Shown: piece after piece, positions 1 through 64,000 of the stretch | Position numbering within the stretch: position 1 is the first letter of the stretch | How the letters are laid out: every line of letters starts with the position of its first letter | Assembly (NCBI RefSeq): GCF_014695975.1 | Contig: NZ_JACJPI010000012.1 | Span: forward strand, 62,001-126,000 | Direction: 5' to 3' | DNA from: Leptolyngbya sp. FACHB-321 | Lineage (GTDB): Bacteria > Cyanobacteriota > Cyanobacteriia > Leptolyngbyales > Leptolyngbyaceae | DNA: 64,000 bases | Made by a program: the position numbers and the translations under genes | Notes under the pieces: model-generated | Seen by the model: the letters and a program-made list of their open reading frames with translations, nothing else | Told to the model about the DNA's origin: nothing | Databases searched by the model: none

Positions 1-19
1 CCTGGAAGCTTCTCTAGCC

Positions 20-541
20 TTGGTAGCAGCGTCTAGCCCCTCCGATTTCACTGGTTCTCTCTCCCTGTGGTGTATGCCTCCTGACCTCCAAGCCCAAACT
101 CCCGATCGCACAAACGGCAAAGTTGTGCCGATTGCCACGCTTAACCGCGACCTTTCATGGCAGGTGGCACCAAGCCTGTGGATTAGCTTCAAATATGCGT
201 GGGCAGGGGTTCGGTATGCGTTTCTCACCCAACGCAACTTTCGCATTCATGTCTTTGTCGGCACGTTTGCGTTTTGTCTCGGTATTTTTTTGCACCTTAG
301 CGCTGTAGAGATGTCAGTTGTGGGGCTGACCACAGGGGCTGTTCTGGCAATGGAGCTTTTGAATACGGCGCTTGAATCTGTGGTTGACCTGACCGTGAAG
401 CAGACCTATCACGAGCTAGCAAAGATTGCCAAGGATTGTGCAGCCGCCGCGGTGCTGATCTCGTCACTTGCTGCTGTATCGGTCGCTGGTTCACTCCTGC
501 TACCAAAACTCTGGTTACTGATTGCGGCTCATTTGCTCTAG
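20..541 (+). CDS. dgkA: Diacylglycerol/undecaprenol kinase family membrane protein
   Basis: Small integral membrane lipid kinase that phosphorylates diacylglycerol or undecaprenol with ATP, recycling lipid carriers for envelope synthesis. The family signature is visible in the segment MELLNTALESVVDL, which carries the conserved Glu and Asn of the active site, and hydrophobic helices lie on both sides of it. The conserved core starts near residue 46 (SWQVAPSLW). The start is uncertain: the frame is open to the window edge, TTG lies at 20, and an ATG at 74 would give 155 residues. The gene sits just upstream of trpG on the same strand. The 1-19 bases may belong to this gene or to the end of an upstream one. 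Confidence 0.85.
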   Translation: MVAASSPSDFTGSLSLWCMPPDLQAQTPDRTNGKVVPIATLNRDLSWQVAPSLWISFKYAWAGVRYAFLTQRNFRIHVFVGTFAFCLGIFLHLSAVEMSVVGLTTGAVLAMELLNTALESVVDLTVKQTYHELAKIAKDCAAAAVLISSLAAVSVAGSLLLPKLWLLIAAHLL

Positions 542-638
542 TGTGAAAATGCTCTAGTGTAAGAAATAAAGAAAGACATGGCGCAGCTAAGGCAATGTGC
601 AACGTTCTGCTTTCTGTTCCCTCAGTCTCGGGCTTCTC

Positions 639-1238
639 ATGATTCTTGTCATTGATAACTACGACAGCTTTACCTACAATCTGGTGCAGTATCTAGGCGA
701 ACTAGGTGCTGAGTTTCCGGTAGCAGAAGCAATTCAGGTCTATCGCAACGATCAGATTTCGCTTGAGCAAATCGGTCAGCTCCAGCCGGATGCGATCGTG
801 ATTTCTCCGGGTCCGGGTCGTCCTGAAGATGCGGGAGTTTCGCAGTCCATCATTGAGTCCTTCGGTGCTACTCTGCCGATTTTGGGCGTTTGCTTGGGGC
901 ATCAGAGCATTGGGCAAGTGTTTGGCGGCAAGATTGTATCTGCCCCTGTGCTCATGCATGGCAAAACGTCTTCAGTGCATCACACAGGTATAGGGGTTTT
1001 TGAAGGATTAGAAAATCCACTGACCGCAACCCGGTATCATAGTCTGGTGATTGATCGGCAAGCGTGTCCAGACGTGCTAGAAATTACTGCCTGGGTGGAT
1101 GACGGTACGATTATGGGTGTGCGCCATCGGCAGTATCCCCATGTTCAAGGCGTTCAGTTTCATCCTGAAAGTGTTCTCACTGCGTCGGGCAAGCAGCTAC
1201 TAAGGAACTTTTTAGCGTCGATCGCAAGTCACAAGTGA
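639..1238 (+). CDS. trpG: Anthranilate/aminodeoxychorismate synthase component II (glutamine amidotransferase)
   Basis: Class I glutamine amidotransferase of about 199 residues that releases ammonia from glutamine for anthranilate synthase (tryptophan) or aminodeoxychorismate synthase (folate). The N-terminus MILVIDNYDSFTYNLVQYL is typical of TrpG/PabA. The oxyanion and nucleophile motif GVCLGHQSIG carries the catalytic Cys, and VQFHPESV supplies the His-Glu pair. The reading frame extends upstream to 597, but the ATG at 639 matches the conserved family start, so I chose it. In many cyanobacteria one amidotransferase is thought to serve both synthases. No large-subunit gene is nearby, so trpG versus pabA cannot be decided from context. 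Confidence 0.93.
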   Translation: MILVIDNYDSFTYNLVQYLGELGAEFPVAEAIQVYRNDQISLEQIGQLQPDAIVISPGPGRPEDAGVSQSIIESFGATLPILGVCLGHQSIGQVFGGKIVSAPVLMHGKTSSVHHTGIGVFEGLENPLTATRYHSLVIDRQACPDVLEITAWVDDGTIMGVRHRQYPHVQGVQFHPESVLTASGKQLLRNFLASIASHK

Positions 1239-1376
1239 ATACAGTTGAGAGTTACAGGTGTTGCGTTTTGAGCTGATTTTTGGGCGTTAAGTTTGGGTTC
1301 ATACCCCCTTATTGTCCGTTAACTTAACACTTAAGGCTCAAAACGTTTCTTGTGTTGGTTTTGGTGAGAGGAGCTT

Positions 1377-2147
1377 ATGAGACGGCGGCGATTGCTACGC
1401 TATGCAGGGGCAGGCTTACTGTCTACGTTAGGGTTGGGAGTGGCTTCTGGTTGGCAGCGTTCCAATGCTCAAACCGGAGGAGCGCTTGGAGTGCAGTGGT
1501 TAGGGCATTCTTGTTTTCTCTTCACGGGTGACGGGCGACGGATCTTGGTAAACCCGTTTCGATCTCTCGGCTGTACGGCTGGTTATCGTCCGCCCAAAGT
1601 CTCGGCTGAATTGGTCTTAATTAGCAGTCAGCTACTGGATGAAGGTGCGGTAGAGATCGTTCCAGGGAACCCACGTTTGCTGTATGAATCGGGTACGTAT
1701 CAATTTAATAAAAAGCGGATTCAGGGCATTCGGACTGATCACGATCGCATTGGCGGCAAGCGCTTTGGTAGCAATGTAGCGTGGCAGTGGCAACAAGGCG
1801 GAGTAAATATTCTTCATCTCGGTGGTATTGCTAGCGCGATTTCGCTAGAGCAGAAAATTTTGATGGGTCGCCCAGACGTGCTGTTTGTGCCGATCGGCGG
1901 CGGTGCCAATGTTTACACCCCTGAAGAGGCAAAGCAAGCCATTCAAGTGCTGAACCCAAAGCTAATTATTCCAACGCACTACCGCACGAAGGCAGCATCA
2001 AAAGCCTGTGAGAGCGTTGGTGTCGATCAATTTCTCTCGTTAATGAGCGGTACGCCTGTGCGTCGCAGTGGTGCTACTATCAGCCTGCGATCAGCTGATT
2101 TGCCCAAAGAGGGTATGGCAATTCAGGTGTTGAGCTATCCCTTCTAA
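1377..2147 (+). CDS. MBL-fold metallo-hydrolase with Tat-like signal
   Basis: Metallo-beta-lactamase superfamily protein of 256 residues, UlaG-like branch. The N-terminus has the run RRRR followed by a hydrophobic stretch ending near SNAQ, which looks like a Tat signal or a membrane anchor. The fold is suggested by WLGHSCF near residue 41, TDHDRIGG near residue 120, HLGGIAS near residue 146 and IIPTHYR near residue 202. These place His and Asp residues where metal ligands of this branch usually sit, although the classical HxHxDH motif is not present. An AGAGGAG ribosome site lies just before the ATG. The stop codon TAA overlaps the first bases of a dispersed repeat. Substrate is unknown. Confidence 0.8.
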   Translation: MRRRRLLRYAGAGLLSTLGLGVASGWQRSNAQTGGALGVQWLGHSCFLFTGDGRRILVNPFRSLGCTAGYRPPKVSAELVLISSQLLDEGAVEIVPGNPRLLYESGTYQFNKKRIQGIRTDHDRIGGKRFGSNVAWQWQQGGVNILHLGGIASAISLEQKILMGRPDVLFVPIGGGANVYTPEEAKQAIQVLNPKLIIPTHYRTKAASKACESVGVDQFLSLMSGTPVRRSGATISLRSADLPKEGMAIQVLSYPF

Positions 2148-2272
2148 GTAGGAAGGCTACATTAAGCACTACTTGGAGACCGGGTTTCGACTGCGCTCAA
2201 CTCACCTACATATAGGAGAGAGTATTGATAAATAGAGGAGAGAGCATTGAGCAAAGTCGAAATGCGTCTCAT
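2146..2272 (+). repeat. Dispersed intergenic repeat, copy A
   Basis: Copy A shares the blocks AAGTAGGA-GGCT, ATTAAGC-C, GGGTTTCGACTGCGCTCAA and GTCGAAATGCG with copies at 53189-53312 (reverse) and 55752-55850. It begins inside the TAA stop of the preceding gene and fills most of the spacer. An internal near-repeat AGGAGAGAG(T/C)ATTGA occurs twice. Confidence 0.75.
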
Positions 2273-2401
2273 TAATCATTGCGTCTAGCTACTTAACAAG
2301 CGCTGAGAGTGACACTCTCTCGCAAAGCAGACAGACTTTTCTCCCGCTCATCATAAGATAAATGTTATGAGGATGACTGGAGGCGTACGGAACGGGTAGC
2401 G

Positions 2402-4000
2402 ATGCAAACGAAGACTCTTTCTGCCTCAGAGACGGCGGCTCGGTTTCATCAACTTCAAATGCAACTGCGCGATCGCTGGCACTCCATGGAACTATTCGAT
2501 GGTAGTGATGCCGATATCGTTGTGATACCGTCACTTAGCCTTGACCAACGGGAACTGCTCAAAATTGAAGGGGTGCACCACTACGAAGAACGACTGCTGT
2601 TTTCACTGATTCGGCTGCGAAATCCTCGCACACGGCTGGTTTATCTCACATCGCAACCGCTGCACCCTAGCGTGATTGACTATTACCTGCAACTGCTGCC
2701 AGGTATTCCGTTTTCTCATGCCCGCGATCGCCTATTGCTGTTATCAACCTACGATTCATCACTGAGTCCCCTTAGTCAAAAAATTCTCGATCGCCCTCGG
2801 CTTCTAGAGCGCATTCGTCATGCCGTGCAGCGCGATCGTGCTTACATGATTTGCTATAACTCCACCGAGGCAGAGCGCGACTTATCCGTTCAGCTTGATA
2901 TTCCCCTCTATGCGCTCGATCCAGCCCTACTACAATGGGGCACCAAGAGCGGTAGCCGCCAGATTTTTGCTGAAGCCGGAGTTCCCCATCCTGATGGCAG
3001 CAATAGCCTCTGGAACGCTGAAGAACTAGCGAACGCTGCCAATGCACTGTGGGAGCGGCAGCCAACCCTTAAGCGCATGGTCGTGAAGCTCAATGAGGGG
3101 TTTTCGGGGGAGGGTAATGCCATCCTAGATTTGCGTCCCATACAAGGGGTAGAACCAGGGGCAGCCTCTTCCGAGGTGCGCATCAAAGCGTTGCAAGAGC
3201 AATTTAGTCACCTCAAATTTGAAGCAAAAGCCGAAACTTGGGAGAATTTCAGCCGCCGTATTGTCGAGCTTGGGGCGATCGTCGAAGCATTTTTGGAAGG
3301 CGAAGAGAAGCGATCGCCCAGCGTCCAGGGCAGAATTACACCAACCGGAGAAGTTGAAATTCTCTCTACCCACGACCAGATTCTAGGCGGACCCAGTGGG
3401 CAGATTTACCTGGGATGTAGTTTTCCAGCAGACGAAGCCTATCGCCTGCGCCTACAGGAGTTAGGGCTACGCATTGGCAAAAATTTGGCAGAAAAAGGCG
3501 CTATGGAGCGCTTTGGTATCGATTTTGTGGCGGTGCATCAACCCAATCAACCCGACAAGCCAGCCTGGGATATACAGGCGATTGAAATCAACCTGCGGAA
3601 AGGTGGCACAACTCATCCCTTCATGACGCTTAAGTTTCTCACCAATGGGCGGTATGAACTTTCTAGCGGTCTGTTTTATAGCCAGCAGGGACGACCCAAG
3701 TATTACGTTGCTACCGATAACCTTCAGAAAGATCGCTATCAGGGTTTGCTACCGAATGATTTGATGGACATCATTGCCCAGCATCAGCTTCACTTTGATA
3801 CAAGCACCGAAACGGGCACCGTGTTTCACCTCATCGGCTGTTTGTCAGAATTTGGCAAGCTGGGCTTAACCAGCATCGGCAACTCGCCTCAGCAGGCGGA
3901 GGAAATGCACCACCGCCTCATTCGTGCGTTGGATGAAGAAACCCGATCGGGGCGCGAGGAGGAGCGATCTCAGCTTACAAGCCTACCGATGGGATGGTGA
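2402..4000 (+). CDS. ATP-grasp carboxylate-amine ligase, PGM1-like
   Basis: Protein of 532 residues that resembles the ATP-grasp ligases annotated as peptide ligase PGM1-related in cyanobacteria. These enzymes activate a carboxylate with ATP and join it to an amine. The N-terminal half (about 1-190) has segments such as VVIPSLSLDQREL and HYEERLLFSL. The central part has VVKLNEGFSGEGNA (ATP-binding Lys and Gly loop). The C-terminal part has QAIEINLRKGGTTHPF, where the Glu and Asn fit the metal-binding end of an ATP-grasp site. No peptide natural product genes are nearby, so the substrate is unknown. It converges with the bestrophin gene. Confidence 0.8.
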   Translation: MQTKTLSASETAARFHQLQMQLRDRWHSMELFDGSDADIVVIPSLSLDQRELLKIEGVHHYEERLLFSLIRLRNPRTRLVYLTSQPLHPSVIDYYLQLLPGIPFSHARDRLLLLSTYDSSLSPLSQKILDRPRLLERIRHAVQRDRAYMICYNSTEAERDLSVQLDIPLYALDPALLQWGTKSGSRQIFAEAGVPHPDGSNSLWNAEELANAANALWERQPTLKRMVVKLNEGFSGEGNAILDLRPIQGVEPGAASSEVRIKALQEQFSHLKFEAKAETWENFSRRIVELGAIVEAFLEGEEKRSPSVQGRITPTGEVEILSTHDQILGGPSGQIYLGCSFPADEAYRLRLQELGLRIGKNLAEKGAMERFGIDFVAVHQPNQPDKPAWDIQAIEINLRKGGTTHPFMTLKFLTNGRYELSSGLFYSQQGRPKYYVATDNLQKDRYQGLLPNDLMDIIAQHQLHFDTSTETGTVFHLIGCLSEFGKLGLTSIGNSPQQAEEMHHRLIRALDEETRSGREEERSQLTSLPMGW

Positions 4001-4062
4001 GCAGAAGGCAAAAGTTAGAAAAGGGTCGCGGGAAGTTGAAGTAACTCAAAACTTTTCATCCC

Positions 4063-4965
4063 TCAGCCTTTATCTTTTATCTCTTCGCACCCTGGCTTCA
4101 GCGAAATCAAATCCTCAATATTGCGGAGCATCGTGGCACAAATGGCATCCAGGGGCAAATCGTTGGCGTCGTGCCCGAAAGGGTTTTCGATTTCGATACC
4201 GATTTCTTCAATGCCGAAGAGGGTAAAGCTGATCAGAATGACAACGGGACCCGTCAACCAGCCAACGCTACCCACCACCTGAAAGGGCAGAGAGAGGCAG
4301 TAGAGCAGCAGCAATTGCTTGAGGTGAATAGCATACGCCATTGGCATCGGCGTTTTGAGAATGCGCTCGCAGGCTCCTAGCATATCGACCAGTGTATCTA
4401 GCAACTTATGCATGGCGCTGAGTTGATAAGCATTCAGGTGGTTGCGCTCTTGCTGCTGCAAATAGTCCCCAATCCAAAATGCGATCTCCAGCGGCGGATG
4501 GTGCATCGTTTTGAGGATCTCGTACTTGGCAGGCGGCAAGAGTTTGCTTAGTTCATCGTTGAGGCTTTCCTGCCGCAGATGCAGCTTGGTAGCAACGCAA
4601 AAGGCAACGAGCATCCGTAACACCACAATTTTTTGAGCGCGCGCCTCTGGGGTAGAGACAATGATCGCCAGCCAAATCTGCCGTGCCAAGTTACGCACCG
4701 TATTAATTAGCGTGCCCCAGCATTTGCGCCCTTCCCAAAAACGCTCATACGCGGTATTGGTGCGAAAGACAAGCAGTAGCCCCAGCACAATATTAGGAAT
4801 CAGACTGGCTAAGGTAGGCATGGCTACCGGCAGTTTCCAGTAAGACAGCACTGAAATAACTACTCCAAAGAGACCACAAAGCACGGTGCGACCCAGAATG
4901 GAGGGAATAACCGATCCTTTGATCTGAAAGACAGTTTGAAACCACTGCTTACGTTCTGTAACCAT
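4063..4965 (-). CDS. Bestrophin family ion channel
   Basis: Integral membrane protein of 300 residues in the bestrophin/YneE family, which forms pentameric anion or cation channels. Thylakoid bestrophin-like proteins of plants belong to the same wider family. Visible features are an N-terminal basic stretch, a first hydrophobic helix (about 22-42), a second (about 52-66) and the signature FRTNTAYERFWEGRKCWG immediately after it. Further hydrophobic segments lie near 215-250 before a charged C-terminus. Length is normal for bacterial members. It is divergent from dnaK3 with a 249-base spacer that must hold both promoters. Confidence 0.9.
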   Translation of the reverse strand: MVTERKQWFQTVFQIKGSVIPSILGRTVLCGLFGVVISVLSYWKLPVAMPTLASLIPNIVLGLLLVFRTNTAYERFWEGRKCWGTLINTVRNLARQIWLAIIVSTPEARAQKIVVLRMLVAFCVATKLHLRQESLNDELSKLLPPAKYEILKTMHHPPLEIAFWIGDYLQQQERNHLNAYQLSAMHKLLDTLVDMLGACERILKTPMPMAYAIHLKQLLLLYCLSLPFQVVGSVGWLTGPVVILISFTLFGIEEIGIEIENPFGHDANDLPLDAICATMLRNIEDLISLKPGCEEIKDKG

Positions 4966-5214
4966 TAGCTCTAAATCAGTTACAACTATTTCAAGCAGCT
5001 TAAACGATCGCAGGCATCGCTGATTCTAAGGATGCAACAGGAGCAGGATGCCTGAAAATGCGTCCAAACAGCCTGCTTTATCGCACGTCCGATCGTCAGC
5101 AGGCTTCATCCCAGCAATTACCGGGGTCTGCTGCATCCACACGATAGAATAAACTCAACATAACGTATCAGTAAAAGTACGTCGCGCAAGCAGCTTACGG
5201 GAGATCAGACACGC

Positions 5215-7638
5215 ATGGGCAAGGTAGTCGGCATTGACCTGGGAACAACCAACTCAGTCGTCGCTGTGATGGAAGGCGGCAAGCCAGTCGTAATTGCCAA
5301 TGCCGAGGGGATGCGAACCACTCCATCCGTCGTTGGCTTTAGCAAGGATGGTGAGCGTCTGGTGGGCCAACTAGCGCGGCGGCAGGCGATTTCTGATCCG
5401 CAAAATACGTTCTATGCAGTGAAGCGCTACATCGGCCGCAAGTACGCGGAACTTAGCCCAGAGTCTAAGCGAGTGCCCTACACCGTTCGCAAAGATGACA
5501 TCGGCAATATCAAGCTCAAGTGTCCCCGGCTCCAAAAAGAGTTCTCCCCAGAAGAAATTGCCTCGATGGTGCTGCTCAAGCTGGTGGATGAAGCCAGCCG
5601 CTACCTGGGTACACCTGTGACTGACGCTGTGATTACGGTGCCCGCGTATTTCAACGACTCTCAGCGGCAGGCGACGCGGGATGCCGGACGCATTGCAGGG
5701 CTGGAAGTCAAGCGGATCTTGAATGAACCCACGGCTGCCTCTCTGGCATATGGGATGGATCGTCGGGATAATCAAACGATTCTCGTGTTTGACCTGGGAG
5801 GTGGCACGTTTGATGTCTCCATTCTGGATGTGGGCGATGGTGTCTTTGAAGTCAAAGCAACCAGCGGCGATACGCAGCTTGGCGGCAATGACTTTGATAA
5901 AAAGATTGTGGACTGGCTGGCAGAACAGTTTCTAGAGACAGAAGGCGTGGACTTGCGGCGCGATCGCCAAGCACTGCAACGCCTCAGCGAAGCCGCCGAA
6001 AAAGCCAAAATTGAGCTGTCGGGTGTCACCGTTACCGATATCAACTTACCGTTTATCACGGCGACCGAAGAGGGACCCAAGCACCTAGAAACACGCCTCA
6101 CGCGATCGCAGTTTGAAGGCTTGTGCAGCGACCTGATTAGCCGTGTGCGAAACCCCGTTAAGCAAGCGATTCGGGATGCAAATTTGAGTCCCAGTCAAAT
6201 TGATGAAGTGGTGCTGGTGGGTGGCTCTACGCGTATTCCTGTCATTCAGCAGCTTGTGCGCAGTTTGATCGATCGCGAACCGAACCAGAACGTGAATCCT
6301 GATGAAGTCGTTGCAGTGGGTGCCGCAATTCAAGCTGGTATTCTGGCTGGCGAGGTTAAGGATGTGCTGCTGCTGGATGTCACGCCGCTCTCGCTGGGGC
6401 TAGAAACCGTTGGCGGTGTCATGAAAAAGCTAATTCCCCGCAACACAACCATTCCAGTACGCCGTTCAGATATTTTCTCTACGGGCGAAGATAATCAGAC
6501 GCTGGTGGAAGTTCATGTCCTGCAAGGCGAACGAGACATTGCAGCAGGTAACAAATCGATCGGGCGGTTCAAGCTCGTTGGCATTCCCCCAGCGCCACGC
6601 GGTCTACCGCAGATTCAGGTCTCGTTCGACATTGATGCAAACGGCATTTTGCAGGTGGCGGCAATGGAACGTACCACTGGGCGCGAGCAAAGTATTACTG
6701 TTCAGGGTGCTTCGACTTTGAGCGATGAAGAAGTCAAGCGGATGATGCGTGAGGCGCAGGAGTATGCGGACGTAGACCGACAAAAGAAAGAAAAAGTCGA
6801 AAAGCGTAACCAGGCAGAATCTCAAATCTTTCAGGCAGAGCGCCAACTGCGAGAAGCCACACTGGATTTTGGGATGCAGTTTGTCAGCAGTTATCGCTCT
6901 AAAATCGAGCGTGCCATTCAATCCTTGCGCGAAGCCCTTACTCAAAACGACGATCGCGGCATTGATCGAGCTAAAGCCGACCTGGATGATGCGCTGTACG
7001 ATCTGCGTCGAGAAGTCTATCAACGCAACAAAGAAGACGAAGAGAGCGACAGTCTGTTTGGAGCCATCAAAAGCTTCTTTACCGATGATGACGACTACTA
7101 CGAAGATGATCGCCGGGACTACGATCGCTACGGCAGCGGTGGCTATGGTGGCAGTAGTTATGGCGGCAGTGGCTATGGCGGCAGTAGTTATGGGAGCGGG
7201 CGCAGTCCCTATGGCATGGGCAGTGGGGCACGGGACGATAACCGCCAAGACGACAGCCGCTATGGCGGGCGCAATGATTATGGCGCTGGTTCAGGTTCCT
7301 GGAGCGACAGTCGTTATAGCGGACAAGATGCTGGTAGTAGAGCGCCTCGCAGTGACCGTTATAACGATCGCTCGTCTGAGCGCCTGAATGATCGCCCTAG
7401 CGATCGTCCGTCTGAACGCCCGTCTGAACGTGCCAATGAACGTCCTCGCTATGACGATGAGCGCGGTTATGATAGTGAGCGCAACCGTGATACTAGCAGA
7501 CCCCCTCGTGGTGACACCCGCCCACCCGCCGAACCTCGTACGACCGATCGCGGCGATCGTCGCCCCTCTCGCCCGCCCAAAAATGCCCGCCCAAACCTTT
7601 ACCAAGACAACTGGGATGAAGAAGATGAGTGGCTTTAA
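5215..7638 (+). CDS. dnaK3: Hsp70 chaperone DnaK3-like, with long Gly/Arg/Asp-rich tail
   Basis: ATP-dependent Hsp70 chaperone of 807 residues. The nucleotide-binding domain is canonical: [13 protein letters not shown] at the start, [11 protein letters not shown] in the middle and [11 protein letters not shown] later. The linker is the [12 protein letters not shown] region, followed by the substrate-binding domain and a helical lid. After about residue 620 comes an unusual tail of about 185 residues: an acidic patch with a DDDDYYEDD core, Gly-Tyr-Ser repeats, many Arg/Asp/Ser/Pro blocks, and a final acidic WDEEDEWL. Cyanobacteria have several DnaKs. The long tail and the downstream J-protein point to the membrane-associated DnaK3 type rather than DnaK2. 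A purine-rich ribosome site (ACGGGAGA) lies about 10 bases before the ATG. Confidence 0.92.
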
Positions 7639-7766
7639 GGCAAGGCTAAGGGATAAAGGCTAAGGGACAAGATTTCGAGTTTTGCATTCTGCTTGCGTCC
7701 CTACGCCCCTATTGCCTCCACTGCCCATCCCATCACCTCTGGCTCCTGACTCCTGACATTACTTAG

Positions 7767-8735
7767 ATGCAAGACTTTCGGAACTATTACGACATTTTAG
7801 GCGTGGCTAGAGATGCCACCGTTGACGAAATCAAAAAGGAATTTCGGCGGTTGGCGCGACAATTTCACCCTGATCTAAACCCTGGCAACAAGCAGGCAGA
7901 AGAGAAGTTCAAAGACATTAACGAAGCGTATGAAGTTCTCTCTGACCCCACAAAACGCGGTCAGTATGACCAATTCGGAAAGTTCTGGCAACAGCGAGGC
8001 TTCAAAGGTGGGCAGACAGCGAAACCGTCACGCGGTTGGGATGGACGGAGCGATCGCGCGGCTGATGACGTTGACTTTGGTGAATTTGACAATTTCAATA
8101 GCTTCGTCGATCAACTTCTGAATCGCCGTACCGCTAAAGAAGCCAACGCTGCCCGCACAGGCACACGTGACTACTACCAACCTGGCACCACCAAAACAGC
8201 CTACACAGTGCCACGAGCGACACGACGAGATGCTGAAGCACGACTGGCAGTGCCTTTAGAGAAGGCTTACACTGGCGGACAAGAACGGATTCGGCTGGAA
8301 GATGGACGATCGCTCGAAGTGAATATGCCGCCTGGTATGGTGACTGGACAACGCATCCGGCTGAAGGGACAAGGTGTTGCAGGCGGCGATTTATATCTCA
8401 AAATTGACGTTGCGCCCCATCCCTTTTTCCGGCTCGAAGGCTCCGACATTCAATGCCTGCTGCCCGTTACGCCTAGCGAAGCTGTTTTAGGTGGACAGCT
8501 TGAGGTACCGACACTAGACGGTTTAGTTAAAATGTCGATTCCTGCTGGTGTGCGGACAGGTCAACGCCTACGCCTTGCTGCTAAAGGCTACCCTACAGCA
8601 AGCGGCAGACGCGGTGATCAGATTGTCGAAATTCAAATTATGGTGCCACGCGACCCCAGTCCCCAAGAACGCGAGCTTTACGAAAAACTGCGCCAGCTCG
8701 AAACCTTTAATCCTCGTGCTGATCTGCCTGTATAA
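7767..8735 (+). CDS. dnaJ: DnaJ/CbpA-type J-domain co-chaperone
   Basis: J-domain protein of 322 residues that stimulates DnaK ATPase activity. The J-domain (about 4-70) has [20 protein letters not shown] and the essential HPD in QFHPDLNPG. It lacks the Cys-rich zinc finger of classical DnaJ, so it is CbpA-like. After a linker rich in charged residues (about 75-150) come two C-terminal beta domains, with [18 protein letters not shown] and [13 protein letters not shown] as landmarks. It lies 128 bases after dnaK3 on the same strand, and the two very likely work as a chaperone pair. The spacer contains CT-rich repeats with CTCCTGA units. Confidence 0.92.
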
Positions 8736-8759
8736 GGGCGTAAATGGTTGCGTGTCATT

Positions 8760-8794
8760 CTCCCTTGTGGTTGCGGGGAGCAGCAATAGTTTTT
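8760..8794 (+). terminator. Weak hairpin with T-run after dnaJ
   Basis: CTCCC at 8760-8764 pairs with GGGAG at 8776-8780, followed 9 bases later by TTTTT. The short stem makes this a tentative terminator of the dnaK3-dnaJ unit. Confidence 0.3.
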
Positions 8795-9030
8795 AATCGT
8801 TCCATGAGAGGCATGGATGGCATCGTGTTAAGTTACTGCTCAGTCCATTTTTTTGTATGAAAACACTCTGCTTGTGACAGTTTTAAGGGGTCTGTAGCGA
8901 AGTGGGCGAACGCCTGAATTCTGGGAGGTCGACCATATAACCATCGACGCTCCTCAGTTAACTCCTTATTTACGGAATACTTCAGCATAGTGTGTAGTTG
9001 TCCCTAGGCAGCCAGTCATCTTCATTTGTT

Positions 9031-10083
9031 ATGAGTCCCCTAAGGGAGCCTTCATCCTCGGTGCGCAAAACCTTGCCTCTCATTTGGCGGGTTGTCTCTG
9101 TTGTGGGTCTAACAGCACTCAGTATTTGGCTCGTTCGCTTTATCATCCTATTTGCAATGCTGGGAGCCTCGATTCCTGCTCCAGTCAGAACTTTACTGGG
9201 GATTGCTCCGCCAGAGCTGTGTGACGAAATAAAAGCTCGAAATGCTGATGCAGTCAAAAACTATCTCAATCAAGGCGGCAACCCTAACGCCATTGACGCC
9301 AGTTCCACTGATTCATATGGACCGACCTCTGTCTCCCTCCTCGGTTGTGCTGCTTGGTATGGGAACCGCGAAGTTGCAGTGATGTTGCTTGACCGAGGTG
9401 CAAAGATTAATGGCACCCACTGGGATCGAGGTCAAAAGTCACCGCCGCTGACACTAGCCTTGGTGGCAATCGACAGAGACAAAACTCAGGTAGCGAGTTG
9501 GCAGATTTGGGAAGTTGCAGAACTTTTGCTAGCTAGAGGTGCCGATGCGAATGTGAAGAATGGCACTAGGGTCACCCCTTTGCATGCAATTGCAAAGTCG
9601 TATTATCGAGAGAATGCAGCAGACCGACAAGCGATCGCAGAGTTGCTGCTTGCCAAGGGTGCGGCGGTCAATAGCAAAAGCAGCGGGAATCTCCTCCATC
9701 GGTTCTTCTGCAATCGCACAGCGCTAGACGAGTGGGGAGCATCTCCCCTGCACTTAGCCGCCTACTATGGTCAAACTTCAGTTGCAGAAGTATTAATTGC
9801 CAACGGTGCAGACGTTGCCGCCAAAAATGATTGTGGTCGCACTCCCTTAAACATTGCCGCTAGACAGGGTAACAGCCCTGCACTGGTAGAAAGGTTGCTA
9901 GCCCAAGGGTCAGACAGCAATGCTAAAGATGTTTTAGGGCAGACACCGCTTTTTTATGCGACTCAATCACTGGGGTTTCTTCAGCGCCCTGACTCTAACA
10001 CCGAGGGCAAAGAAGAGCGTGCAGCCAAGCTTCGTATCATCATTGAGTTGCTCAAGCGTCATAGAGCGATGAATCACGTCTAG
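9031..10083 (+). CDS. Membrane-anchored ankyrin repeat protein
   Basis: Protein of about 350 residues. A hydrophobic segment (LIWRVVSVVGLTALSIWL and the residues after it, about 16-46) anchors it near the N-terminus. The rest is ankyrin repeats, with recognisable cores such as VAVMLLDRGAKING, ELLLARGADANVKNGT, SPLHLAAYYGQTSVAEVL and TPLNIAARQGN. Ankyrin repeats mediate protein binding, and no catalytic domain is visible. The frame also offers TTG at 8998. I prefer the ATG at 9031, though neither has a clear ribosome site. The stop TAG shares the four bases CTAG with the stop of the convergent EVE gene. Partners are unknown. Confidence 0.8.
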   Translation: MSPLREPSSSVRKTLPLIWRVVSVVGLTALSIWLVRFIILFAMLGASIPAPVRTLLGIAPPELCDEIKARNADAVKNYLNQGGNPNAIDASSTDSYGPTSVSLLGCAAWYGNREVAVMLLDRGAKINGTHWDRGQKSPPLTLALVAIDRDKTQVASWQIWEVAELLLARGADANVKNGTRVTPLHAIAKSYYRENAADRQAIAELLLAKGAAVNSKSSGNLLHRFFCNRTALDEWGASPLHLAAYYGQTSVAEVLIANGADVAAKNDCGRTPLNIAARQGNSPALVERLLAQGSDSNAKDVLGQTPLFYATQSLGFLQRPDSNTEGKEERAAKLRIIIELLKRHRAMNHV

Positions 10084-10535
10084 CCCTTTGCTTGCTTGAG
10101 GATCGTCTGTGCAACTTCTTCTGGCACAGGCATCACCGAGAGCCGATTGCCTTGTCGGACGACCGACAGCTCATCGGGGTTGAAGGTTTCGCGGAGCGCA
10201 TCTAGAGAAAGGAATTGCGGGAAGATTTCGACAAAGGCAACAACGACCGTTTGCCAACGTGGTGACTCCTTTGTTGCTTTTGGATCGTAGTATTTGCTTT
10301 TAGCATCAAACTGAGTGGGGTCATCAATGTTTGCCTCTGCGACTTTCATCAGCCCGACGATGCCAGGTGGCGTAGTGTTGGAGTGATAGAAAAAGACCAA
10401 ATCACCGGGAGCCATTGAGCGCAAAAAGTTCCGAGCCTGATAGTTCCGCACGCCATCCCAAACAGTCGTACGATCGCGCTTCAAGTCTTCAATGCCGTAC
10501 GCATCCGGCTCCGATTTCATCAACCAGTAGTTCAT
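10080..10535 (-). CDS. EVE domain-containing protein
   Basis: Small soluble protein of 151 residues made of a single EVE domain. The domain is PUA-like, and relatives bind modified nucleic-acid bases. The N-terminus MNYWLMKSEPDAYGIEDL is characteristic, followed by WDGVRNYQARNFLR and PGDLVFFYHSN, which line the binding pocket in this family. Length matches stand-alone bacterial EVE proteins. It converges on the ankyrin gene and both stops share CTAG at 10080-10083. It lies 109 bases downstream of the ABC permease on the same strand. The biological ligand in cyanobacteria is not known. Confidence 0.92.
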   Translation of the reverse strand: MNYWLMKSEPDAYGIEDLKRDRTTVWDGVRNYQARNFLRSMAPGDLVFFYHSNTTPPGIVGLMKVAEANIDDPTQFDAKSKYYDPKATKESPRWQTVVVAFVEIFPQFLSLDALRETFNPDELSVVRQGNRLSVMPVPEEVAQTILKQAKG

Positions 10536-10644
10536 GTCTTAAAGCGATTCCAATTGCTTCTGCACCATCTCAAGCTGCTGCTGCGTCATCACAGTTTTTG
10601 CTGATGGTTGTAAATGAGGGAATTTTAGCGTTAATGGTGCCACG

Positions 10645-11670
10645 CTAGTAGCGAATGCGGGGATCGACATAGGCGTTAAGAATGTCGATGAGAATGCTGA
10701 CAACAGCGACGATCGCCGCGAAAAAGACGACAATACCCTGCACCATTGGGTAGTCGCGTTGCGAAATAGCACGATAAAGGCGATTTGCCAGTCCGGGCCA
10801 GGAGAAGGTTACTTCCGTCAGAATAGCGCCACCCAGCATTGCAGCAAACGTCAGTCCCAGGATCGTAATCACTGGAATCATCGCGTTCTTCAGCGCGTGG
10901 GAGACGAGAATGCGCCGTTCGGGAATGCCTCTGGCTCTGGCAGCTTCCACATAGTCTGACTTCAGGGTTTGCTTAAGGTTTACCCGCACAATCCGTTCAA
11001 AGATGCCGCTAATGAGAATGCCCAGCGTCAAGCAGGGTAGCGCTAAGTAGTACAGCGCGTTGAAAAACTGCGTCAGGTTGCCTGCGAGAAGACTATCGAT
11101 CGTGTAAAGCCCTGTAATGCCTTCGGGTGCTGGTATCGTTACTGGAAAACGGGTGCCCAACGGAAACCAACCCAACTGCACCGAGAAAATAAGCTGTAAC
11201 AGCATCCCCAGCCAGAACAGCGGAATCGAATAGGTGAGAATGCCAAAGAGCCGACCGCCTAGATCAAAGGACGAATTGGGACGGGAGGCAGACAGCACGC
11301 CCACACCAATGCCAACGATTAAGGCAATCGCCATGCTAAACACCGCCAACTCTACAGTCGCTGGAAAAAACTTGAGAATAATCTCCCAAACGGATTGCCC
11401 CTGGCTCACCAGTGATGTACCTAAATCCAGGTGCAGCAGCTTCCACAGATAATCGAAGTACTGCACAATCAGCGGCTTGCCTAACCCCAATTGATTTCGC
11501 AACGCCTCTTTGGCAGCTTGCGGCGCACGGGGGCCCAGCAGCGCATCAATGGGATCGCCAGGGGTCGATCGCAGCAACAAAAAGACCGCTGTTGTAATGA
11601 CCCACAGCATGAGCGGTGCCAGCAATAAGCGAGTCAGAATATAGTAACGAAGAGAACTAGAGCGAGACAT
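10645..11670 (-). CDS. ABC transporter permease, DppB/OppB family
   Basis: Inner-membrane permease of 341 residues for dipeptides, oligopeptides, nickel or glutathione. It has the N-terminal helix near YILTRLLLAPLMLW, the family motif STPGDPIDALLG, several further helices, and the EAA loop (EAARARGIPERRILVSHALKN) that contacts the ATPase. The C-terminus ends in YVDPRIRY, typical of DppB-type permeases. No partner permease, ATPase or binding protein lies within the window. The rest of the system must therefore be elsewhere, as is common in cyanobacteria. The substrate cannot be inferred. Confidence 0.93.
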   Translation of the reverse strand: MSRSSSLRYYILTRLLLAPLMLWVITTAVFLLLRSTPGDPIDALLGPRAPQAAKEALRNQLGLGKPLIVQYFDYLWKLLHLDLGTSLVSQGQSVWEIILKFFPATVELAVFSMAIALIVGIGVGVLSASRPNSSFDLGGRLFGILTYSIPLFWLGMLLQLIFSVQLGWFPLGTRFPVTIPAPEGITGLYTIDSLLAGNLTQFFNALYYLALPCLTLGILISGIFERIVRVNLKQTLKSDYVEAARARGIPERRILVSHALKNAMIPVITILGLTFAAMLGGAILTEVTFSWPGLANRLYRAISQRDYPMVQGIVVFFAAIVAVVSILIDILNAYVDPRIRY

Positions 11671-11926
11671 TTAGGCAGTGATGGGTGAGGAGTAAGGAGT
11701 GAGGGGTAAGTTGCTAGAGTGGTAGGGGCTGTGAGCGATCGCGTCTCTTAGTGCTGCTCCATCTCAATCAACCCCAGAAGTGAGAGGCGTTTCACCCTTC
11801 AAGCTAGACTGCATCCAACTGGGAGTTGTGCTTAGAATTGTCGCAGTGGTAGCGCTAGTGCTAACCGTATGAATCATTATTCTCCATTTCAAACACTACC
11901 CACTAAATTAGTCGCATCATTACGCT

Positions 11927-13333
11927 ATGAATACTACAATGCAACTGCCAGACTCACTGCCGAGCTCCCTCAAAACACCTGCCTGGCTGCAGCAGTTGCA
12001 GTGGATTGGCGACCCGGTTAGTTACATGGAAACGGCAGCACGACAACATCCCGAGATCTTTGCGGCAAGTGTGGTTGGGTTTGGTGGCGGTCTAGTGTTT
12101 GTTAACCAACCGCAAGCAATTCAAGCAATGCTCACGAACGATCGCAAGACTTTTCTTGCCCCTGGCTGCACGAATCGCATTTTGACACCACTGTTGGGAG
12201 AGTCGGCTGTCATTATGCTGGATGGCGATCGTCACAAACGGCGGCGGCAGCTTTTGATGCCACCCTTTCATGGCGAACGGATGCGTGCCTACGGGCAGTT
12301 GATCGGTGAACTGACGACTGCTGCCTTTGATCAACTGCCGCTCGATCAACTTTTTTCTGCCCGCTCCGTAACGCAAGAGATATCGTTGAATATCATCATG
12401 CAGGCAGTCTTCGGGTTATCGGAGGGCGATCGATTTCAGCAGCTCAAGCAGCTACTTGCTTCGATGGCAGATTTATTTCGCTCACCGCTTTCCTCCAGCT
12501 TTCTATTTTTTAATAGCTTGCAAAAAGACCTCGGCGCTTGGAGCCCGTGGGGCAAGTTTGTCCGCGATCGCGAGCACATCGACTCACTCATTTATGCCGA
12601 AATTGCCGAACGACGCTTGCAGCCAGAGGGCGATCGCATCGACATTCTCTCTTTGCTAATGTCTGCACGGGACGAGTCTGGGCAGCCGTTGACCGATCAA
12701 GAACTGCGTGATGAACTGATGACGCTGCTCTTTGCTGGTCACGAAACCACTGCAACAGCAATGTCCTGGGCACTCTACTGGGTGCATCACCAACCGGCTA
12801 TCCGCGAGAGACTGCTGCAAGAACTAGCCACACTTGGCGATACGCCCGAACCCACCGATATTTTTCGCCTGCCCTACCTCACTGCTGTGTGCAACGAAAC
12901 GCTGCGGATTTATCCCGTTGCGATGCTGACCTTCCCCAGAGTTGTCCAAGAGCCGATCGCGATGCTCGGTCGTCGTCTGGAACCAGGCGACATGGTTGTG
13001 GGCTGTATCTATTTGGTGCATCAGCGCGAAGACCTCTACCCAAACCCAAAGCAGTTTCGTCCCGAGCGTTTTCTAGAGCGACAGTTCACACCCTATGAAT
13101 TTATGCCGTTTGGTGGCGGTGTCCGGCGTTGCATTGGGGAAGCGCTGGCAATGTTTGAGATGAAGCTGGCGCTGGCAACTATTCTCTCTCGTTATGAGCT
13201 GGCGCTTGCTGACACGCAGCCAGAGTTTCCTCGTCGTCGTGGTGTGACACTGGCTCCTGCTAGAGGGGTAAAGATGGTGCTGACAGGGCTACGATCGCGC
13301 CAGGAATCTGCGCTAGCTGTGGAAATGGCTTGA
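11927..13333 (+). CDS. Cytochrome P450, CYP110-like
   Basis: Haem monooxygenase of 468 residues. The I-helix oxygen-binding motif AGHETT is at 270-275, the ExxR pair is in ETLR at 324-327, and the haem loop FGGGVRRCIG places the iron ligand at Cys402. The N-terminus lacks a membrane anchor. The overall pattern (KTPAWLQQLQWIGDPVSYME, then NDRKTFLAPG) resembles CYP110, a family characteristic of filamentous cyanobacteria whose members oxidise fatty acids, alkanes or terpenes. A redox partner is not encoded nearby. The sugar kinase follows 42 bases downstream and may share its transcript. Confidence 0.92.
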   Translation: MNTTMQLPDSLPSSLKTPAWLQQLQWIGDPVSYMETAARQHPEIFAASVVGFGGGLVFVNQPQAIQAMLTNDRKTFLAPGCTNRILTPLLGESAVIMLDGDRHKRRRQLLMPPFHGERMRAYGQLIGELTTAAFDQLPLDQLFSARSVTQEISLNIIMQAVFGLSEGDRFQQLKQLLASMADLFRSPLSSSFLFFNSLQKDLGAWSPWGKFVRDREHIDSLIYAEIAERRLQPEGDRIDILSLLMSARDESGQPLTDQELRDELMTLLFAGHETTATAMSWALYWVHHQPAIRERLLQELATLGDTPEPTDIFRLPYLTAVCNETLRIYPVAMLTFPRVVQEPIAMLGRRLEPGDMVVGCIYLVHQREDLYPNPKQFRPERFLERQFTPYEFMPFGGGVRRCIGEALAMFEMKLALATILSRYELALADTQPEFPRRRGVTLAPARGVKMVLTGLRSRQESALAVEMA

Positions 13334-13375
13334 GCGAATGATCAGATCAAGAGCACAATACTGTTTGCATTGTCT

Positions 13376-14845
13376 ATGTTGCTCGGCATTGATTTAGGCA
13401 CCGGGTCGGTAAAAGCGCTGCTGCTGGCGATCGATGGCACAGTCATTGCCGAAGCTTCTCACGCTTACACTGTACAAGCGCCGCAGCCAGGGTGGGCAGA
13501 GACTGATCCAGCCGAGTGGTGGCAAGCAGTGGCGATCGCCGTCAGGACGGTCATGCAGAATCAGGACGACTGTCTGCCGAACGATCGTGTGCTGGCAATT
13601 GGGCTGTCGGGACAGATGCACGGTGTGGTGCTGACGGATGAACAGGGAGAGCCGTTGCGTCCTGCGATTCTCTGGGCAGATACGCGCTCGAGTGCGGTAG
13701 TCGAGCGCTACCGTACGCTGCCTCTCAACTTGCACAAACAGCTTGCGAATCCTATCACCACAGGGATGGCAGGTGCCACGTTGCTCTGGTTAGAGGCACA
13801 GGAGCCAGCTATTTACAAAACTGCACGCTGGACGCTCCAACCCAAGGATTGGTTGCGGTTTCGCCTCACTGGAGCCGTTGCGACTGAACCATCCGATGCG
13901 TCTGGAACGCTGCTGTACGATGTCATGGCAGATACCTGGGCGATCGATGTTTTAGAGGCACTCCATCTCCGTGCTAATTGGTTGCCTGCGATCGTACCAT
14001 CTGCTAGCATTGCAGGCTCTTTAACCGTGGAAGCGGCTGCCCATCTTGGTTTGCAATCAGGCTTGCCCGTAGTTGCAGGTGCGGCTGATACGGCGGCAGC
14101 GATGCTGGGTACGGGTGTACTCGCACCCGGCATTGTGCAATTAACGGTGGGGTCTGGGGCACAAATTGTCACACTACGATCACAGCCGATCCCCGATCCA
14201 CAGGTTCGCACCCATCTGTATCGCGCGGCACTCCCTCACCAGTGGTATACGCTCGCCGCCATGCAGAACGCGGGCTTGGCGCTGGAATGGGTACGCCAAC
14301 TGTTGGGGCTAAGCTGGCAGCAGGTCTATGCCGAAGCATTCACGGTTGCTCCTGGCTGCGAAGGGCTAACCTTCTTACCCTATTTCACAGGCGAACGTAC
14401 GCCCCATCTCGACCCTAACGCCCGTGGTGCCTGGGTGGGTTTGGGGCTTCACCACACGCGATCGCACCTTATGCGGTCAGCCCTGGAAGGGGTTGCATTT
14501 TCTTTGAAACAAGGACTGGAGGCGATCGTAGCGACGGGCATTGATGCAAACGAGTTACGCCTGGCAGGCGGTGGCACGTTGGAACCGGAGTGGAAACAAC
14601 TGTTGGCTGACGTGCTACAACTGCCTCTGCACAGCATCACGGTTTCCACGGCATCTGCCCGAGGCGCTGCAATTCTCGCTGGCATGGGTAGTGGAGCTTA
14701 TGCTGATCTGTCTGCCGTGCCTCCCGTGTCGAGCACAGCTTACCCAACCATGCCTCGATCACCTGATGTGGGACTTACCGATGCGTGGTCACGCTATCAG
14801 TCCCTCTACCCTCAACTGCGTTACTGGCGCAAACACTTACCCTAG
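13376..14845 (+). CDS. xylB: FGGY-family carbohydrate kinase, xylulokinase-like
   Basis: Sugar kinase of about 489 residues in the FGGY family. It opens with LLGIDLGTGSVKALLL (phosphate loop 1) and has AIGLSGQMHGVVL with the QMHG motif typical of xylulokinase. It continues with PAILWADTRS, TAAAMLGTGVL, the FGGY-like FLPYFTGERTPHLDP and the adenosine-binding LAGGGTLEPEWKQLLADVL. Phosphorylation of D-xylulose is the best guess. The frame begins at TTG 13370, and I chose ATG 13376 because it starts exactly at the conserved phosphate loop. No xylose isomerase is nearby, so some other ketose or polyol remains possible. Confidence 0.88.
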   Translation: MLLGIDLGTGSVKALLLAIDGTVIAEASHAYTVQAPQPGWAETDPAEWWQAVAIAVRTVMQNQDDCLPNDRVLAIGLSGQMHGVVLTDEQGEPLRPAILWADTRSSAVVERYRTLPLNLHKQLANPITTGMAGATLLWLEAQEPAIYKTARWTLQPKDWLRFRLTGAVATEPSDASGTLLYDVMADTWAIDVLEALHLRANWLPAIVPSASIAGSLTVEAAAHLGLQSGLPVVAGAADTAAAMLGTGVLAPGIVQLTVGSGAQIVTLRSQPIPDPQVRTHLYRAALPHQWYTLAAMQNAGLALEWVRQLLGLSWQQVYAEAFTVAPGCEGLTFLPYFTGERTPHLDPNARGAWVGLGLHHTRSHLMRSALEGVAFSLKQGLEAIVATGIDANELRLAGGGTLEPEWKQLLADVLQLPLHSITVSTASARGAAILAGMGSGAYADLSAVPPVSSTAYPTMPRSPDVGLTDAWSRYQSLYPQLRYWRKHLP

Positions 14846-14919
14846 TGATACTGAAATCCGTGCACCCCTCTCTGACAATGCTTTTATCAGTGCAGACGAT
14901 CGCCACGATCGTGTAACCC

Positions 14920-15924
14920 ATGCTCAACTTCTACCAACAGCTTGCTACAGCGCTTCAGCAGGGATCGGTTGTGTTAGCAACAGTGGTGAAGGTACAAGGG
15001 TCAGTGCCCAGGGAAGTCGGTGCCATGATGCTATTTCGCTCTGATGGCAGCAGTATTGGCACGATCGGCGGCGGTGCAGGTGAAGCCAGCATTATTGAAC
15101 ACGCTAGACACGTCTTGGCGACAGGCGAAAAGCAAGGGGTTGATATTGACCTATCCGGCAATCTAGAGCACACAAAGCAGGGCATTTGTGGCGGCAGAAT
15201 GCACGTTTGGCTAGAACGATGGCAGGGCGAAAGTGCCCTAGCCCTTGCAAATGAGATCGTCGTCTCGTTGCAGGCTGGACAAGACCGCGTTTTGATAATG
15301 CCCTTCGCATCGGCGCGATCGCCCTATCTATCTACTCCCAGTTCCCTGCTTGCGACTCCCGACGACCCTGCTTTCATTACCCCACTCCTCCACCCTCCCA
15401 CCCTACTCATTGTTGGTGCGGGTCATGTTGCCGTCCCGTTAGCGCACATGGCGCACCTGATTGATTTTCGTGTCGTCGTGCAGGACGATCGCCCCGAGTT
15501 TGCCAACCACCAGCGCTTTTCTGATGCGACTGTTTTAGCTCAGCCGATCGCCCCCGCCGTTGCGACACTGAACACTGGAGCGTTGCTTTACGTTGCCCTG
15601 GTGACACGCGGCTATCAGCATGATCTAGCCGCATTGAGAGTACTGCTGCCACGATCGCCCCACTACATCGGCATGATTGGCAGCCAAAAGCGAGTCAAAA
15701 CCGTTCTACAAGCGCTGCAACAAGAGGGTATCCCAGATATGGCACCGTCTTTACTCACGGCTCAACTGGAACGCATCTATGCACCGATCGGGTTGAATCT
15801 GGGTGCCCTTACGCCTGCCGAGATTGCCGTTAGCATCTGCGCCGAATTGATTGCCGTCTATCGGGGTGGCAACGGTCGATCGCTATCTGGATCATTAGCT
15901 GCTACACCTCTGAGTATGGAATGA
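14920..15924 (+). CDS. xdhC: XdhC/CoxI family molybdenum cofactor maturation protein
   Basis: Protein of 334 residues with an N-terminal XdhC/CoxI domain (VVKVQGSVPREVGAMML, IGGGAGEASI, KQGICGGRM) and a C-terminal Rossmann-like domain (LLIVGAGHVAVPLAHMA, VVVQDDRPEF, YIGMIGSQKRV). Relatives bind molybdenum cofactor, promote its sulfuration and insert it into xanthine dehydrogenase-type enzymes. It follows the xylulokinase-like gene by 74 bases on the same strand. No xanthine or CO dehydrogenase subunits are in the window. The nearest molybdenum enzyme is FdhF/YdeP at 18284-20563, which is of a different class. Confidence 0.9.
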   Translation: MLNFYQQLATALQQGSVVLATVVKVQGSVPREVGAMMLFRSDGSSIGTIGGGAGEASIIEHARHVLATGEKQGVDIDLSGNLEHTKQGICGGRMHVWLERWQGESALALANEIVVSLQAGQDRVLIMPFASARSPYLSTPSSLLATPDDPAFITPLLHPPTLLIVGAGHVAVPLAHMAHLIDFRVVVQDDRPEFANHQRFSDATVLAQPIAPAVATLNTGALLYVALVTRGYQHDLAALRVLLPRSPHYIGMIGSQKRVKTVLQALQQEGIPDMAPSLLTAQLERIYAPIGLNLGALTPAEIAVSICAELIAVYRGGNGRSLSGSLAATPLSME

Positions 15925-15966
15925 AGCCGTGATCGCTAAACGCTACGAGCAGCTAACACAACAGCT

Positions 15967-16034
15967 ATAGAAAAAGGATGAGGGATAAATAGAAACCCTT
16001 ATAGAAAAAGGATGAGGGATAAATAGAAACCCTT
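15967..16034 (+). repeat. Perfect 34-bp tandem duplication
   Basis: Two identical adjacent 34-base units, 15967-16000 and 16001-16034, each starting ATAGAAAAAGGATGAGGG and ending AAACCCTT, lie between xdhC and the hybrid kinase. Perfect identity suggests a recent duplication. Confidence 0.9.
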
Positions 16035-16215
16035 GCTTAAAGGAAGTTCCAAGATTGATGTCTGTTCTAACGCTCTTTCCGACGACTGTAGGGAGTGCGC
16101 CCCGAAAAAGATTGCACTAGGGAGAGATGCCTTCACAATGTTTGCCTTTTTCATGGCATTGATACCCGCTATAGTGAATGAGCTTGTTTAAGCGTCCGTC
16201 TTTTCAATCTGTGAA

Positions 16216-17922
16216 ATGCCGTCTGACCCAGGCTTTAGCATGAGCCGTGTGCTTCCGTACAAGCTCTTCGAGCAGCTTGGCAACGTCTTGCAGCAAACTG
16301 CCCAGACACACGATCCAACGGTTTGGGTGTTTACAGAAGCGACTCTGTTTGGCGATCGCGCAACCCTTGAACGGGCAACACGTTTTATCGCTGTTGTTTC
16401 GCAGCCGTTCAGCGGTTTATTACTGGCAGATTCATCACTCCATGCCGAACCGTCGCATTATCAGGTTGAGCTAACGTTTGACCCCGCAGCGATCGCCGCT
16501 TTTCTTGCAACACTGATCAGCCAACTTGAGGATGATCCTGTTTCAGTGTGCCGTTTACAGAAAGCAAGTCAGCACCTACAGGTGAACGATCCAGTGGTGC
16601 AGAGTGAGTTTACGCTGCGACTGGCAGACGTTTTGGTTGCCCCTCAGACTCAACTTCAGGCTCAGCAGCAGCAACAACACTTGCTCGAACAACACATCAC
16701 ACAGCGCACCCAGGAACTAAAAGAGGCACTGCTGTCTGCTCAAACAGCCAATCGCATCAAAACCGAATTTTTGGCTACGATGAGCCACGAACTGCGAACG
16801 CCCCTGACCTGCGTCATCGGCATGGCAGAAACGTTGTTGCGCGTCATGGTGATGAAGCCAGAAAACGCCTTTCCGCTCCAAAAGCAACAGGAATACCTCC
16901 AGCTAATTAAGCGTAGCGGCGAACATCTGCTAGCAATGGTGAATGACATTCTAGATATGTCTCAAGTAGAGGCAGGCAAAGTAACGCTGGATGTCAAACT
17001 TTTTTCGCTGGCTCAGGTCGCTCATCAAAGTGTACAAATGCTCCAAGAACAGGCGCAGTCTAAAGGCGTTGAGCTATATCTGAAGGCACTTCCGACTGCG
17101 ACTGGCGATCGAACTGCGGCTACAAACGACTTCTTTATGGCAGATCCACAGCGCGTCAGCCAAATCTTGCTGAATTTACTAAGTAACGCCATCAAATTTA
17201 CGCCCCAGGGTGGGCAAATCACCTTGCGCTTTGGCATCCAGCATGATACGGCTCTCTTTCAGGTAGAGGATACTGGTATTGGCATTCCAGAGAACCAGCG
17301 CCACCTGCTTTTTCAAAAGTTTCAACAACTGGATAATGCCTTGACGCGCACTCATGACGGTGTGGGCTTAGGGTTAGCGCTGACCAAGCAGCTAGTTGAA
17401 CTGCATCACGGCATCATTGAAGTAGACTCTCACGTTGGCGTAGGGACAACTTTTAGCGTCTGGTTGCCTGCCCAAGCGATCGCCCAACCTACCGAGAAAG
17501 GCGAGCACCCACCCAGCTTGCCCGCACCCTTACTGCCCGAAGTAATTACGCCTCTGCCTGCTGGTAAACGTGTTGTACTGATTGAAGACCACGACGAAAC
17601 CGCAATGCTCATCTGCGATTTGCTTACCGCCGCAAGCTTTCAGGTCGTATGGATGGTTGATGGTGCTACAGCAATGAGGCAAATTAAGCTGCTTAAGCCG
17701 CACCTGATTATCGCCAATGTAGAGCTACCTGGTTTGGAGGACGGAGCGATCGCTCAGTTTTTGCACCAATATTCTACCCTCCAAGCTGTCAAAGTCCTGC
17801 TGCTGAGCGAAGACACCTCGGAGCGTAGACAAGACACAGCCGCAGATGGTGCTACTCACTACCTGACAAAGCCAGTGCAGCCGTATCAGCTTTTGGAGAA
17901 GGTTGCGACCTTGCTGGCGTAG
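16216..17922 (+). CDS. Hybrid sensor histidine kinase with DICT-like N-terminus and degenerate receiver
   Basis: Protein of 568 residues without obvious membrane segments. Residues 12-140 (LPYKLFEQLG, VWVFTEATLFGD, FSGLLLADSS) resemble the DICT sensory domain. A Gln-rich coiled coil (145-175) leads to HisKA with phospho-accepting His191 in MSHELRTPL. The ATPase part shows NAIKFTP (N-box), EDTGIGIP (G1) and GVGLGLAL (G2). The C-terminal receiver (451-568) has the acidic pair region IEDHDE and Lys552 in TKP. The position of the phospho-acceptor Asp is occupied by Asn501 (ANVELPG, codon AAT at 17716). The receiver is therefore probably not phosphorylated in the usual way. A start at ATG 16240 is also possible. 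Confidence 0.88.
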   Translation: MPSDPGFSMSRVLPYKLFEQLGNVLQQTAQTHDPTVWVFTEATLFGDRATLERATRFIAVVSQPFSGLLLADSSLHAEPSHYQVELTFDPAAIAAFLATLISQLEDDPVSVCRLQKASQHLQVNDPVVQSEFTLRLADVLVAPQTQLQAQQQQQHLLEQHITQRTQELKEALLSAQTANRIKTEFLATMSHELRTPLTCVIGMAETLLRVMVMKPENAFPLQKQQEYLQLIKRSGEHLLAMVNDILDMSQVEAGKVTLDVKLFSLAQVAHQSVQMLQEQAQSKGVELYLKALPTATGDRTAATNDFFMADPQRVSQILLNLLSNAIKFTPQGGQITLRFGIQHDTALFQVEDTGIGIPENQRHLLFQKFQQLDNALTRTHDGVGLGLALTKQLVELHHGIIEVDSHVGVGTTFSVWLPAQAIAQPTEKGEHPPSLPAPLLPEVITPLPAGKRVVLIEDHDETAMLICDLLTAASFQVVWMVDGATAMRQIKLLKPHLIIANVELPGLEDGAIAQFLHQYSTLQAVKVLLLSEDTSERRQDTAADGATHYLTKPVQPYQLLEKVATLLA

Positions 17923-18283
17923 AAGAGTGGAGGCGTGGAAGGGTGATGGAGAGGAAGGGTGAAAGGGTGATGGAGAAAAAGGGAATTGGAGGGGTAGAAG
18001 GGGAAGCGCTAACTAAAGGCGTTTATAGTGTGCAGCGACGCTGAATATGCTGCTGCTGACGATCGTATAAGTGGGTTAATTCTCTCTCTGAGTGTGTTGT
18101 AGACAATGACGATCGTGCCGCTGCACGGTAATAAGAAGGACGAGCGTAATTCTTACATTTAGAATGCAATCGCTTTGTTTGCCCGTTATACCAGTAGGAG
18201 ATCGCGATCGCCCTTCCAAGAAAGCTGACCTTTCAACCAATAAACGTTGAGCGTTACGGTCAAGAAAGCGATCGCCCAAGCAC
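17923..18283. other. Spacer with purine-rich tract
   Basis: No credible gene is visible. Bases 17923-18005 are a purine-rich low-complexity tract of units like GGAAGGGTGA and GGTGATGGAGA. The rest contains several CGATCG cores but no RNA gene or clear terminator. A 77-codon minus frame here overlaps the molybdopterin enzyme and looks non-coding. Confidence 0.6.
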
Positions 18284-20563
18284 TTAAGCAGCGGTATTTG
18301 CATAAACAAAAACAGGAACGCGCTTATAGGCAGGTGTGCCCGATCGCGTCTCGATTCTTGCCTTAAAAATCACATTCACTTCCGGGTAGAACATCACTGC
18401 CGCACCGGGACGCACAGCCCCATAAATCACTTCCACATTTTCGAGCTTGCCTGCATCACCCTGCACAGTGACTCGCTGATGTGCATCCAGACCTACAGAC
18501 TCCGCATCAAGGCGATTCATCAAAATACAGTTGCGGTGAGGAATCCCGCGATAGTGGTCACCAATTTTGTAAACCACTGTGTTGTGCTGTGAGTAGCTGC
18601 GCCCTGTCATCAGTGCCAGAGTGATACCTGGTGTTGATGCTGGTACGCCAAAGTCTTGTGGCTTTGGTAACGTCAGCGTGGGCAGTGGTGTGACAAACAT
18701 AGACGCTCTGCCCGACGGGGTGGCAAACTTCGGTTCCGTGAAAAGGCGTCCGTCGATCGTAAACTCTTCGTTTGTGTCATCGATCGCGCCAATTTTCTCG
18801 TACCCAGGAATGGTTTGAGCAATCAGTTGCCGCACATACTTGGTGTCCTGAAGTTTGCGCCAATCAACCGGCTCGTTGCCCAGAATACGATGAGCGATCG
18901 TGGTGAGAAACTCCACTTCCGAGATCAGATCTGCGTCCTTGAGATGGGTTTTGCCTTCGTCATTCAAGCGCACAAAATTGTTGCCCGATTCCACGGTCGT
19001 TTTATGGGGATTCTCAAAGCGATTCAATACGGGAATAACGATCGTGTTCTGTTTTGCCAACCCGTTAAAATGCCCCACATTCGGCTTAGTCGCCACATAG
19101 ATGACCGTTTCGATATTGCCGATCGCCCGTTTTGCCTCGGTCAAATCAGGGTTTGCGCCGTACAGGTTACCGCCCAGACAGAGTAACGTATCGACTTTGC
19201 CAGCATCGGCAGCCTCAATCAGATCGCGAGTGTGATAACCCTGAACCTTACTGAGGGGGCGTCCCAGCAGCGTTTCGAGCGCTTCCTGAATCTCCTTTTT
19301 GAGCTTAACAGTGACACCCATCGAGCCAAAGCCCTGCACGTTGGAATGTCCCCGCACGGGCATAGTGCCTGCCCCTTCTTTGCCCGCATTGCCTGTCATA
19401 AGAGCCGTGTTAGCGATGCTGACGACATTATCCACGCCGTTTTCGTGCTGGGTGATGCCCATTGCCCAACCGAAAACGACCCGTTCTGAGGTGCCAATGA
19501 TGGTCGCAGCTGCTGTGATTTCTGGTTGAGAGACACCGCAGATCTCGGTGATGGTATTCCATGTGGTCGATCGCGCCTGCTCTACTACTGCTTCCCATCC
19601 GTCGGCATGCGCTTTCAAATAGTCTTCTTTGACTAAGCCTTGCTCAAGCAGAGCTTTTTGAATGCCTGTAAAGAGCGCGACATCGCTACCAGGAATCGGT
19701 TGCAGGTAAAGGGACGAAATTTCAGCACCTTGCAACAAACGATCGGGAAAGGCAGGCGAGCCAAATTTCACCAACCCTGTTTCCATCATGGGGTTGATGA
19801 CGACGATCTTGGCACCACGATCGCGCAGTCGAATCAACTCATTCATCAAGCGAGGATGGTTGTACGCCGCGTTAGAGCCTGCCAAAACCACGCAGTCTGC
19901 CTTTTTCAGACTTTCCAGGCTCACCATTGATGTGCTGGTGCCAAAAACCTGCTTTAGCCCAACGGTAGAAGGCGCATGGCAAAGATCAGAACAGTCTGCA
20001 AGGTTATTTGAACCCATCGCCCGGATCATTAGTTGCAGCAGATATGCTGCCTCATTGGACGATCGCCCGGAGCTATAAGATGCCACTCGTTCCGGTGGCT
20101 TGCGAAAGGCGACTTCGACGATCCCATAAACCTCATCCCAGGAAAGCCGCTCATAGTGCGATTTGCCCGCACGCAAAATGACTGGAAAGCTCCATCGTCC
20201 CAGGCGATCGGCTTCCATTGATGTCAGCTGTTGCAGTTCACCAAGGCTGTGCGTCTCAAAAAATTGAGGGGCGATCGCAGGCTTCAGTTCCGACGAAATC
20301 GCCTCGACGCTTTTCATGCAGCGCTGGAGCTTTTCACCATCCTCATTGGTAAAACCTCCTTTCTGTCCTCCTGTCCCCCAGGCGCAGGACAAGCAGGCGC
20401 TGTTATGCAGCAACGTTTGCCACAGCTTCGGTCCTTCTGGCGATAGGGTATGTTTTGCCCAGTACTGAATGATCGAAGGACCACCGCCGATCGCGGGCGT
20501 TTCGTCATTTGTCTCATGAAACGGGGGAAGGGGCGGGATATTCTGTTGCGTCTCTGCATCCAT
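18284..20563 (-). CDS. FdhF/YdeP family molybdopterin oxidoreductase
   Basis: Molybdopterin-binding oxidoreductase of 759 residues, formate dehydrogenase H-like but of the YdeP branch. The N-terminus has C57 and C60 in NSACLSCAWG and C82 in QRCMKS, a reduced set compared with a classical Fe4S4 motif. Core segments include SSGRSSNEAAYLLQLM, ADCVVLAGSNAAYNHPRL, KIVVINPMMETGL and GNAGKEGAGTMPVRGHSNVQG. The C-terminal MopB-binding domain has LMTGRSYSQHNT. E. coli YdeP is linked to acid resistance, but true substrates are unknown. No other subunits are nearby, so electron partners are unclear. A small in-frame overlap with upstream DNA is absent and the start is well placed. Confidence 0.9.
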   Translation of the reverse strand: MDAETQQNIPPLPPFHETNDETPAIGGGPSIIQYWAKHTLSPEGPKLWQTLLHNSACLSCAWGTGGQKGGFTNEDGEKLQRCMKSVEAISSELKPAIAPQFFETHSLGELQQLTSMEADRLGRWSFPVILRAGKSHYERLSWDEVYGIVEVAFRKPPERVASYSSGRSSNEAAYLLQLMIRAMGSNNLADCSDLCHAPSTVGLKQVFGTSTSMVSLESLKKADCVVLAGSNAAYNHPRLMNELIRLRDRGAKIVVINPMMETGLVKFGSPAFPDRLLQGAEISSLYLQPIPGSDVALFTGIQKALLEQGLVKEDYLKAHADGWEAVVEQARSTTWNTITEICGVSQPEITAAATIIGTSERVVFGWAMGITQHENGVDNVVSIANTALMTGNAGKEGAGTMPVRGHSNVQGFGSMGVTVKLKKEIQEALETLLGRPLSKVQGYHTRDLIEAADAGKVDTLLCLGGNLYGANPDLTEAKRAIGNIETVIYVATKPNVGHFNGLAKQNTIVIPVLNRFENPHKTTVESGNNFVRLNDEGKTHLKDADLISEVEFLTTIAHRILGNEPVDWRKLQDTKYVRQLIAQTIPGYEKIGAIDDTNEEFTIDGRLFTEPKFATPSGRASMFVTPLPTLTLPKPQDFGVPASTPGITLALMTGRSYSQHNTVVYKIGDHYRGIPHRNCILMNRLDAESVGLDAHQRVTVQGDAGKLENVEVIYGAVRPGAAVMFYPEVNVIFKARIETRSGTPAYKRVPVFVYANTAA

Positions 20564-20753
20564 CGGGCTAACCTCTGCGTTGGGAACGATGGCTTCAAGC
20601 GGAGCAAATGTTCACTACAGCAGCACCGCGACAAAGCCCTTGCAATAGCAAGTTCCTCGATCGTTACATACATTCCCCTTTAGAGCTGTTTCTCTAGCGA
20701 CCCTAACGCAACAAAGGCTTGTCAAATGAACCATTAGAGAGAGCTACAAGCGG

Positions 20754-23114
20754 CTAATGGCTGCTAGTTTCCGCGTCAGTTGCCCTTTGTGTCGTTGCTG
20801 GTTGCTCATCAACCGTCGGTAACTGCACGGTAAATGTAGTGTGCCCAGAACCACTATTGACTGAAATTTTGCCACCTAAACAGTCTACCAATTTACTCAC
20901 TAACGCTAGCCCCAAGCCTGTACCGCCACGTTTCCACGGATCGGCTTGCGGCACTCGATAGAACTTTTCAAAGATGCGGGGCAATTCTGCGGCTGGAATT
21001 TCGGCACCCGAGTTATCAACGCTTAACTCAAAATATTGAGCGGTTAAATTGACGGATACTTTGATTGCACCATCAGGTGGCGTGTACTTACAGGCGTTGT
21101 TGACTAGCTCTACTACAATGCGTTCTAGGCTGGGCTGATCGGAAATTAGCGCAGGCAACTGGGGTGGTAAGTCCATTTGCAGGCTCTGCTGCTGGGTTTC
21201 GGCACGCTGGGAGAATGATTGAAGAATGGGCGGCAGCCAATCGCTGAGATCAATGGCTTCAGGGGTATAGGTTTGAGCACCCGCTTCTAAACGCTGGAGG
21301 TCGAGTAGATCGTTAATCAGGTCTGTTTCACGGGCACATTCATTTTGCAAAATTTGCAGGTAGCGATCAGTTGCCTCTTTAGAACGAGAGATTTTGAGCA
21401 TTTCGATCGCCATTTTGATGTTAGTCATGGGCGATCGCAGTTCGTGCGAGACAGTGCTGAGAAAATCGTCTTTAAGCTGTCCTACTCGTTGGAGTTCTGC
21501 TACCTGTTGGTATAACGTGGCTTCTACCTGCTTGCGAGGCGTAATATCTTCTATAACGACGAGAAAACCGTCGGCTCTATCAGGACTGGGACTTTGTAGT
21601 TGATAAACCAGCGGCTCTAGCTGTAGTTCAAACCAGCGATCGTCCTGCTGGCATTCTCTCACCTCCCTCACTTTGGTGGCTGTTTGCTGCTTTAGTCGTT
21701 GTAAATCAGCTTGCCACTGGTCTTCGCTGATCCAGTTTGGCACCAGATATTCACTTAACTGACTGCCGACCTCAGCCTGCAACCAATCTGCCGCTGCTGG
21801 ATTGCAGAACCAGATAACACCATCAAAATCAGCCGCTAACAAGCCGATCGATAGGTTACGAGCAATTGCTGCCTGTGTTGATTGAGAGCGGGCAAACAGC
21901 TCTGCTAACGCCGTCATGCGGGTGACACTCTGCAACAAACCCGCTTTCTGATAGGGGTGGGCATCTTTGCCTTCAATGGCATCTGGCAAGTGCGTGACAA
22001 GATCGGCTCGATGTCTTTGCCAGAGCTGCTGTACCTGTAGTTGCAGGCGAGTCGCTAAGCGCAGGCGATCGTTGAAGCTGATGGCAAGCGTGGTGAGGCT
22101 ACATAACCCTAGCGGTAGGACAACAGGCACCCAGTAGCCCAGATGGAACAGCCATAAACTAGCGACTCCCCAGCTAAATGACAGTCCTAACGAGATGAGA
22201 ATTTGGCTCGACTCGCGACGATCGCTCAACAGCAGGCTTAAGCCAGGACCCGCCAAACAGAGAATCAGCAAGGACCAGGTGAATGAAACGGGTTGCAGCG
22301 CATTTTGTTGCAGTAAGTTATTGACCACTGCCGCATTGAGGTACACACCAGTGACAGGTGGGTTGCGATCGAAGGGTGTACTCAGTGGGTCAAAACCAAC
22401 AGCAGTTAAGCCTACCAGGACAATCTTGCGTTGAAACGCCTGTGCCGGTACTCGTCCTTGAATCACATCGTTAAACGAATACTGCTGTAACGATTGGGCA
22501 CGTCCTGCCCAGTTAATCCATAGTGGTTGCGGGGTAGTTGGCAATGGCACTGAGGCTTGTACCAGTGTGTATGCCTGCGTTGCTGCTAATCCCAACGTCG
22601 GTATGTTGTTGTCAAAAAGATTGATTACACGAGTCAGCCCATCAGCATCCGTCCGGCTAAGAATATGTCCAGTGGCGATCGCAGCATTCTGCAAAGCGGG
22701 TACTGGTAGCAGAGGTAGCCCAGTGCTGTCCCGTGCTTGAGCCAGCACTACACGGCTCGATCGACTGATTGCTTGAGCAAGTTTGGCATCATCAGGGCTG
22801 GATTCAGACCAGATCAAGTCAATCACTACAACGCTTGGTGCAGTCGCTTCTTTTGCCGATAGAGTATTCAGCAGTTTCACATATTGCTGACGTGACCACG
22901 GAAACCGACCAAGCTGTTTAATACTGGCATCATCAATGGCTATGAGCACCAGGCGATCGTCCCACGCGCGTCCGCCTCTAAGCTGGAACAAAATGCTATA
23001 AGCTAGCTGCTCCAACGGTTGCAAGGCACCAAGAGACAGCAAAGCAGCGAAAACAAAGGCTGTCAAACTACCTGGAAGCAGCCGCCATGCAGCTCTACTG
23101 AAGCGCCAGTGCAT
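20754..23114 (-). CDS. CHASE2-domain membrane sensor histidine kinase
   Basis: Sensor kinase of 786 residues. A first membrane helix (about 16-38) is followed by an extracytoplasmic CHASE2 domain (about 45-270: DDRLVLIAIDDASIKQLGRFPW, VVVIDLIWSE, KIVLVGLTAVG). Three further helices (about 280-345) precede a PAS domain (about 415-530: GLLAADFDGVIWFCNPAA). HisKA carries His557 in VSHELRSPM, and the ATPase domain has NNACKYTPP and GGTGLGLAL. CHASE2 ligands are not known. Its start overlaps the 3' end of a broken fecR-like gene by 20 bases, so the two were probably translationally coupled. Loss of the FecR partner may alter how this kinase senses or is expressed. Confidence 0.93.
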   Translation of the reverse strand: MHWRFSRAAWRLLPGSLTAFVFAALLSLGALQPLEQLAYSILFQLRGGRAWDDRLVLIAIDDASIKQLGRFPWSRQQYVKLLNTLSAKEATAPSVVVIDLIWSESSPDDAKLAQAISRSSRVVLAQARDSTGLPLLPVPALQNAAIATGHILSRTDADGLTRVINLFDNNIPTLGLAATQAYTLVQASVPLPTTPQPLWINWAGRAQSLQQYSFNDVIQGRVPAQAFQRKIVLVGLTAVGFDPLSTPFDRNPPVTGVYLNAAVVNNLLQQNALQPVSFTWSLLILCLAGPGLSLLLSDRRESSQILISLGLSFSWGVASLWLFHLGYWVPVVLPLGLCSLTTLAISFNDRLRLATRLQLQVQQLWQRHRADLVTHLPDAIEGKDAHPYQKAGLLQSVTRMTALAELFARSQSTQAAIARNLSIGLLAADFDGVIWFCNPAAADWLQAEVGSQLSEYLVPNWISEDQWQADLQRLKQQTATKVREVRECQQDDRWFELQLEPLVYQLQSPSPDRADGFLVVIEDITPRKQVEATLYQQVAELQRVGQLKDDFLSTVSHELRSPMTNIKMAIEMLKISRSKEATDRYLQILQNECARETDLINDLLDLQRLEAGAQTYTPEAIDLSDWLPPILQSFSQRAETQQQSLQMDLPPQLPALISDQPSLERIVVELVNNACKYTPPDGAIKVSVNLTAQYFELSVDNSGAEIPAAELPRIFEKFYRVPQADPWKRGGTGLGLALVSKLVDCLGGKISVNSGSGHTTFTVQLPTVDEQPATTQRATDAETSSH

Positions 23115-23939
23115 ACGTCTTTGTTCTTCCTAGGGGCGTTGTAACAATTACCTGCATTCTCAGGTAAGACGGCATTGGGCGCAAGTCCGTTTGAAACACG
23201 CCTCGGCGATCGATTACTTGGGACACCCCGTCCACTGTAACACTATTGACTGGGTCAACCTGACCACGCAACCGCGCTAGCCGTACCCCTCGCTCGACAA
23301 TCGTTTTAAAGTTGTAGCGCAAGCTCGTATCATTCGTCAGTTTTACAGGTGTTGAGGGCACTTCTCTCGGCATCGTAAATTTTGCAAGCCCTGTGCCACA
23401 CCAACGGCTTGATCCTGCGCTGCTGTAACAACACTACCCTCTAGCACTGCTAGCCCTGTCTTGCCATTTGGCTGCACAGCAATGCCAAACTCAGTATCCC
23501 GTACTCCACTTAAGCTAACGGGAGTTTGAATCTCCAATTGCGAACCTTTGTTCGTGAAGGGACGCACTTGTAAACGCACATTACCCGTTGGCACTTCTAG
23601 ACGAGTAATCCGTCCGTTGTCAGTAGCAATATCTAGCTGTCGCACACGCAGAGTTGTTTTCTCCGACATTTCAACAGTGCCAACACCCGTATCCATAAAG
23701 AGGGTAGGAGTAGAGTGATTGCCAGAATTAAGACGATCGCCCACCGCTTGCAATCGATCGCCCACTGCTGCTCGTTGCATCCCTCCATGCTCAAAAGTCA
23801 CATTATTCGTTATCCGTTGCACTTGCAGTCAGCGATCGACCCGCACCTGTAGCAATTGCTGCGCCCCACTTTGCGCTGTAAGACATACCAGCACGGTTGC
23901 TCCAAAACCGATGCCCACCAGCATAGCCTGACACTTCAT
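23095..23939 (-). pseudogene. FecR-domain secreted protein, disrupted by nonsense codon and frameshift
   Basis: Reading from ATG at 23939 gives a signal-peptide-like start (MKCQAMLVGIGFGATVLVCL, then QSGAQQ) and VRVDR. An in-frame TGA follows at 23829-23831, where relatives usually have a Trp (my recollection, VRVDRW). The frame continues directly with LQVQRITNNVTF, then VGDRL, VRLQVRPFTN, ISLSGVRDTEFG-like FecR features, up to GLQN near 23383. There the sense continues in another frame as FTMPREVPSTPVKL to the stop at 23095. The switch needs one extra base in the AAAATTT stretch. Together the pieces form a complete FecR-domain protein of about 280 residues. Each break could be mutation or sequencing error. 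Confidence 0.8.
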
Positions 23940-24927
23940 GAATGCCTCTCTAACATATTTCTATAGTGGATTAGTCAGGATGATGTTGCACTGGGATATG
24001 AGGTAAGGGCGAGGCACATACTTATGGTTGGCACACTACACGTGCTAAGTGCTCCACACCAGAGAGCAGGACAGCACCATCGTTATTGAGTACATCTCAA
24101 CCTAAATGTATGCCCGACGATCTAGGGGGCATTGAAAAAGTTTAAGTTAAAGCGCGATCGTACTAACTGGCGCGATCGTCTATGCCAACAAAAACCCCGA
24201 CTTCTCCAAGAAACCGGGGCTTCGATGTCCTAATTTTCATGCTGGCAATCCGTATCAAAGTCCAGCAGCTTAATAACGTGCTCCTCGTTTGTGCAGCGAA
24301 GCAAGCAGTTGGGGGCGAACCTGCCTTGCCCAAAGGTCAAAATCAAACTCATTCGGATTACTGTTGTTGGACTCAACAGCTTTGCTTTGTTGGTTCTCTG
24401 CTTTGTTTTTCATACTGTTCCTGATCGCCGCTATCAATACTTTGAACTAAAACTGGATGTCTTGATCTATACCTCAGGGTAGGATATGCCCTGGTCTATG
24501 CAGTAAATGCAAGAGGAAAATGCGATTTAAGCATGATTCGTTCAAGCATGACGATTGTGCCTACTGCTATGCTCTGGTGCAGGCAATACTTTCTGTTTGC
24601 AAGTAACCTCCCTTTGCTTGACAATACGTTGACAAAGCTTGCCATCAGTCTGCTTACACAGCATTTTGTACCGTTGAGTACAGTCTGTACGATTGAATAC
24701 AGCATGATTCTAAACGTCTGCAACAGCGACTGTAGTTAAGTTTGTATGAATCTTCGATAAATTTAGGATGCCCAGGCCGCCAACCGCATCAACGTCTGAC
24801 CAATAAATTTTGTTGCTGAAAGTTTGTTGCCAAAAGTGGCTAGCGCTCCAAGCTTAAGCAGCCAACATTGCAGTTTAGAGCAAGGCAGCGTCAACTCTCA
24901 GTTGTAGACATCAACGCTATACGAAAT
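23940..24927. other. Long spacer without supported gene
   Basis: Nearly 1 kb between the fecR pseudogene and aroK, both on the minus strand. It holds a short palindromic repeat at 24188-24224. Several 60-80 codon frames occur on both strands, but none has a ribosome site or recognisable motif. One short plus frame ending near 24480 has a hydrophobic run (ALLVLCFVF), which is too little to call. No tRNA or terminator was seen. Confidence 0.6.
24188..24224 (+). repeat. Palindromic intergenic repeat
   Basis: The element has CCCCG, then CTTCTCCAAGAA, then CGGGG, so it can fold as an outer CCCCG/CGGGG stem with an inner TTCT/AGAA stem. Elements of this kind are widespread in cyanobacterial spacers. 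It has no T-run, so I do not call a terminator. Confidence 0.6.
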
Positions 24928-25467
24928 CTAGACGGATGGCTTAAGCGCTTGTTTGATCTGCTCGATCGCCCGTGTTGCCACTTCTTCTGGGGTTTCGGCA
25001 ACGTCATAGCGAATGTGTACATCGGCTTGAGCGTAGAGCGGTTGCCGTTGCTCCAAGAGTGCTTGAAGCTTGGTGGCTGGGTCAGCATCTTGTAACAACG
25101 GGCGGGTGGTATCTGCCTGTAGCCTTGTCTGGAGTTGCTCAACCGGAACATCTAGCCAAACGACAATGCCATGACGGAGATAACCCCAATTCTCGCGCTT
25201 CAGTACAATGCCGCCACCAGTGGCGATCGTCAGCCGCGTATAGGCGCATAGTTCGGCTAAAACCTGACTTTCCATCTGGCGAAACGCTTCTTCGCCTGAT
25301 TGAGCAAAAAGCTCAGCAATCGGCAGCCCCGTCACCTGCTCGACGACTGCGTCAGTATCCATAAAACGGTAGCCTAATTGCGCGGCTAGAAGCTTCCCAA
25401 CTGTTGTTTTACCTGCCCCCATCATGCCAATGAGGTAAACATTGCTGCCCTTAAGAAAATCGTTCAC
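24928..25467 (-). CDS. aroK: Shikimate kinase
   Basis: Cytosolic kinase of 179 residues that converts shikimate to shikimate 3-phosphate with ATP in the chorismate pathway. The P-loop GMMGAGKT is at 14-21. FMDTDAVVE provides the shikimate-binding Asp, with FRQMESQVL next, and TIATGGGIVLK is the Gly-rich substrate motif. RPLLQ in the lid region follows. Length is normal. It stands alone with a spacer of about 1 kb downstream and a repeat-filled spacer upstream. Confidence 0.95.
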   Translation of the reverse strand: MNDFLKGSNVYLIGMMGAGKTTVGKLLAAQLGYRFMDTDAVVEQVTGLPIAELFAQSGEEAFRQMESQVLAELCAYTRLTIATGGGIVLKRENWGYLRHGIVVWLDVPVEQLQTRLQADTTRPLLQDADPATKLQALLEQRQPLYAQADVHIRYDVAETPEEVATRAIEQIKQALKPSV

Positions 25468-25536
25468 ACGTCAATGCCTATACCATCCTGCTTTTGTCAG
25501 AATAGCGCGATGCGATCGTTTCTTGCTCCTCTTTTG

Positions 25537-25695
25537 TCTGGAATGGAGAGAGTGAGGGGATGGAAGGGTCGAAGGGTGAAGAAGTGGAAGAGTGAAGGGG
25601 TGAAAGAGCCAAGAAGTAGAAGGGGGAGCCGCTAGCTATTAAGTGTCAGTTTTTGCCTTTTGCCTTTTGCCCTTTGCCTTCTATCTTCTGCCCCA
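25537..25695 (+). repeat. Purine tract followed by pyrimidine tract
   Basis: Bases 25537-25627 are almost all purine, with units like GGAAGGGTGAA and GAAGTGGAAGA. Bases 25651-25695 are pyrimidine-rich, with TTTTGCC repeated three times. The two could form an imperfect fold-back. They lie upstream of the M15-like gene. Confidence 0.6.
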
Positions 25696-25749
25696 ACAAC
25701 CAACAACACTCTGTAACCTAGACCCTAGTACCCTACGTTCTTCGCCCCT

Positions 25750-27453
25750 ATGGGACAACTTACTCCTGAACAACGCCGTGTTTTGTATGTGCAAGAGGCT
25801 ACCCGATCAGGTGTACACAAAGCTATCCTTGCAGCACTCTATCAGGTACAAGCCAAACCTGCCCTTACGGATGGCGAAACTGGCTTGGGCATTGCGCCCG
25901 TACATCAAGTTGTGTTGGCGCAAGTTGATACCTTTGCTGCACAGGTGCAGTACGCTGCCAATACAATCCGCAGCCTCATCAATAACCTCACGCTTAACGG
26001 CTGGAACAGCGAGGCTTTGTGGAATGTCGAACAGGGGCGCTATACAGATAAATTTGTGCAAGCGATCGCGGCGGGTTACATTGCGCCTGCGAATGAGCCT
26101 GAGACAGCACTGCTAGAAGCAAGCGATCCAGGAGACCTTCTGGCGGCATACCTGAATGAACTGTCTCTAGAGGCTCAGGCAATTCGACTGCCATCTACGT
26201 TTACGTATCTCGATACGGCGTTGCTTGCCTTTGTAAAGCCTGTGCCCCACTGCTATTTCAGCCTGCCGCATCAACGTCATGCATTGCTGGAGGCAGTGCG
26301 CCTCTGGTGCCAGTTAGACACTCGTGCAGCCGCGATCGCCTCACTCAACATGGAGCTAGCAAGCACAGTTGAGACCGCAAGTCTAACGATCGCCGATGTC
26401 GCTAAACAGACTGATGCCAGGTTTGATGAAGTTAAGTTGGATGCAGCGTTGTTGCACTTTGTGCCACTCATGCTTGCCCATTATGCAGGGTATCCTCAAC
26501 AGCGAGAGGCATTGCTGCGCCTAACCCAGCTCTGGCAGCAATTAGAATCACGAGAAGCCGCGATCGCAGCACTAGCACAAACCCTTACCTCTGCGCTCAA
26601 CCCCAGCAGTATTGATGCGGCATTACTAGCGTTCGTCCAGCGTCTGCCCCAAACCTACGATCGCACAGGCGAGCAGCGGCATGCCTTTGTCGAAGCCTTT
26701 CGTCTCTGGCAACAACTTGATAGCCGTAGCGCTGCCCTGATGGCTTTGGGCGTAAACCCCGCTATTTTCACCGCTACTTCACCAAAGCAGACCGATATCA
26801 CGAACGCTGCTGTTCAGCTTGATCAGGCTCTGCTCAATTTTATCCATTGTCTGCCAGCTAACTATGAAGGTACGGCTGTTCAGCGTGACGCTTTACTGCA
26901 TTTGACCCAGCTTTGGCGATCGCTCACCACGCCAGAACTAGCCCTTCAGTCCCTCTTCCATGACTTGAAGCAGATGGCAGTTGCACGACGCGACACCCCC
27001 GAAGCGCCGCCCGTCCCTTTGCCCCTCATACCATCAGCGGCTTCTCATCGCTGGACGCACGAGACCCTTCAGCTCTATGCAGCCATTATTCCCAACGGCA
27101 GTTTTACTTGGGCAGAGGCAACTAGTGGTGGTATGCAAATGCCAACGAATCAAGCAGCCGTAGATGCGATCGTTCGCCTTGCCCAACTCATACAGCAGGT
27201 ACACGATCGTCTTAATCGCCCTTTACACATAACGACTTGGTATATAGCGAATGCTAACACCAGCAGCGCTAATCTTCCGTTCAGGCAGCACCAGCTTGGT
27301 GACGCATTAACCTTTTACTGCGAAGGGCTAACAGGAAATCAACTCTACTGGTTTCTCGATCCCTGGTGGACTGGAGGCTTAGGACGTTATGCTGCTTTTC
27401 CTTACCTCTGCTCAGTCGATGCCCAGAGCGATCGCACCCGTTGGCAGCGATAA
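25750..27453 (+). CDS. Four-repeat protein with degenerate C-terminal M15 peptidase domain
   Basis: Protein of 567 residues. After an N-terminal helical part come four repeats of about 46 residues at 154-199, 230-275, 288-333 and 357-402. Each starts (L/I)DxALLxFV and contains QRxAxxxxxxLWxxL before an Ala-rich end. The C-terminal part (434-567) follows the M15A-type D-Ala-D-Ala peptidase fold: FTWAEATSGG, RPLHITTWY, LGDALTFYCEGLTG and GGLGRYAAFP. The expected zinc ligands are only partly kept. His514 is present, but the Asp of GDAxD is Thr521 and the His of HxD is Ser555. I infer a non-catalytic cell-wall-binding or scaffold domain. No signal peptide is evident. Confidence 0.72.
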   Translation: MGQLTPEQRRVLYVQEATRSGVHKAILAALYQVQAKPALTDGETGLGIAPVHQVVLAQVDTFAAQVQYAANTIRSLINNLTLNGWNSEALWNVEQGRYTDKFVQAIAAGYIAPANEPETALLEASDPGDLLAAYLNELSLEAQAIRLPSTFTYLDTALLAFVKPVPHCYFSLPHQRHALLEAVRLWCQLDTRAAAIASLNMELASTVETASLTIADVAKQTDARFDEVKLDAALLHFVPLMLAHYAGYPQQREALLRLTQLWQQLESREAAIAALAQTLTSALNPSSIDAALLAFVQRLPQTYDRTGEQRHAFVEAFRLWQQLDSRSAALMALGVNPAIFTATSPKQTDITNAAVQLDQALLNFIHCLPANYEGTAVQRDALLHLTQLWRSLTTPELALQSLFHDLKQMAVARRDTPEAPPVPLPLIPSAASHRWTHETLQLYAAIIPNGSFTWAEATSGGMQMPTNQAAVDAIVRLAQLIQQVHDRLNRPLHITTWYIANANTSSANLPFRQHQLGDALTFYCEGLTGNQLYWFLDPWWTGGLGRYAAFPYLCSVDAQSDRTRWQR

Positions 27454-27661
27454 GATTAATCGTTAAGGTCGATCGTCAAGTAATGCTGTCCAGAATCCGT
27501 AATAAACGCTGGCTAGTAGTAGTAATGATTACAAACCGTTATCCCTGTTTACAGCACATCCTTTCCTCTACATTTCTCTGAAATTAGAACAGGCTAGTGA
27601 TGTGGAATGCGTTATTCAGGGAAAACTATAGTAGAATCCAAGCTTTCAATCCCTCACCGCC

Positions 27662-28456
27662 ATGTCAACCCCCATGCTCTTTGTAGAACCCTGGTTGGCT
27701 CAGACACCTAGCAAACCTGTAAAGCTAAAACCTACTATTCCCGCAGAATCTGCTAATGCTCCAGATGCTAGCTCCAATCAGGTATGGATGGCGGCATCTG
27801 GTGGGCTGCTATTGCTGCTAATCGTTTTAGGCGTCATGTCTAAACTCGCAACAGATAAGCTCGCCAAGCAAGTCAAGTTTGAAACGTTTAAGAATCGAGA
27901 ACTTCAGAAAAAGCTGAAGTTTGCGGTCGAAATGATCGGCAAGATGGAGAAGAACCCCGATCTTATCCACTCGCGAGAATTTAACCTCGACTATCTCAGA
28001 ATGCGGATGGACGAAGAAGTCTTCCATTTCGCTATCCTTAATCAAATTAAGCTTAAAGTTAAGGACAAAATCTCGCTGGCCCTCCGCCCCAGCCAAGCTA
28101 ATCAGGGCGAAGTCGGTATTGCAAGCACAGGACGGCAAATTGACGAAATCTTTGACGTTGAATACGAGCCAGGCGACCTGCCTAAAGGCACCAAGCGCGT
28201 GCTATTCCGCGTTGAGATCAAAATTCTCAAACTGCCGACCCAGCCTACATCAGTGACGATCGGTCAAATCATCGACTGCATGGAAACCTTCCTTAACCCT
28301 GCAAGTGAACACGACACCTGGCAGCCCACGATTCAAGGGCGCATTGCCAATATGCGCTGGGATCAAAAAGCCAAACCAACGCCTTTGCTTGTACTTGAAC
28401 AAACCCAGGAAGGCTCCAACGTTACCTTCAAAACGACCCGTATGGCTCAAAGCTAA
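27662..28456 (+). CDS. Conserved hypothetical single-pass membrane protein
   Basis: Protein of 264 residues that I do not recognise beyond a general cyanobacterial look. Residues 1-40 are Pro/Ala-rich. A single hydrophobic helix (MAASGGLLLLLIVLGVM, about 43-59) follows, then a charged helical stretch rich in Lys and Glu (about 62-95). A globular C-terminal domain has DYLRMRMDEEVFHFAI and LPKGTKRVLFRVEIKIL. Reading in the usual sense, it would be a membrane-anchored cytoplasmic protein. It stands alone with spacers on both sides, and nothing nearby suggests its role. Confidence 0.7.
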   Translation: MSTPMLFVEPWLAQTPSKPVKLKPTIPAESANAPDASSNQVWMAASGGLLLLLIVLGVMSKLATDKLAKQVKFETFKNRELQKKLKFAVEMIGKMEKNPDLIHSREFNLDYLRMRMDEEVFHFAILNQIKLKVKDKISLALRPSQANQGEVGIASTGRQIDEIFDVEYEPGDLPKGTKRVLFRVEIKILKLPTQPTSVTIGQIIDCMETFLNPASEHDTWQPTIQGRIANMRWDQKAKPTPLLVLEQTQEGSNVTFKTTRMAQS

Positions 28457-29093
28457 AAGAATGAACTAGAGGGTTATCATGCAGTTCCTTTATCGTGACT
28501 AATCTGTAGAGCGTTGGACGCTACAAAGCAGTAAGGCACGTACGCACCGCAAACTGATCAGGAGTGCATCACTAACCCTACGAGGCTTCTACCTAATTCA
28601 CTGCCAACGCTTTTTACGTGGCAATTGTAAACACAGAGCAGCTTCTCTTTAAGTAATCGTTGCGATGCAAGCAAAAGGCAACTGTAGCCAACGGCATCTA
28701 GGCTTTGCAGGTTAAGACGAGATGATTGAGCCTACGTTATCCGATACAAGCGCCTTAAAGCTTTCTTTGCCTTAATGGTTGGAGGCTGGCGCTTACTTAA
28801 GTGCTTCGAGCACCTTTACCAACGCGCCTCACATTACAAAGAGCTTTATAGGACTAGTAAGCATCAAAGTTTGAGTACTCCCGTAGGTGGCTTGTAGCTT
28901 ACCCTCGCAGGTTACGATAAGACTTTTTTTAAGTCTGCGATAGCAACTTTACTGATGTAGGGGCAGTTTCAACCACTAACAGCAAGAGTGTTGCCAGTCA
29001 TCCAACCGTTCTCTGGCTCCTAACTTCTGGTTCCTGGCTCCTGGCTCCTAACTTTTTAGCGTTAGGAGATTGCATTTGATCATTTGCCGTAAC
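28457..29093. other. Spacer between convergent genes
   Basis: About 640 bases with no coding frame or RNA gene that I can support. Near the right end, at 29013-29052, lies a run of short CTGGCTC-type repeats. The remainder is AT-rich and featureless to reading by eye. Confidence 0.6.
29013..29052 (+). repeat. Short tandem repeat, CTGGCTC units
   Basis: Near-tandem copies of CTGGCTCCTAACTTC and shortened forms, with about seven-base periodicity. This matches the short tandemly repeated sequences known from cyanobacterial spacers. A similar CTCCTGA run lies before dnaJ near 7740. Confidence 0.6.
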
Positions 29094-30704
29094 TTACCAC
29101 ATACCCCGCTTTCCGCTAGGGCGTACAGTCATCCAGTTGGTACGTGCCATAGCAAGCTGCTCTTCTGTCAGCTTTGCCCCCGTTAAATTGGCACCACAGA
29201 GGTTCGCGCCGCGCAGGTTGGCATTTAACAAATACGCTTGGGAAAGATCAGCACCACGCAAATCGGCGCTTTCCAAGTCAGCGTTGTTCATATACGCCTT
29301 GATCAGATTAGCGTCTCGCAAGTTTGCTCGGTTCAAATTTGCCCGACCAAAATCGGCGTTGAATAGATTAGCGCCTTGTAGGTTAATCTTGCTCAAGTTG
29401 GCTTGATGAAAGGTTGCGCCAGCTAAATTAGCCTTTGGCATTTGAAGGGCGTTTAGATCGCAGGAAGCAAAGTCACGCCGACCTTTGGAGTAGTAGCTTT
29501 GTAGACCATCAGCATCTAAACGTGTAGGTGGTTTGGTTTTTTCGCCATTGCCATCTCTGTGCCCAGTCGAACCTTTACTTTTGAGGGAGGTGCTAGCAGA
29601 CGCTCTGGAGTCAAATACACGGCTACGGGCTGGACCAGACTGGAGGCTTGTTGCGTCCGATTTGAATTGCCGTGCTCGAATAGCTGCGGCTGCACGTGCA
29701 TGAGGAGAGGTTGTCGTGCCATTAGAGTCGGGTCCCGAGCGATAGTCTCCAGGTTTGCGTGAACTGCCGCCGGGCTGAGCCGTCATGCTATTGGCGAGAC
29801 TATCCAGGTAGGGTTCTAGATCAAGTGCCCTAAAAATGTCATCAGCGGATTGGTAGCGATGACGCACAGACACTTCAAGCATCTTTCTTAAGACGCTAAT
29901 GAAGTGGTCATTAATATGGACGTGTTTTTGCCAGAGCAACTCGCCCGTGGATGGATCGTAATCAAGATCTTTCGGCGATTTTGCGGTTAGTAGATAGATA
30001 CAAGTAACGCCCAGAGCATAGATGTCGCTAGCAGGAACAGGGCGCATTGCCATCTGTTCGGGTGGCGCAAAGCCAGGGGTGCCGATCGCGTAGGAGGTAA
30101 AGGCAGTCTGCTCAGAATTAATGGAGTTTGGCTGATGCTGATATTTGACAGCACCGAAGTCAATCAGCACAAGCTTGCCATCCTGAGCGCGACGGATCAT
30201 GTTGGCGGGCTTGATGTCTCGATGAATGACTCGATTTTTGTGAATATACTCTAGAACAGGCAAAACTTCGCTTAGGAAGCGTTTGACCTCTTGTTCAATC
30301 ATCGGTCCATCGCGTTTTACGATTTGCTGTAGGGTATAACCACTGACATACTCTTGGACTAGATAAAATTCTTGATTTGCCTCAAAGTAGTCTAGTAAAC
30401 GCGGTACCTGGGGATGGTTGCCTATTTGACCGAGCGTACGGGCTTCGCGCTCAAACAGCTCACGCGCCATCTGCAAAACGTGGGGAGCGGTCGCGCTTGG
30501 ACGAAGCTGCTTAATGACACAGTTTGGTTGACCGGGCAAAGATTCGTCGATCGCAAGAAAGGTCGCGCCAAAGCCACCCTGTCCAAGAGCCTGAATTACC
30601 CGATAACGGTTGTTGAGCAAGATACTGGAGCCACACGCTGGGCAAATCTCAGCAGGGGTGGGATCTTCAGGACTAGGACAGCTTGGATTTAAGCAGTAGC
30701 TCAT
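29094..30704 (-). CDS. Serine/threonine protein kinase with pentapeptide repeats, SpkB-like
   Basis: Kinase of 536 residues. An N-terminal Cys cluster (C4, C9, C21, C24) looks like a zinc or redox ribbon. The kinase domain (about 34-300) has the Gly loop GQGGFGATF, Lys65, the catalytic HRDIKPAN with Asp163, and DFGAVK at 182-187. A linker rich in Ser, Arg and Ala (about 305-410) leads to a beta-helix of pentapeptide repeats (about 418-520) with repeated A(N/D)L units such as ANLFNADFG and ADLSQAYL. This order (Cys motif, kinase, pentapeptides) matches SpkB of Synechocystis, a kinase linked to oxidative stress and motility. The name is by analogy only. Confidence 0.9.
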   Translation of the reverse strand: MSYCLNPSCPSPEDPTPAEICPACGSSILLNNRYRVIQALGQGGFGATFLAIDESLPGQPNCVIKQLRPSATAPHVLQMARELFEREARTLGQIGNHPQVPRLLDYFEANQEFYLVQEYVSGYTLQQIVKRDGPMIEQEVKRFLSEVLPVLEYIHKNRVIHRDIKPANMIRRAQDGKLVLIDFGAVKYQHQPNSINSEQTAFTSYAIGTPGFAPPEQMAMRPVPASDIYALGVTCIYLLTAKSPKDLDYDPSTGELLWQKHVHINDHFISVLRKMLEVSVRHRYQSADDIFRALDLEPYLDSLANSMTAQPGGSSRKPGDYRSGPDSNGTTTSPHARAAAAIRARQFKSDATSLQSGPARSRVFDSRASASTSLKSKGSTGHRDGNGEKTKPPTRLDADGLQSYYSKGRRDFASCDLNALQMPKANLAGATFHQANLSKINLQGANLFNADFGRANLNRANLRDANLIKAYMNNADLESADLRGADLSQAYLLNANLRGANLCGANLTGAKLTEEQLAMARTNWMTVRPSGKRGMW

Positions 30705-31192
30705 TTAACATCACTCGCTTTGGCGTTGCCTACTGGGATATTGCTACCCTAGTTTCATTATCTGTGCAGGAACAGCAAACAAGAATGTCGTTCATGCGGG
30801 AGAACCCTTGAAGAGTTGCTAAAGTTCCTCCATCTACGCGTAAAGCTATTGATTCTATCCTTATATTCACGGATTCTGCCATCTCGTCAAGATACACCTT
30901 TCCTCCAGGATGCCCAAAAGCAGGGAGGGGCGCAACAGAGTGATAGCCAATCCTCTTAAGTTATTACCGATGCTAGGACAAAATTCCGAACGTTTCGCGA
31001 TCAAGTTCTTCTCTCTTGATTCTCTATTGCTAGAAGGATTTTGAAAAGGTGTTGACATAATTTGCCATTGGCGAAAAGGGAGAAAGGGTAAAGAAGTGAA
31101 GACGTGGAAAGGTGAAGGGGAAAAGGAGTGAACGGTGGAGGACGGGTAGGACGGTAGAATGGTTTTGCATAAAGAAGGTTGGCAAGCAGGTC
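30705..31192. other. Spacer between divergent spkB-like gene and pheT
   Basis: Divergent promoter region of almost 490 bases. TTGACA at 31051-31056 could be a -35 element for pheT, but no good -10 follows at normal distance. Bases 31078-31160 form a purine-rich tract. I see no RNA gene, and no T-box-like structure could be recognised by eye. Confidence 0.5.
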
Positions 31193-33676
31193 ATGCGTAT
31201 TTCTTTGAACTGGTTGAGCGAACTGGTCGATATCACAATGACTCCAGAGGCGTTGGCAGAGATGCTGACCATGGCAGGGTTTGAAGTGGAGGAGATTGAG
31301 GATCGCCGGACGTGGGCAGATGGTGTGGTGGTCGGAAAGGTGATCGATCGCCAACAGCATCCCAACGCCGATCGCCTGAGTGTCTGTCAGGTTGATATTG
31401 GAGCAGCAACGCCCTCGACGATCGTCTGTGGTGCGCCCAACGTCAAAGCAGGCTTGTTGGTGCCAGTAGCAACACTGGGTACATTTCTGCCCCGAGTGTC
31501 AGACGGTTTGAAAATTAAGCCTGCCAAGCTACGGGGCGTTGCGTCAGAAGGCATGATTTGCTCCCTTGCAGAACTGGGCTTAACGAAAGAGTCAGAGGGC
31601 ATTCACAGTTTTGACGATGACGGGTTGCAGGTTGGTAGTGATGTGCGTCCGCTGTTAGGTCTGGATGATGTCATTTTGGATGTGACCTCAACGGCAAATC
31701 GCGCTGATGCTCTAAGTATGGTCGGCATTGCCCGTGAAGTCGTGGCGCTGACAGGTGCAACTCTGAAACTTCCCAAGGCAGAATTGCTCGACAGTTCAGC
31801 CTCTGCAGAAACTCTGACCTTAAAAATCTCGGAACCGCAGGCGTGCCCTACCTACATCGGCACTGTTATTGAGCAAGTGACAATTGCACCGTCTCCTCGT
31901 TGGCTCCAGCAGCGTCTACAATCAGCCGGAACGCGCCCAATTAACAATGTGGTGGATATCACCAACTATATTCTGCTGGAATGGGGGCAGCCGCTTCATG
32001 CCTTTGATCGCGATCGCTTAGTAGCAGTCAGCGGTCAGCGAACAGCGGTCAGCCAGGCAGTAGCGGATAGTCGTCCTCAGCCCTCGCTCCAAATTGGTGT
32101 GCGGTTTGCAAACACAGGCGAAACGCTCAAAACGTTGGATGGGCAGACGCGATCGCTGCAAGAACAGACCTTGCTGATTACGGCTGGCGATCAGCCTGTG
32201 GCACTGGCAGGGGTGATGGGTGGAGAGGCAACAGAAGTCCATGCGGGCACTCAAAGCTTGGTGCTAGAAGCCGCGCTCTTTGATACGGCAGCAATTCGTC
32301 GCTCGGCTCGCTCTCTAGGTATGCGAACGGAAGCCTCGGCACGCTACGAACGAGGAGTAAACCAGGCAGAACTAGAGGTTGCCTGTCGTCGAGCGATCGG
32401 GCTGCTGGCTGAGTTTGCCGGTGGGGTCGTTACTACTCAGGTAATGGCGGATGCACGTAGCAGTCAGTCGGCTGCACGATCAATTGAGTTGCGGCTCGAT
32501 CGAGTCAATCAAGTGTTGGGTCCTGTGACGGTTGGCGAAGAGTTGAGTGAACTGCAACCCCAGGATGTAGAGCGCACACTGACGGCTTTGGGCTGCGAGC
32601 TGTCGCCTATGACTACTGATCGCAGTTGGACTGTCACCGTACCGCCCTACCGTTATCGTGACTTGGAGCGTGAAATTGATCTCGTTGAGGAAATTGCACG
32701 ACTCTATGGCTACAACAACTTTTGCGATACGCTGCCCGACAAAACCGAGCCAGGGTTTCTCTCGATCGAACAGGCACTTAGTCGCAATCTGCGGGAAGCA
32801 CTGCGGGCGATCGGTCTTACAGAAGTGACACACTACACCCTCGGCAAACCGGGCGGTACCCGACAAATAGTCCTCTCTAATCCTTTATTTGCAGAATACT
32901 CTGCTTTAAGAACAAACCTGATCGATGGCTTGATTGATGCGTTTCAGTACAATCTGGAGCAAGGTAACGGGGCGCTGAATGCTTTTGAACTCGGACGCAT
33001 CTTTTGGTCTGAGGAGGATGGTCTGAGCGAGGCAGATTCGCTCGCAGGCATTTTGGGTGGCGATGCAACCCGCGGAAAGTGGGTACGCTCTGGACGTGAG
33101 CAAGCACTAACCTGGTTTGAAGCAAAGGGCTTGCTGGAAAGCGTCTTTCAACGTCTGGGGTTAGCTGTTGAGTATCAGCCTGATCGCCGGGACGATCGAC
33201 TTCATCCGGGTCGTACAGCTTCTCTCTGGGTCGGTGGTAGCCGTTTAGGCACCTTTGGGCAACTGCATCCGCAACTGCGCCAGGAACGGGGCTTGCTAGA
33301 TGAGGTCTACGTGTTTGAGCTGGATTTAGATGTGCTGCTGGATCAACTCGATCGCGACGAGCTGCGCGTGCCAATTTTCCAGCCATTCTCAACCTATCCA
33401 CCCTCCGATCGCGACATTGCTTTCTTCGTTTCCACTCAAGTATCGGTGGCTGAAATTGAACGCACCATTACCAAAGCGGGCGGCACGCTCCTAGAGTCGA
33501 TCGACCTGTTTGATGAGTATCGCGGCGAAAATGTGCCCGCCGGACAGCGCAGTCTCGCGTTTCGGTTGCTGTATCGGGCGAGCGATCGTACCCTCCAAGA
33601 TAACGACATTGACCCCGTACACCAACAAGTTCGAGAAGCCTTGGTCGATAAATTCCGCGTTGACCTGAGAAGCTAG
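31193..33676 (+). CDS. pheT: Phenylalanyl-tRNA synthetase beta subunit
   Basis: Beta subunit, 827 residues, of the tetrameric enzyme that charges tRNA-Phe. It begins [14 protein letters not shown], contains the tRNA-binding EMAP-like domain (about 40-150), the B3/4 editing region ([20 protein letters not shown]), the B5 domain, a catalytic-like core ([20 protein letters not shown]) and a C-terminal anticodon-binding FDX-ACB domain ([16 protein letters not shown]). The frame extends upstream to 31112, but ATG 31193 fits the family start. Residues about 278-302 contain an extra Ser/Gln/Ala-rich stretch encoded by heptamer-like DNA repeats. The pheS gene is not in the window. Confidence 0.95.
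32024..32054 (+). repeat. Heptamer-periodic repeat inside pheT
   Basis: The decamer AGCGGTCAGC occurs at 32030-32039 and 32044-32053, fourteen bases apart, within CAGTCAGCGGTCAGCG-type sequence. It resembles short tandem repeats of cyanobacterial spacers but here lies in frame in a gene. Confidence 0.6.
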
Positions 33677-33779
33677 CAGGAAAGAGTGAGGAGTTTTGGA
33701 GTGCTTAGTTTTAAGTTCAGTTCAAAGCTCTTCACTCGCAAGGCAAAACTCATTACTCAAAACTATACTGATTCAACCG

Positions 33780-34049
33780 ATGACAAAGTACGTTCTCTGG
33801 GGCAGCTATGCAGATGATGTGTTGGAAAAACGCGCCCCTTATCGTCAGGCACATCTAGACGGTCTTGCAAAGCAGAAAGAAGCCGGTGTCTTAGTCACGA
33901 TCGGTCCCACAAAAGACCTGACCAAAGTATTTGGCATTTATGAAGCAGAGAGTGAAGCGATCGTGCGCGAACTGATCGAAGCCGATCCCTACTGGCAGAA
34001 TGGAGTCTGGACTGAATACGATGTCAAAGAATGGATTCAAGCACTTTGA
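33780..34049 (+). CDS. YciI family protein
   Basis: Small protein of 89 residues with a ferredoxin-like YciI fold. It contains YVLWGSYADDVLEKRAPYRQAHLDGLAKQKEAG, where the first part gives the conserved His of the family, followed by GPTKDLTKVFGIYEA and IEADPYWQNGVW. The His-Asp pair characteristic of YciI proteins is present. Function is not established in the family, although it has been proposed to act in dehalogenation or as an accessory domain. The frame extends upstream to 33696, but ATG 33780 fits family length. It follows pheT by about 100 bases. Confidence 0.88.
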   Translation: MTKYVLWGSYADDVLEKRAPYRQAHLDGLAKQKEAGVLVTIGPTKDLTKVFGIYEAESEAIVRELIEADPYWQNGVWTEYDVKEWIQAL

Positions 34050-34179
34050 GCGAAGAACGAAATTTTGCCCCTAAGAGGCAACGGCACGGGCACTGATTGC
34101 CCCAACCGCAATTTTCCACACGCTTGATGCCATGTTTAGGCACTAATAAGGAAGATGCTCCCACCCCTAGCTTGAATGG

Positions 34180-35025
34180 ATGATACCAACCATGCAGACT
34201 CTTAAACTGCCCTCCGGACAAGCCATGCCTGTTCTTGGCATGGGCACCTGGCAGATGGGAGAAAGTACCAGGAATCGCCAGCGTGAGATTGCTGCCCTCC
34301 GTCACGGACTCGAGTTGGGGCTATCGCTGATTGACACTGCCGAGATGTATGGGGAAGGTGGTGCAGAGACAGTCATTGCTGAAGCGATTGGTAAGCGTCG
34401 CTCTGAGGTCTTTCTAGTCAGCAAGGTCTACCCCCACAATGCTTCCAAGCAAGGGACGATCGCTGCCTGTGAGCGGAGCCTCAAACGCTTAAACACGGAT
34501 TATCTCGATCTCTACCTGTTGCACTGGCGCGGCTCAGTGCCCTTGATGGAGACCCTGACTGCTTTTCAGATGTTGCAACAAGCAGGCAAAATTCGTGCTT
34601 ACGGTGTCAGCAACTTTGATGTCAAAGACATGGAGGAAGTTAGCCAACTCAAGGGAGGGAGCAGCATTGCCACTAATCAAGTGCTCTATAACCTGACGCG
34701 GCGCGGCATTGAATGGAACCTACTGCCCTGGTGCCGACAGCACGATCTGCCTATCATGGCATATTCTCCGATCGAGCAAGGGCGTTTATTAAACGACGAG
34801 ACGCTTACGGCAATGGCTCAAGCGCGTGGAGTGACAACGGCTCAAATCGCGATCGCCTGGTTATTGCATCAAGAGGGTGTCATCGTGATTCCTAAAGCCA
34901 GTCGCATCGAGCATGTAGAGCAAAATTACGCTGCTCTGGAGCTGAAATTGAGTCCGGAAGAACTAGCAACTCTGGAGGCAGCCTTTCCCCCACCTACCAA
35001 ACCCGTGCCCCTGGAAATGCTTTAA
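34180..35025 (+). CDS. Aldo/keto reductase
   Basis: NADPH-dependent oxidoreductase of 281 residues with a TIM-barrel fold. Landmarks are VLGMGTWQMGE near the start, LIDTAEMYGEGGAE (catalytic Asp and Tyr), FLVSKVYPHN (catalytic Lys) and LYLLHWRGSV (catalytic His). AYSPIEQG and VIPKASRIEHVEQN form the cofactor site. All four catalytic residues are therefore present. Start could be ATG 34180 or 34192. Its TAA stop and the stop of the convergent 2'-5' RNA ligase gene share the palindrome TTAA at 35022-35025. The physiological substrate is unknown. Confidence 0.93.
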   Translation: MIPTMQTLKLPSGQAMPVLGMGTWQMGESTRNRQREIAALRHGLELGLSLIDTAEMYGEGGAETVIAEAIGKRRSEVFLVSKVYPHNASKQGTIAACERSLKRLNTDYLDLYLLHWRGSVPLMETLTAFQMLQQAGKIRAYGVSNFDVKDMEEVSQLKGGSSIATNQVLYNLTRRGIEWNLLPWCRQHDLPIMAYSPIEQGRLLNDETLTAMAQARGVTTAQIAIAWLLHQEGVIVIPKASRIEHVEQNYAALELKLSPEELATLEAAFPPPTKPVPLEML

Positions 35026-35561
35026 GGGTCAACTGTGGCTTCAGCCGTAAAGGAAAACTCGCTGGCTAATGTCCACGGTCCACCCTGATAATACCAAAGC
35101 AGCAACCCTTCTCCATAGCCTTGCAAGGGCTGCCATTGCTCTAGCAATTGCCCGTACACTTGTCGAGCTTCTGCTGCTGCCACTTTATTTTGAATGGTGA
35201 TGTGTGGGCGGTAGCCTTGCCGATCCTGTGCGCTTAGCCAGTCGCTCCAACCTCCTGCTAGGGTCTGCCGTAACTGCACAAGCTCAGGAGAGACAAGCTC
35301 GATCGCCACACCATTGCCCAAAAAACGGAGTGTTGGCAATGAGAGGTCAATGCTTGATGTTTGAGTACACAGCTTTTGCAGATGCTGCGAGATGGCACTT
35401 TCTTGATCTCCAGGTAGCGCATGAAAAAGCGTGACATGAGCAGGAAGAAAGTTTCTCTCAGGCGGAAAGTACTGCTGTCGTAAGGTATTTACCTGCTCGA
35501 AGGTTGTTTGATTCAGTTTGAGCGTCAAAATGAGCGGCGGATCATTGCTATTAGTTGCCAT
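35022..35561 (-). CDS. 2'-5' RNA ligase family phosphoesterase
   Basis: Protein of 179 residues in the 2H phosphoesterase superfamily, which includes the ThpR RNA ligase and cyclic phosphodiesterases. The two hallmark HxT motifs are visible: HVTLF near residue 42 and HITIQ near residue 120. Other family segments are LILTLKLNQ at the start and GYRPH just before the second motif. Members hydrolyse or ligate 2'-5' linkages or 2',3'-cyclic phosphates in vitro. It converges on the aldo/keto reductase with overlapping stops. Its role in the cell is unknown. Confidence 0.88.
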   Translation of the reverse strand: MATNSNDPPLILTLKLNQTTFEQVNTLRQQYFPPERNFLPAHVTLFHALPGDQESAISQHLQKLCTQTSSIDLSLPTLRFLGNGVAIELVSPELVQLRQTLAGGWSDWLSAQDRQGYRPHITIQNKVAAAEARQVYGQLLEQWQPLQGYGEGLLLWYYQGGPWTLASEFSFTAEATVDP

Positions 35562-36330
35562 GCTTGCTCGCTATAAATGCCTTAAAACAGTGAAGCAGAG
35601 ACAATAAAAAGAAACTAAAAACAGAATAACTGATTGGGAAAAGGCTGGAGGCTTTTGACTAAGCGCTTAATGCAGTGATGCAACGCCCAGTTGATCAACA
35701 GGAAGTTTACTGGATGCTTTTTGCAGACGACCTATTGAACGCCGTCGAAAAGCGATCGCACATGCTAAAGGAGTCGATCGCCGCTTTTCATGCCAGTAAA
35801 TTGTAGCCACAGCCTGTAGAGGCAATATTGAAGCATTGCAGCAACCACTTAAGGCACTGAACGAGAAATAAGAGCACTCGTCCTGCCTCCAAAATTTAAG
35901 CGAGCCTTTCGCAAAGTTGTGCAACACGATGGGAAACTTTTAAACGCATTGAAGAGACGCTATTGCAGAGGCGAATAGAGGTATTCGCGTTTAACCTAGG
36001 AACACAAATTAGAAGGTTCAGCTATGGAATTGTTAGTTTGCTTCCGTGGCTACGCTGTAGATTGGTGTTCTTGATCGAGCAAACAAAACAACTGGGAGCA
36101 ATGCTTTTGTCTAGCTTGATCCAGGAACAAACAATGAAGTTTAACAAACTTTTGTTTCACTAATTTACAAGGCTAGCCTTAGCTAATTATTGCTTCAAAG
36201 CTAAATAACGCTCCAGTTTCTAACGAGCAAGCTTTTCTACCGTTTGGCAGGGGCTTCCACTTGAAAAAATTTTTACGCTTCTTGTATAGCAACCCTCACT
36301 TCCATCTCTTTAAATCTCACCTTAAATAAT
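35562..36330. other. Spacer upstream of the baeRF gene
   Basis: About 770 bases. The best coding hint is a 42-codon plus frame at 35678-35806 (MQRPVDQQEVYWMLFADDLL at its start), which is amphipathic but lacks a clear ribosome site. The rest shows no gene, RNA or repeat. Confidence 0.4.
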
Positions 36331-37485
36331 ATGAGCCTCCTTTCGATCGAAGAACTGAAAGAACTTGTAGAGCAGCCGCAGGGATTGTGTGTATCGATTT
36401 ATATGCCAACTGCACAGCTTGGTTCAGAAACGCAGCAAAATTCTGTCCGCTTCAAGAATCTCATTCGGCAGGCGGAAGCAGAGTTAGAAAAATATGAATC
36501 ACGTCCGACTAATTTAGGTCATTTTCTTGAGCCTGCTATCCAGTTAGATGAAGATGACTTTTGGCAGCATCAAAGTGCAGGTTTAGCATTGTTCATCTCA
36601 GAAGGATTCTTCCGCTTCTATCGTGTGCCGATCGATATGATTGAACTGGTAGTTGTAAGCGATCGCTTTCATCTCAAGCCATTACTTCCATTACTAAGCG
36701 GAGATGATCGCTACTATATTCTCACGCTTGGTCAGCGCGATGTGCGTCTTTTAGAAGGCAATCGCTACGGCATCACTCGTGAAGTGGAAATCGAGGGCTT
36801 GCCGCAGAACATGGATGATGCCTTGCAGTATGACGAAACGGCGAAGGATGAACAGCGGCGACAGGGTGGTGGTGCAGGTCGTGCTGCCCTACAGGCTGGC
36901 TCGTATCATGGACAGGGCGGCGAGCGCGAAAATGTCAAAGAGGATTTGCTGCAATATTTCCAATTAGTAGATAAAGCACTGCACGACTTTTTCCGTAATC
37001 GCCATGCACCACTTGTTCTAGCTGGCGTTAATTATTTGCTGCCGATTTATCACGAGGCAAATACCTACAATTTCATTGTGGAAGAAGGCATTCAACACAA
37101 CACAAAGGAGCAAACAGCGCAAGAACTTCATGCCGAAGCGTGGGCGATCGTGGAGCCACTATTTGAGGCAAACCAGCAAAAAGCGATCGATTACTATCAT
37201 GAGTCGATCGCTGCTGGTAAAGGCTCAAATGACTTGAACGAAGTCATTCAAGGCGCTTTTTATGGTCGTGTTGAACAGCTTTTTGTTCCCGTCGGTGTGC
37301 AAAAATGGGGTCATTTTGATCCAGATTCAATGGAGCTTGAAATGCATAATGAGGCTCAACTGGGTGATGAAGATTTGCTGAATGCAGCAGCGATTCAAAC
37401 GATCTTTCATGGAGGAACAGTGTATGCCGTAGAACCAGAAAAAGTGCCAGACAATACGCCTGTTGCCGCAGTCTTTCGCTACTAA
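36331..37485 (+). CDS. Bacterial archaeo-eukaryotic release factor-like protein (baeRF family)
   Basis: Soluble protein of 384 residues resembling the baeRF group, bacterial relatives of eukaryotic/archaeal eRF1. The first domain has CVSIYMPTAQLG and GLALFISEGFFRFYRVP. A Gly-rich loop at about 179-197 (QGGGAGRAAL, then YHGQGGE) occupies a position that reminds one of the GGQ loop region. The following domains have APLVLAGVNYLLPIYHEANTY and a C-terminal GGTVYAVEPEKVP. In eRF1-like relatives such as Balon, the factor occupies the ribosomal A site, but I do not know whether this one does. It stands alone with a strong terminator downstream. Confidence 0.78.
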   Translation: MSLLSIEELKELVEQPQGLCVSIYMPTAQLGSETQQNSVRFKNLIRQAEAELEKYESRPTNLGHFLEPAIQLDEDDFWQHQSAGLALFISEGFFRFYRVPIDMIELVVVSDRFHLKPLLPLLSGDDRYYILTLGQRDVRLLEGNRYGITREVEIEGLPQNMDDALQYDETAKDEQRRQGGGAGRAALQAGSYHGQGGERENVKEDLLQYFQLVDKALHDFFRNRHAPLVLAGVNYLLPIYHEANTYNFIVEEGIQHNTKEQTAQELHAEAWAIVEPLFEANQQKAIDYYHESIAAGKGSNDLNEVIQGAFYGRVEQLFVPVGVQKWGHFDPDSMELEMHNEAQLGDEDLLNAAAIQTIFHGGTVYAVEPEKVPDNTPVAAVFRY

Positions 37486-37591
37486 CTGCGCATTGTCTAG
37501 GTAAGACTAAATGTCTGAACAATCCAGGAGCTTTCAATTGCTTCATTGAGCCTCGAACTCAACTGGAAACAAATAGCTTTAGTCGCAATCG

Positions 37592-37633
37592 CCGGGATGA
37601 GAATTTTCTTATCCCGGTACGTTATTTTTTGGA
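37592..37633 (+). terminator. Rho-independent terminator after baeRF gene
   Basis: CCGGGATGAGAA at 37592-37603 pairs with TTCTTATCCCGG at 37606-37617 (one G-T wobble), followed shortly by a run of six T. It lies 107 bases after the baeRF stop. Confidence 0.75.
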
Positions 37634-37790
37634 GGCGATGAAGCCGTAGTTTAAAGAATGTTTGGAAATACGAAAATTTTCATCTCCTGTACCAGCCTCA
37701 ATTCAAGGTGTGGTAAAAAATCTAAATTGATAGGTACGAAGAAAGATAGCAGCCTAACTGTACTTAATAGAAGGAAATAGACTGGTAAAA

Positions 37791-38139
37791 TCATGAGTAA
37801 TCTGCTACAGATGAGCCAGGAAGGTAGCTAGAATCTAACGTGGCTGAGATGGTGTAAGGGCATGATCGCGGGAAGGTTTCAGAAGGGAGATCGGCTTTGG
37901 CGATCGCTTGTTCAACCGTATCTGCATAGCATTCTTCAAAGATTTCTTCCAGATGACAACCAGATTGCTTTTCAGACTTCGGCTTCACTTCGTCCCATCG
38001 TTTCGATTTCATTGATCAGATTTTCCCAGTCAATGTTGGCATAATCCTGCGCCTTCAACTGTGCGACTGTCGTTTCAATCCACTGCAAAAAGTCTGTCTC
38101 TTAGGGGTCCTTACGACTCGCTTTGATTTCTGTTGTCAT
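37791..38139 (-). pseudogene. DUF29 family gene remnant
   Basis: Reading from ATG at 38139, with an AGAGGAAA ribosome site just before it, gives MTTEIKASRKDP and an in-frame TAA. The frame then continues with ETDFLQWIETTVAQLKAQDY and IDWENLINEIETMGRSEAEV, the typical N-terminal half of DUF29 proteins, and ends at a TGA. In another frame, directly after, comes HLEEIFEECYADTVEQAIAK and ETFPRSCPYT, the typical DUF29 C-terminus, up to 37791. The central segment of the family (about 40 residues, from memory) is missing. So the gene has a stop codon, an internal deletion and a frame change. The two intact ends make the identity secure. Confidence 0.75.
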
Positions 38140-38189
38140 GCGGTTTCCTCTCAACATCTTAGTTGCGTGACAGAATGCTTGCTTACACT

Positions 38190-39584
38190 TTAAAACTCCA
38201 CATCTAGCGGCGCGCGCGGGAAGGGAATTACGTCACGGATATTGCCCATGCCTGTCATAAACTGAACCAGACGCTCGAAGCCTAGACCAAAACCTGCATG
38301 AGGCACTGTGCCATAGCGACGGAGATCCAGATACCACCAGTATTCTGCTAGATCAAGCCTCTGTGCCTGAATGCGGCGTTCCAAGACATCCAGGCGTTCT
38401 TCACGCTGGGAGCCGCCGATAATTTCACCGATTTTGGGTGCAAGGATATCCATTGCCCGGACGGTATTCTCGTCGTCATTGAGCCGCATATAGAAGGCTT
38501 TGATTTTGGCGGGATAGTCAGTGACGATCGTCGGTTTTTTGAAATGCTCTTCTGCGAGATAGCGTTCGTGTTCCGATTGCAAATCTAGACCCCATTCAAC
38601 GGGATACTCAAACGTTTTGCTGGACTTTTCGAGCAGCGCGATCGCCTCTGTATAAGTCACTCGCGCAAATTCATTGTTAATAATATTGTCGGCAGTTTCC
38701 AGCACCGATTGATCAATGCGCTGGTTGAAGAATTCCATGTCTTCCGGGCAGCTTTCTAGCACAAATTTGAAGATGTACTTCAGAAAAGCTTCTGCTAGAT
38801 CCATATCGCCTTCGAGGTCACAAAACGCCATCTCCGGCTCAACCATCCAGAATTCTGCCAAGTGGCGTGAGGTGTTGGAGTTCTCGGCGCGAAACGTGGG
38901 ACCAAAGGTGTAAACGTTGCTAAACGCCATTGCCATAATTTCGGCTTCTAGCTGACCGCTGACAGTGAGGTAAGTATGTTTGCCGAAAAAGTCTTTGCTA
39001 AAGTCGGCTTTCTGGTCGGCTGTGACAGGCACTTTGTTGAGGTCGAAGCCCGTCACAGTAAACATTTCGCCCGCCCCTTCGCAGTCGCTGGCGCTAATGA
39101 TCGGCGTATGCACCCACAAAAATCCACGCTCTTGAAAGAACTGGTGAATAGCAGTTGAAGCCGCATTACGGACGCGAAACACGGCGCTGAGGGTGTTGGT
39201 ACGCGATCGCAAATGCCCAATCTCCCGCAAAAATTCAAACGAATGCCGCTTTTTCTGCAAGGGATAGGTTTCTGGATCAGCTTCCCCATAAACGACGATG
39301 GACTCTGCCTTCAATTCAATCCGCTGCCCCTTTGCAGGTGATTCGACTAACGTGCCAGCAATTTCGATCGATGCACCCGTACTAACTCGCTTGATTGTCT
39401 CGGCATAGCCTGGAACATCCTGATTGACTACAACCTGAAGCCCTGCCATGGAGGAACCGTCGTTGACTTCCACAAAGCTGAATTCTTTTTGCTCACGCTT
39501 CGTCCGCACCCATCCCTTGATTGTGACGGTTTCGGCAGGTTGCCCGTGGCGGAGGAGGTCTACAATGCGTCGAGTCATGGTCAT
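38190..39584 (-). CDS. asnS: Asparaginyl-tRNA synthetase
   Basis: Class IIb synthetase of about 464 residues that charges tRNA-Asn with asparagine. The N-terminal OB-fold has [21 protein letters not shown]. The catalytic core shows motif 2 in [25 protein letters not shown] and motif 3 near [15 protein letters not shown], followed by [12 protein letters not shown], typical of AsnRS/AspRS. The frame begins at 39623, but ATG 39584 (or 39578) fits the family start [11 protein letters not shown]. It is downstream on the minus strand of a spacer leading to the HIT-like gene and upstream of the DUF29 remnant. Confidence 0.95.
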
Positions 39585-39726
39585 AAAAAAGGGAGTAGGG
39601 AGTGGGAGGCAATAGCGCTGCATTTGAGTGTAGCAAAGTGCTTCACAAAGGTTAGATCCTTTTAAACCAGACGTATCGCTGTCTGATCGCCTTTTGCAGA
39701 AAGTTTGTATCGGTCGAAAGCCAACT

Positions 39727-40173
39727 ATGCCTACATTGATTCATCGTCGCGTCGAGGCGGCACGAGCAGGAACCAACCCAGCGGTCATCTGTTGCGTGCC
39801 GTCAGGTTGGTTAGTTTTAGGAGATGTACAATTTCTGCGCGGTTACTCATTGCTGCTACCTGATCCAGTTGTCCCAGATTTGAATGCACTGGATGAGTCG
39901 GGGCGATCGCAATTCCTGCACGATATGGCAGTTTTGGGCGATGCACTACTGGAGGTCACTAATGCCTATCGTATCAACTACCAAATTTTGGGCAATTTGG
40001 AGCCAGCCCTCCATGCTCATGTGTTTCCCAGGTATTTGATGGAGCCTGAGCAGTACCGCACCTCGCTGCCCCAGTCGTATGAGCCAGAGTATCGACAGTC
40101 CATCCCGTTCGATGAGGAGCGCGATCGTCCATTGATGAAGGCCATTAGGAAAGCAGTTCAGCGTCGTTTGTGA
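39727..40173 (+). CDS. HIT-like nucleotide-binding protein
   Basis: Protein of 148 residues with a HIT-type fold, distant from the classical set. [21 protein letters not shown] contains the HxH pair and matches the histidine motif region in shortened form, lacking the third His of HxHxH. The upstream part [20 protein letters not shown] resembles the HIT beta-strand pair that faces the nucleotide. HIT proteins hydrolyse or transfer nucleoside monophosphates. The missing third His may mean altered activity. The frame begins at 39694, and ATG 39727 fits the conserved start. It diverges from asnS. Confidence 0.78.
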
Positions 40174-40244
40174 TACGAGCAGCAGCACCTAGCCTGCAAG
40201 CTACAGTGTGATACTCTACATGTGAAAATTTCAGCAACCGCACG

Positions 40245-40769
40245 ATGCGTCGGATCATTCTTTTCATTGCTGCAAGCCTAGATGGCTATATCGCCCGCCC
40301 CTCTGGCGAAGTCGATTGGCTATTCACAGACCAAGACTACGGCTACACAGAGTTTCTGGCTAGCGTTGACACCGTCCTTATGGGGCGAAAAACTTACGAG
40401 CAAGTGTTAACGTTTGGCGAGTTTCCTTATCAAGAGAAGCAGAGCTATGTTTTCTCGCACAATCCTGGCTTTGATGCGTCGCCTTACGCTGAAACAGTCC
40501 GTACAGACATCAAAGCCTTTGTGGAGACACTCTGCCAAAGCAATGGCAAAGACATCTGGCTACTTGGTGGAGCCGCACTAATCTACCCGTTCCTAAAGCA
40601 TGAGCTATTAGACGAACTCATTCTTTCTGTCCATCCCATCTTGCTCGGTAGCGGTATACCGTTATTTAGCGAAACAGACCTGACAACGCCTCTTCAATGC
40701 CTTGCCAGCCACTGCTACGATTCAGGGCTAGTGCAAATGAAGTATCAATTGCTTAAGCGAGGAGGCTAA
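40245..40769 (+). CDS. Dihydrofolate reductase family protein (RibD C-terminal-like)
   Basis: Oxidoreductase of 174 residues with the DHFR/RibD-C fold. It starts MRRIILFIAASLDGYIARPS, which is typical of the YyaP-like group, followed by VDWLF, VLMGRKTYEQVL and the NADPH-binding DIWLLGGAALIYPFL. ELILSVHPILLGSGIPLF closes the domain. The group is not known to supply folate and is often of unknown function. It lies 71 bases after the HIT-like gene on the same strand. Confidence 0.88.
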   Translation: MRRIILFIAASLDGYIARPSGEVDWLFTDQDYGYTEFLASVDTVLMGRKTYEQVLTFGEFPYQEKQSYVFSHNPGFDASPYAETVRTDIKAFVETLCQSNGKDIWLLGGAALIYPFLKHELLDELILSVHPILLGSGIPLFSETDLTTPLQCLASHCYDSGLVQMKYQLLKRGG

Positions 40770-40858
40770 AAGAACACTCGCGCCTTACTGGAGAAGCGCA
40801 ACAGTATGACGTCTGAACCTCAAAGTTGAATTTCAAAATGGCTGTGATCGTTCAGGCT

Positions 40859-41101
40859 CTAACGATAATCCAGTTCCGTCTGGGTCTTTTCAAAGTTAGA
40901 CGGGTCATACAGATAACGGACAATCTCCTCTTCCAGACGGTGAATCAAATATGGCTCCAGGCTGCTGGAATGTCTGAGCGAAGCCAAGTAGCCATCCACG
41001 TAAAGGCGTAGGTCGTCAAAGCGATAACCCCGATTCCAGAGATCGACTAAGGCATCGCTAAGTTTCTGGTAGTAGCGGATGGTGGGGGTGTCCTGCAACA
41101 T
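40859..41101 (-). CDS. DUF6761 family small protein
   Basis: Protein of 80 residues that I recall as DUF6761, a short soluble family conserved across cyanobacteria. The sequence is recognisable by TIRYYQKLSDALVDLWNRGY, the LYVDGYLASLRHS block and IHRLEEEIVRYLYDPSNFE. It is rich in aromatic and charged residues and has no membrane segment or signal. Function is unknown. It converges on the DHFR-like gene and diverges from the response regulator at 41456. Confidence 0.85.
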   Translation of the reverse strand: MLQDTPTIRYYQKLSDALVDLWNRGYRFDDLRLYVDGYLASLRHSSSLEPYLIHRLEEEIVRYLYDPSNFEKTQTELDYR

Positions 41102-41455
41102 AATTCGCGTTAAGGTGACTAAGTTAACAGCTCGGACTCAAGAGGGCAGTGATCCACCAGGAGGTTAAAAATGGGTGCTAACGCAAAACCATGGACCCCG
41201 AACCACTCGCCTTAAATAAAACTGCTATCTATACTCATTTTAACTTTAATGAATAAAGTTCTTGCTCCTTCCTGAGACTGTAACGTATAAAACTTTTTTG
41301 GTTGTCTGTAATTTGCCCGACACGCCGGGCAGCAATTTCGTAGAGCCTCCCCATATTCTCTAGAACGTTGAATGGATAGGGGTAGCGCCGATTACAAACC
41401 TGGAGTGAAGGCTCTGATAGGTTTATACTCACAACCTTTGAGGAATGTAGCCTCC

Positions 41456-42238
41456 GTGGGAGCTTTTTGTATTCAAATTGTCGAGGCAAATCCGCATCTG
41501 CGCTCGCTACTGGGGTGGCATTTGCAGCAGGCTGGTTATTGGGTACATCAATCGGCTGACCTCCACCAGGCAAGAGATACATTTCAGCATCGTCAACCCA
41601 CACTGGTTATTTTGGACTCAGAGCTGCCTGACGGCAGTGGCATTGAGTTTTGCCGCTGGCTTCAGCAACAGCACCAGTCACTCATTCTGATGCTGTCTGC
41701 TCGGAGTACAGAAACTGACATTGTTGAGGGTTTACGAGCCGGAGCTGACGATTATCTAACCAAGCCCTTTGGGATGCAGGAATTTCTTGCCAGAGTCGAT
41801 GCCTTGACCCGACGCAGCAAAGCACCTGCTCCGCCAGCCTCGCTGGACTACGGTGACCTCAAGATTGACCTGGTACATCGCCGCGTGCGGTTTAAGGGTG
41901 ATCTGGTCGAACTGACGCCGCAGGAGTTTAGCTTGCTCTATGTGCTAGCTCAAGTCGGTGGCATGCCTCTTACTCGACTAGAATTACTGCGACGAGCTTG
42001 GCCCGATGCGATCGATAATCCCCGCACCGTTGATACCCATATCCTGTCGCTCCGCAAAAAAATCGAAACGGATCCCCGTCAGCCCAACTTGATTCAAACT
42101 GTTCGCAATGTGGGGTATCGGTTTAATCTAGAGTCTCTGATAGCAGCGACCCCTCAGCCCGTTGATTATCCACCTCATCGAAAAGCCGTGGCGCGAGCGT
42201 CGGTTCGCACAATGGTAAGCGAACGCGGGAGGAGTTAG
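41456..42238 (+). CDS. OmpR/PhoB-family response regulator
   Basis: DNA-binding response regulator. The receiver (about 5-118) has phospho-acceptor Asp54 in VILDSELPDG, the SAR switch region and Lys103 in LTKPFG. The acidic pair normally before it is reduced to one Glu (IVEANPHL). The C-terminal winged helix has ELTPQEFSLLYVLAQ, RELLRRAW-like ELLRRAWPDA, TVDTHILSLRKKIE and VRNVGYRF. An ATG at 41372 is also in frame. I prefer GTG 41456 because the conserved part begins at once and AGGA lies upstream. No kinase is adjacent. The overall pattern is a conserved cyanobacterial regulator of unknown target. Confidence 0.9.
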   Translation: MGAFCIQIVEANPHLRSLLGWHLQQAGYWVHQSADLHQARDTFQHRQPTLVILDSELPDGSGIEFCRWLQQQHQSLILMLSARSTETDIVEGLRAGADDYLTKPFGMQEFLARVDALTRRSKAPAPPASLDYGDLKIDLVHRRVRFKGDLVELTPQEFSLLYVLAQVGGMPLTRLELLRRAWPDAIDNPRTVDTHILSLRKKIETDPRQPNLIQTVRNVGYRFNLESLIAATPQPVDYPPHRKAVARASVRTMVSERGRS

Positions 42239-42273
42239 GGAAAAGGATGAAGGATGAGTTTTGAGTTTACTCG

Positions 42274-42292
42274 AGTGCTGATCGCACTTTTA
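42274..42292 (+). terminator. Short hairpin between convergent genes
   Basis: AGTGC at 42274-42278 pairs with GCACT at 42284-42288, followed by TTTT. It is a weak candidate terminator of the response regulator. Confidence 0.3.
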
Positions 42293-42304
42293 GCCTTTCA
42301 GCCA

Positions 42305-43414
42305 TTAACTTAGAACTAGATTGTCTCGATGGACAACAGTTTCGGCACCGGGGTAGCCAAGGATGGTAGCGATCGCGTCCGATTGCTGCCCTTTGATTTG
42401 CTGGAGTTCCGTGCTGTGGTAGTTAACGATACCTCTGGCAATTTCTAGCCCGGAGCGATCGCGCAGTAACACGGCTTCCTGGCTTTGGAACTCGCCTTCT
42501 ACTCGCACGATCCCGGTAGCAAGGAGCGATCGTCCGGCGTTACGAATCGCCTTGACAGCACCATCGTCCAGGTAGAGCGTGCCTGTAGGAATTAACCCAT
42601 GAGCGATCCAACGTTTGCGAGCGCTGGCAGGACGAGGTTGAGGTTCAAACTGGGTGCCGATCGCCTCACCTTGCAAGATCTTTTCTAGGTTTCTGGGGTG
42701 TCGACCGTCAGTAATTACTGTACGCACCCCGGCACCAACTGCGATTTGGGCAGCGGCAATTTTTGTCGTCATGCCGCCAGTGCCCCACCGAGAGCCTCGA
42801 TCTCCTACTTTGACCTGTAGCTCCTTCAGTTGTTCGATCCGGCTAATACGGCTGATCGGCTGTGCGTTAGGATCGCTGCGTGGGTCGGCTGAGTAAAGGC
42901 GATCGACATCCGTGAGTAAAAAGAGCCAGTCTGCCCGTACTAGATTAGCAACCAGTGCCGAAAGTGTATCGTTGTCGCCAAACTTCAGTTCATCCACAGC
43001 AACCGTATCGTTTTCATTAACAATGGGGATCACGCCAAGCTGAAGCAACTGCTGAAAGGTTCGCTCGACGTTGAGATAGCTATTGCGTTGCACAAGATCG
43101 CTGCGAGTCAGTAGCACCTGCGCGATCGGCTGCTGTAAAGAGGTAAAAAAATCGTCGTAGATGCGGATGAGCCGCCCCTGACCAACGGCTGCTACTGCTT
43201 GCTTGAGAGCGATTGTACGTGGACGTTCAGTCATCCCCAGCCTCGCGCAGCCCACTCCTACGGCACCAGAGGACACTAGAACGATCCGGTAGCCTCGCTG
43301 TCTAAGACTACTTAACACTTCCACAAGAGTAGCGATCGTTGCCAGTGCCAAAAGCCCGTTGGCTGGCTGAGTCAGGCTCGACGTACCAATTTTAACAACC
43401 AGGGTTTGGGGCAT
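42305..43414 (-). CDS. proB: Glutamate 5-kinase
   Basis: First enzyme of proline synthesis, phosphorylating glutamate. It has an amino-acid kinase domain and a C-terminal PUA domain, about 369 residues from ATG 43414. [11 protein letters not shown] opens the kinase fold. [21 protein letters not shown]-like [21 protein letters not shown] and [12 protein letters not shown] are the catalytic landmarks. The PUA part begins near [22 protein letters not shown]. The frame begins at 43456, but the later ATG starts exactly at the conserved kinase. It lies next to yqeG and mltG on the same strand, a housekeeping run. Confidence 0.94.
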
Positions 43415-43744
43415 TGCTTCGAGTTGCGATCGCGTTAGAGTTTTTAGTCTAAGCAATCATCGCTTTAAAATGGCAAAGCGCCAGAATCCTTATGAGGTGG
43501 ATCTAGCGCCTGCCAAATATTCACAGTCATTCATCGTTAGAGTCTTTATCTAAGCCGACTCCAGTACTATACTCATCAATTTAGCAGCCGTTTCTGTTGA
43601 TCCCTGATTGCTTTAAGTTTTTCTTAAACATTGGCTTTACTACAACTGACTCAGTGTTTTGTGTCTTTTCAGTGCCTCTGTAGCTACAGTTTTAACTGCT
43701 AAGCAGAACAGTGTATCAGACGGTTAGCCGTTCCCCTCTAGCAG

Positions 43745-44275
43745 TTACTTATCTGGCATATCTGGCAAGAAGGAGGCACCTAGCGCTTGCGAAAGCCGAA
43801 CTTCGAGCGCATGAAGGGGCGATCGTTTGGCTGCTTCGTTAGGATTGACCATCGCCTCGACCAAAATGGTGAACAAACCAAGACGGTTGCCTGCCAAGAC
43901 ATCAGTAAAGAGACGATCGCCTACCATTGCCACTTGCTCTATCGGTAGCCCCATTGCCTCTACAGCACGTCTCAGCTTACGACGAGACGGCTTGGCAGCA
44001 CCAGTGATATAAGGTAAATCTAAGGTTTTAGCAATCCGTTGAATGCGGTTCTCGCTAATGTTATTGCTTACAAGCCACAAGGTTGCTACCTGGCGGATTT
44101 CGTTTACCCAGGGTAGCAACTCTGCCGAAACCTCAGACATCCGAATGGGCACTAGAGTTTCGTCTACGTCAAGGACTAACCCCTTAAGCTGATGCTGTTG
44201 CAGCATTGCGGGTGTCAGTTTCAGGATCGGTCCGTGCAGGATGAGATCAGGTTGAAGAAGTTTGCCCCAGGACAT
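43745..44275 (-). CDS. yqeG: YqeG family HAD-type phosphatase
   Basis: Phosphatase of 176 residues in the HAD IIIA subfamily. The catalytic motif is VLDVDETLVP (nucleophile Asp). LVSNN is motif 2, AKPSRRKL supplies the Lys and MVGDRLFTDVLAGNRLG is the metal-binding motif. Bacterial relatives have been proposed to act as phosphatidylglycerophosphate phosphatases, as in mitochondria (PTPMT/Gep4-like), but the substrate in cyanobacteria is an inference. It lies 132 bases downstream of mltG on the same strand. Confidence 0.92.
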   Translation of the reverse strand: MSWGKLLQPDLILHGPILKLTPAMLQQHQLKGLVLDVDETLVPIRMSEVSAELLPWVNEIRQVATLWLVSNNISENRIQRIAKTLDLPYITGAAKPSRRKLRRAVEAMGLPIEQVAMVGDRLFTDVLAGNRLGLFTILVEAMVNPNEAAKRSPLHALEVRLSQALGASFLPDMPDK

Positions 44276-44407
44276 AAGTAAAAGTAGGAATGATGGGTTC
44301 TAAAAGCGTGAACCAACACATTGCTAACAGTAAAAGCCTGTATCGTGTTGGTAGGCGGACAACCGTGTCCGGGTAGACTGCACTGCGAAAGGCGTCGATG
44401 GGTCCGC

Positions 44408-45499
44408 TTATTGAGCGTTGTTGGACTTGGTAGACTTGCGCTTGTCTTGAATAGTCGCTTGCGCTGCTTGATGCTCTGCCAGGGTGCGACTAAAAACATG
44501 GGTACCATCGTACCGCGCAACAAAGTAGAGAAAATCGGTGTCCTCTGGCTTCAAAGTCGCTTTAAGGCTGGCAAGACCAGGGCTAGCGATCGGCGTTGGC
44601 GGCAACCCTGTATTCAGGTAAGTATTATAGGCAGAAGGCGTACGTACCTGATCCAAAGTGAGCGGCTGGTCTGGTGTTTGCTGAATGCCTAGCCCGTACT
44701 CAACCGTTGGGTCAGCACCGAGAGGAATATTCTTCTTTAGACGGTTGACAAAGACACCGGCAATGCGGGGCCGTTCGTTAGCGATCACTGCTTCTTTCTC
44801 AACAATGCTAGCAAGCGTCACCCACTGGCTAAAGCTAAGGTCAGTTTGTTTTTGTCCTTGCTTGTAAAGGGGTAAGGCAACCTGCTCAAAGCGATCAAGC
44901 ATCTGCTTTAAAATGGCTTCGGGTTCTACTGGTAGCCCCGACACATCATACGTGTCAGGATACAAAAAACCTTCTAAAAGCGGTAATCCAGGTTCGCTCT
45001 TGCTAGGCAACCAGGTGTACTGAGCAGTGGGAAAGCGCTCTACAGCTGTAAGAAACGCTTGCGCTGAGAAAAAGCCTTCCTCCTCAAAATAAGCCGCCAT
45101 TTGCCGGAGCGACCAACCTTCTGGAATGGTGTAGCCCAGACGAACCACCTCACCGTCCCAAATTTTGGTTGCGACTGACTCTAATGGTTCCGTCGGCGAT
45201 AGCTGGTACACACCAGCTTTGAAGCCGCCGTCTGGTTCTTTAAACATGCGCCAGCGTGACCAAAGATCCCATGCGGTCGCTGAACGAATCACGCCAAGGG
45301 CCTGTAAATCTCTGCCAATTTCCTGGGCTGAGGTGCCTGGCGGAATGCGTAGTTTCACGGGTTTTGCTGTTGTTCCAGCAGCGACCGGGGGTGTATTGGC
45401 AGTTGTCCACCATAGCCAACCACGCCAGCCAACTGCACCAATCGCTGCTATTAACAGCAGAGCGATCGCACCCTTGATCATGCCTTGAATTGCTTTCAT
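44408..45499 (-). CDS. mltG: Endolytic murein transglycosylase MltG
   Basis: Membrane-anchored lytic transglycosylase of about 363 residues that cleaves nascent peptidoglycan strands. A single N-terminal helix (IALLLIAAIGAVGWRGWLWW) is followed by a LysM-like region (LRIPPGTSAQEIGRDLQALGV), then the YceG catalytic domain with ASIVEKEAVIANERPRIAGV (catalytic Glu) and LGADPTVEYGLG. The end shows TPIASPGLASLKATLKPEDT and YFVARYDGTHVFSRTLAEH. The frame has a TTG at 45517, and ATG 45499 is the better start. It lies upstream of yqeG. Confidence 0.94.
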   Translation of the reverse strand: MKAIQGMIKGAIALLLIAAIGAVGWRGWLWWTTANTPPVAAGTTAKPVKLRIPPGTSAQEIGRDLQALGVIRSATAWDLWSRWRMFKEPDGGFKAGVYQLSPTEPLESVATKIWDGEVVRLGYTIPEGWSLRQMAAYFEEEGFFSAQAFLTAVERFPTAQYTWLPSKSEPGLPLLEGFLYPDTYDVSGLPVEPEAILKQMLDRFEQVALPLYKQGQKQTDLSFSQWVTLASIVEKEAVIANERPRIAGVFVNRLKKNIPLGADPTVEYGLGIQQTPDQPLTLDQVRTPSAYNTYLNTGLPPTPIASPGLASLKATLKPEDTDFLYFVARYDGTHVFSRTLAEHQAAQATIQDKRKSTKSNNAQ

Positions 45500-45764
45500 G
45501 CTGTGTCGCTGGTTCAATCGATCGAGAATAAAGAGTTGCTAGTTGTTAGTAAGTAGCTTTCAGTAGCAGGGAGATTGCCAAGTATAGCTTTACCCTGTGG
45601 TAAGGGCAGGTTTTGCTAAAGTCTTGACATCCAGCCGTTAACTTTGGTGCCAAAACTGCCCCTACAGGTATTTGTTTGTTAGAAAGCTCCTCGCGATTTC
45701 AGTAGCAAGATACTCTAGGAACTAACAGCCAACAACTACAACATAATAAGCACCTTCAAACAAG

Positions 45765-46352
45765 CTAATCAAACTGATCAATCAACTGGTCTTCAATCAT
45801 TGGCAGCAGTGGCTCAATCTTCTCTAACTCTTCTGGTGTCAGTAGCTGAGGCTGATTATTCTCATCAACGCGCGCCAGAATGAAAAAGGGATCAAGCGGT
45901 GCGTAAATGCCAAATTCTTGCTCTTCGTAGTAGAAGCTTGCCAGAAATTGCAGTTCTTCTTCTTCACCATCAGCGTCAGATTCTAAGCCTGCGAGGTCAT
46001 CTTCCTCAGTCAGGTCGGGGAGCTCACCTTCTACCGTTAGGGTAACGGCAGTACGCTTAAGCACCAGGTTTTGCTCCTCTAGAACCACTTTGGCAACCGG
46101 AAAGAGAAGATTGATGTCTTCGTCATCTTCAACGGGAACCGCTTCTTCCTCGTCGCCATCTTCCTGCCAAGCAATGATTTCGACGGGTGAATCGACTGGT
46201 AAGAGCAGCACATACTCCTGCCCTTCTACTTCTAGCGAATGTTCAATGGTGCAGGTAATCGTCCGTGCGGCATCATCCGTCAGGGTTACGGTTTCTACTT
46301 CCATCTCGAGATCGTCTTCATCCATGCCGGACTCTCCACTAAAATCGATCAT
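45765..46352 (-). CDS. DUF3727 domain-containing protein
   Basis: Acidic soluble protein of 195 residues. The N-terminal half has TVTLTDDAARTITCTIEHSL and VLLLPVDSPVEIIAWQ. The acidic middle (DGEEEEL) precedes FLASFYYEEQEFGIYAPLDPFFILAR, which is the DUF3727 signature, and it ends in PMIEDQLIDQFD. The domain is known from cyanobacteria and plant chloroplasts, where the function is not established. It lies next to ruvX on the same strand, and the two are probably cotranscribed. Confidence 0.9.
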   Translation of the reverse strand: MIDFSGESGMDEDDLEMEVETVTLTDDAARTITCTIEHSLEVEGQEYVLLLPVDSPVEIIAWQEDGDEEEAVPVEDDEDINLLFPVAKVVLEEQNLVLKRTAVTLTVEGELPDLTEEDDLAGLESDADGEEEELQFLASFYYEEQEFGIYAPLDPFFILARVDENNQPQLLTPEELEKIEPLLPMIEDQLIDQFD

Positions 46353-46384
46353 TTTACAGGCGGTTTACACGTTTCTACCCATGA

Positions 46385-46876
46385 CTAGAAGGTGGTTGAA
46401 TCCAGCGCTTCAGAGTCAGCCGCGTCGGGTTTTGGAGACGTTTGAGTGTAAGTTGCCTTGAGGCGGCGCTCATCCAACCATTGTTGCAGAATGAGGGACG
46501 CAGCTTTGCGATCGATTAGCCCTTTATTGCGAGAAGGGGAGATTTTCTGTGCGTGAAGCAACTGTTCCGCCTGAAAAGAGGTCAGCCGCTCGTCTACATA
46601 TTCCAGCGGCAACTGTAGCGCGGTTGCCATTGCCTGGGCAAATTTTTGAATGTGGCGCGCTTGTGCGCCAATCGAGCCGCTCATAGTGTACGGCAAGCCT
46701 ACCACTAAGACCTGCACGTTACGTTCTGTAACAAGCTGTTGAAGCTGGCTTTGCACTTGCTGGAAGGATTGGCGATCGATCGTCATGAGTCCAGCCGCGA
46801 TCAACCCAGTGCGATCGCAGCCTGCCACACCAATCCGCTTTCGACCAACGTCTAACCCCAGTGCAGAGATTTGCAT
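46385..46876 (-). CDS. ruvX: Holliday junction resolvase-like RuvX/YqgF
   Basis: RNase H-fold nuclease of 163 residues that acts on Holliday junctions and in 16S rRNA 5' processing. The start ISALGLDVGRKRIGVAGCD has the first catalytic Asp. VLVVGLPYTMSGSIGAQA, YVDERLTSFQAEQLL (catalytic Glu region) and GLIDRKAASLILQQWL (last Asp) follow. The frame begins with GTG 46879, with ATG at 46876 the better choice. It overlaps nothing and lies 33 bases upstream of the DUF3727 gene. Confidence 0.93.
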   Translation of the reverse strand: MQISALGLDVGRKRIGVAGCDRTGLIAAGLMTIDRQSFQQVQSQLQQLVTERNVQVLVVGLPYTMSGSIGAQARHIQKFAQAMATALQLPLEYVDERLTSFQAEQLLHAQKISPSRNKGLIDRKAASLILQQWLDERRLKATYTQTSPKPDAADSEALDSTTF

Positions 46877-46889
46877 CACGTTCCACTGA

Positions 46890-48242
46890 TTAGCAGCAAG
46901 GTCCTTCCTGCGGCGGGTCAGAAAAATCGGTGGACGTAGGCAGGTTTAATAGTGATTGATTGCCTCGCGCCACCTCGCTTTGAGCGCTGTCGGTATCGGG
47001 AGCAGCGTTGCCTGCTTTAGGATCAGTGGTGGATTGATTCCACAGACGCAGCAAAGAAATGCGCCCAGGTACTGGCTTACGTGCCGGTTTAAACCCTTGC
47101 AGCACTTCGGAAAGCTGAAGCGAATCGAGTGCCATCGGCAGCTTTGACTCCCGCAGCTTATGCCAGACCGATCGTGACATCATCAACGTATGAGCAACCC
47201 GAGTTGCACCAATGCGCTCCAGGTATTCTTCTCGTTCTGGCTGGTAGTCAGACGATGCTAACTCTAAAGTTTGGGCTGGCACTTCTTGCGTAATACGTGC
47301 CATTTGCGACATCAGCTCAGGGTAGAGCCAGGTGTAAGCAGGGTGCACCGTTAACTGTGCCTGATGCGGTTGCGAACCATCTCGGCAAAGACGGATCTGA
47401 AAATAACCGATCGCCGCTTTCCGCTGTGGCTCAAAGACATAGCCGCTGACCATTTCGGTATGGCTCAACCAATGCTTGACACCACTCATTAAAGAACCGA
47501 ATAGGCTCGTTTTGAAGTCGAGCATATGACGATCAAACACCTGCCGCACCAGCGGTGGCATGGCTGCCGTGTCTAACTGATACAACAGTTGAGCATCAGC
47601 ATTGCTAATGGGCAGAAGATTGGGCAAATCTGGTTCCCGCTCGGCAATTTCCTGAAGTTGGTCAGCAGCCAGCAACCAATAAGTCATTTGCGCTAACGGC
47701 TGAAAGCCATTTTGCCGATAAAGCGCCAGCAATGCCGTGTCGTTCACGTCTACTTCCAAAAGCCAGGTACGTGCTTCCCAGATCTTTTCAAAGCAGTGCC
47801 GTAGAAGCTGTGAACCAACGGTCGCTAGGCTCAATTTTGCCGATAACTTCGGCTGGTCTAATGGAATATCAGTTGAGGTATCAGTAGGGGCGGCTGAAGA
47901 GTCCGTCGGTGGTTCAACAGTATGCACAACGGCAACGCGATCGACTCGCCAAGTGCTACGTGTGCGGTTGAACGGCGAAATCCGAATCATGCCGCGCAGT
48001 TGATTATCTTGATCTGTCAGGTAGGCTCCAAAGGTTTGTTGAGCCGGTGACCATACCAGACCTAACGCTTTTTTAAGACCACGCCACGGACGAAACAAAA
48101 ACGCTGAGGAGGTTTCGGCGATCGTTTCACGAGAAGTGTCTTGCTCAGAATCCGCCGCACAGAGACGCTCGACTATTTCCAAGTCACGATACTGGATAGG
48201 TCGGATGACAACTTGGGTGGTTTGAGGAAGAACTTGAGTCAT
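46890..48242 (-). CDS. GNAT family acetyltransferase-like protein
   Basis: Protein of about 450 residues with one or two GNAT-like folds. The N-terminal part VVIRPIQYRDLEIVERLC and the central TWLLEVDVNDTALLALYRQNGFQPLAQMTYWLL resemble the acetyl-CoA-binding and product-release parts of N-acetyltransferases. The second half (MVSGYVFEPQRKAAIGYFQI, ELMSQMARI) appears to be a second, weaker GNAT domain. The C-terminal tail is low complexity and rich in Pro, Ser and Asp. The start at ATG 48242 avoids the unlikely upstream extension to 48272. It lies just upstream of ruvX on the same strand. Confidence 0.8.
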   Translation of the reverse strand: MTQVLPQTTQVVIRPIQYRDLEIVERLCAADSEQDTSRETIAETSSAFLFRPWRGLKKALGLVWSPAQQTFGAYLTDQDNQLRGMIRISPFNRTRSTWRVDRVAVVHTVEPPTDSSAAPTDTSTDIPLDQPKLSAKLSLATVGSQLLRHCFEKIWEARTWLLEVDVNDTALLALYRQNGFQPLAQMTYWLLAADQLQEIAEREPDLPNLLPISNADAQLLYQLDTAAMPPLVRQVFDRHMLDFKTSLFGSLMSGVKHWLSHTEMVSGYVFEPQRKAAIGYFQIRLCRDGSQPHQAQLTVHPAYTWLYPELMSQMARITQEVPAQTLELASSDYQPEREEYLERIGATRVAHTLMMSRSVWHKLRESKLPMALDSLQLSEVLQGFKPARKPVPGRISLLRLWNQSTTDPKAGNAAPDTDSAQSEVARGNQSLLNLPTSTDFSDPPQEGPCC

Positions 48243-48332
48243 CGTGGTATGGCTGTAAGCAGCCGCGCGCAACGTCCAGGGTTTGACTGTTTAGTCTCTA
48301 TTCTAAAGCTTATCGGCTAAACCGACTTTCAA

Positions 48333-49514
48333 TCAGGTTACCGACTTTGTTGACTTAACCGGTCGAATTAAAACAACGGGTGTTTGTTCACTCGCATTGC
48401 CCGCCGGATTTTTAATCAGCGCCTGCTGAAGAAACGATGTTGTCAGCTCAGGAGAGGCTGCCAGGACTTTCACCGCTCTTAAATCGTTGACATCCACAAT
48501 GGCAGCAGCTAAACCTGTTTCACGCTTGATTTGATCGACTACTTGCTGTGGGTTTTGCGGTCCCAAGACAATGAACTGATCGTAGGGCGGGATAGTGCCT
48601 GTTACGTCATCAATTAAACGAGCTTGCTCACCTGCCAATTGGTAAAAGACACCCGGTTTGCCAAAAACTTTGGCGATCGCTCCCACCCCAAAAGCAAATA
48701 GCACCCGCACAGGACCGACCAAATCGATCAAGGTTTGCAGCCCACAGGCAGTAGCCAGACTAGATGTAGGCAAAAAGAGGTAGCATAACCGCCGTGCGAC
48801 CCAGCCTGGTTTTAGATCACTAGGATGCCGAAACCGCCCCTGCATGACTGCTAGCGGCGTTTCGCCAATGGTGACAATATCGCCGGGCTGAGCATTGGGC
48901 AAGACGTAGCGCTGCACTACTTCCACAGGGTTGTCGAGGTGCGTCAACAGATGAGTGCGAATCGGCAACACATCCGCATTTGTTGCGGGTCGCCAGTTTT
49001 TAGAATCTGCCGGACTAGGAAAGACCAGCGGCACAATGACATGGCGCACACGCGGTATGCGTCCCTGCGGACCATAGGTGAAAAAATGTACCCGTATCCA
49101 GGCAACCCTCAAGGCACTTAGGTCTGCACCCTGAATTTCTACCTGGATTTCGATCGGCGACACCTCACGCTTAACAATGTGTCCTTCCCAATAGCCATCG
49201 GCTCTAGGTTCAGCATCTTTGTAACGAGGAATAACCTGTGCGTCAGTGGTAATCCCTTTCAGGCTATCTGTGGATAGCAGCTTTACCTCTACCCAGATTT
49301 CAGGCACCATCACTTCCAGGCGCTGGGTCAGGTTACGGAACTCCAGTTCGCCTACCAATAGGTAGCGCTGCGGCTCATAAACTTCTAGTTGCCAGTTGCC
49401 TGCTGTTAGCTCTAGCTTGTTTCCCGGACGGCGACGGTACTGCACCTCTAATGCCAACAGCAAAAGGATGACGACACTAACAACCGCGATCGCAATGCTC
49501 GCAATAATCCCCAC
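48333..49514 (-). CDS. CofE-like (F420-0 gamma-glutamyl ligase family) membrane-anchored protein
   Basis: Protein of 393 residues. A single helix (IIASIAIAVVSVVILLLLAL) is followed by a beta-rich domain (about 40-175) of unknown type. The C-terminal half (about 195-370) resembles the F420-0 gamma-glutamyl ligase CofE: LPNAQPGDIVTIGETPLAVMQGR, DLVGPVRVLFAFGVG and RETGLAAAIVDVNDL. CofE adds glutamate to coenzyme F420. Full F420 synthesis genes are not visible here, so the substrate is uncertain. The start is GTG with AAGG upstream. The combination with an N-terminal membrane domain is typical for the cyanobacterial branch as far as I recall. Confidence 0.75.
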   Translation of the reverse strand: MGIIASIAIAVVSVVILLLLALEVQYRRRPGNKLELTAGNWQLEVYEPQRYLLVGELEFRNLTQRLEVMVPEIWVEVKLLSTDSLKGITTDAQVIPRYKDAEPRADGYWEGHIVKREVSPIEIQVEIQGADLSALRVAWIRVHFFTYGPQGRIPRVRHVIVPLVFPSPADSKNWRPATNADVLPIRTHLLTHLDNPVEVVQRYVLPNAQPGDIVTIGETPLAVMQGRFRHPSDLKPGWVARRLCYLFLPTSSLATACGLQTLIDLVGPVRVLFAFGVGAIAKVFGKPGVFYQLAGEQARLIDDVTGTIPPYDQFIVLGPQNPQQVVDQIKRETGLAAAIVDVNDLRAVKVLAASPELTTSFLQQALIKNPAGNASEQTPVVLIRPVKSTKSVT

Positions 49515-49574
49515 AAGCCTTATTTCGCCTAATCACTCTGTTAAAAAGTCTAGTAGGAGTTGGGAGTTTTGCAG

Positions 49575-49765
49575 CAACTAGACGGGAAGTGGGGGAAGCA
49601 AAAGAGGTAGGGGAGTAGAAGGGGCGGAGGAAGCAGAGGAGGTAGGGGAAGCAGAAGAGGCGGAGGAAGCAGGAGAAGCGGAGAGGGCATAAAAGAGTAA
49701 CTCAAAATCTGCCCCCTCCCTCTGCTCCCCTTCTTCCCCAATATCCTCAGCCCTCTGCTCTCCTA
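49575..49765 (+). repeat. Purine tract followed by pyrimidine tract, imperfect fold-back
   Basis: Bases 49580-49690 are purine-rich with repeated GGAGGAAGCAG and GGGGAAGCA units. Bases 49706-49765 are pyrimidine-rich, with CTCCCTCTGCTCCCC complementary to parts of the first tract. They lie between the CofE-like gene and the epimerase. Confidence 0.65.
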
Positions 49766-49771
49766 GCGTCC

Positions 49772-50707
49772 TCACCTTGCTGCCAAGATTTCCTCATCAA
49801 TAGACAGGTCAATCGCGGCTGTATCGCGTCCAGAAGCTAAATAGTCATTTTGGAAGGAGTCTTGAAGACCGGAGATGAGATCGTAGGTGGGTTGCCAGTT
49901 GAGTTCAGTCTGGGCTTTTTGGATGGAGGTAAAGAAGTGCTGAGTACGAAGGGGAAAGGCTTTGCGTTTGCCAAAGTCAAATTGTTTAGGGTCATAGTGG
50001 ACAATCGCTAGAGCCTCAGGAGACTTTCCCGCAGCAGCGGCACAGGCGCGAGCAAGACCGTCAAATGTCACTATGCGATCGGCCGACACATTATAAATTT
50101 GCCCGATCGCGCTGGCATTGCCTAAGACCTGAGTCATCGCTTGCGCTAGATCCTGCACATGCCCAAACTGAGTACAGTGTTGACCGTGACTGGGAATGGG
50201 GATCGGACGATCGCGCACGATGCGATCGAAAAACCAGGCTTCCAGGTCGTTGTAGTTTTGCGGACCGTAGATGTAAGTGGGTCGAATAGACGTAAACGGC
50301 ACGTTCTGCTCGCTCAGATAGGCTTCTGTTTCGTGCTTGCCCTTATGCCGGCTCTTGGGATCAACTGAATCCCCTTCCACGTGGGGCATCTGATCAGCTT
50401 TGAGATACACGCCAGCAGAACTCATGTAGATAAAGTGCTGCACCTTGTCGTTAAAAATTTCTACCAGCGGTTGGGTATCGGTGAGTTCGCGTCCGTTGTT
50501 ATCAAAGATGGCATCGAAGGTTTCGCCAGAGAGCTTTGCTTTCAGCTCAGTAGGGTTCGTGCGATCGCCGTGAATTTGCTGGATGCCTTCTACAGGAGCA
50601 GTCCTTTTGCCTCGATTAAAAAGCACCACATCGTGCCCCTGCTTTACTAAAAGGCGCGTCAGGTAAACGCCAACGAACCGAGTACCACCCATCACTAAAA
50701 TTCGCAT
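49772..50707 (-). CDS. NAD-dependent epimerase/dehydratase-like protein, CSP41-like
   Basis: Short-chain dehydrogenase-like protein of 311 residues. The nucleotide-binding loop is MGGTRFVGVYLTRLLVKQG, and the frame extends to 50779 but the start at 50707 is the natural one. FIYMSSAGVYLKADQMPH has the catalytic Ser and Tyr region, and SIRPTYIYGPQNY continues the fold. It resembles chloroplast CSP41-type proteins, which bind RNA and are related to epimerases. Whether it acts on sugars or RNA here is unknown. It follows the purine-tract spacer. Confidence 0.85.
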   Translation of the reverse strand: MRILVMGGTRFVGVYLTRLLVKQGHDVVLFNRGKRTAPVEGIQQIHGDRTNPTELKAKLSGETFDAIFDNNGRELTDTQPLVEIFNDKVQHFIYMSSAGVYLKADQMPHVEGDSVDPKSRHKGKHETEAYLSEQNVPFTSIRPTYIYGPQNYNDLEAWFFDRIVRDRPIPIPSHGQHCTQFGHVQDLAQAMTQVLGNASAIGQIYNVSADRIVTFDGLARACAAAAGKSPEALAIVHYDPKQFDFGKRKAFPLRTQHFFTSIQKAQTELNWQPTYDLISGLQDSFQNDYLASGRDTAAIDLSIDEEILAAR

Positions 50708-51275
50708 CGCCTTGATCGTTCCCCGACTGCAACAACTCTCCATCTTAGGCTGAAGCGGTTGATGGTTATCGATCGACACTGCACACGTAACTGAGTAGCA
50801 GAGACTTGAGCAAGACTTAAAAGCAGGAGAAACAGGCTTTGAGTCTCTCGTATTGCCATTTATGAAAAGGCATTTACTGATGTTAAGGGTTACAAGCTAT
50901 CAGCATGGTTTACGTAATCATATGGAAACCTTTGATGATTACTCGCCGCTGACAGCAACAGGTTATGGAAGTCTATCGGGGGGCTGTTTTGAACCGGGTA
51001 GCTGAAGATTAATAATGCCTTCCTTACTTGACTTTCTAAATAACTCTGATGGGCATTTTAAGCCTATATAAAGCATGAGCTTCAGGTAGAGAGCCAGATG
51101 GGACTTAAGAGAGAGGGATACATCTATTCTGGCTTGTAGCTTTATAGATGATGACACTACAGCACTGTCAACTGAAACACTGTTAACGGTGAAGGCTTAT
51201 AGGCAACTATATTTCTGTTTCACATTTCTTCATTACAGCGTTTCTATCTGCTCATTACTTAGAGGAAAGTTAACA
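50708..51275. other. Divergent spacer upstream of stress-type genes
   Basis: About 570 bases between the epimerase and the lipoprotein gene. It holds promoters for both directions, but I cannot identify a confident -10/-35 pair. No RNA gene or strong hairpin was seen. A 64-codon minus frame near 51000 looks non-coding. Confidence 0.5.
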
Positions 51276-51722
51276 ATGAATCTTTCTCATCGCGTTCGAC
51301 AAAGCTTAACGGCACTTGTTTTAGTGCTCGTTTTAGCCTTTACGACTGCGTGCAGTGGCACAGCAACTAAATCGCCTCAAGCAAATTATCCCTCTAGCGT
51401 TGATCGCAGTATTGATTACGGTCAGATTGCACGCGGAGATTCTGCTTCTGCTCAAGAATTTGGTAATTGGGTTGTTGAAACCAGCAAAGGCTTAATCAAA
51501 GATGCGTTTGTGCGGGACAACAATAAGCTGGGAGCCGTGATCTCTTCTCAGGTTCGCCCCAATGAAGTCAAAGCACTAGCTCAATCATTGGCTCAAGGTT
51601 TCCGCAAAAACTTCCCCAATCAAGACCTGACCGTTTTGATGTATGCGCCGAATAAAGAACTGATTCTTACCGCTCGCTATGATGCTCAATCCAAACAAAT
51701 TGAGTACCAAGCCGCTAGCTAA
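51276..51722 (+). CDS. Small lipoprotein, unknown function
   Basis: Protein of 148 residues with a lipoprotein signal: basic start, hydrophobic LTALVLVLVLAFTTACSG and lipobox Cys26. The mature part has SSVDRSIDYGQIARGD, FGNWVVETSKGLIKDAFVRD and VLMYAPNKELILTARYDAQ. I do not recognise a family. AGAGGAAAG lies upstream of ATG 51276, so I chose it over the extension to 51189. First gene of a run of six plus-strand stress- or envelope-type genes. Confidence 0.82.
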   Translation: MNLSHRVRQSLTALVLVLVLAFTTACSGTATKSPQANYPSSVDRSIDYGQIARGDSASAQEFGNWVVETSKGLIKDAFVRDNNKLGAVISSQVRPNEVKALAQSLAQGFRKNFPNQDLTVLMYAPNKELILTARYDAQSKQIEYQAAS

Positions 51723-51808
51723 GAGTAGATGCTTGTTAATGGAATATAAGCAAGCAATTTAGTCTTTCACCAACTTTTCAACACTAATTTCAAAAGGACG
51801 TTAAGGCT

Positions 51809-52321
51809 ATGCCTAGTAGTGATGATTACAAACGCCAGGTCATGCGTGATTTGGCAGATGGCGATAAAGAAATGATGCCTGACGATACAGCATCAAGCTA
51901 CCAAAATTTTGACGATTTTGCTCAACGGTCTTCCCGAGATGAGCGTCATAACTTGTTCAGCCGATCTTTCCATCCCGATCGCGTTCCTGCAAGCCAGATG
52001 GAACCTGAACTACAGAAGGCAATTGCCCAAATCAAGCCGAATGAGCGTAAAGATGTTGCTCAAGAGTTTTTCAGTCACCTGAAAAAGCGGGGCTTGCATG
52101 ATCGTGATCTAGAAAAGCAGTTGGGTTTGTCTACCCATCATCCCAGCCATATGTCAGCCGATGATGTCAGCAAGCTTGCTGGCTTTGTCTATCACAATCA
52201 CCCCGATGTCTTTCATGAAGTTCTAGCAGACCAACCTGCTCTGGTGAAGTTCCTCAGCAACCCTGTTGTTGGTGCTGTATTTGGAGCGATCGCTGCTAAG
52301 TGGATGGGTGGTCGTCATTAG
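51809..52321 (+). CDS. Hypothetical soluble protein
   Basis: Protein of 170 residues that I do not recognise. It is charged at the N-terminus (SSDDYKRQVMRDLADGDKE). A helical middle has MEPELQKAIAQIKPNERKDVAQEFFSHLKKRGL. Toward the end come STHHPSHMSADDVSKLAGFVYHNHPDVFHEVL and a Gly/Ala-rich hydrophobic tail (VVGAVFGAIAAKWMGG). The His-rich segment and the membrane-interacting tail are the notable parts. It follows the lipoprotein gene by 86 bases on the same strand. Function unknown. Confidence 0.7.
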   Translation: MPSSDDYKRQVMRDLADGDKEMMPDDTASSYQNFDDFAQRSSRDERHNLFSRSFHPDRVPASQMEPELQKAIAQIKPNERKDVAQEFFSHLKKRGLHDRDLEKQLGLSTHHPSHMSADDVSKLAGFVYHNHPDVFHEVLADQPALVKFLSNPVVGAVFGAIAAKWMGGRH

Positions 52322-52456
52322 ACCGTAAGAGTGAGTTGTAAAGAAGTCAGAAAGTTGCAATCAGTCAATAATTTCTGACTTCTCTCTCGCTAAAAAACAA
52401 GGCTACTGTTCGCTAATCAACTGTCTACTCATTGTTGATCAATACGGAGAAAAATC

Positions 52457-52945
52457 ATGTCAACTGAAGTTGTGACTACAAACGAATACGGTGAAGTGGA
52501 GGAAGTCATGTCGGTTGATGGTTCTTCAACCACTGATCCAATGCTGATGGAAGCTCCAGCAACACCAGATACGGTTATCCAGGAGACAGCTACAGCTACA
52601 ACTGATGCGGCTGATGCAGCAGGAGAAGCTTGGGCATCTTTTCAGGTGAAGGCAAACGCTTTCTTAGCCAAAGCAATTCAGTCTACTGGAACATTTCTTG
52701 AACAGAACAAGCAACTCCTAAGTGTATTAGGCTGGACTCTCCTTACATTACTAGGGATTAGGGTTGTCTTTGCAGCACTTGATGCTATTGATGATATTCC
52801 CCTCGTTACACCAGTGCTCAAGTTAATTGGTCTAGCAACCGTGGCTTGGTTTATCTGGCGTTACCTTCTGCGGGCAAATAATCGTCATGAGCTTTCTCAG
52901 ATGTTTAACAATGCTAAAGCAGAACTTTTTGGTGATCAGAGCTAA
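52457..52945 (+). CDS. CAAD domain-containing membrane protein
   Basis: Protein of 162 residues. An acidic, Thr-rich N-terminal part (1-55) leads to an amphipathic helix (WASFQVKANAFLAKAIQ), then two hydrophobic helices (LLSVLGWTLLTLLGIRVVF and VLKLIGLATVAWFIWRYLL) and a charged C-terminus. This is the layout of CAAD proteins, a cyanobacterial and plastid family related to CURT1 that anchors or curves thylakoid membranes. Some aminoacyl-tRNA synthetases carry CAAD as an appended domain. Here it stands alone. It follows the hypothetical gene on the same strand. Confidence 0.88.
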   Translation: MSTEVVTTNEYGEVEEVMSVDGSSTTDPMLMEAPATPDTVIQETATATTDAADAAGEAWASFQVKANAFLAKAIQSTGTFLEQNKQLLSVLGWTLLTLLGIRVVFAALDAIDDIPLVTPVLKLIGLATVAWFIWRYLLRANNRHELSQMFNNAKAELFGDQS

Positions 52946-53029
52946 GTCTGTTTAGTAGAAACGTCTTTATGTGGAAGGAACGTTATTTATAGCGATTCTC
53001 CTTGTCAGTGGTGCATCTGAATTGAAGGA

Positions 53030-53112
53030 TTAGGAGCCGAGAGATTAGAAGCTAGTACAACAGATCGCTGCGGTTAAGTTCTGCAATGCGGCTTCTTACT
53101 ATTGGCTCCTAA
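53030..53112. repeat. Inverted repeat element with TTAGGAGCC ends
   Basis: TTAGGAGCC at 53030-53038 and GGCTCCTAA at 53104-53112 are complementary, and AGAAGC at 53047-53052 pairs with GCTTCT at 53091-53096. The end GGCTCCTAA also matches the CTGGCTCCTAAC repeats near 29013. Confidence 0.6.
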
Positions 53113-53188
53113 ATACTTTTTAAATTGCCTAAATTTTGTTCGATTAGGCATTGCTTAAGTAGCTGGACGTAGTTATTGATAGGGTGCA

Positions 53189-53312
53189 TCTCGACTTCGC
53201 TGTTGATAAGCTGCATTAAGCGAAGTCGAAATGCGCTCAGCCCTATGTATGGCTAGGTTGAGCGCAGTCGAAACCCGATCACTAAGTAGTGCTTACTTCA
53301 GCCCTCCTACTT
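53189..53312 (-). repeat. Dispersed intergenic repeat, copy B (reverse)
   Basis: Reverse copy of the family described at 2146-2272, with shared AAGTAGGAGGGCT, TAAGCACTACTTAGTGATCGG, TTTCGACTGCGCTCAACC and TGAGCGCATTTCGACTTCGC. It contains a 10-bp internal inverted repeat TCGACTTCGC/GCGAAGTCGA. Confidence 0.8.
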
Positions 53313-53350
53313 GTATAGCTGTCATAAATCAGTTGTGAGATTGAAAGACT

Positions 53351-53387
53351 TTGTGAGAAAGAATTCTACTGGAATCCTTTCTCACAA
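53351..53387 (+). terminator. Perfect 11-bp hairpin upstream of YsnF gene
   Basis: TTGTGAGAAAG at 53351-53361 pairs with CTTTCTCACAA at 53377-53387. The absence of a T-run makes a factor-independent terminator unlikely. It may be a structured 5' region or an operator. Confidence 0.35.
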
Positions 53388-53541
53388 CCCATACAGAGTC
53401 ACTATATCTCCTTGCTTTAAAAGTTTGAATCTTTAGCAACGAGTAGTTTTTTTCAAAGAGTAGCAGGTTAATGCAGATCGCAATAATGCGAAGCATAGTC
53501 AAATAATTTCATGTTGTTCAAAAGTTGCAATAGGAGAAAAA

Positions 53542-54756
53542 ATGGTTGTAGATCGTTCTAAATCAGTGGTTAACCGTGGTCATCGTCGGGCAATTGGTAC
53601 GTTCCCAACCCGCCGTGCTGCTGAACAAGCGCTACACGAATTAAGAGATTCTGGCTTCCCAATGGATCGAGTATCCGTCGTTGCCCAAGATGGTGATCGT
53701 AAAGGCTCGATCGCTGGGGCTAGTAAGAGTGAGCATGGTGACAACAAAGCGGATGATGGCGCGAAAGCGGGAGCGCTGTCTGGTGGCGCTCTAGGTGGTC
53801 TGACAGGACTGCTGGTTGGTCTTGGAGCACTGGCAATACCTGGTCTTGGTCCCATCATGCTGGCAGGAGCCGCAGCAACAGCACTGGCGACAACAGCAGC
53901 CGGGACGGCGATCGGAGCGGCAGCAGGTACCCTGCTGGGTGGATTGATCGGTATGGGTATCCCTGAAGATCGAGCAAAAGTTTATAACGATCGTGTTTCA
54001 GCCGGTGAATATCTGGTCATGGTTGATGGTACAGATGCAGAAATTGCTCACGCTCAAGGAATTCTAAACCATCGCGGAGTCCAGGAATGGGGCGTGTACG
54101 ACATCCCTGCAACGGCTGGTGTAACCACTGCTGGAATGGTTGAAAATCAGCCAGTACATCAACCCACTGTGCGTACTGATGCAGAGGCAGTTAGAAAGTT
54201 TGAGGAACGCCGAATTAAAGCTCGGGAAGATGAGGCAAATCATATGGCGACACCTGTTATACCTACTCCAGTAGCGTCTTCCGCAGCGTCGCAGCAAGTA
54301 GCAGCACAACCCATTAGTACCGCAGGTCAAACCGTTGGCACCCTGGGTGCAGAGAATATCGAGCTTCATGAAGAACGTTTAATTGTAGATAAGAAGCGTG
54401 CAAAGACGGGTGAAGTTGCGATCGGTAAGCACATTGAAACGGAAGTTGCCCGCACTTCAATACCGATTGAAAAAGAGCGCGTTGTTATTGAACGCTCCCC
54501 AGGCAGCATTGAAACAGGTGTAACACTAGATGCAAATGCTTTTCAGGGCGAAACTGCTCGTATAGAGGTGTATGAAGAAACGCCTGTCATTCACAAGGAA
54601 GCGTTCGTACGGGAAGAAGTGAGCATCCGCAAAGAAGTTGACCACAACACAGTTAACGTTGAAGAATCACTGCGTCGTGAAGAAATCAATGTTGATGTTC
54701 AAGGACATCCGGCTGTAGATGCACGACCTAGCGACTTGCCGAAAGACCGTCGCTAA
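53542..54756 (+). CDS. General stress protein with YsnF/AvaK-type DUF2382 domain
   Basis: Protein of 404 residues. The N-terminal part begins with an amphipathic segment GTFPTRRAAEQALHELRDSGF and VSVVAQDGDR. A Gly/Ala-rich hydrophobic stretch (about 75-135) has GALGGLTGLLVGLGALAIPG, with glycine-zipper character. After a linker comes a DUF2382/YsnF domain (about 270-390), with IELHEERLIVDKKRAKTGEVAIGKH and the repeated VEESLRREEINV near the end. In Bacillus, YsnF is a general stress protein. Its run of neighbours suggests a stress or envelope role. A strong terminator follows the gene. Confidence 0.88.
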   Translation: MVVDRSKSVVNRGHRRAIGTFPTRRAAEQALHELRDSGFPMDRVSVVAQDGDRKGSIAGASKSEHGDNKADDGAKAGALSGGALGGLTGLLVGLGALAIPGLGPIMLAGAAATALATTAAGTAIGAAAGTLLGGLIGMGIPEDRAKVYNDRVSAGEYLVMVDGTDAEIAHAQGILNHRGVQEWGVYDIPATAGVTTAGMVENQPVHQPTVRTDAEAVRKFEERRIKAREDEANHMATPVIPTPVASSAASQQVAAQPISTAGQTVGTLGAENIELHEERLIVDKKRAKTGEVAIGKHIETEVARTSIPIEKERVVIERSPGSIETGVTLDANAFQGETARIEVYEETPVIHKEAFVREEVSIRKEVDHNTVNVEESLRREEINVDVQGHPAVDARPSDLPKDRR

Positions 54757-54759
54757 AGT

Positions 54760-54817
54760 GGTCGAGAGTGGCAAAGTAACTGTTTTTAACTTTGCCACTC
54801 GACCTCATTTTTTTCAA
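54760..54817 (+). terminator. Rho-independent terminator after YsnF gene
   Basis: GGTCGAGAGTGGCAAAGT pairs with ACTTTGCCACTCGACC, leaving a two-base bulge, and is followed by a run of seven T. It is the clearest terminator in the window. Confidence 0.9.
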
Positions 54818-54852
54818 ATCAGCAACATAACAAACACGAATTTAGTTAAACC

Positions 54853-55374
54853 ATGCAGAAATCCATAGCCCTTTTATTTAGTAGCATCTTAGCCGTGAGC
54901 GTAGTTGCTTGTGATAATGCTGCTAAGACTAGCAGTGAAGCGCCGGATTCTGCTGCTACCAGCCCTACCAACGTTGATGTTGATAAGCCAGCGGCTCAAA
55001 CAAATCAAAACGATGCCACAGGTGAAATAAGACGCAAACAACTTAACGCTGATATTCGTGCACGCGAACAGCGAAATAGTGCTATTGGTGATGAGTCAGT
55101 GCGAGCAGATGGTGATCTCAAGAGCGAAGTGCGCTCAAAGTTGGAGGCAAACTTACCAGCTAGCACCCTTGCTGTCGATGCCAAAGAGGGAGCCGTCACT
55201 ATTACAGGTAAAGTGGTTGATGAAAAGCAACTACAAAAAATTGAACCGTTAGCCAAGCAGATCAAAGGCGTAAAGAGCGTTGATGTTACAGCAACTGTGA
55301 ATACAGCAATCAAACCGGAACCTGCCAAGCCTGGAACCAGCAACCCCATCAAGACACAGACAAACGCACAGTAG
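54853..55374 (+). CDS. BON-domain lipoprotein
   Basis: Protein of 173 residues. A signal with lipobox (AVSVVACDNA, Cys20) predicts membrane anchoring. A low-complexity Ala/Thr/Ser/Asp linker (25-70) leads to a BON domain (about 85-150): DLKSEVRSKLEANLP, STLAVDAKEGAVTITGKVVDEKQLQKIEPLAKQIKGVKSVDVTA. BON domains bind membranes or other macromolecules and occur in osmotically induced periplasmic proteins such as OsmY. It is preceded by the terminator of the YsnF gene, so it probably has its own promoter. Confidence 0.88.
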   Translation: MQKSIALLFSSILAVSVVACDNAAKTSSEAPDSAATSPTNVDVDKPAAQTNQNDATGEIRRKQLNADIRAREQRNSAIGDESVRADGDLKSEVRSKLEANLPASTLAVDAKEGAVTITGKVVDEKQLQKIEPLAKQIKGVKSVDVTATVNTAIKPEPAKPGTSNPIKTQTNAQ

Positions 55375-56134
55375 CTTAGGGGCGAGGTCAGGGCACTTTT
55401 AGGAGTTCTTGTGATTCTCTAGCTTAGTAATCAGACACCTAGCGATCGAAAAACTATCAGGGAACGAACAACCCCTTTAAACAACAAAAGCACTTTCTAA
55501 TGGCATATGGTCTGTTGATTGGAACAAACCATTGCTTTCTTAGGGGGTGCTTTGTGTTTCTTCTAAAAAAATTTATTTCATGGCTGTAGACTCTATCCTT
55601 TACAGCGGTTTAATTTCGTCTGCAATGCCCTTAAAATTTTAATAATCCTTTAGCTACAACTCGCGTTGTGTCTGCATTGCTACTACCAAGAGATAGGTAG
55701 TCTTCAATTTGGAGTTGTAATTTAACTAACACAGAGATTTTATAAAATACCTTAAGTAGGAGGGCTAGATTAAGCCCCATTGAGCGATCGAATTTCGACT
55801 GCGCTCGGTCCGCGTACGTACAGGACTGAGAGTATTTCGACTTTGCCCAAGGCACTTATAAAAAGTTGCGCCCAGCTGCTTATTTAACGGTAGGAAACGT
55901 TTAGTCATTGCCTGTCAAAAGTTAGAGGCTAGCAAAATAACGCCTATATACAATAAAAGCCTCAGGACAGCTTATAGAGGCTAGTAGAACTTGCCTGTAA
56001 ACAACGAGAAGCTTGTAGCTGAACATGTTTGAGACGTCGTATTACCACCTTGTTCAACTGTCCATACCCTTTTTGTAAAAGCGATTGAAAGCGTTGATGA
56101 TTCACTAGTTTTAAATTTTCTAATGGAGACAACC
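55375..56134. other. Spacer with dispersed repeat copy C
   Basis: About 760 bases between the BON lipoprotein and hemerythrin genes. It contains copy C of the dispersed repeat (55752-55850). AAAGCAC/GTGCTTT segments near 55485-55555 could pair at long distance. A minus frame of 74 codons lies over the repeat and is not credible. Confidence 0.6.
55752..55850 (+). repeat. Dispersed intergenic repeat, copy C
   Basis: Carries TTAAGTAGGAGGGCT, ATTAAGCCCCATTGAGCGATCG, TTTCGACTGCGCTC and GAGAGTATTTCGACTTTGC, matching the family at 2146-2272 and 53189-53312. Confidence 0.75.
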
Positions 56135-56614
56135 ATGACAAAGGCAAAAGTAAAAACAACGGATGTTATCTCTTTAATTGAAGCGGATCACCGTAAGGTT
56201 GAACAACTGTTTGAACAGGCAGAAAAGGCAAGCAGCAAGAAGCTTTATGAGTGCTTTAAGCAGCTTTATACAGAGCTAAATCTGCATGCACGGGCTGAAG
56301 AATTGTCTTTTTACCCAGCGATGCGGGAATATCTAGAAACTGAAGGCTTTCTTGAAGAAGCGGAAACAGAACATGAGGAAGCTGAAACCCTTCTAGAGCA
56401 GCTAAGGCAAATGCAACCAGATGATCCTGAATTTAAAGCTGCGTTGGGGAAATTGCAGGCAGCCGTTCAGCATCATGTTGAAGAAGAGGAAAATGAAATT
56501 TTTGAGGCAGTTCGTCAGTGTATGGATGAACAGCAACTAATGGAGCTTGGTGAAGAATTTCAGGGTGTCAAAGCTCGATCGCAGGAAGATGTGCAGGCAG
56601 GACTTGCTCACTAA
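56135..56614 (+). CDS. Hemerythrin domain-containing protein
   Basis: Four-helix di-iron protein of 159 residues. Candidate iron ligands are His in IEADHRKVEQLF, His and Glu in NLHARAEELSFYPAM, His in ETEHEEAETL and His and Glu in VQHHVEEEENEIF. Relatives bind oxygen or sense iron and redox state. The start at 56135 is supported by GGAGA just upstream, in preference to ATG 56123 (METT-MTKAK). It ends the stress-type run and is followed by a hairpin terminator. Confidence 0.92.
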   Translation: MTKAKVKTTDVISLIEADHRKVEQLFEQAEKASSKKLYECFKQLYTELNLHARAEELSFYPAMREYLETEGFLEEAETEHEEAETLLEQLRQMQPDDPEFKAALGKLQAAVQHHVEEEENEIFEAVRQCMDEQQLMELGEEFQGVKARSQEDVQAGLAH

Positions 56615-56640
56615 CACGGTACTTTCAGCGTTATTTGTAA

Positions 56641-56672
56641 GGGCAGGACACTATCCTGCCCCGCTTTCCTTT
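56641..56672 (+). terminator. Hairpin after hemerythrin gene
   Basis: GGGCAGGA at 56641-56648 pairs with TCCTGCCC at 56654-56661 around a CACTA loop, followed by a pyrimidine-rich GCTTTCCTTTC. Probable terminator between convergent genes. Confidence 0.6.
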
Positions 56673-56730
56673 CTACCTTTCCATAAGCACTGTAGCTTAC
56701 CTATTGGGAACCTGCTGTAATTGGTGTTTT

Positions 56731-57600
56731 TTACAGTAGTGCCAATGCTTTTAAGCAACGGCGCGTGACTTGCATCCGTTTTGGTGCATCAGCCTCGGTG
56801 CGGAAATCAATGTTGGTAGCAAAAAAGTAAACATTTTTACCCTTCTCTAAGTAGCCTACAACCCATCCTGCTTGACGCATTGTTTTATTACCAAACCCAG
56901 TCCAGCCAGTTTTTGCTCTGATTGTGTAATCTGGCGTTTTTTCAATTATCAACATGTCTTTGACGATCGCCAGCGATCGCTCAGAGAACGGTAAATCATT
57001 TTTATAAAGGCGTTGGAGAAATTGAACTTGCTGTTGGGGTGTAATGCGGAGTTCGCCCTCCAACCAAAAATTATCAATTGCTGCTTTACTACCAATGGTT
57101 TGGTTGCCGTAACCCACTTGAGTAATCCATTTTTGCATCTGCTCGTGCCCCACTCGGCGGGCAAGCACCTGATAAAACCAAATGGCTGAAAGCTTCATTG
57201 CCTCTCTCATGTTTAAGTCGCGGTTCCACTCGGGTATTTGCCTTGGAATACCGTCCCATGTTAGAACAGCAACGTCATCAGCAATCACTTTTGTCTCAAG
57301 CGAAATCAGAGCATTGAGAATCTTGAATGTTGATGCAGGCAAAAAAGGGGTTGCATTACGCTGAGGATTGTGTTGATACGTGCGATCGCTCGTTGCGTCA
57401 TAAATCAGAGTTGAGCCTTCTACTCCCAAGTCTCGAAAGTGCTGGCTAAAATCGCTAGTTTGGGCAGCCGCGATCGCTCCTGAAGTCTTAGACTGTGCTT
57501 TTGGCATAGCTGAGCCAGCTTGCACAGTTTGAACGAGAACAGCAGTGATGCAACTTAATGCAATTAACTCTGTAGTACCCCTACGCCTTAATCGGTTCAT
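56731..57600 (-). CDS. Class D (OXA-like) beta-lactamase homologue
   Basis: Serine beta-lactamase family protein of 289 residues from ATG 57600, with an N-terminal signal sequence (ELIALSCITAVLVQTVQAGSA). The catalytic STFK is at 90-93. The SxV motif appears as SAI at 138-140, YGN at 164-166 and KTG at 230-232, so class D residues are essentially complete. It may hydrolyse beta-lactams or act on cell-wall substrates. The gene context is chromosomal, without mobile elements, which suggests an intrinsic gene. The frame extends to 57657. Confidence 0.9.
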   Translation of the reverse strand: MNRLRRRGTTELIALSCITAVLVQTVQAGSAMPKAQSKTSGAIAAAQTSDFSQHFRDLGVEGSTLIYDATSDRTYQHNPQRNATPFLPASTFKILNALISLETKVIADDVAVLTWDGIPRQIPEWNRDLNMREAMKLSAIWFYQVLARRVGHEQMQKWITQVGYGNQTIGSKAAIDNFWLEGELRITPQQQVQFLQRLYKNDLPFSERSLAIVKDMLIIEKTPDYTIRAKTGWTGFGNKTMRQAGWVVGYLEKGKNVYFFATNIDFRTEADAPKRMQVTRRCLKALALL

Positions 57601-57757
57601 AATATGTAAGAAACTTAAGTCTGAGCAGCCTTGAACTACAACCCAGCCTATTTTCATTCCGCTATATCAGGTGCTTAACTGTTCTTTTAATCAAAAAGAG
57701 AGCCAGGGCAATATAACTAGACAGTTTCACTTAATCACACTTTCAATCGTTAGTGCG

Positions 57758-58471
57758 ATGACTCCATTCCAACCTAAACGACGACAGTTAGTTTACACCG
57801 TTGGAGGGGCACTAGCTCTAACACTTTTGGGCTGTAATCAACGGGAGCAAGCAATGATAACACTCTATACTTTTGGCGACTCGATTCTTGATTGCGGACA
57901 CTACAACGAGTTTGGTGTGCATCCAGGGCAACTTCTGGTTCAGAATGACGATCGACTGTTTCCCGACTTTAAAGGTCAAGACCTCGCCTCACGTAGTTCT
58001 GCCCGCTTAGAACATCGTGCCTATGATGGCGCAACAGTTACACGTCTACCGGCTCAGACACAAGGGTTACGGGTTGAGGGAACGGCGCTCGCCCTGATCA
58101 CCGTGGGCGGTAATGATCTCTTGCAGGGACTGATTCAAGATACAGGCGCAGGGATAACAACCTTTGCTACTGCCCTCGACACGTTTGTGCAGCAGCTACC
58201 CATCCGTCCTGTGCTATTGGGCAATGTCTACGATCCTACATTAGGAGATGACAGCCGCAATTTTTCAGGGGTTGATCCAGCGATCGCCCGTAAGAACCTC
58301 CAACGTATGAATACTGCCATTCAACAAATTGCTACTCGTTACGGGCAATTGGTTGATCTTCATGCTCATTTTCTCCAGGGTGATCCATCCTGGTTTACAG
58401 CGACGATTGAGCCAAGCCTGCGAGGTGCCTCGGAAATACGGCGGGCTTTTCTTCCCTTTGTCCTAAGCTAA
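57758..58471 (+). CDS. SGNH/GDSL-type hydrolase lipoprotein-like
   Basis: Esterase-like protein of about 237 residues. The N-terminus (RRQLVYTVGGALALTLLGCN) looks like a signal with a lipobox Cys. The SGNH block I is TLYTFGDSILDCG (catalytic Ser), and block III is ITVGGNDLLQG with Gly and Asn. The usual C-terminal DxxH is not obvious, since the corresponding region reads TIEPSLRGASEIRRAF. The frame begins at 57671, and ATG 57758 fits a signal-peptide start. A start at ATG 57854 would give a cytosolic form. It converges on the flavoprotein gene. Confidence 0.85.
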   Translation: MTPFQPKRRQLVYTVGGALALTLLGCNQREQAMITLYTFGDSILDCGHYNEFGVHPGQLLVQNDDRLFPDFKGQDLASRSSARLEHRAYDGATVTRLPAQTQGLRVEGTALALITVGGNDLLQGLIQDTGAGITTFATALDTFVQQLPIRPVLLGNVYDPTLGDDSRNFSGVDPAIARKNLQRMNTAIQQIATRYGQLVDLHAHFLQGDPSWFTATIEPSLRGASEIRRAFLPFVLS

Positions 58472-58483
58472 AGCCGAATCACA

Positions 58484-59611
58484 TCAGTATTTAAGCGATG
58501 CCATGACTTCATTGTAGGGAACGACCCCTGCAACTGCATGGCTGACCTGTTGAGCGACACGGGGATTCTGTTTCATTAACCAAATGAGCAGATAATTCAT
58601 AAACGAAAATTTTCTGAATGCTTTGATGTTTAAACCAGCACGCAAATCGGCTTCAAAGTGAGATTCATACAGATATTGCCAGTTTTCTGCTGTCACAGCA
58701 GGAGTACGGCTCATGTTCACTGCTTGCGCGACATGAAAACCACTAAGGACAGCATTAGCAATCCCCTCACCTGTTAGTGGATCGGTCAAATTGGCTGCAT
58801 CACCAATCCGGAGCACCTTCCCATCAGCCACTTTGTTTCCTTTTTTAGCAGTTGCTAGGGGGAATACTTTAGGTGGTTGCTGACTCACTACTTTGCTAAG
58901 TAGCTGTTGGGCAGCTTCATTTTTTTGAATGAATTGTTTAAATAGTTGAATCACATTTATGTTTAGCGTCTGGTATTCATCGAGCCAAACGCCAACACCA
59001 ACATTCAATTTCACCAAATCGTGTTGTGTTGAGACAGGAAAGATCCAACCATAGCCATTTACACCTAAGCTGCGATCGAAATGAATTTGAGCTTCAGCCA
59101 ACGCTGTTTCAGATAAATCTTGGCGCTTCACCATCCAATAGGCTCGAATGGCGATCGCAGTCACTTCACCCGCAGAAACACCCCGCGCATCAATAATCGT
59201 ATCAAAGGCATCAAGTAAGCCCTGACGCTGCCAATCATTTTTGTGCACCGATTGGGTAAGAAAACAACAGCCTGCATCAATCGCTCTTTCATACAGGAGT
59301 TGATCAAACACAAGCCTGGGAATGCAATAAGCCTCCAGGTTTGTCGGTTCGCTATGAGAAATTTGATTGGAGACACCTAGGAAGAAATGGTGGATCGGGG
59401 CATACTCTGATGCTAATTTTCTAATGTCATGTGGGTAAATGCCCATCGTCGAAATAGATTGGATCGATTCAATACTGATGCCATCGCCACAGATTTTGTC
59501 TCTTGGAAACCCTTGTTTGTCAATCAAGGTAACATCATGCCCGCTTTTTGCCAGGTGATAGCCGGCTGAACAGCCAGCGGGTCCTGCACCAACGATCGCA
59601 ATCTTAGACAT
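58484..59611 (-). CDS. Geranylgeranyl-reductase-like FAD-dependent oxidoreductase
   Basis: Flavoprotein of 375 residues. The dinucleotide-binding loop is VGAGPAGCSAGYHLAKSG with Gly8, Gly10 and Gly13, followed by the family motif CGDGIS (Cys41). The FAD end is LRIGDAANLTDPLTGEGIANAV (Asp271, Gly281-Glu282-Gly283). The Cys motif and overall plan fit the geranylgeranyl reductase family, which reduces prenyl double bonds, though related enzymes hydroxylate or epoxidise. Its start lies 9 bases after the DUF2600 stop, and the ribosome site GAGG overlaps that stop (TGAGG), which indicates translational coupling. A role on the product of the neighbouring terpene synthase is an inference. Confidence 0.88.
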   Translation of the reverse strand: MSKIAIVGAGPAGCSAGYHLAKSGHDVTLIDKQGFPRDKICGDGISIESIQSISTMGIYPHDIRKLASEYAPIHHFFLGVSNQISHSEPTNLEAYCIPRLVFDQLLYERAIDAGCCFLTQSVHKNDWQRQGLLDAFDTIIDARGVSAGEVTAIAIRAYWMVKRQDLSETALAEAQIHFDRSLGVNGYGWIFPVSTQHDLVKLNVGVGVWLDEYQTLNINVIQLFKQFIQKNEAAQQLLSKVVSQQPPKVFPLATAKKGNKVADGKVLRIGDAANLTDPLTGEGIANAVLSGFHVAQAVNMSRTPAVTAENWQYLYESHFEADLRAGLNIKAFRKFSFMNYLLIWLMKQNPRVAQQVSHAVAGVVPYNEVMASLKY

Positions 59612-59620
59612 GATTCAACC

Positions 59621-60670
59621 TCAATGAGCGATTAGCAAACGGCTCCGAAAGAAAAAGGCTGCTGGCTCACCTGACCAGTGAATTAACTGCTTCGCCATCG
59701 TCTGTACCTCCTGTTGCCGTCTAACTTTCTTATCTGAAAGGTAAACTCCTAGTAATGCCTGATTAATTAATTGATGAAAGCGCGTATGCGGCAATTGAGA
59801 AACGCTTTTAGTTGCCTTCTGCATAAAGTGTTTAAAGCGTTCCAACATATCATCATAATTTTTGTAGTAGAAACAGAAGTTCAGATCTCCATTCACCCGA
59901 TCTTCTTCCTGGTCAATCAGATAGTCCAACAAAATATGCAATCCTTGCACCCAGGGGAAGTAACTATTTTTGACTTGCTCGATCAGACCATCTGATAATT
60001 TATGCTCAAAAGCATAAGCCACCAAGCAGAAAATGCCTAGAGTAGAGCCAGCACAAGCAGAAAATTCATACCACCGCATCTCAGGCAGTTGCGTCTGATG
60101 CAAGGCAAACCATGTTTTCAGGCGTGGTACTCGCTCTTCAACTCTGACGTGCTTGTGAACTTGTAAATCACAGTAGTAATGGGCTAGCTCATGTAAAGCT
60201 GGAGCGATCGTTGCATAATGCGGTAACTGACAAAGCACGTCCTGACAGGTTCGGACTAAGGCGTGTAAGTAGCCGCCATCCGCTTGATCACCGCGCATCC
60301 GGTAATAGTTTGTGTGCGGTGCTCCAGGTGTGAGTGCATCCACCAGGGATTCATGTAAGGCAGAAAAATCTTTGGGATCGAGCGAATCACTGCGATCGCA
60401 TAAGTTGTCTAAATAATCACTAATTGTTTGATACGCCACAATAAATTTGATGGCTTCCTGGCAATGCTGTTTAGCAAGCAAGCCATAAATGGAGCCACCT
60501 TCACAGTGAAATTGTTTTACCTCAAGACTGTCTAACGCTTGTTTGCGAAGCTCAGGATTTGGTATTTTCTGTGCTTGAAATTCCCAGCTTTTTAAGTAAC
60601 TCCGTACGGTTGGAATGACTTTAAGGCGAGTTTCTAACATCAACGTCCAGGGAGAAACCGGAATACTCAT
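59621..60670 (-). CDS. DUF2600 family terpene synthase-like protein (YtpB-like)
   Basis: Protein of 349 residues in the DUF2600 family. Bacillus YtpB of this family makes tetraprenyl-beta-curcumene from heptaprenyl diphosphate. Conserved blocks are IPNPELRKQALDSLEVKQFHC near residue 36 and FIVAYQTISDYLDNLCDRS (Asp85, Asp88, Asp92). Later come QVHKHVRVEERVPRL and MRWYEFSACAGSTLGIF, then LLDYLIDQEED, with further Asp/Glu residues that could bind the diphosphate via magnesium. It is first in the operon with the flavoprotein. The actual prenyl substrate in this organism is unknown. Confidence 0.85.
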   Translation of the reverse strand: MSIPVSPWTLMLETRLKVIPTVRSYLKSWEFQAQKIPNPELRKQALDSLEVKQFHCEGGSIYGLLAKQHCQEAIKFIVAYQTISDYLDNLCDRSDSLDPKDFSALHESLVDALTPGAPHTNYYRMRGDQADGGYLHALVRTCQDVLCQLPHYATIAPALHELAHYYCDLQVHKHVRVEERVPRLKTWFALHQTQLPEMRWYEFSACAGSTLGIFCLVAYAFEHKLSDGLIEQVKNSYFPWVQGLHILLDYLIDQEEDRVNGDLNFCFYYKNYDDMLERFKHFMQKATKSVSQLPHTRFHQLINQALLGVYLSDKKVRRQQEVQTMAKQLIHWSGEPAAFFFRSRLLIAH

Positions 60671-60956
60671 AAAAAATTAGCTTTCGGCGATCGCCCAACG
60701 TAACTGAACCTAGTGCTGTTACTTTAGAGAGGCTTCCACAGTTCACCCTCTTCATAGAGGCAGAGTTAAACACTTCTAATAATTCCTTTTGAAATGACAT
60801 AAATGATTTAGAACTTGAGAAGCGAAGAGAAGCATTCGTGAGTTGGGTAGTTGCCTCCTTTATAAGGTTTTCTGTAAACAGAGATGGTTCTACAGATAGA
60901 GGTGCCTTAAACAAGAGAACTAGAAGCTTATGAGTAGACGTTAGAGGGCGCTACTT

Positions 60957-61646
60957 ATGGGCAGGCGGCTTGTACTTTGGTTTATTTGGCTCAGCTTTGT
61001 GGCTTATACCGTCTGGCTTGCACCCCTCGATCACTCCTCTACCTGGTATCTAGGGCGTAAGTTAATTACCTTGCAGTGGGGCGACCTCAATGCATATATT
61101 CCGGCAATTTTTAGCTTGATGGGAGTGTTGCCGCTGGTCTATGCCTGCCTAATGTTTGCCGATGGTCGTATGCAAAAGTTTCGCGCTTGGCCCTATTTTG
61201 CTGGCTCAAATTTTACTGGAGTGATTTGCTTATTGCCCTATCTCCTGTTTCGTCGTCGCAATCAAGAGTTTTATGGCAAGAAAGACAAATGGCTTGAACT
61301 TTTCGATCGTCGCTCAACAGGAATTGTCTTGTTAATTAGTGCGATCGCCCTAATTATCTATGCCGTTGTTGCTGGTGATTGGCAAGACTACGTGCAACAG
61401 TTCCGCACTCAGCCTTTTGTCCATTTGATTTCATTAGATTTCTGCTTGATCTGTTTAATCTTTCCCATTACATCGCTGTTCGACGATGATATGGCACGAC
61501 GCAACATTTACAGTGCGCGGCTTTTCTGGTCGGTTGCCCTCGTTCCGTTATTTGGACCGCTGGTTTATCTTTGTTTGCGTCCATCGCTTGGGGAAACTCA
61601 ACCGAGCGATCGCACACGCCTAAGTAATGGACTAGAGGCGACTTAG
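60957..61646 (+). CDS. Conserved hypothetical multi-pass membrane protein
   Basis: Protein of 229 residues with about five or six hydrophobic helices: LVLWFIWLSFVAYTVWL, YIPAIFSLMGVLPLVYAC, FTGVICLLPYLLF, GIVLLISAIALIIYAVV, FVHLISLDFCLICLIFPI and LFWSVALVPLFGPLVYLC. Short loops carry charged residues (RRRNQEFYGKKDKW and DDDMARRNIYSAR). I do not recognise a family of known function. It diverges from the terpenoid operon, with a 286-base spacer between. Confidence 0.78.
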   Translation: MGRRLVLWFIWLSFVAYTVWLAPLDHSSTWYLGRKLITLQWGDLNAYIPAIFSLMGVLPLVYACLMFADGRMQKFRAWPYFAGSNFTGVICLLPYLLFRRRNQEFYGKKDKWLELFDRRSTGIVLLISAIALIIYAVVAGDWQDYVQQFRTQPFVHLISLDFCLICLIFPITSLFDDDMARRNIYSARLFWSVALVPLFGPLVYLCLRPSLGETQPSDRTRLSNGLEAT

Positions 61647-61960
61647 ACGTTAATAAGATGAAGCAGTGAAGAGACGAAGCGGTGTCACTTTTTCAGCCTC
61701 TTCCATTTCCATCATCTAGGGAAGTAGGCAATGCAAAGAACTGAGCAGTCAGCAAACATGGCAGCACTGCTTTGGTTCTGCATACTTGCTGCTGGCTCTG
61801 TTTTCGTTGCCACTGCTGGGCTGAGCTAGAAGGAAAGATGTCTAGCAGTTCTGATCGCGATCGCTAGATTCAGCGATCGCCGCAATACTTGACTAGCTTT
61901 TCGTTTGAGAGGAGTACAGCAATCTTTCAAGCATAATAACGGCTGTAAGCCAAACGAATC
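61647..61960. other. Spacer with a possible small ORF
   Basis: Contains the 32-codon frame at 61731-61829. Otherwise it has three CGATCG-type sites near 61855-61880 and no other gene or RNA. Confidence 0.5.
61731..61829 (+). CDS. Possible 32-residue single-pass membrane peptide
   Basis: ATG 61731 opens a frame of 32 residues (MQRTEQSANMAALLWFCILA at its start) ending at TAG 61827-61829. Residues 10-30 form one hydrophobic helix after a short polar N-terminus, the plan of small thylakoid or photosystem-associated peptides. GGGAAG lies upstream at a reasonable distance. I do not recognise it as a known photosynthetic subunit. It is too short for confident calling without comparison. Confidence 0.4.
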   Translation: MQRTEQSANMAALLWFCILAAGSVFVATAGLS

Positions 61961-64000
61961 ATGATGCATACCTTCGGGAATTTTTTAGCGGCTAGTTCTC
62001 CCTCGCTGCGATCGCTCTTCGCACCCTTTCTGCCCTCTGAGCCAGTGAGCGATCCACTGACAATTTTCCTGGTCATCATGACAATCATGCTGGTGGCTCC
62101 ACTGCTGTTTGAGCGGATTCGGCTACCGGGCATTGTCGGCTTGATTCTAGCAGGCGTAATTGTGGGACCACACGGCTTCGGCTTTTTGGAACGAGACACC
62201 ACGATCGTCCTTTTGGGTACGGTAGGGCTACTCTTTCTCATGTTTATGGCAGGGTTAGAAACTAGCCTGGACGACCTGAAATTTAACGCTAAGAAAGCAA
62301 TAATTTTCGGCTTAGCAACCTTTGCAGTGCCAATGGCAATGGGGATTGTAGCCATGCGGCTGTTGGGATATCCCATGCTGGCATCTGTGCTAGTGGCATC
62401 ATGCTTTGCCTCTCATACGCTACTGGCGCTGCCGATCGCTAGCAAACTGGGCATTATGCGATCGCAATCGGTCACCGTTACGCTAGGTGGCACCCTGATT
62501 ACCAATGTTTTGGCATTACTGGTGCTGGCAGTTGTCGTCAAAGCCCAGCAGGGGAATCTCACGCTAAGTTTCTGGCTTTTCTTGCTTCCTTCCCTTGGTC
62601 TCTACACCTTCGCCACCTTATGGGGTGTCCCCAGACTAGGACGCTGGTTTTTCCGCCGCTTTGGGCATGACGAAGGAGCCGAATTTACCTTTGTGGTTGC
62701 CACCCTCTTTGTCGTCTCATACTTCGCCAAACTGATCGAGATTGAACCGATCATTGGTGCCTTTTTAGCAGGAATCGCGATTACTCAATTGATTCCGCAA
62801 CTGAGCCCCCTAATGAATCGCATTCAGTTTATTGGCAATACGCTCTTTGTACCGTTTTTCTTGATTTCAGTTGGGATGCTGGTCAATCCGCTGATTTTGT
62901 TTCAAGAGCCACGATCGCTGCTGGTGTCTGCGGTCATGGTAGGGGTGGCGATCGTAGCAAAGTTTGTGCCTGCTTGGGGTGCCAGCAAACTATTCAAATT
63001 TGATTTCTCCAACATGATGGTGATTTTTGGGCTATCGGTTGCGCAGGCAGCATCAACGCTGGCAGCCATTACAGTTGCCTTCAACATTAAGCTGGTCGAT
63101 CAACTGACGGTCAACGGTACGATCGCCATGATTTTAGTGACCTGCGTTGCTTCTCCCTGGATCACAGCACGCTGGGGAGAGGGCATGAAAGATAGCAGCC
63201 CAAAGGCACAACAAGCACAAGCAAGCGCTTTGTCCCAAGCAACGCCTCAATATCGTATTTTGGTGCCAGTGGCAAACCCCAGCACCGAAGACAATCTGCT
63301 GCAACTAGCGTTGATTTTGGCAAAAAGTACAGGCGGCACCTTGTTACCGCTCCATGTGTTATCAGATGCACATGCACCCGTCACTACTGAAGCAAAACTG
63401 CAACAAGAGCGCTTGTTAGCTGCTGCCGAGACGATCGCCCACGCCGCAGTGACAGATGTAGAGCCGATCGGCCGTGTGGATGATGCGATTGACAAGGGCA
63501 TTTTACGAACGGCTCAAGAGCGCAACGCTACTCTGCTAATCTGTGGCTGGAAAGGCTATTCAACCTATCGGGATAATTTCTTTGGCAGCGTGATTGACAA
63601 TGTTGCTCGTCGCACGTTGGTCCCTATGCTTATTACCCGCTTTCCACAGCCAATTCAGTCCACCCAGCGAATCTTTCTGGCGATCGCGGATGCAGAAGCA
63701 ACAACGGTTAGTTTTCAACAAACGTTGGTTCTCACACGCACACTTGCAACCGAATTGAAAGCGTCCTTAAAGGTTTTGCAGCTTTTTTCTAATCCCCGTT
63801 CAGCAAATGCCGCTTATGCAATTCCTGGTCTCAGTGAAGACGTGCCAGTGCAAAAGATACGTGGCAACTTCGCGAATCAGGTTGCCCAGCTTCTAGAGAG
63901 AGATGATTTGCTGGTCATCATGCACAATGCCCGTCCCAAACGTTTAAATGAACCGACGCTTGGAGTAGAACCAGAGGCAATCGCCCGCCAGCATCCCGAG
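61961..64000 (+). CDS. CPA2-type cation/proton antiporter with C-terminal USP-like domain, partial
   Basis: Open frame of 680 codons that runs off the right edge. The first half is a monovalent cation/proton antiporter of the KefB/NhaS-like type: LLFERIRLPGIVGLILAGVIVGPHG, LFLMFMAGLETSLDDLK, EGAEFTFVVATLFVVSY, IGAFLAGIAITQLIP and FFLISVGMLVNP. After about residue 420 comes a region resembling universal stress protein (USP) domains (YRILVPVANPSTEDNLLQLALILA, CGWKGYSTY), possibly two in tandem. Such proteins exchange Na+ or K+ for H+ at membranes, including the thylakoid. ATG 61961 and ATG 61964 are both possible starts. Confidence 0.9.
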   Translation, partial: MMHTFGNFLAASSPSLRSLFAPFLPSEPVSDPLTIFLVIMTIMLVAPLLFERIRLPGIVGLILAGVIVGPHGFGFLERDTTIVLLGTVGLLFLMFMAGLETSLDDLKFNAKKAIIFGLATFAVPMAMGIVAMRLLGYPMLASVLVASCFASHTLLALPIASKLGIMRSQSVTVTLGGTLITNVLALLVLAVVVKAQQGNLTLSFWLFLLPSLGLYTFATLWGVPRLGRWFFRRFGHDEGAEFTFVVATLFVVSYFAKLIEIEPIIGAFLAGIAITQLIPQLSPLMNRIQFIGNTLFVPFFLISVGMLVNPLILFQEPRSLLVSAVMVGVAIVAKFVPAWGASKLFKFDFSNMMVIFGLSVAQAASTLAAITVAFNIKLVDQLTVNGTIAMILVTCVASPWITARWGEGMKDSSPKAQQAQASALSQATPQYRILVPVANPSTEDNLLQLALILAKSTGGTLLPLHVLSDAHAPVTTEAKLQQERLLAAAETIAHAAVTDVEPIGRVDDAIDKGILRTAQERNATLLICGWKGYSTYRDNFFGSVIDNVARRTLVPMLITRFPQPIQSTQRIFLAIADAEATTVSFQQTLVLTRTLATELKASLKVLQLFSNPRSANAAYAIPGLSEDVPVQKIRGNFANQVAQLLERDDLLVIMHNARPKRLNEPTLGVEPEAIARQHPE

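Follow-up and report, generated by a model that had tools for sequence, protein, structure and literature searches.

DUF2600 enzymes have been studied in Bacillus, where YtpB uses a C35 prenyl diphosphate made by HepS/HepT and the product affects spore hydrophobicity (PMC11708026). The protein of the solved structure 5yo8, named BalTS, is described as a large-terpene synthase, and two aspartate-rich motifs, DYLDNLxD and DY(F,L,W)IDxxED, have been defined for the subclass (PMC7839719). Geranylgeranyl reductases (GGRs) form a second relevant group: active GGRs share an active-site cysteine and a YxWxFP motif, and a further motif is described as GGG in archaeal enzymes and as GEG in those of photosynthetic organisms (PMC6309074). 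Bsr, a GGR homologue in Myxococcota that has also been reported in several cyanobacteria, reduces the C-24 double bond of sterols and thereby provides a precedent for a GGR-type enzyme that tailors a cyclised terpenoid (PMC12004948). No cyanobacterial pathway pairing DUF2600 and GGR proteins was found in the literature searched, which for the most part did not include subscription papers.

In the window—the whole stretch of 64,000 nucleotides that was analysed—a DUF2600 gene is followed by the gene of a GGR-like flavoprotein (Table 1). An earlier note on this DNA had placed two minus-strand genes here, nine bases apart, with the ribosome site of the second overlapping the stop of the first; the open reading frames lie where it put them and the overlap is seen in the sequence, in which the stop codon merges into TGAGG and GAGG ends seven bases 5′ of the flavoprotein ATG. 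A nine-base gap likewise separates the genes in two related genomes (G408 and G893). Since order and strand are constant and the gaps measure 9–79 bases in the 11 complete pairs, the pairing is more than chance, and joint expression of both genes would be expected from this spacing. The pair is real and recurrent, and it is best understood as encoding two successive steps towards a large terpenoid, the second carried out by a GGR-like reductase. That it is a terpenoid operon in which a DUF2600 synthase step precedes reduction by the flavoprotein is considered reasonably probable.

Table 1. Features of the gene pair and its upstream region, in window positions
Feature	Position	Strand	Basis
DUF2600 (PF10776) large-terpene synthase gene (assigned by family), 349 aa, first of the pair	59621..60670	-	Open reading frame, ATG start, matches to PF10776 and BalTS (5yo8)
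First aspartate-rich motif DYLDNLCD, residues 85-92	60395..60418	-	Motif definition of PMC7839719
Second aspartate-rich motif DYLIDQEED, residues 249-257	59900..59926	-	Motif definition of PMC7839719
Stop codon of the first gene and nine-base junction with GAGG ribosome site for the second	59612..59623	-	Sequence reading
Gene of the GGR-like FAD protein (375 aa), second in the pair	58484..59611	-	Open reading frame, ATG start, profile searches, structure model
FAD-binding GAGPAG, residues 8-13	59573..59590	-	Translated sequence
CGDG, containing Cys41, the presumed GGR active-site cysteine	59480..59491	-	Aligned to CGDA of Sulfolobus GGR; role described in PMC6309074
YGWIFP (GGR YxWxFP motif), residues 187-192	59036..59053	-	PMC6309074, PMC12004948
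GEG motif, residues 281-283	58763..58771	-	Form reported for photosynthetic GGRs in PMC6309074
Upstream element, TTGAAC-N10-TTTCTA-like	60725..60746 (conserved stretch 60725-60760)	-	51 bases 5′ of the first start codon

It is close to certain that the product of the first gene belongs to the family of large-terpene synthases of the YtpB/BalTS type. The protein scores 494.3 bits against PF10776 (cut-off 25), covering positions 1–324 of the 328 in the profile, and BalTS matches its residues 1–343 (E 7.2e-125). It thus belongs to the family of YtpB and BalTS (tetraprenyl-beta-curcumene synthase) over nearly its whole length, and both aspartate-rich motifs, the first of which the earlier note had recognised within DYLDNLCDRS, are present here as in all 16 complete cyanobacterial DUF2600 sequences. 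An Anoxybacillus protein annotated as belonging to the tetraprenyl-beta-curcumene synthase family is about 60% identical. The genetic settings differ. In Bacillus, ytpB resides in the ytpAB operon and SqhC acts next (PMC11708026), and in Anoxybacillus the DUF2600 gene is preceded by an alpha/beta hydrolase gene, whereas the partner here is the GGR-like flavoprotein. The succession of a prenyl diphosphate, a DUF2600 enzyme and a further enzyme would be shared with the HepS/HepT–YtpB–SqhC pathway (PMC11708026, PMC7839719), from which the present system differs in that no HepS/HepT was found and a putative reductase replaces or accompanies the cyclase.

The supply of prenyl diphosphates narrows the range of substrates to be expected. 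The window's own genome (97% complete, in 91 contigs) harbors a single DUF2600 gene and two PF00348 matches. The first of these is best matched by TIGR02749, solanesyl diphosphate synthase (541 bits, cut-off 383), and the second by CrtE NF045685 (568 bits, cut-off 460); the HepT model reaches 270 bits against its cut-off of 456, and neither HepS nor HepT was found in this genome. Two PF00348 matches are also the rule in 14 of the 15 genomes tested, the remaining one (G408) showing three, with one gene apparently split, and their number is independent of DUF2600. Solanesyl diphosphate (C45) is the precursor of plastoquinone, and the C35 substrate of YtpB is that of menaquinone. Since the synthases for solanesyl and geranylgeranyl diphosphate are the only ones identified in the genome, the C35 compound used in Bacillus is probably not the substrate, and this inventory predicts C45 or C20 instead.

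The flavoprotein carries three published marks of GGRs (Table 1), among them the CGDG motif that the earlier note had named together with the GGR-type FAD motif. CGD, YxWxFP, and GEG are present in 12 of 12 orthologues, one of which reads YGWLFP; the GxGxxG motif is disrupted in the orthologue of G879 (GAGPAR), and the corresponding segment is shortened in that of G1020. The score against PF22578 (GGR_cat) is 27.2 bits, just above the cut-off of 27. Among NCBIfam models the best match is TIGR02032, ‘geranylgeranyl reductase family’ (146.9 bits, E 1e-42), for which the protein remains under the family cut-off of 158.8. Identities as ChlP/BchP (TIGR02028, 36.8 bits against an equivalog cut-off of 505.3), as MenJ (83.8 bits against 700) and as archaeal lipid reductase (far under the equivalog cut-off) were considered and rejected, and the first of these scores weakens the objection, anticipated in the earlier note, that the flavoprotein works on chlorophyll. 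Identity to GGR-family paralogues is 20–25%. With TaGGR, SaGGR, and TIGR02032 the flavoprotein shares the fold, the active-site cysteine, and YxWxFP, and its GEG is that of photosynthetic GGRs. It differs from TaGGR and SaGGR in identity (17–20% in structural alignments), in the stretch from YxWxFP to GxG (GVG here), which spans 12 residues compared with 7–8 in archaeal GGRs (PMC6309074), and in DARG, which replaces ADG. This DARG (residues 141–144) is invariant in 12 of 12 orthologues, and its arginine stands where 11 of 13 paralogues have the aspartate of ADG. The resemblance to Bsr, drawn from its published description, lies in the proposed tailoring role; Bsr acts on sterols, whereas the protein described here is partnered by a DUF2600 synthase (PMC12004948).

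The better structure model places the flavoprotein fold closest to solved GGRs, with halogenases near. In this second of two models (mean pLDDT 82, pTM 0.85, alignment of 26 sequences) the nearest solved fold is TaGGR (3oz2; Z 33.7, rmsd 2.9, 340 residues), followed by SaGGR (3atq; Z 31.8, rmsd 3.1, 346 residues) and by the first halogenase, the chlorinase Mpy16 (Z 31.0, rmsd 3.5, 345 residues); rows within one Z unit count as tied, and SaGGR and Mpy16 are therefore not separated. A profile search likewise gave TaGGR as the top solved match (E 6.5e-41), with the halogenase CmlS at E 1.5e-28. The alignment behind both the search and the second model contains GGR-family paralogues and makes both lean towards GGR. 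The Foldseek ranking of the second model was mixed, with an indole monooxygenase on top, and the first, poorer model (pLDDT 62) did not tell GGR, halogenase, and hydroxylase folds apart.

Membership of the same fold class would also accommodate an oxygenase that epoxidises or hydroxylates a large terpene in the manner of squalene epoxidase, a cyclase of the squalene–hopene type encoded elsewhere perhaps finishing the rings. Squalene epoxidase is indeed among the structural matches (Z 27.9, rmsd 3.6, 352 residues), and a gene of the squalene–hopene cyclase type occurs both in the window's own genome and in all 15 genomes tested. The GGR entries, however, lie 3.1–5.8 Z units above squalene epoxidase, and the orthologues retain the GGR marks throughout. 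The ADG motif has a role in monooxygenases, and it is this motif that DARG supplants. Nor does the cyclase track DUF2600: seven of the 15 genomes have DUF2600 and eight lack it, and its presence in all eight of the latter excluded it as a specific partner. Taken as a whole, the oxygenase reading appears distinctly unlikely. The earlier note had proposed that the pair makes and then reduces, hydroxylates, or epoxidises a long-chain terpenoid; because motifs and fold favour reduction, that range was too wide. Reductase chemistry is thus the likely activity of the flavoprotein, judged from its motifs and modelled fold, and hydroxylation or epoxidation is less likely.

The finding that the flavoprotein adjoins the DUF2600 gene in other genomes removes one objection to a joint pathway, which the earlier note had itself named. 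The pair is nonetheless rare. In a phylum sample, DUF2600 was detected in 2 of 386 genomes, and the same two, and no other, carry the flavoprotein at E 1e-30. In the family sample, seven of 42 genomes have DUF2600 above the cut-off and an eighth shows a weak, broken match; the flavoprotein occurs in five of the 42 at 74–100% identity, all five being among the seven DUF2600 genomes, and the remaining flavoprotein matches do not exceed about 32% over long stretches, reaching more only over short FAD-binding ones. No flavoprotein without DUF2600 was seen among these 42 genomes. The class sample, which includes all seven genomes of the window's family, contains DUF2600 above the cut-off in 17 of 388 genomes, a frequency that differs from that of the phylum sample; part of its loci was compared by the rows of two queries, G000 and G414. 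Adjacency is conserved, as the survey suggested in the earlier note reveals: in 12 of these 17 cyanobacterial DUF2600 genomes the flavoprotein gene follows immediately downstream in the same orientation (G000, G185, G408, G414, G879, G880, G892, G893, G927, G1020, G1023, and G1045, the last partial in both genes owing to a contig edge and a 138-aa open frame). The 12 genomes span eight family labels (f1, f5, f18, f23, f26, f50, f52, and f53). As to the other five, G403 has both genes on separate contigs of 5.7 Mb and 263 kb, no flavoprotein orthologue was found genome-wide in G404 and G409, and none was found in the 19.5 kb read in G942 and G995 (about 9 kb on each side of the DUF2600 gene). 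With five of 17 genomes having no adjacent flavoprotein, the synthase can probably work alone. In G403, G404, and G409 (loci L048, L050, and L047, respectively) the DUF2600 gene occupies a common neighbourhood, two genes from a gene judged by eye to be ispF.

Outside the cyanobacteria the pairing was not encountered. At 35 DUF2600 loci, flanks of about 1.5 kb contained no relative of the flavoprotein; five of these loci come from the phylum to which a deltaproteobacterial MAG belongs (247 genomes) and 30 from the Geomicrobium phylum, taken from 77 DUF2600-matching genomes among 199. Among the four loci with longer flanks (L003, L004, L005, and L043), L004 alone gave a match, in which 33 residues of a FAD-binding stretch align some 8 kb off. 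Flavoprotein matches were weak or absent in three non-cyanobacterial DUF2600 genomes searched, no relative was found on viral contigs, and the plasmid search yielded no close flavoprotein but 8 records, every one below 60% identity. Of the five loci in the phylum of that MAG, two have a different FAD protein, HI0933-like by eye from its N-terminus, beside DUF2600 (L061, 2673–3986; L062, 2626–3987). Two further cyanobacterial traces of DUF2600 stand apart. A mobilizable plasmid of Calothrix sp. NIES-4101 (plasmid4, L042) bears a truncated DUF2600 frame of 156 aa at 7929–8399. A phage integrase gene lies within a few kb of it, and the 16 kb read contains no match to the flavoprotein. On a 3.7 kb contig of G423 (L051), a weak match to DUF2600 at about 2800–2955 is interrupted by two stop codons and is perhaps a relic; neither a flavoprotein match nor a BLAST match to cyanobacterial DUF2600 proteins was found on this contig.

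Gene identities, motifs, conserved pairing, and the inventory of prenyl synthases suggest the following chemistry, step order, chain length, product, and function. First, the DUF2600 enzyme, with its group-I-like fold, would ionise an all-trans prenyl diphosphate by means of its two aspartate-rich motifs, cyclising the head or releasing a linear product and leaving a long unsaturated tail. The substrate would most likely be one that the cell already makes, either solanesyl diphosphate (C45) or geranylgeranyl diphosphate (GGPP, C20). In a second step, the GGR-like FAD reductase would saturate one or more double bonds of the synthase product, and the expected outcome is a membrane terpenoid that is partly saturated and very hydrophobic. 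The reverse order is also conceivable, with the flavoprotein reducing GGPP or solanesyl diphosphate and the DUF2600 enzyme cyclising the partly saturated chain. Characterised GGRs are described as reducing prenyl diphosphates while sparing the alpha unit, so that an allylic diphosphate remains for a synthase (PMC6309074). The distribution of the genes speaks against this order, since DUF2600 persists alone in G404 and G409 and the flavoprotein never occurs without it in the family sample, an asymmetry that better fits a tailoring enzyme; the position of the synthase gene in front is a weaker point in the same direction. Reduction ahead of the synthase is accordingly regarded as unlikely.

Across 11 genomes the distances of the two partners are correlated (r 0.94, Mantel p 0.0001), which joint descent or joint transfer may suffice to explain; the unlinked G403 was left out of this test, and the partial G1045, G423, and Calothrix sequences were left out of the motif and distance set and of the larger tree. 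In this larger tree of DUF2600 proteins (16 cyanobacterial and 14 other, the latter comprising 12 of the 35 non-cyanobacterial loci, Anoxybacillus, and Geomicrobium) the paired G880 and G1023 form one branch and the remaining 14 cyanobacteria another, and all cyanobacterial proteins fall on one side of a branch with weak support (70/39). In an earlier tree with seven cyanobacteria their grouping received 100/99; it was built without L003 and L005, which duplicate L059 and L060, and the 156-aa Calothrix fragment was omitted from all trees. Those lacking an adjacent partner are the G942 protein and, nested as one group (100/99), the proteins of G409, G995, G403, and G404. We infer that the pairing is old and has been lost or broken at least twice. 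A case of loss is seen within the genus of the window. G418 has no DUF2600 or flavoprotein match of its own, and its counterpart of window 56731–58541, conserved in two aligned pieces, joins directly to that of 59535–59716; what is left as a relic is the flavoprotein gene's two ends together with the final part of the DUF2600 gene, the middle being missing. The lineage of both species therefore once carried the pair at this site, and one of them lost it.

Close pairs also occur in different families: the DUF2600 proteins of G414 (f1) and G892 (f23) are 93% and their flavoproteins 95% identical, which suggests that the pair moves horizontally as one unit. The flanks of paired loci share little else. 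No third conserved gene was found in the flanks read, three of the 12 paired loci being contigs of only 3.6–5.3 kb, and flank matches are otherwise few, connecting G414, G880, and G1020 (histidine kinases by eye) and, weakly, G880 and G927. Joint transfer, likely because the pair sits in differing neighbourhoods, raises the question of whether the flavoprotein merely travels with DUF2600 on a mobile segment, being itself halogenase-like or taken from a quinone, chlorophyll, or sterol side chain pathway. The proximity of Mpy16 in fold and of CmlS in profile is compatible with such an origin, as is the report of the sterol side chain reductase Bsr in cyanobacteria (PMC12004948). Flavin-dependent halogenases, however, carry WxWxIP according to a source concerned mainly with tryptophan halogenases (PMC10696468), and by eye this motif is absent from the translation, which has YGWIFP instead. 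The ChlP and MenJ scores lie far under their cut-offs, and hitch-hiking leaves unexplained the co-presence of unlinked genes in one genome, for which G403 is the single case. A mere passenger is the least probable of the alternatives considered.

The conserved pair, read as synthase and reductase, points to an undescribed lipid pathway in cyanobacteria. A more specific proposal, that a mobile operon with a dedicated new GGR subfamily yields undescribed partly saturated C45 terpenoids from solanesyl diphosphate, is possible though doubtful; such compounds would be to cyanobacteria what the C35 sesquarterpenes are to Bacillus and would tie a membrane lipid to the plastoquinone precursor pool. 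A two-gene unit recurring in eight cyanobacterial families would mean that large-terpene chemistry extends past Bacillus and can bring its own reductase. The pair also constitutes a small, testable pathway, in which the substrate of a GGR-like subfamily can be guessed from its partner.

Several minor features surround the pair. A stretch resembling TTGAAC-N10-TTTCTA is found 5′ of the DUF2600 gene in related loci as well, about 35–60 bases before the start codon. The pattern scores at least 10 of 12 in seven of 16 loci, the remaining nine being unremarkable; it was derived from six of the seven, and the seventh, G927, matches it 12/12, a score reached by 0 of 300 shuffles. A promoter or regulator site is possible. 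Downstream, a GDSL lipase-like gene (57671–58471, plus strand) converges on the pair, and a class D beta-lactamase-like gene (56731–57657, minus strand; NF012161, 284.6 bits, cut-off 250) lies beyond it, both being kept in G418, the latter at the same place. No known RNA family was detected at gathering thresholds in the window. A dispersed repeat of about 50–130 bp occupies 55738–55882, with further copies near 2145–2226 and 53200–53312 and at least 32 copies on many contigs, which make up all but one of the 33 own-genome matches listed; compared with shuffled versions, its folding is somewhat better (z −2.2).
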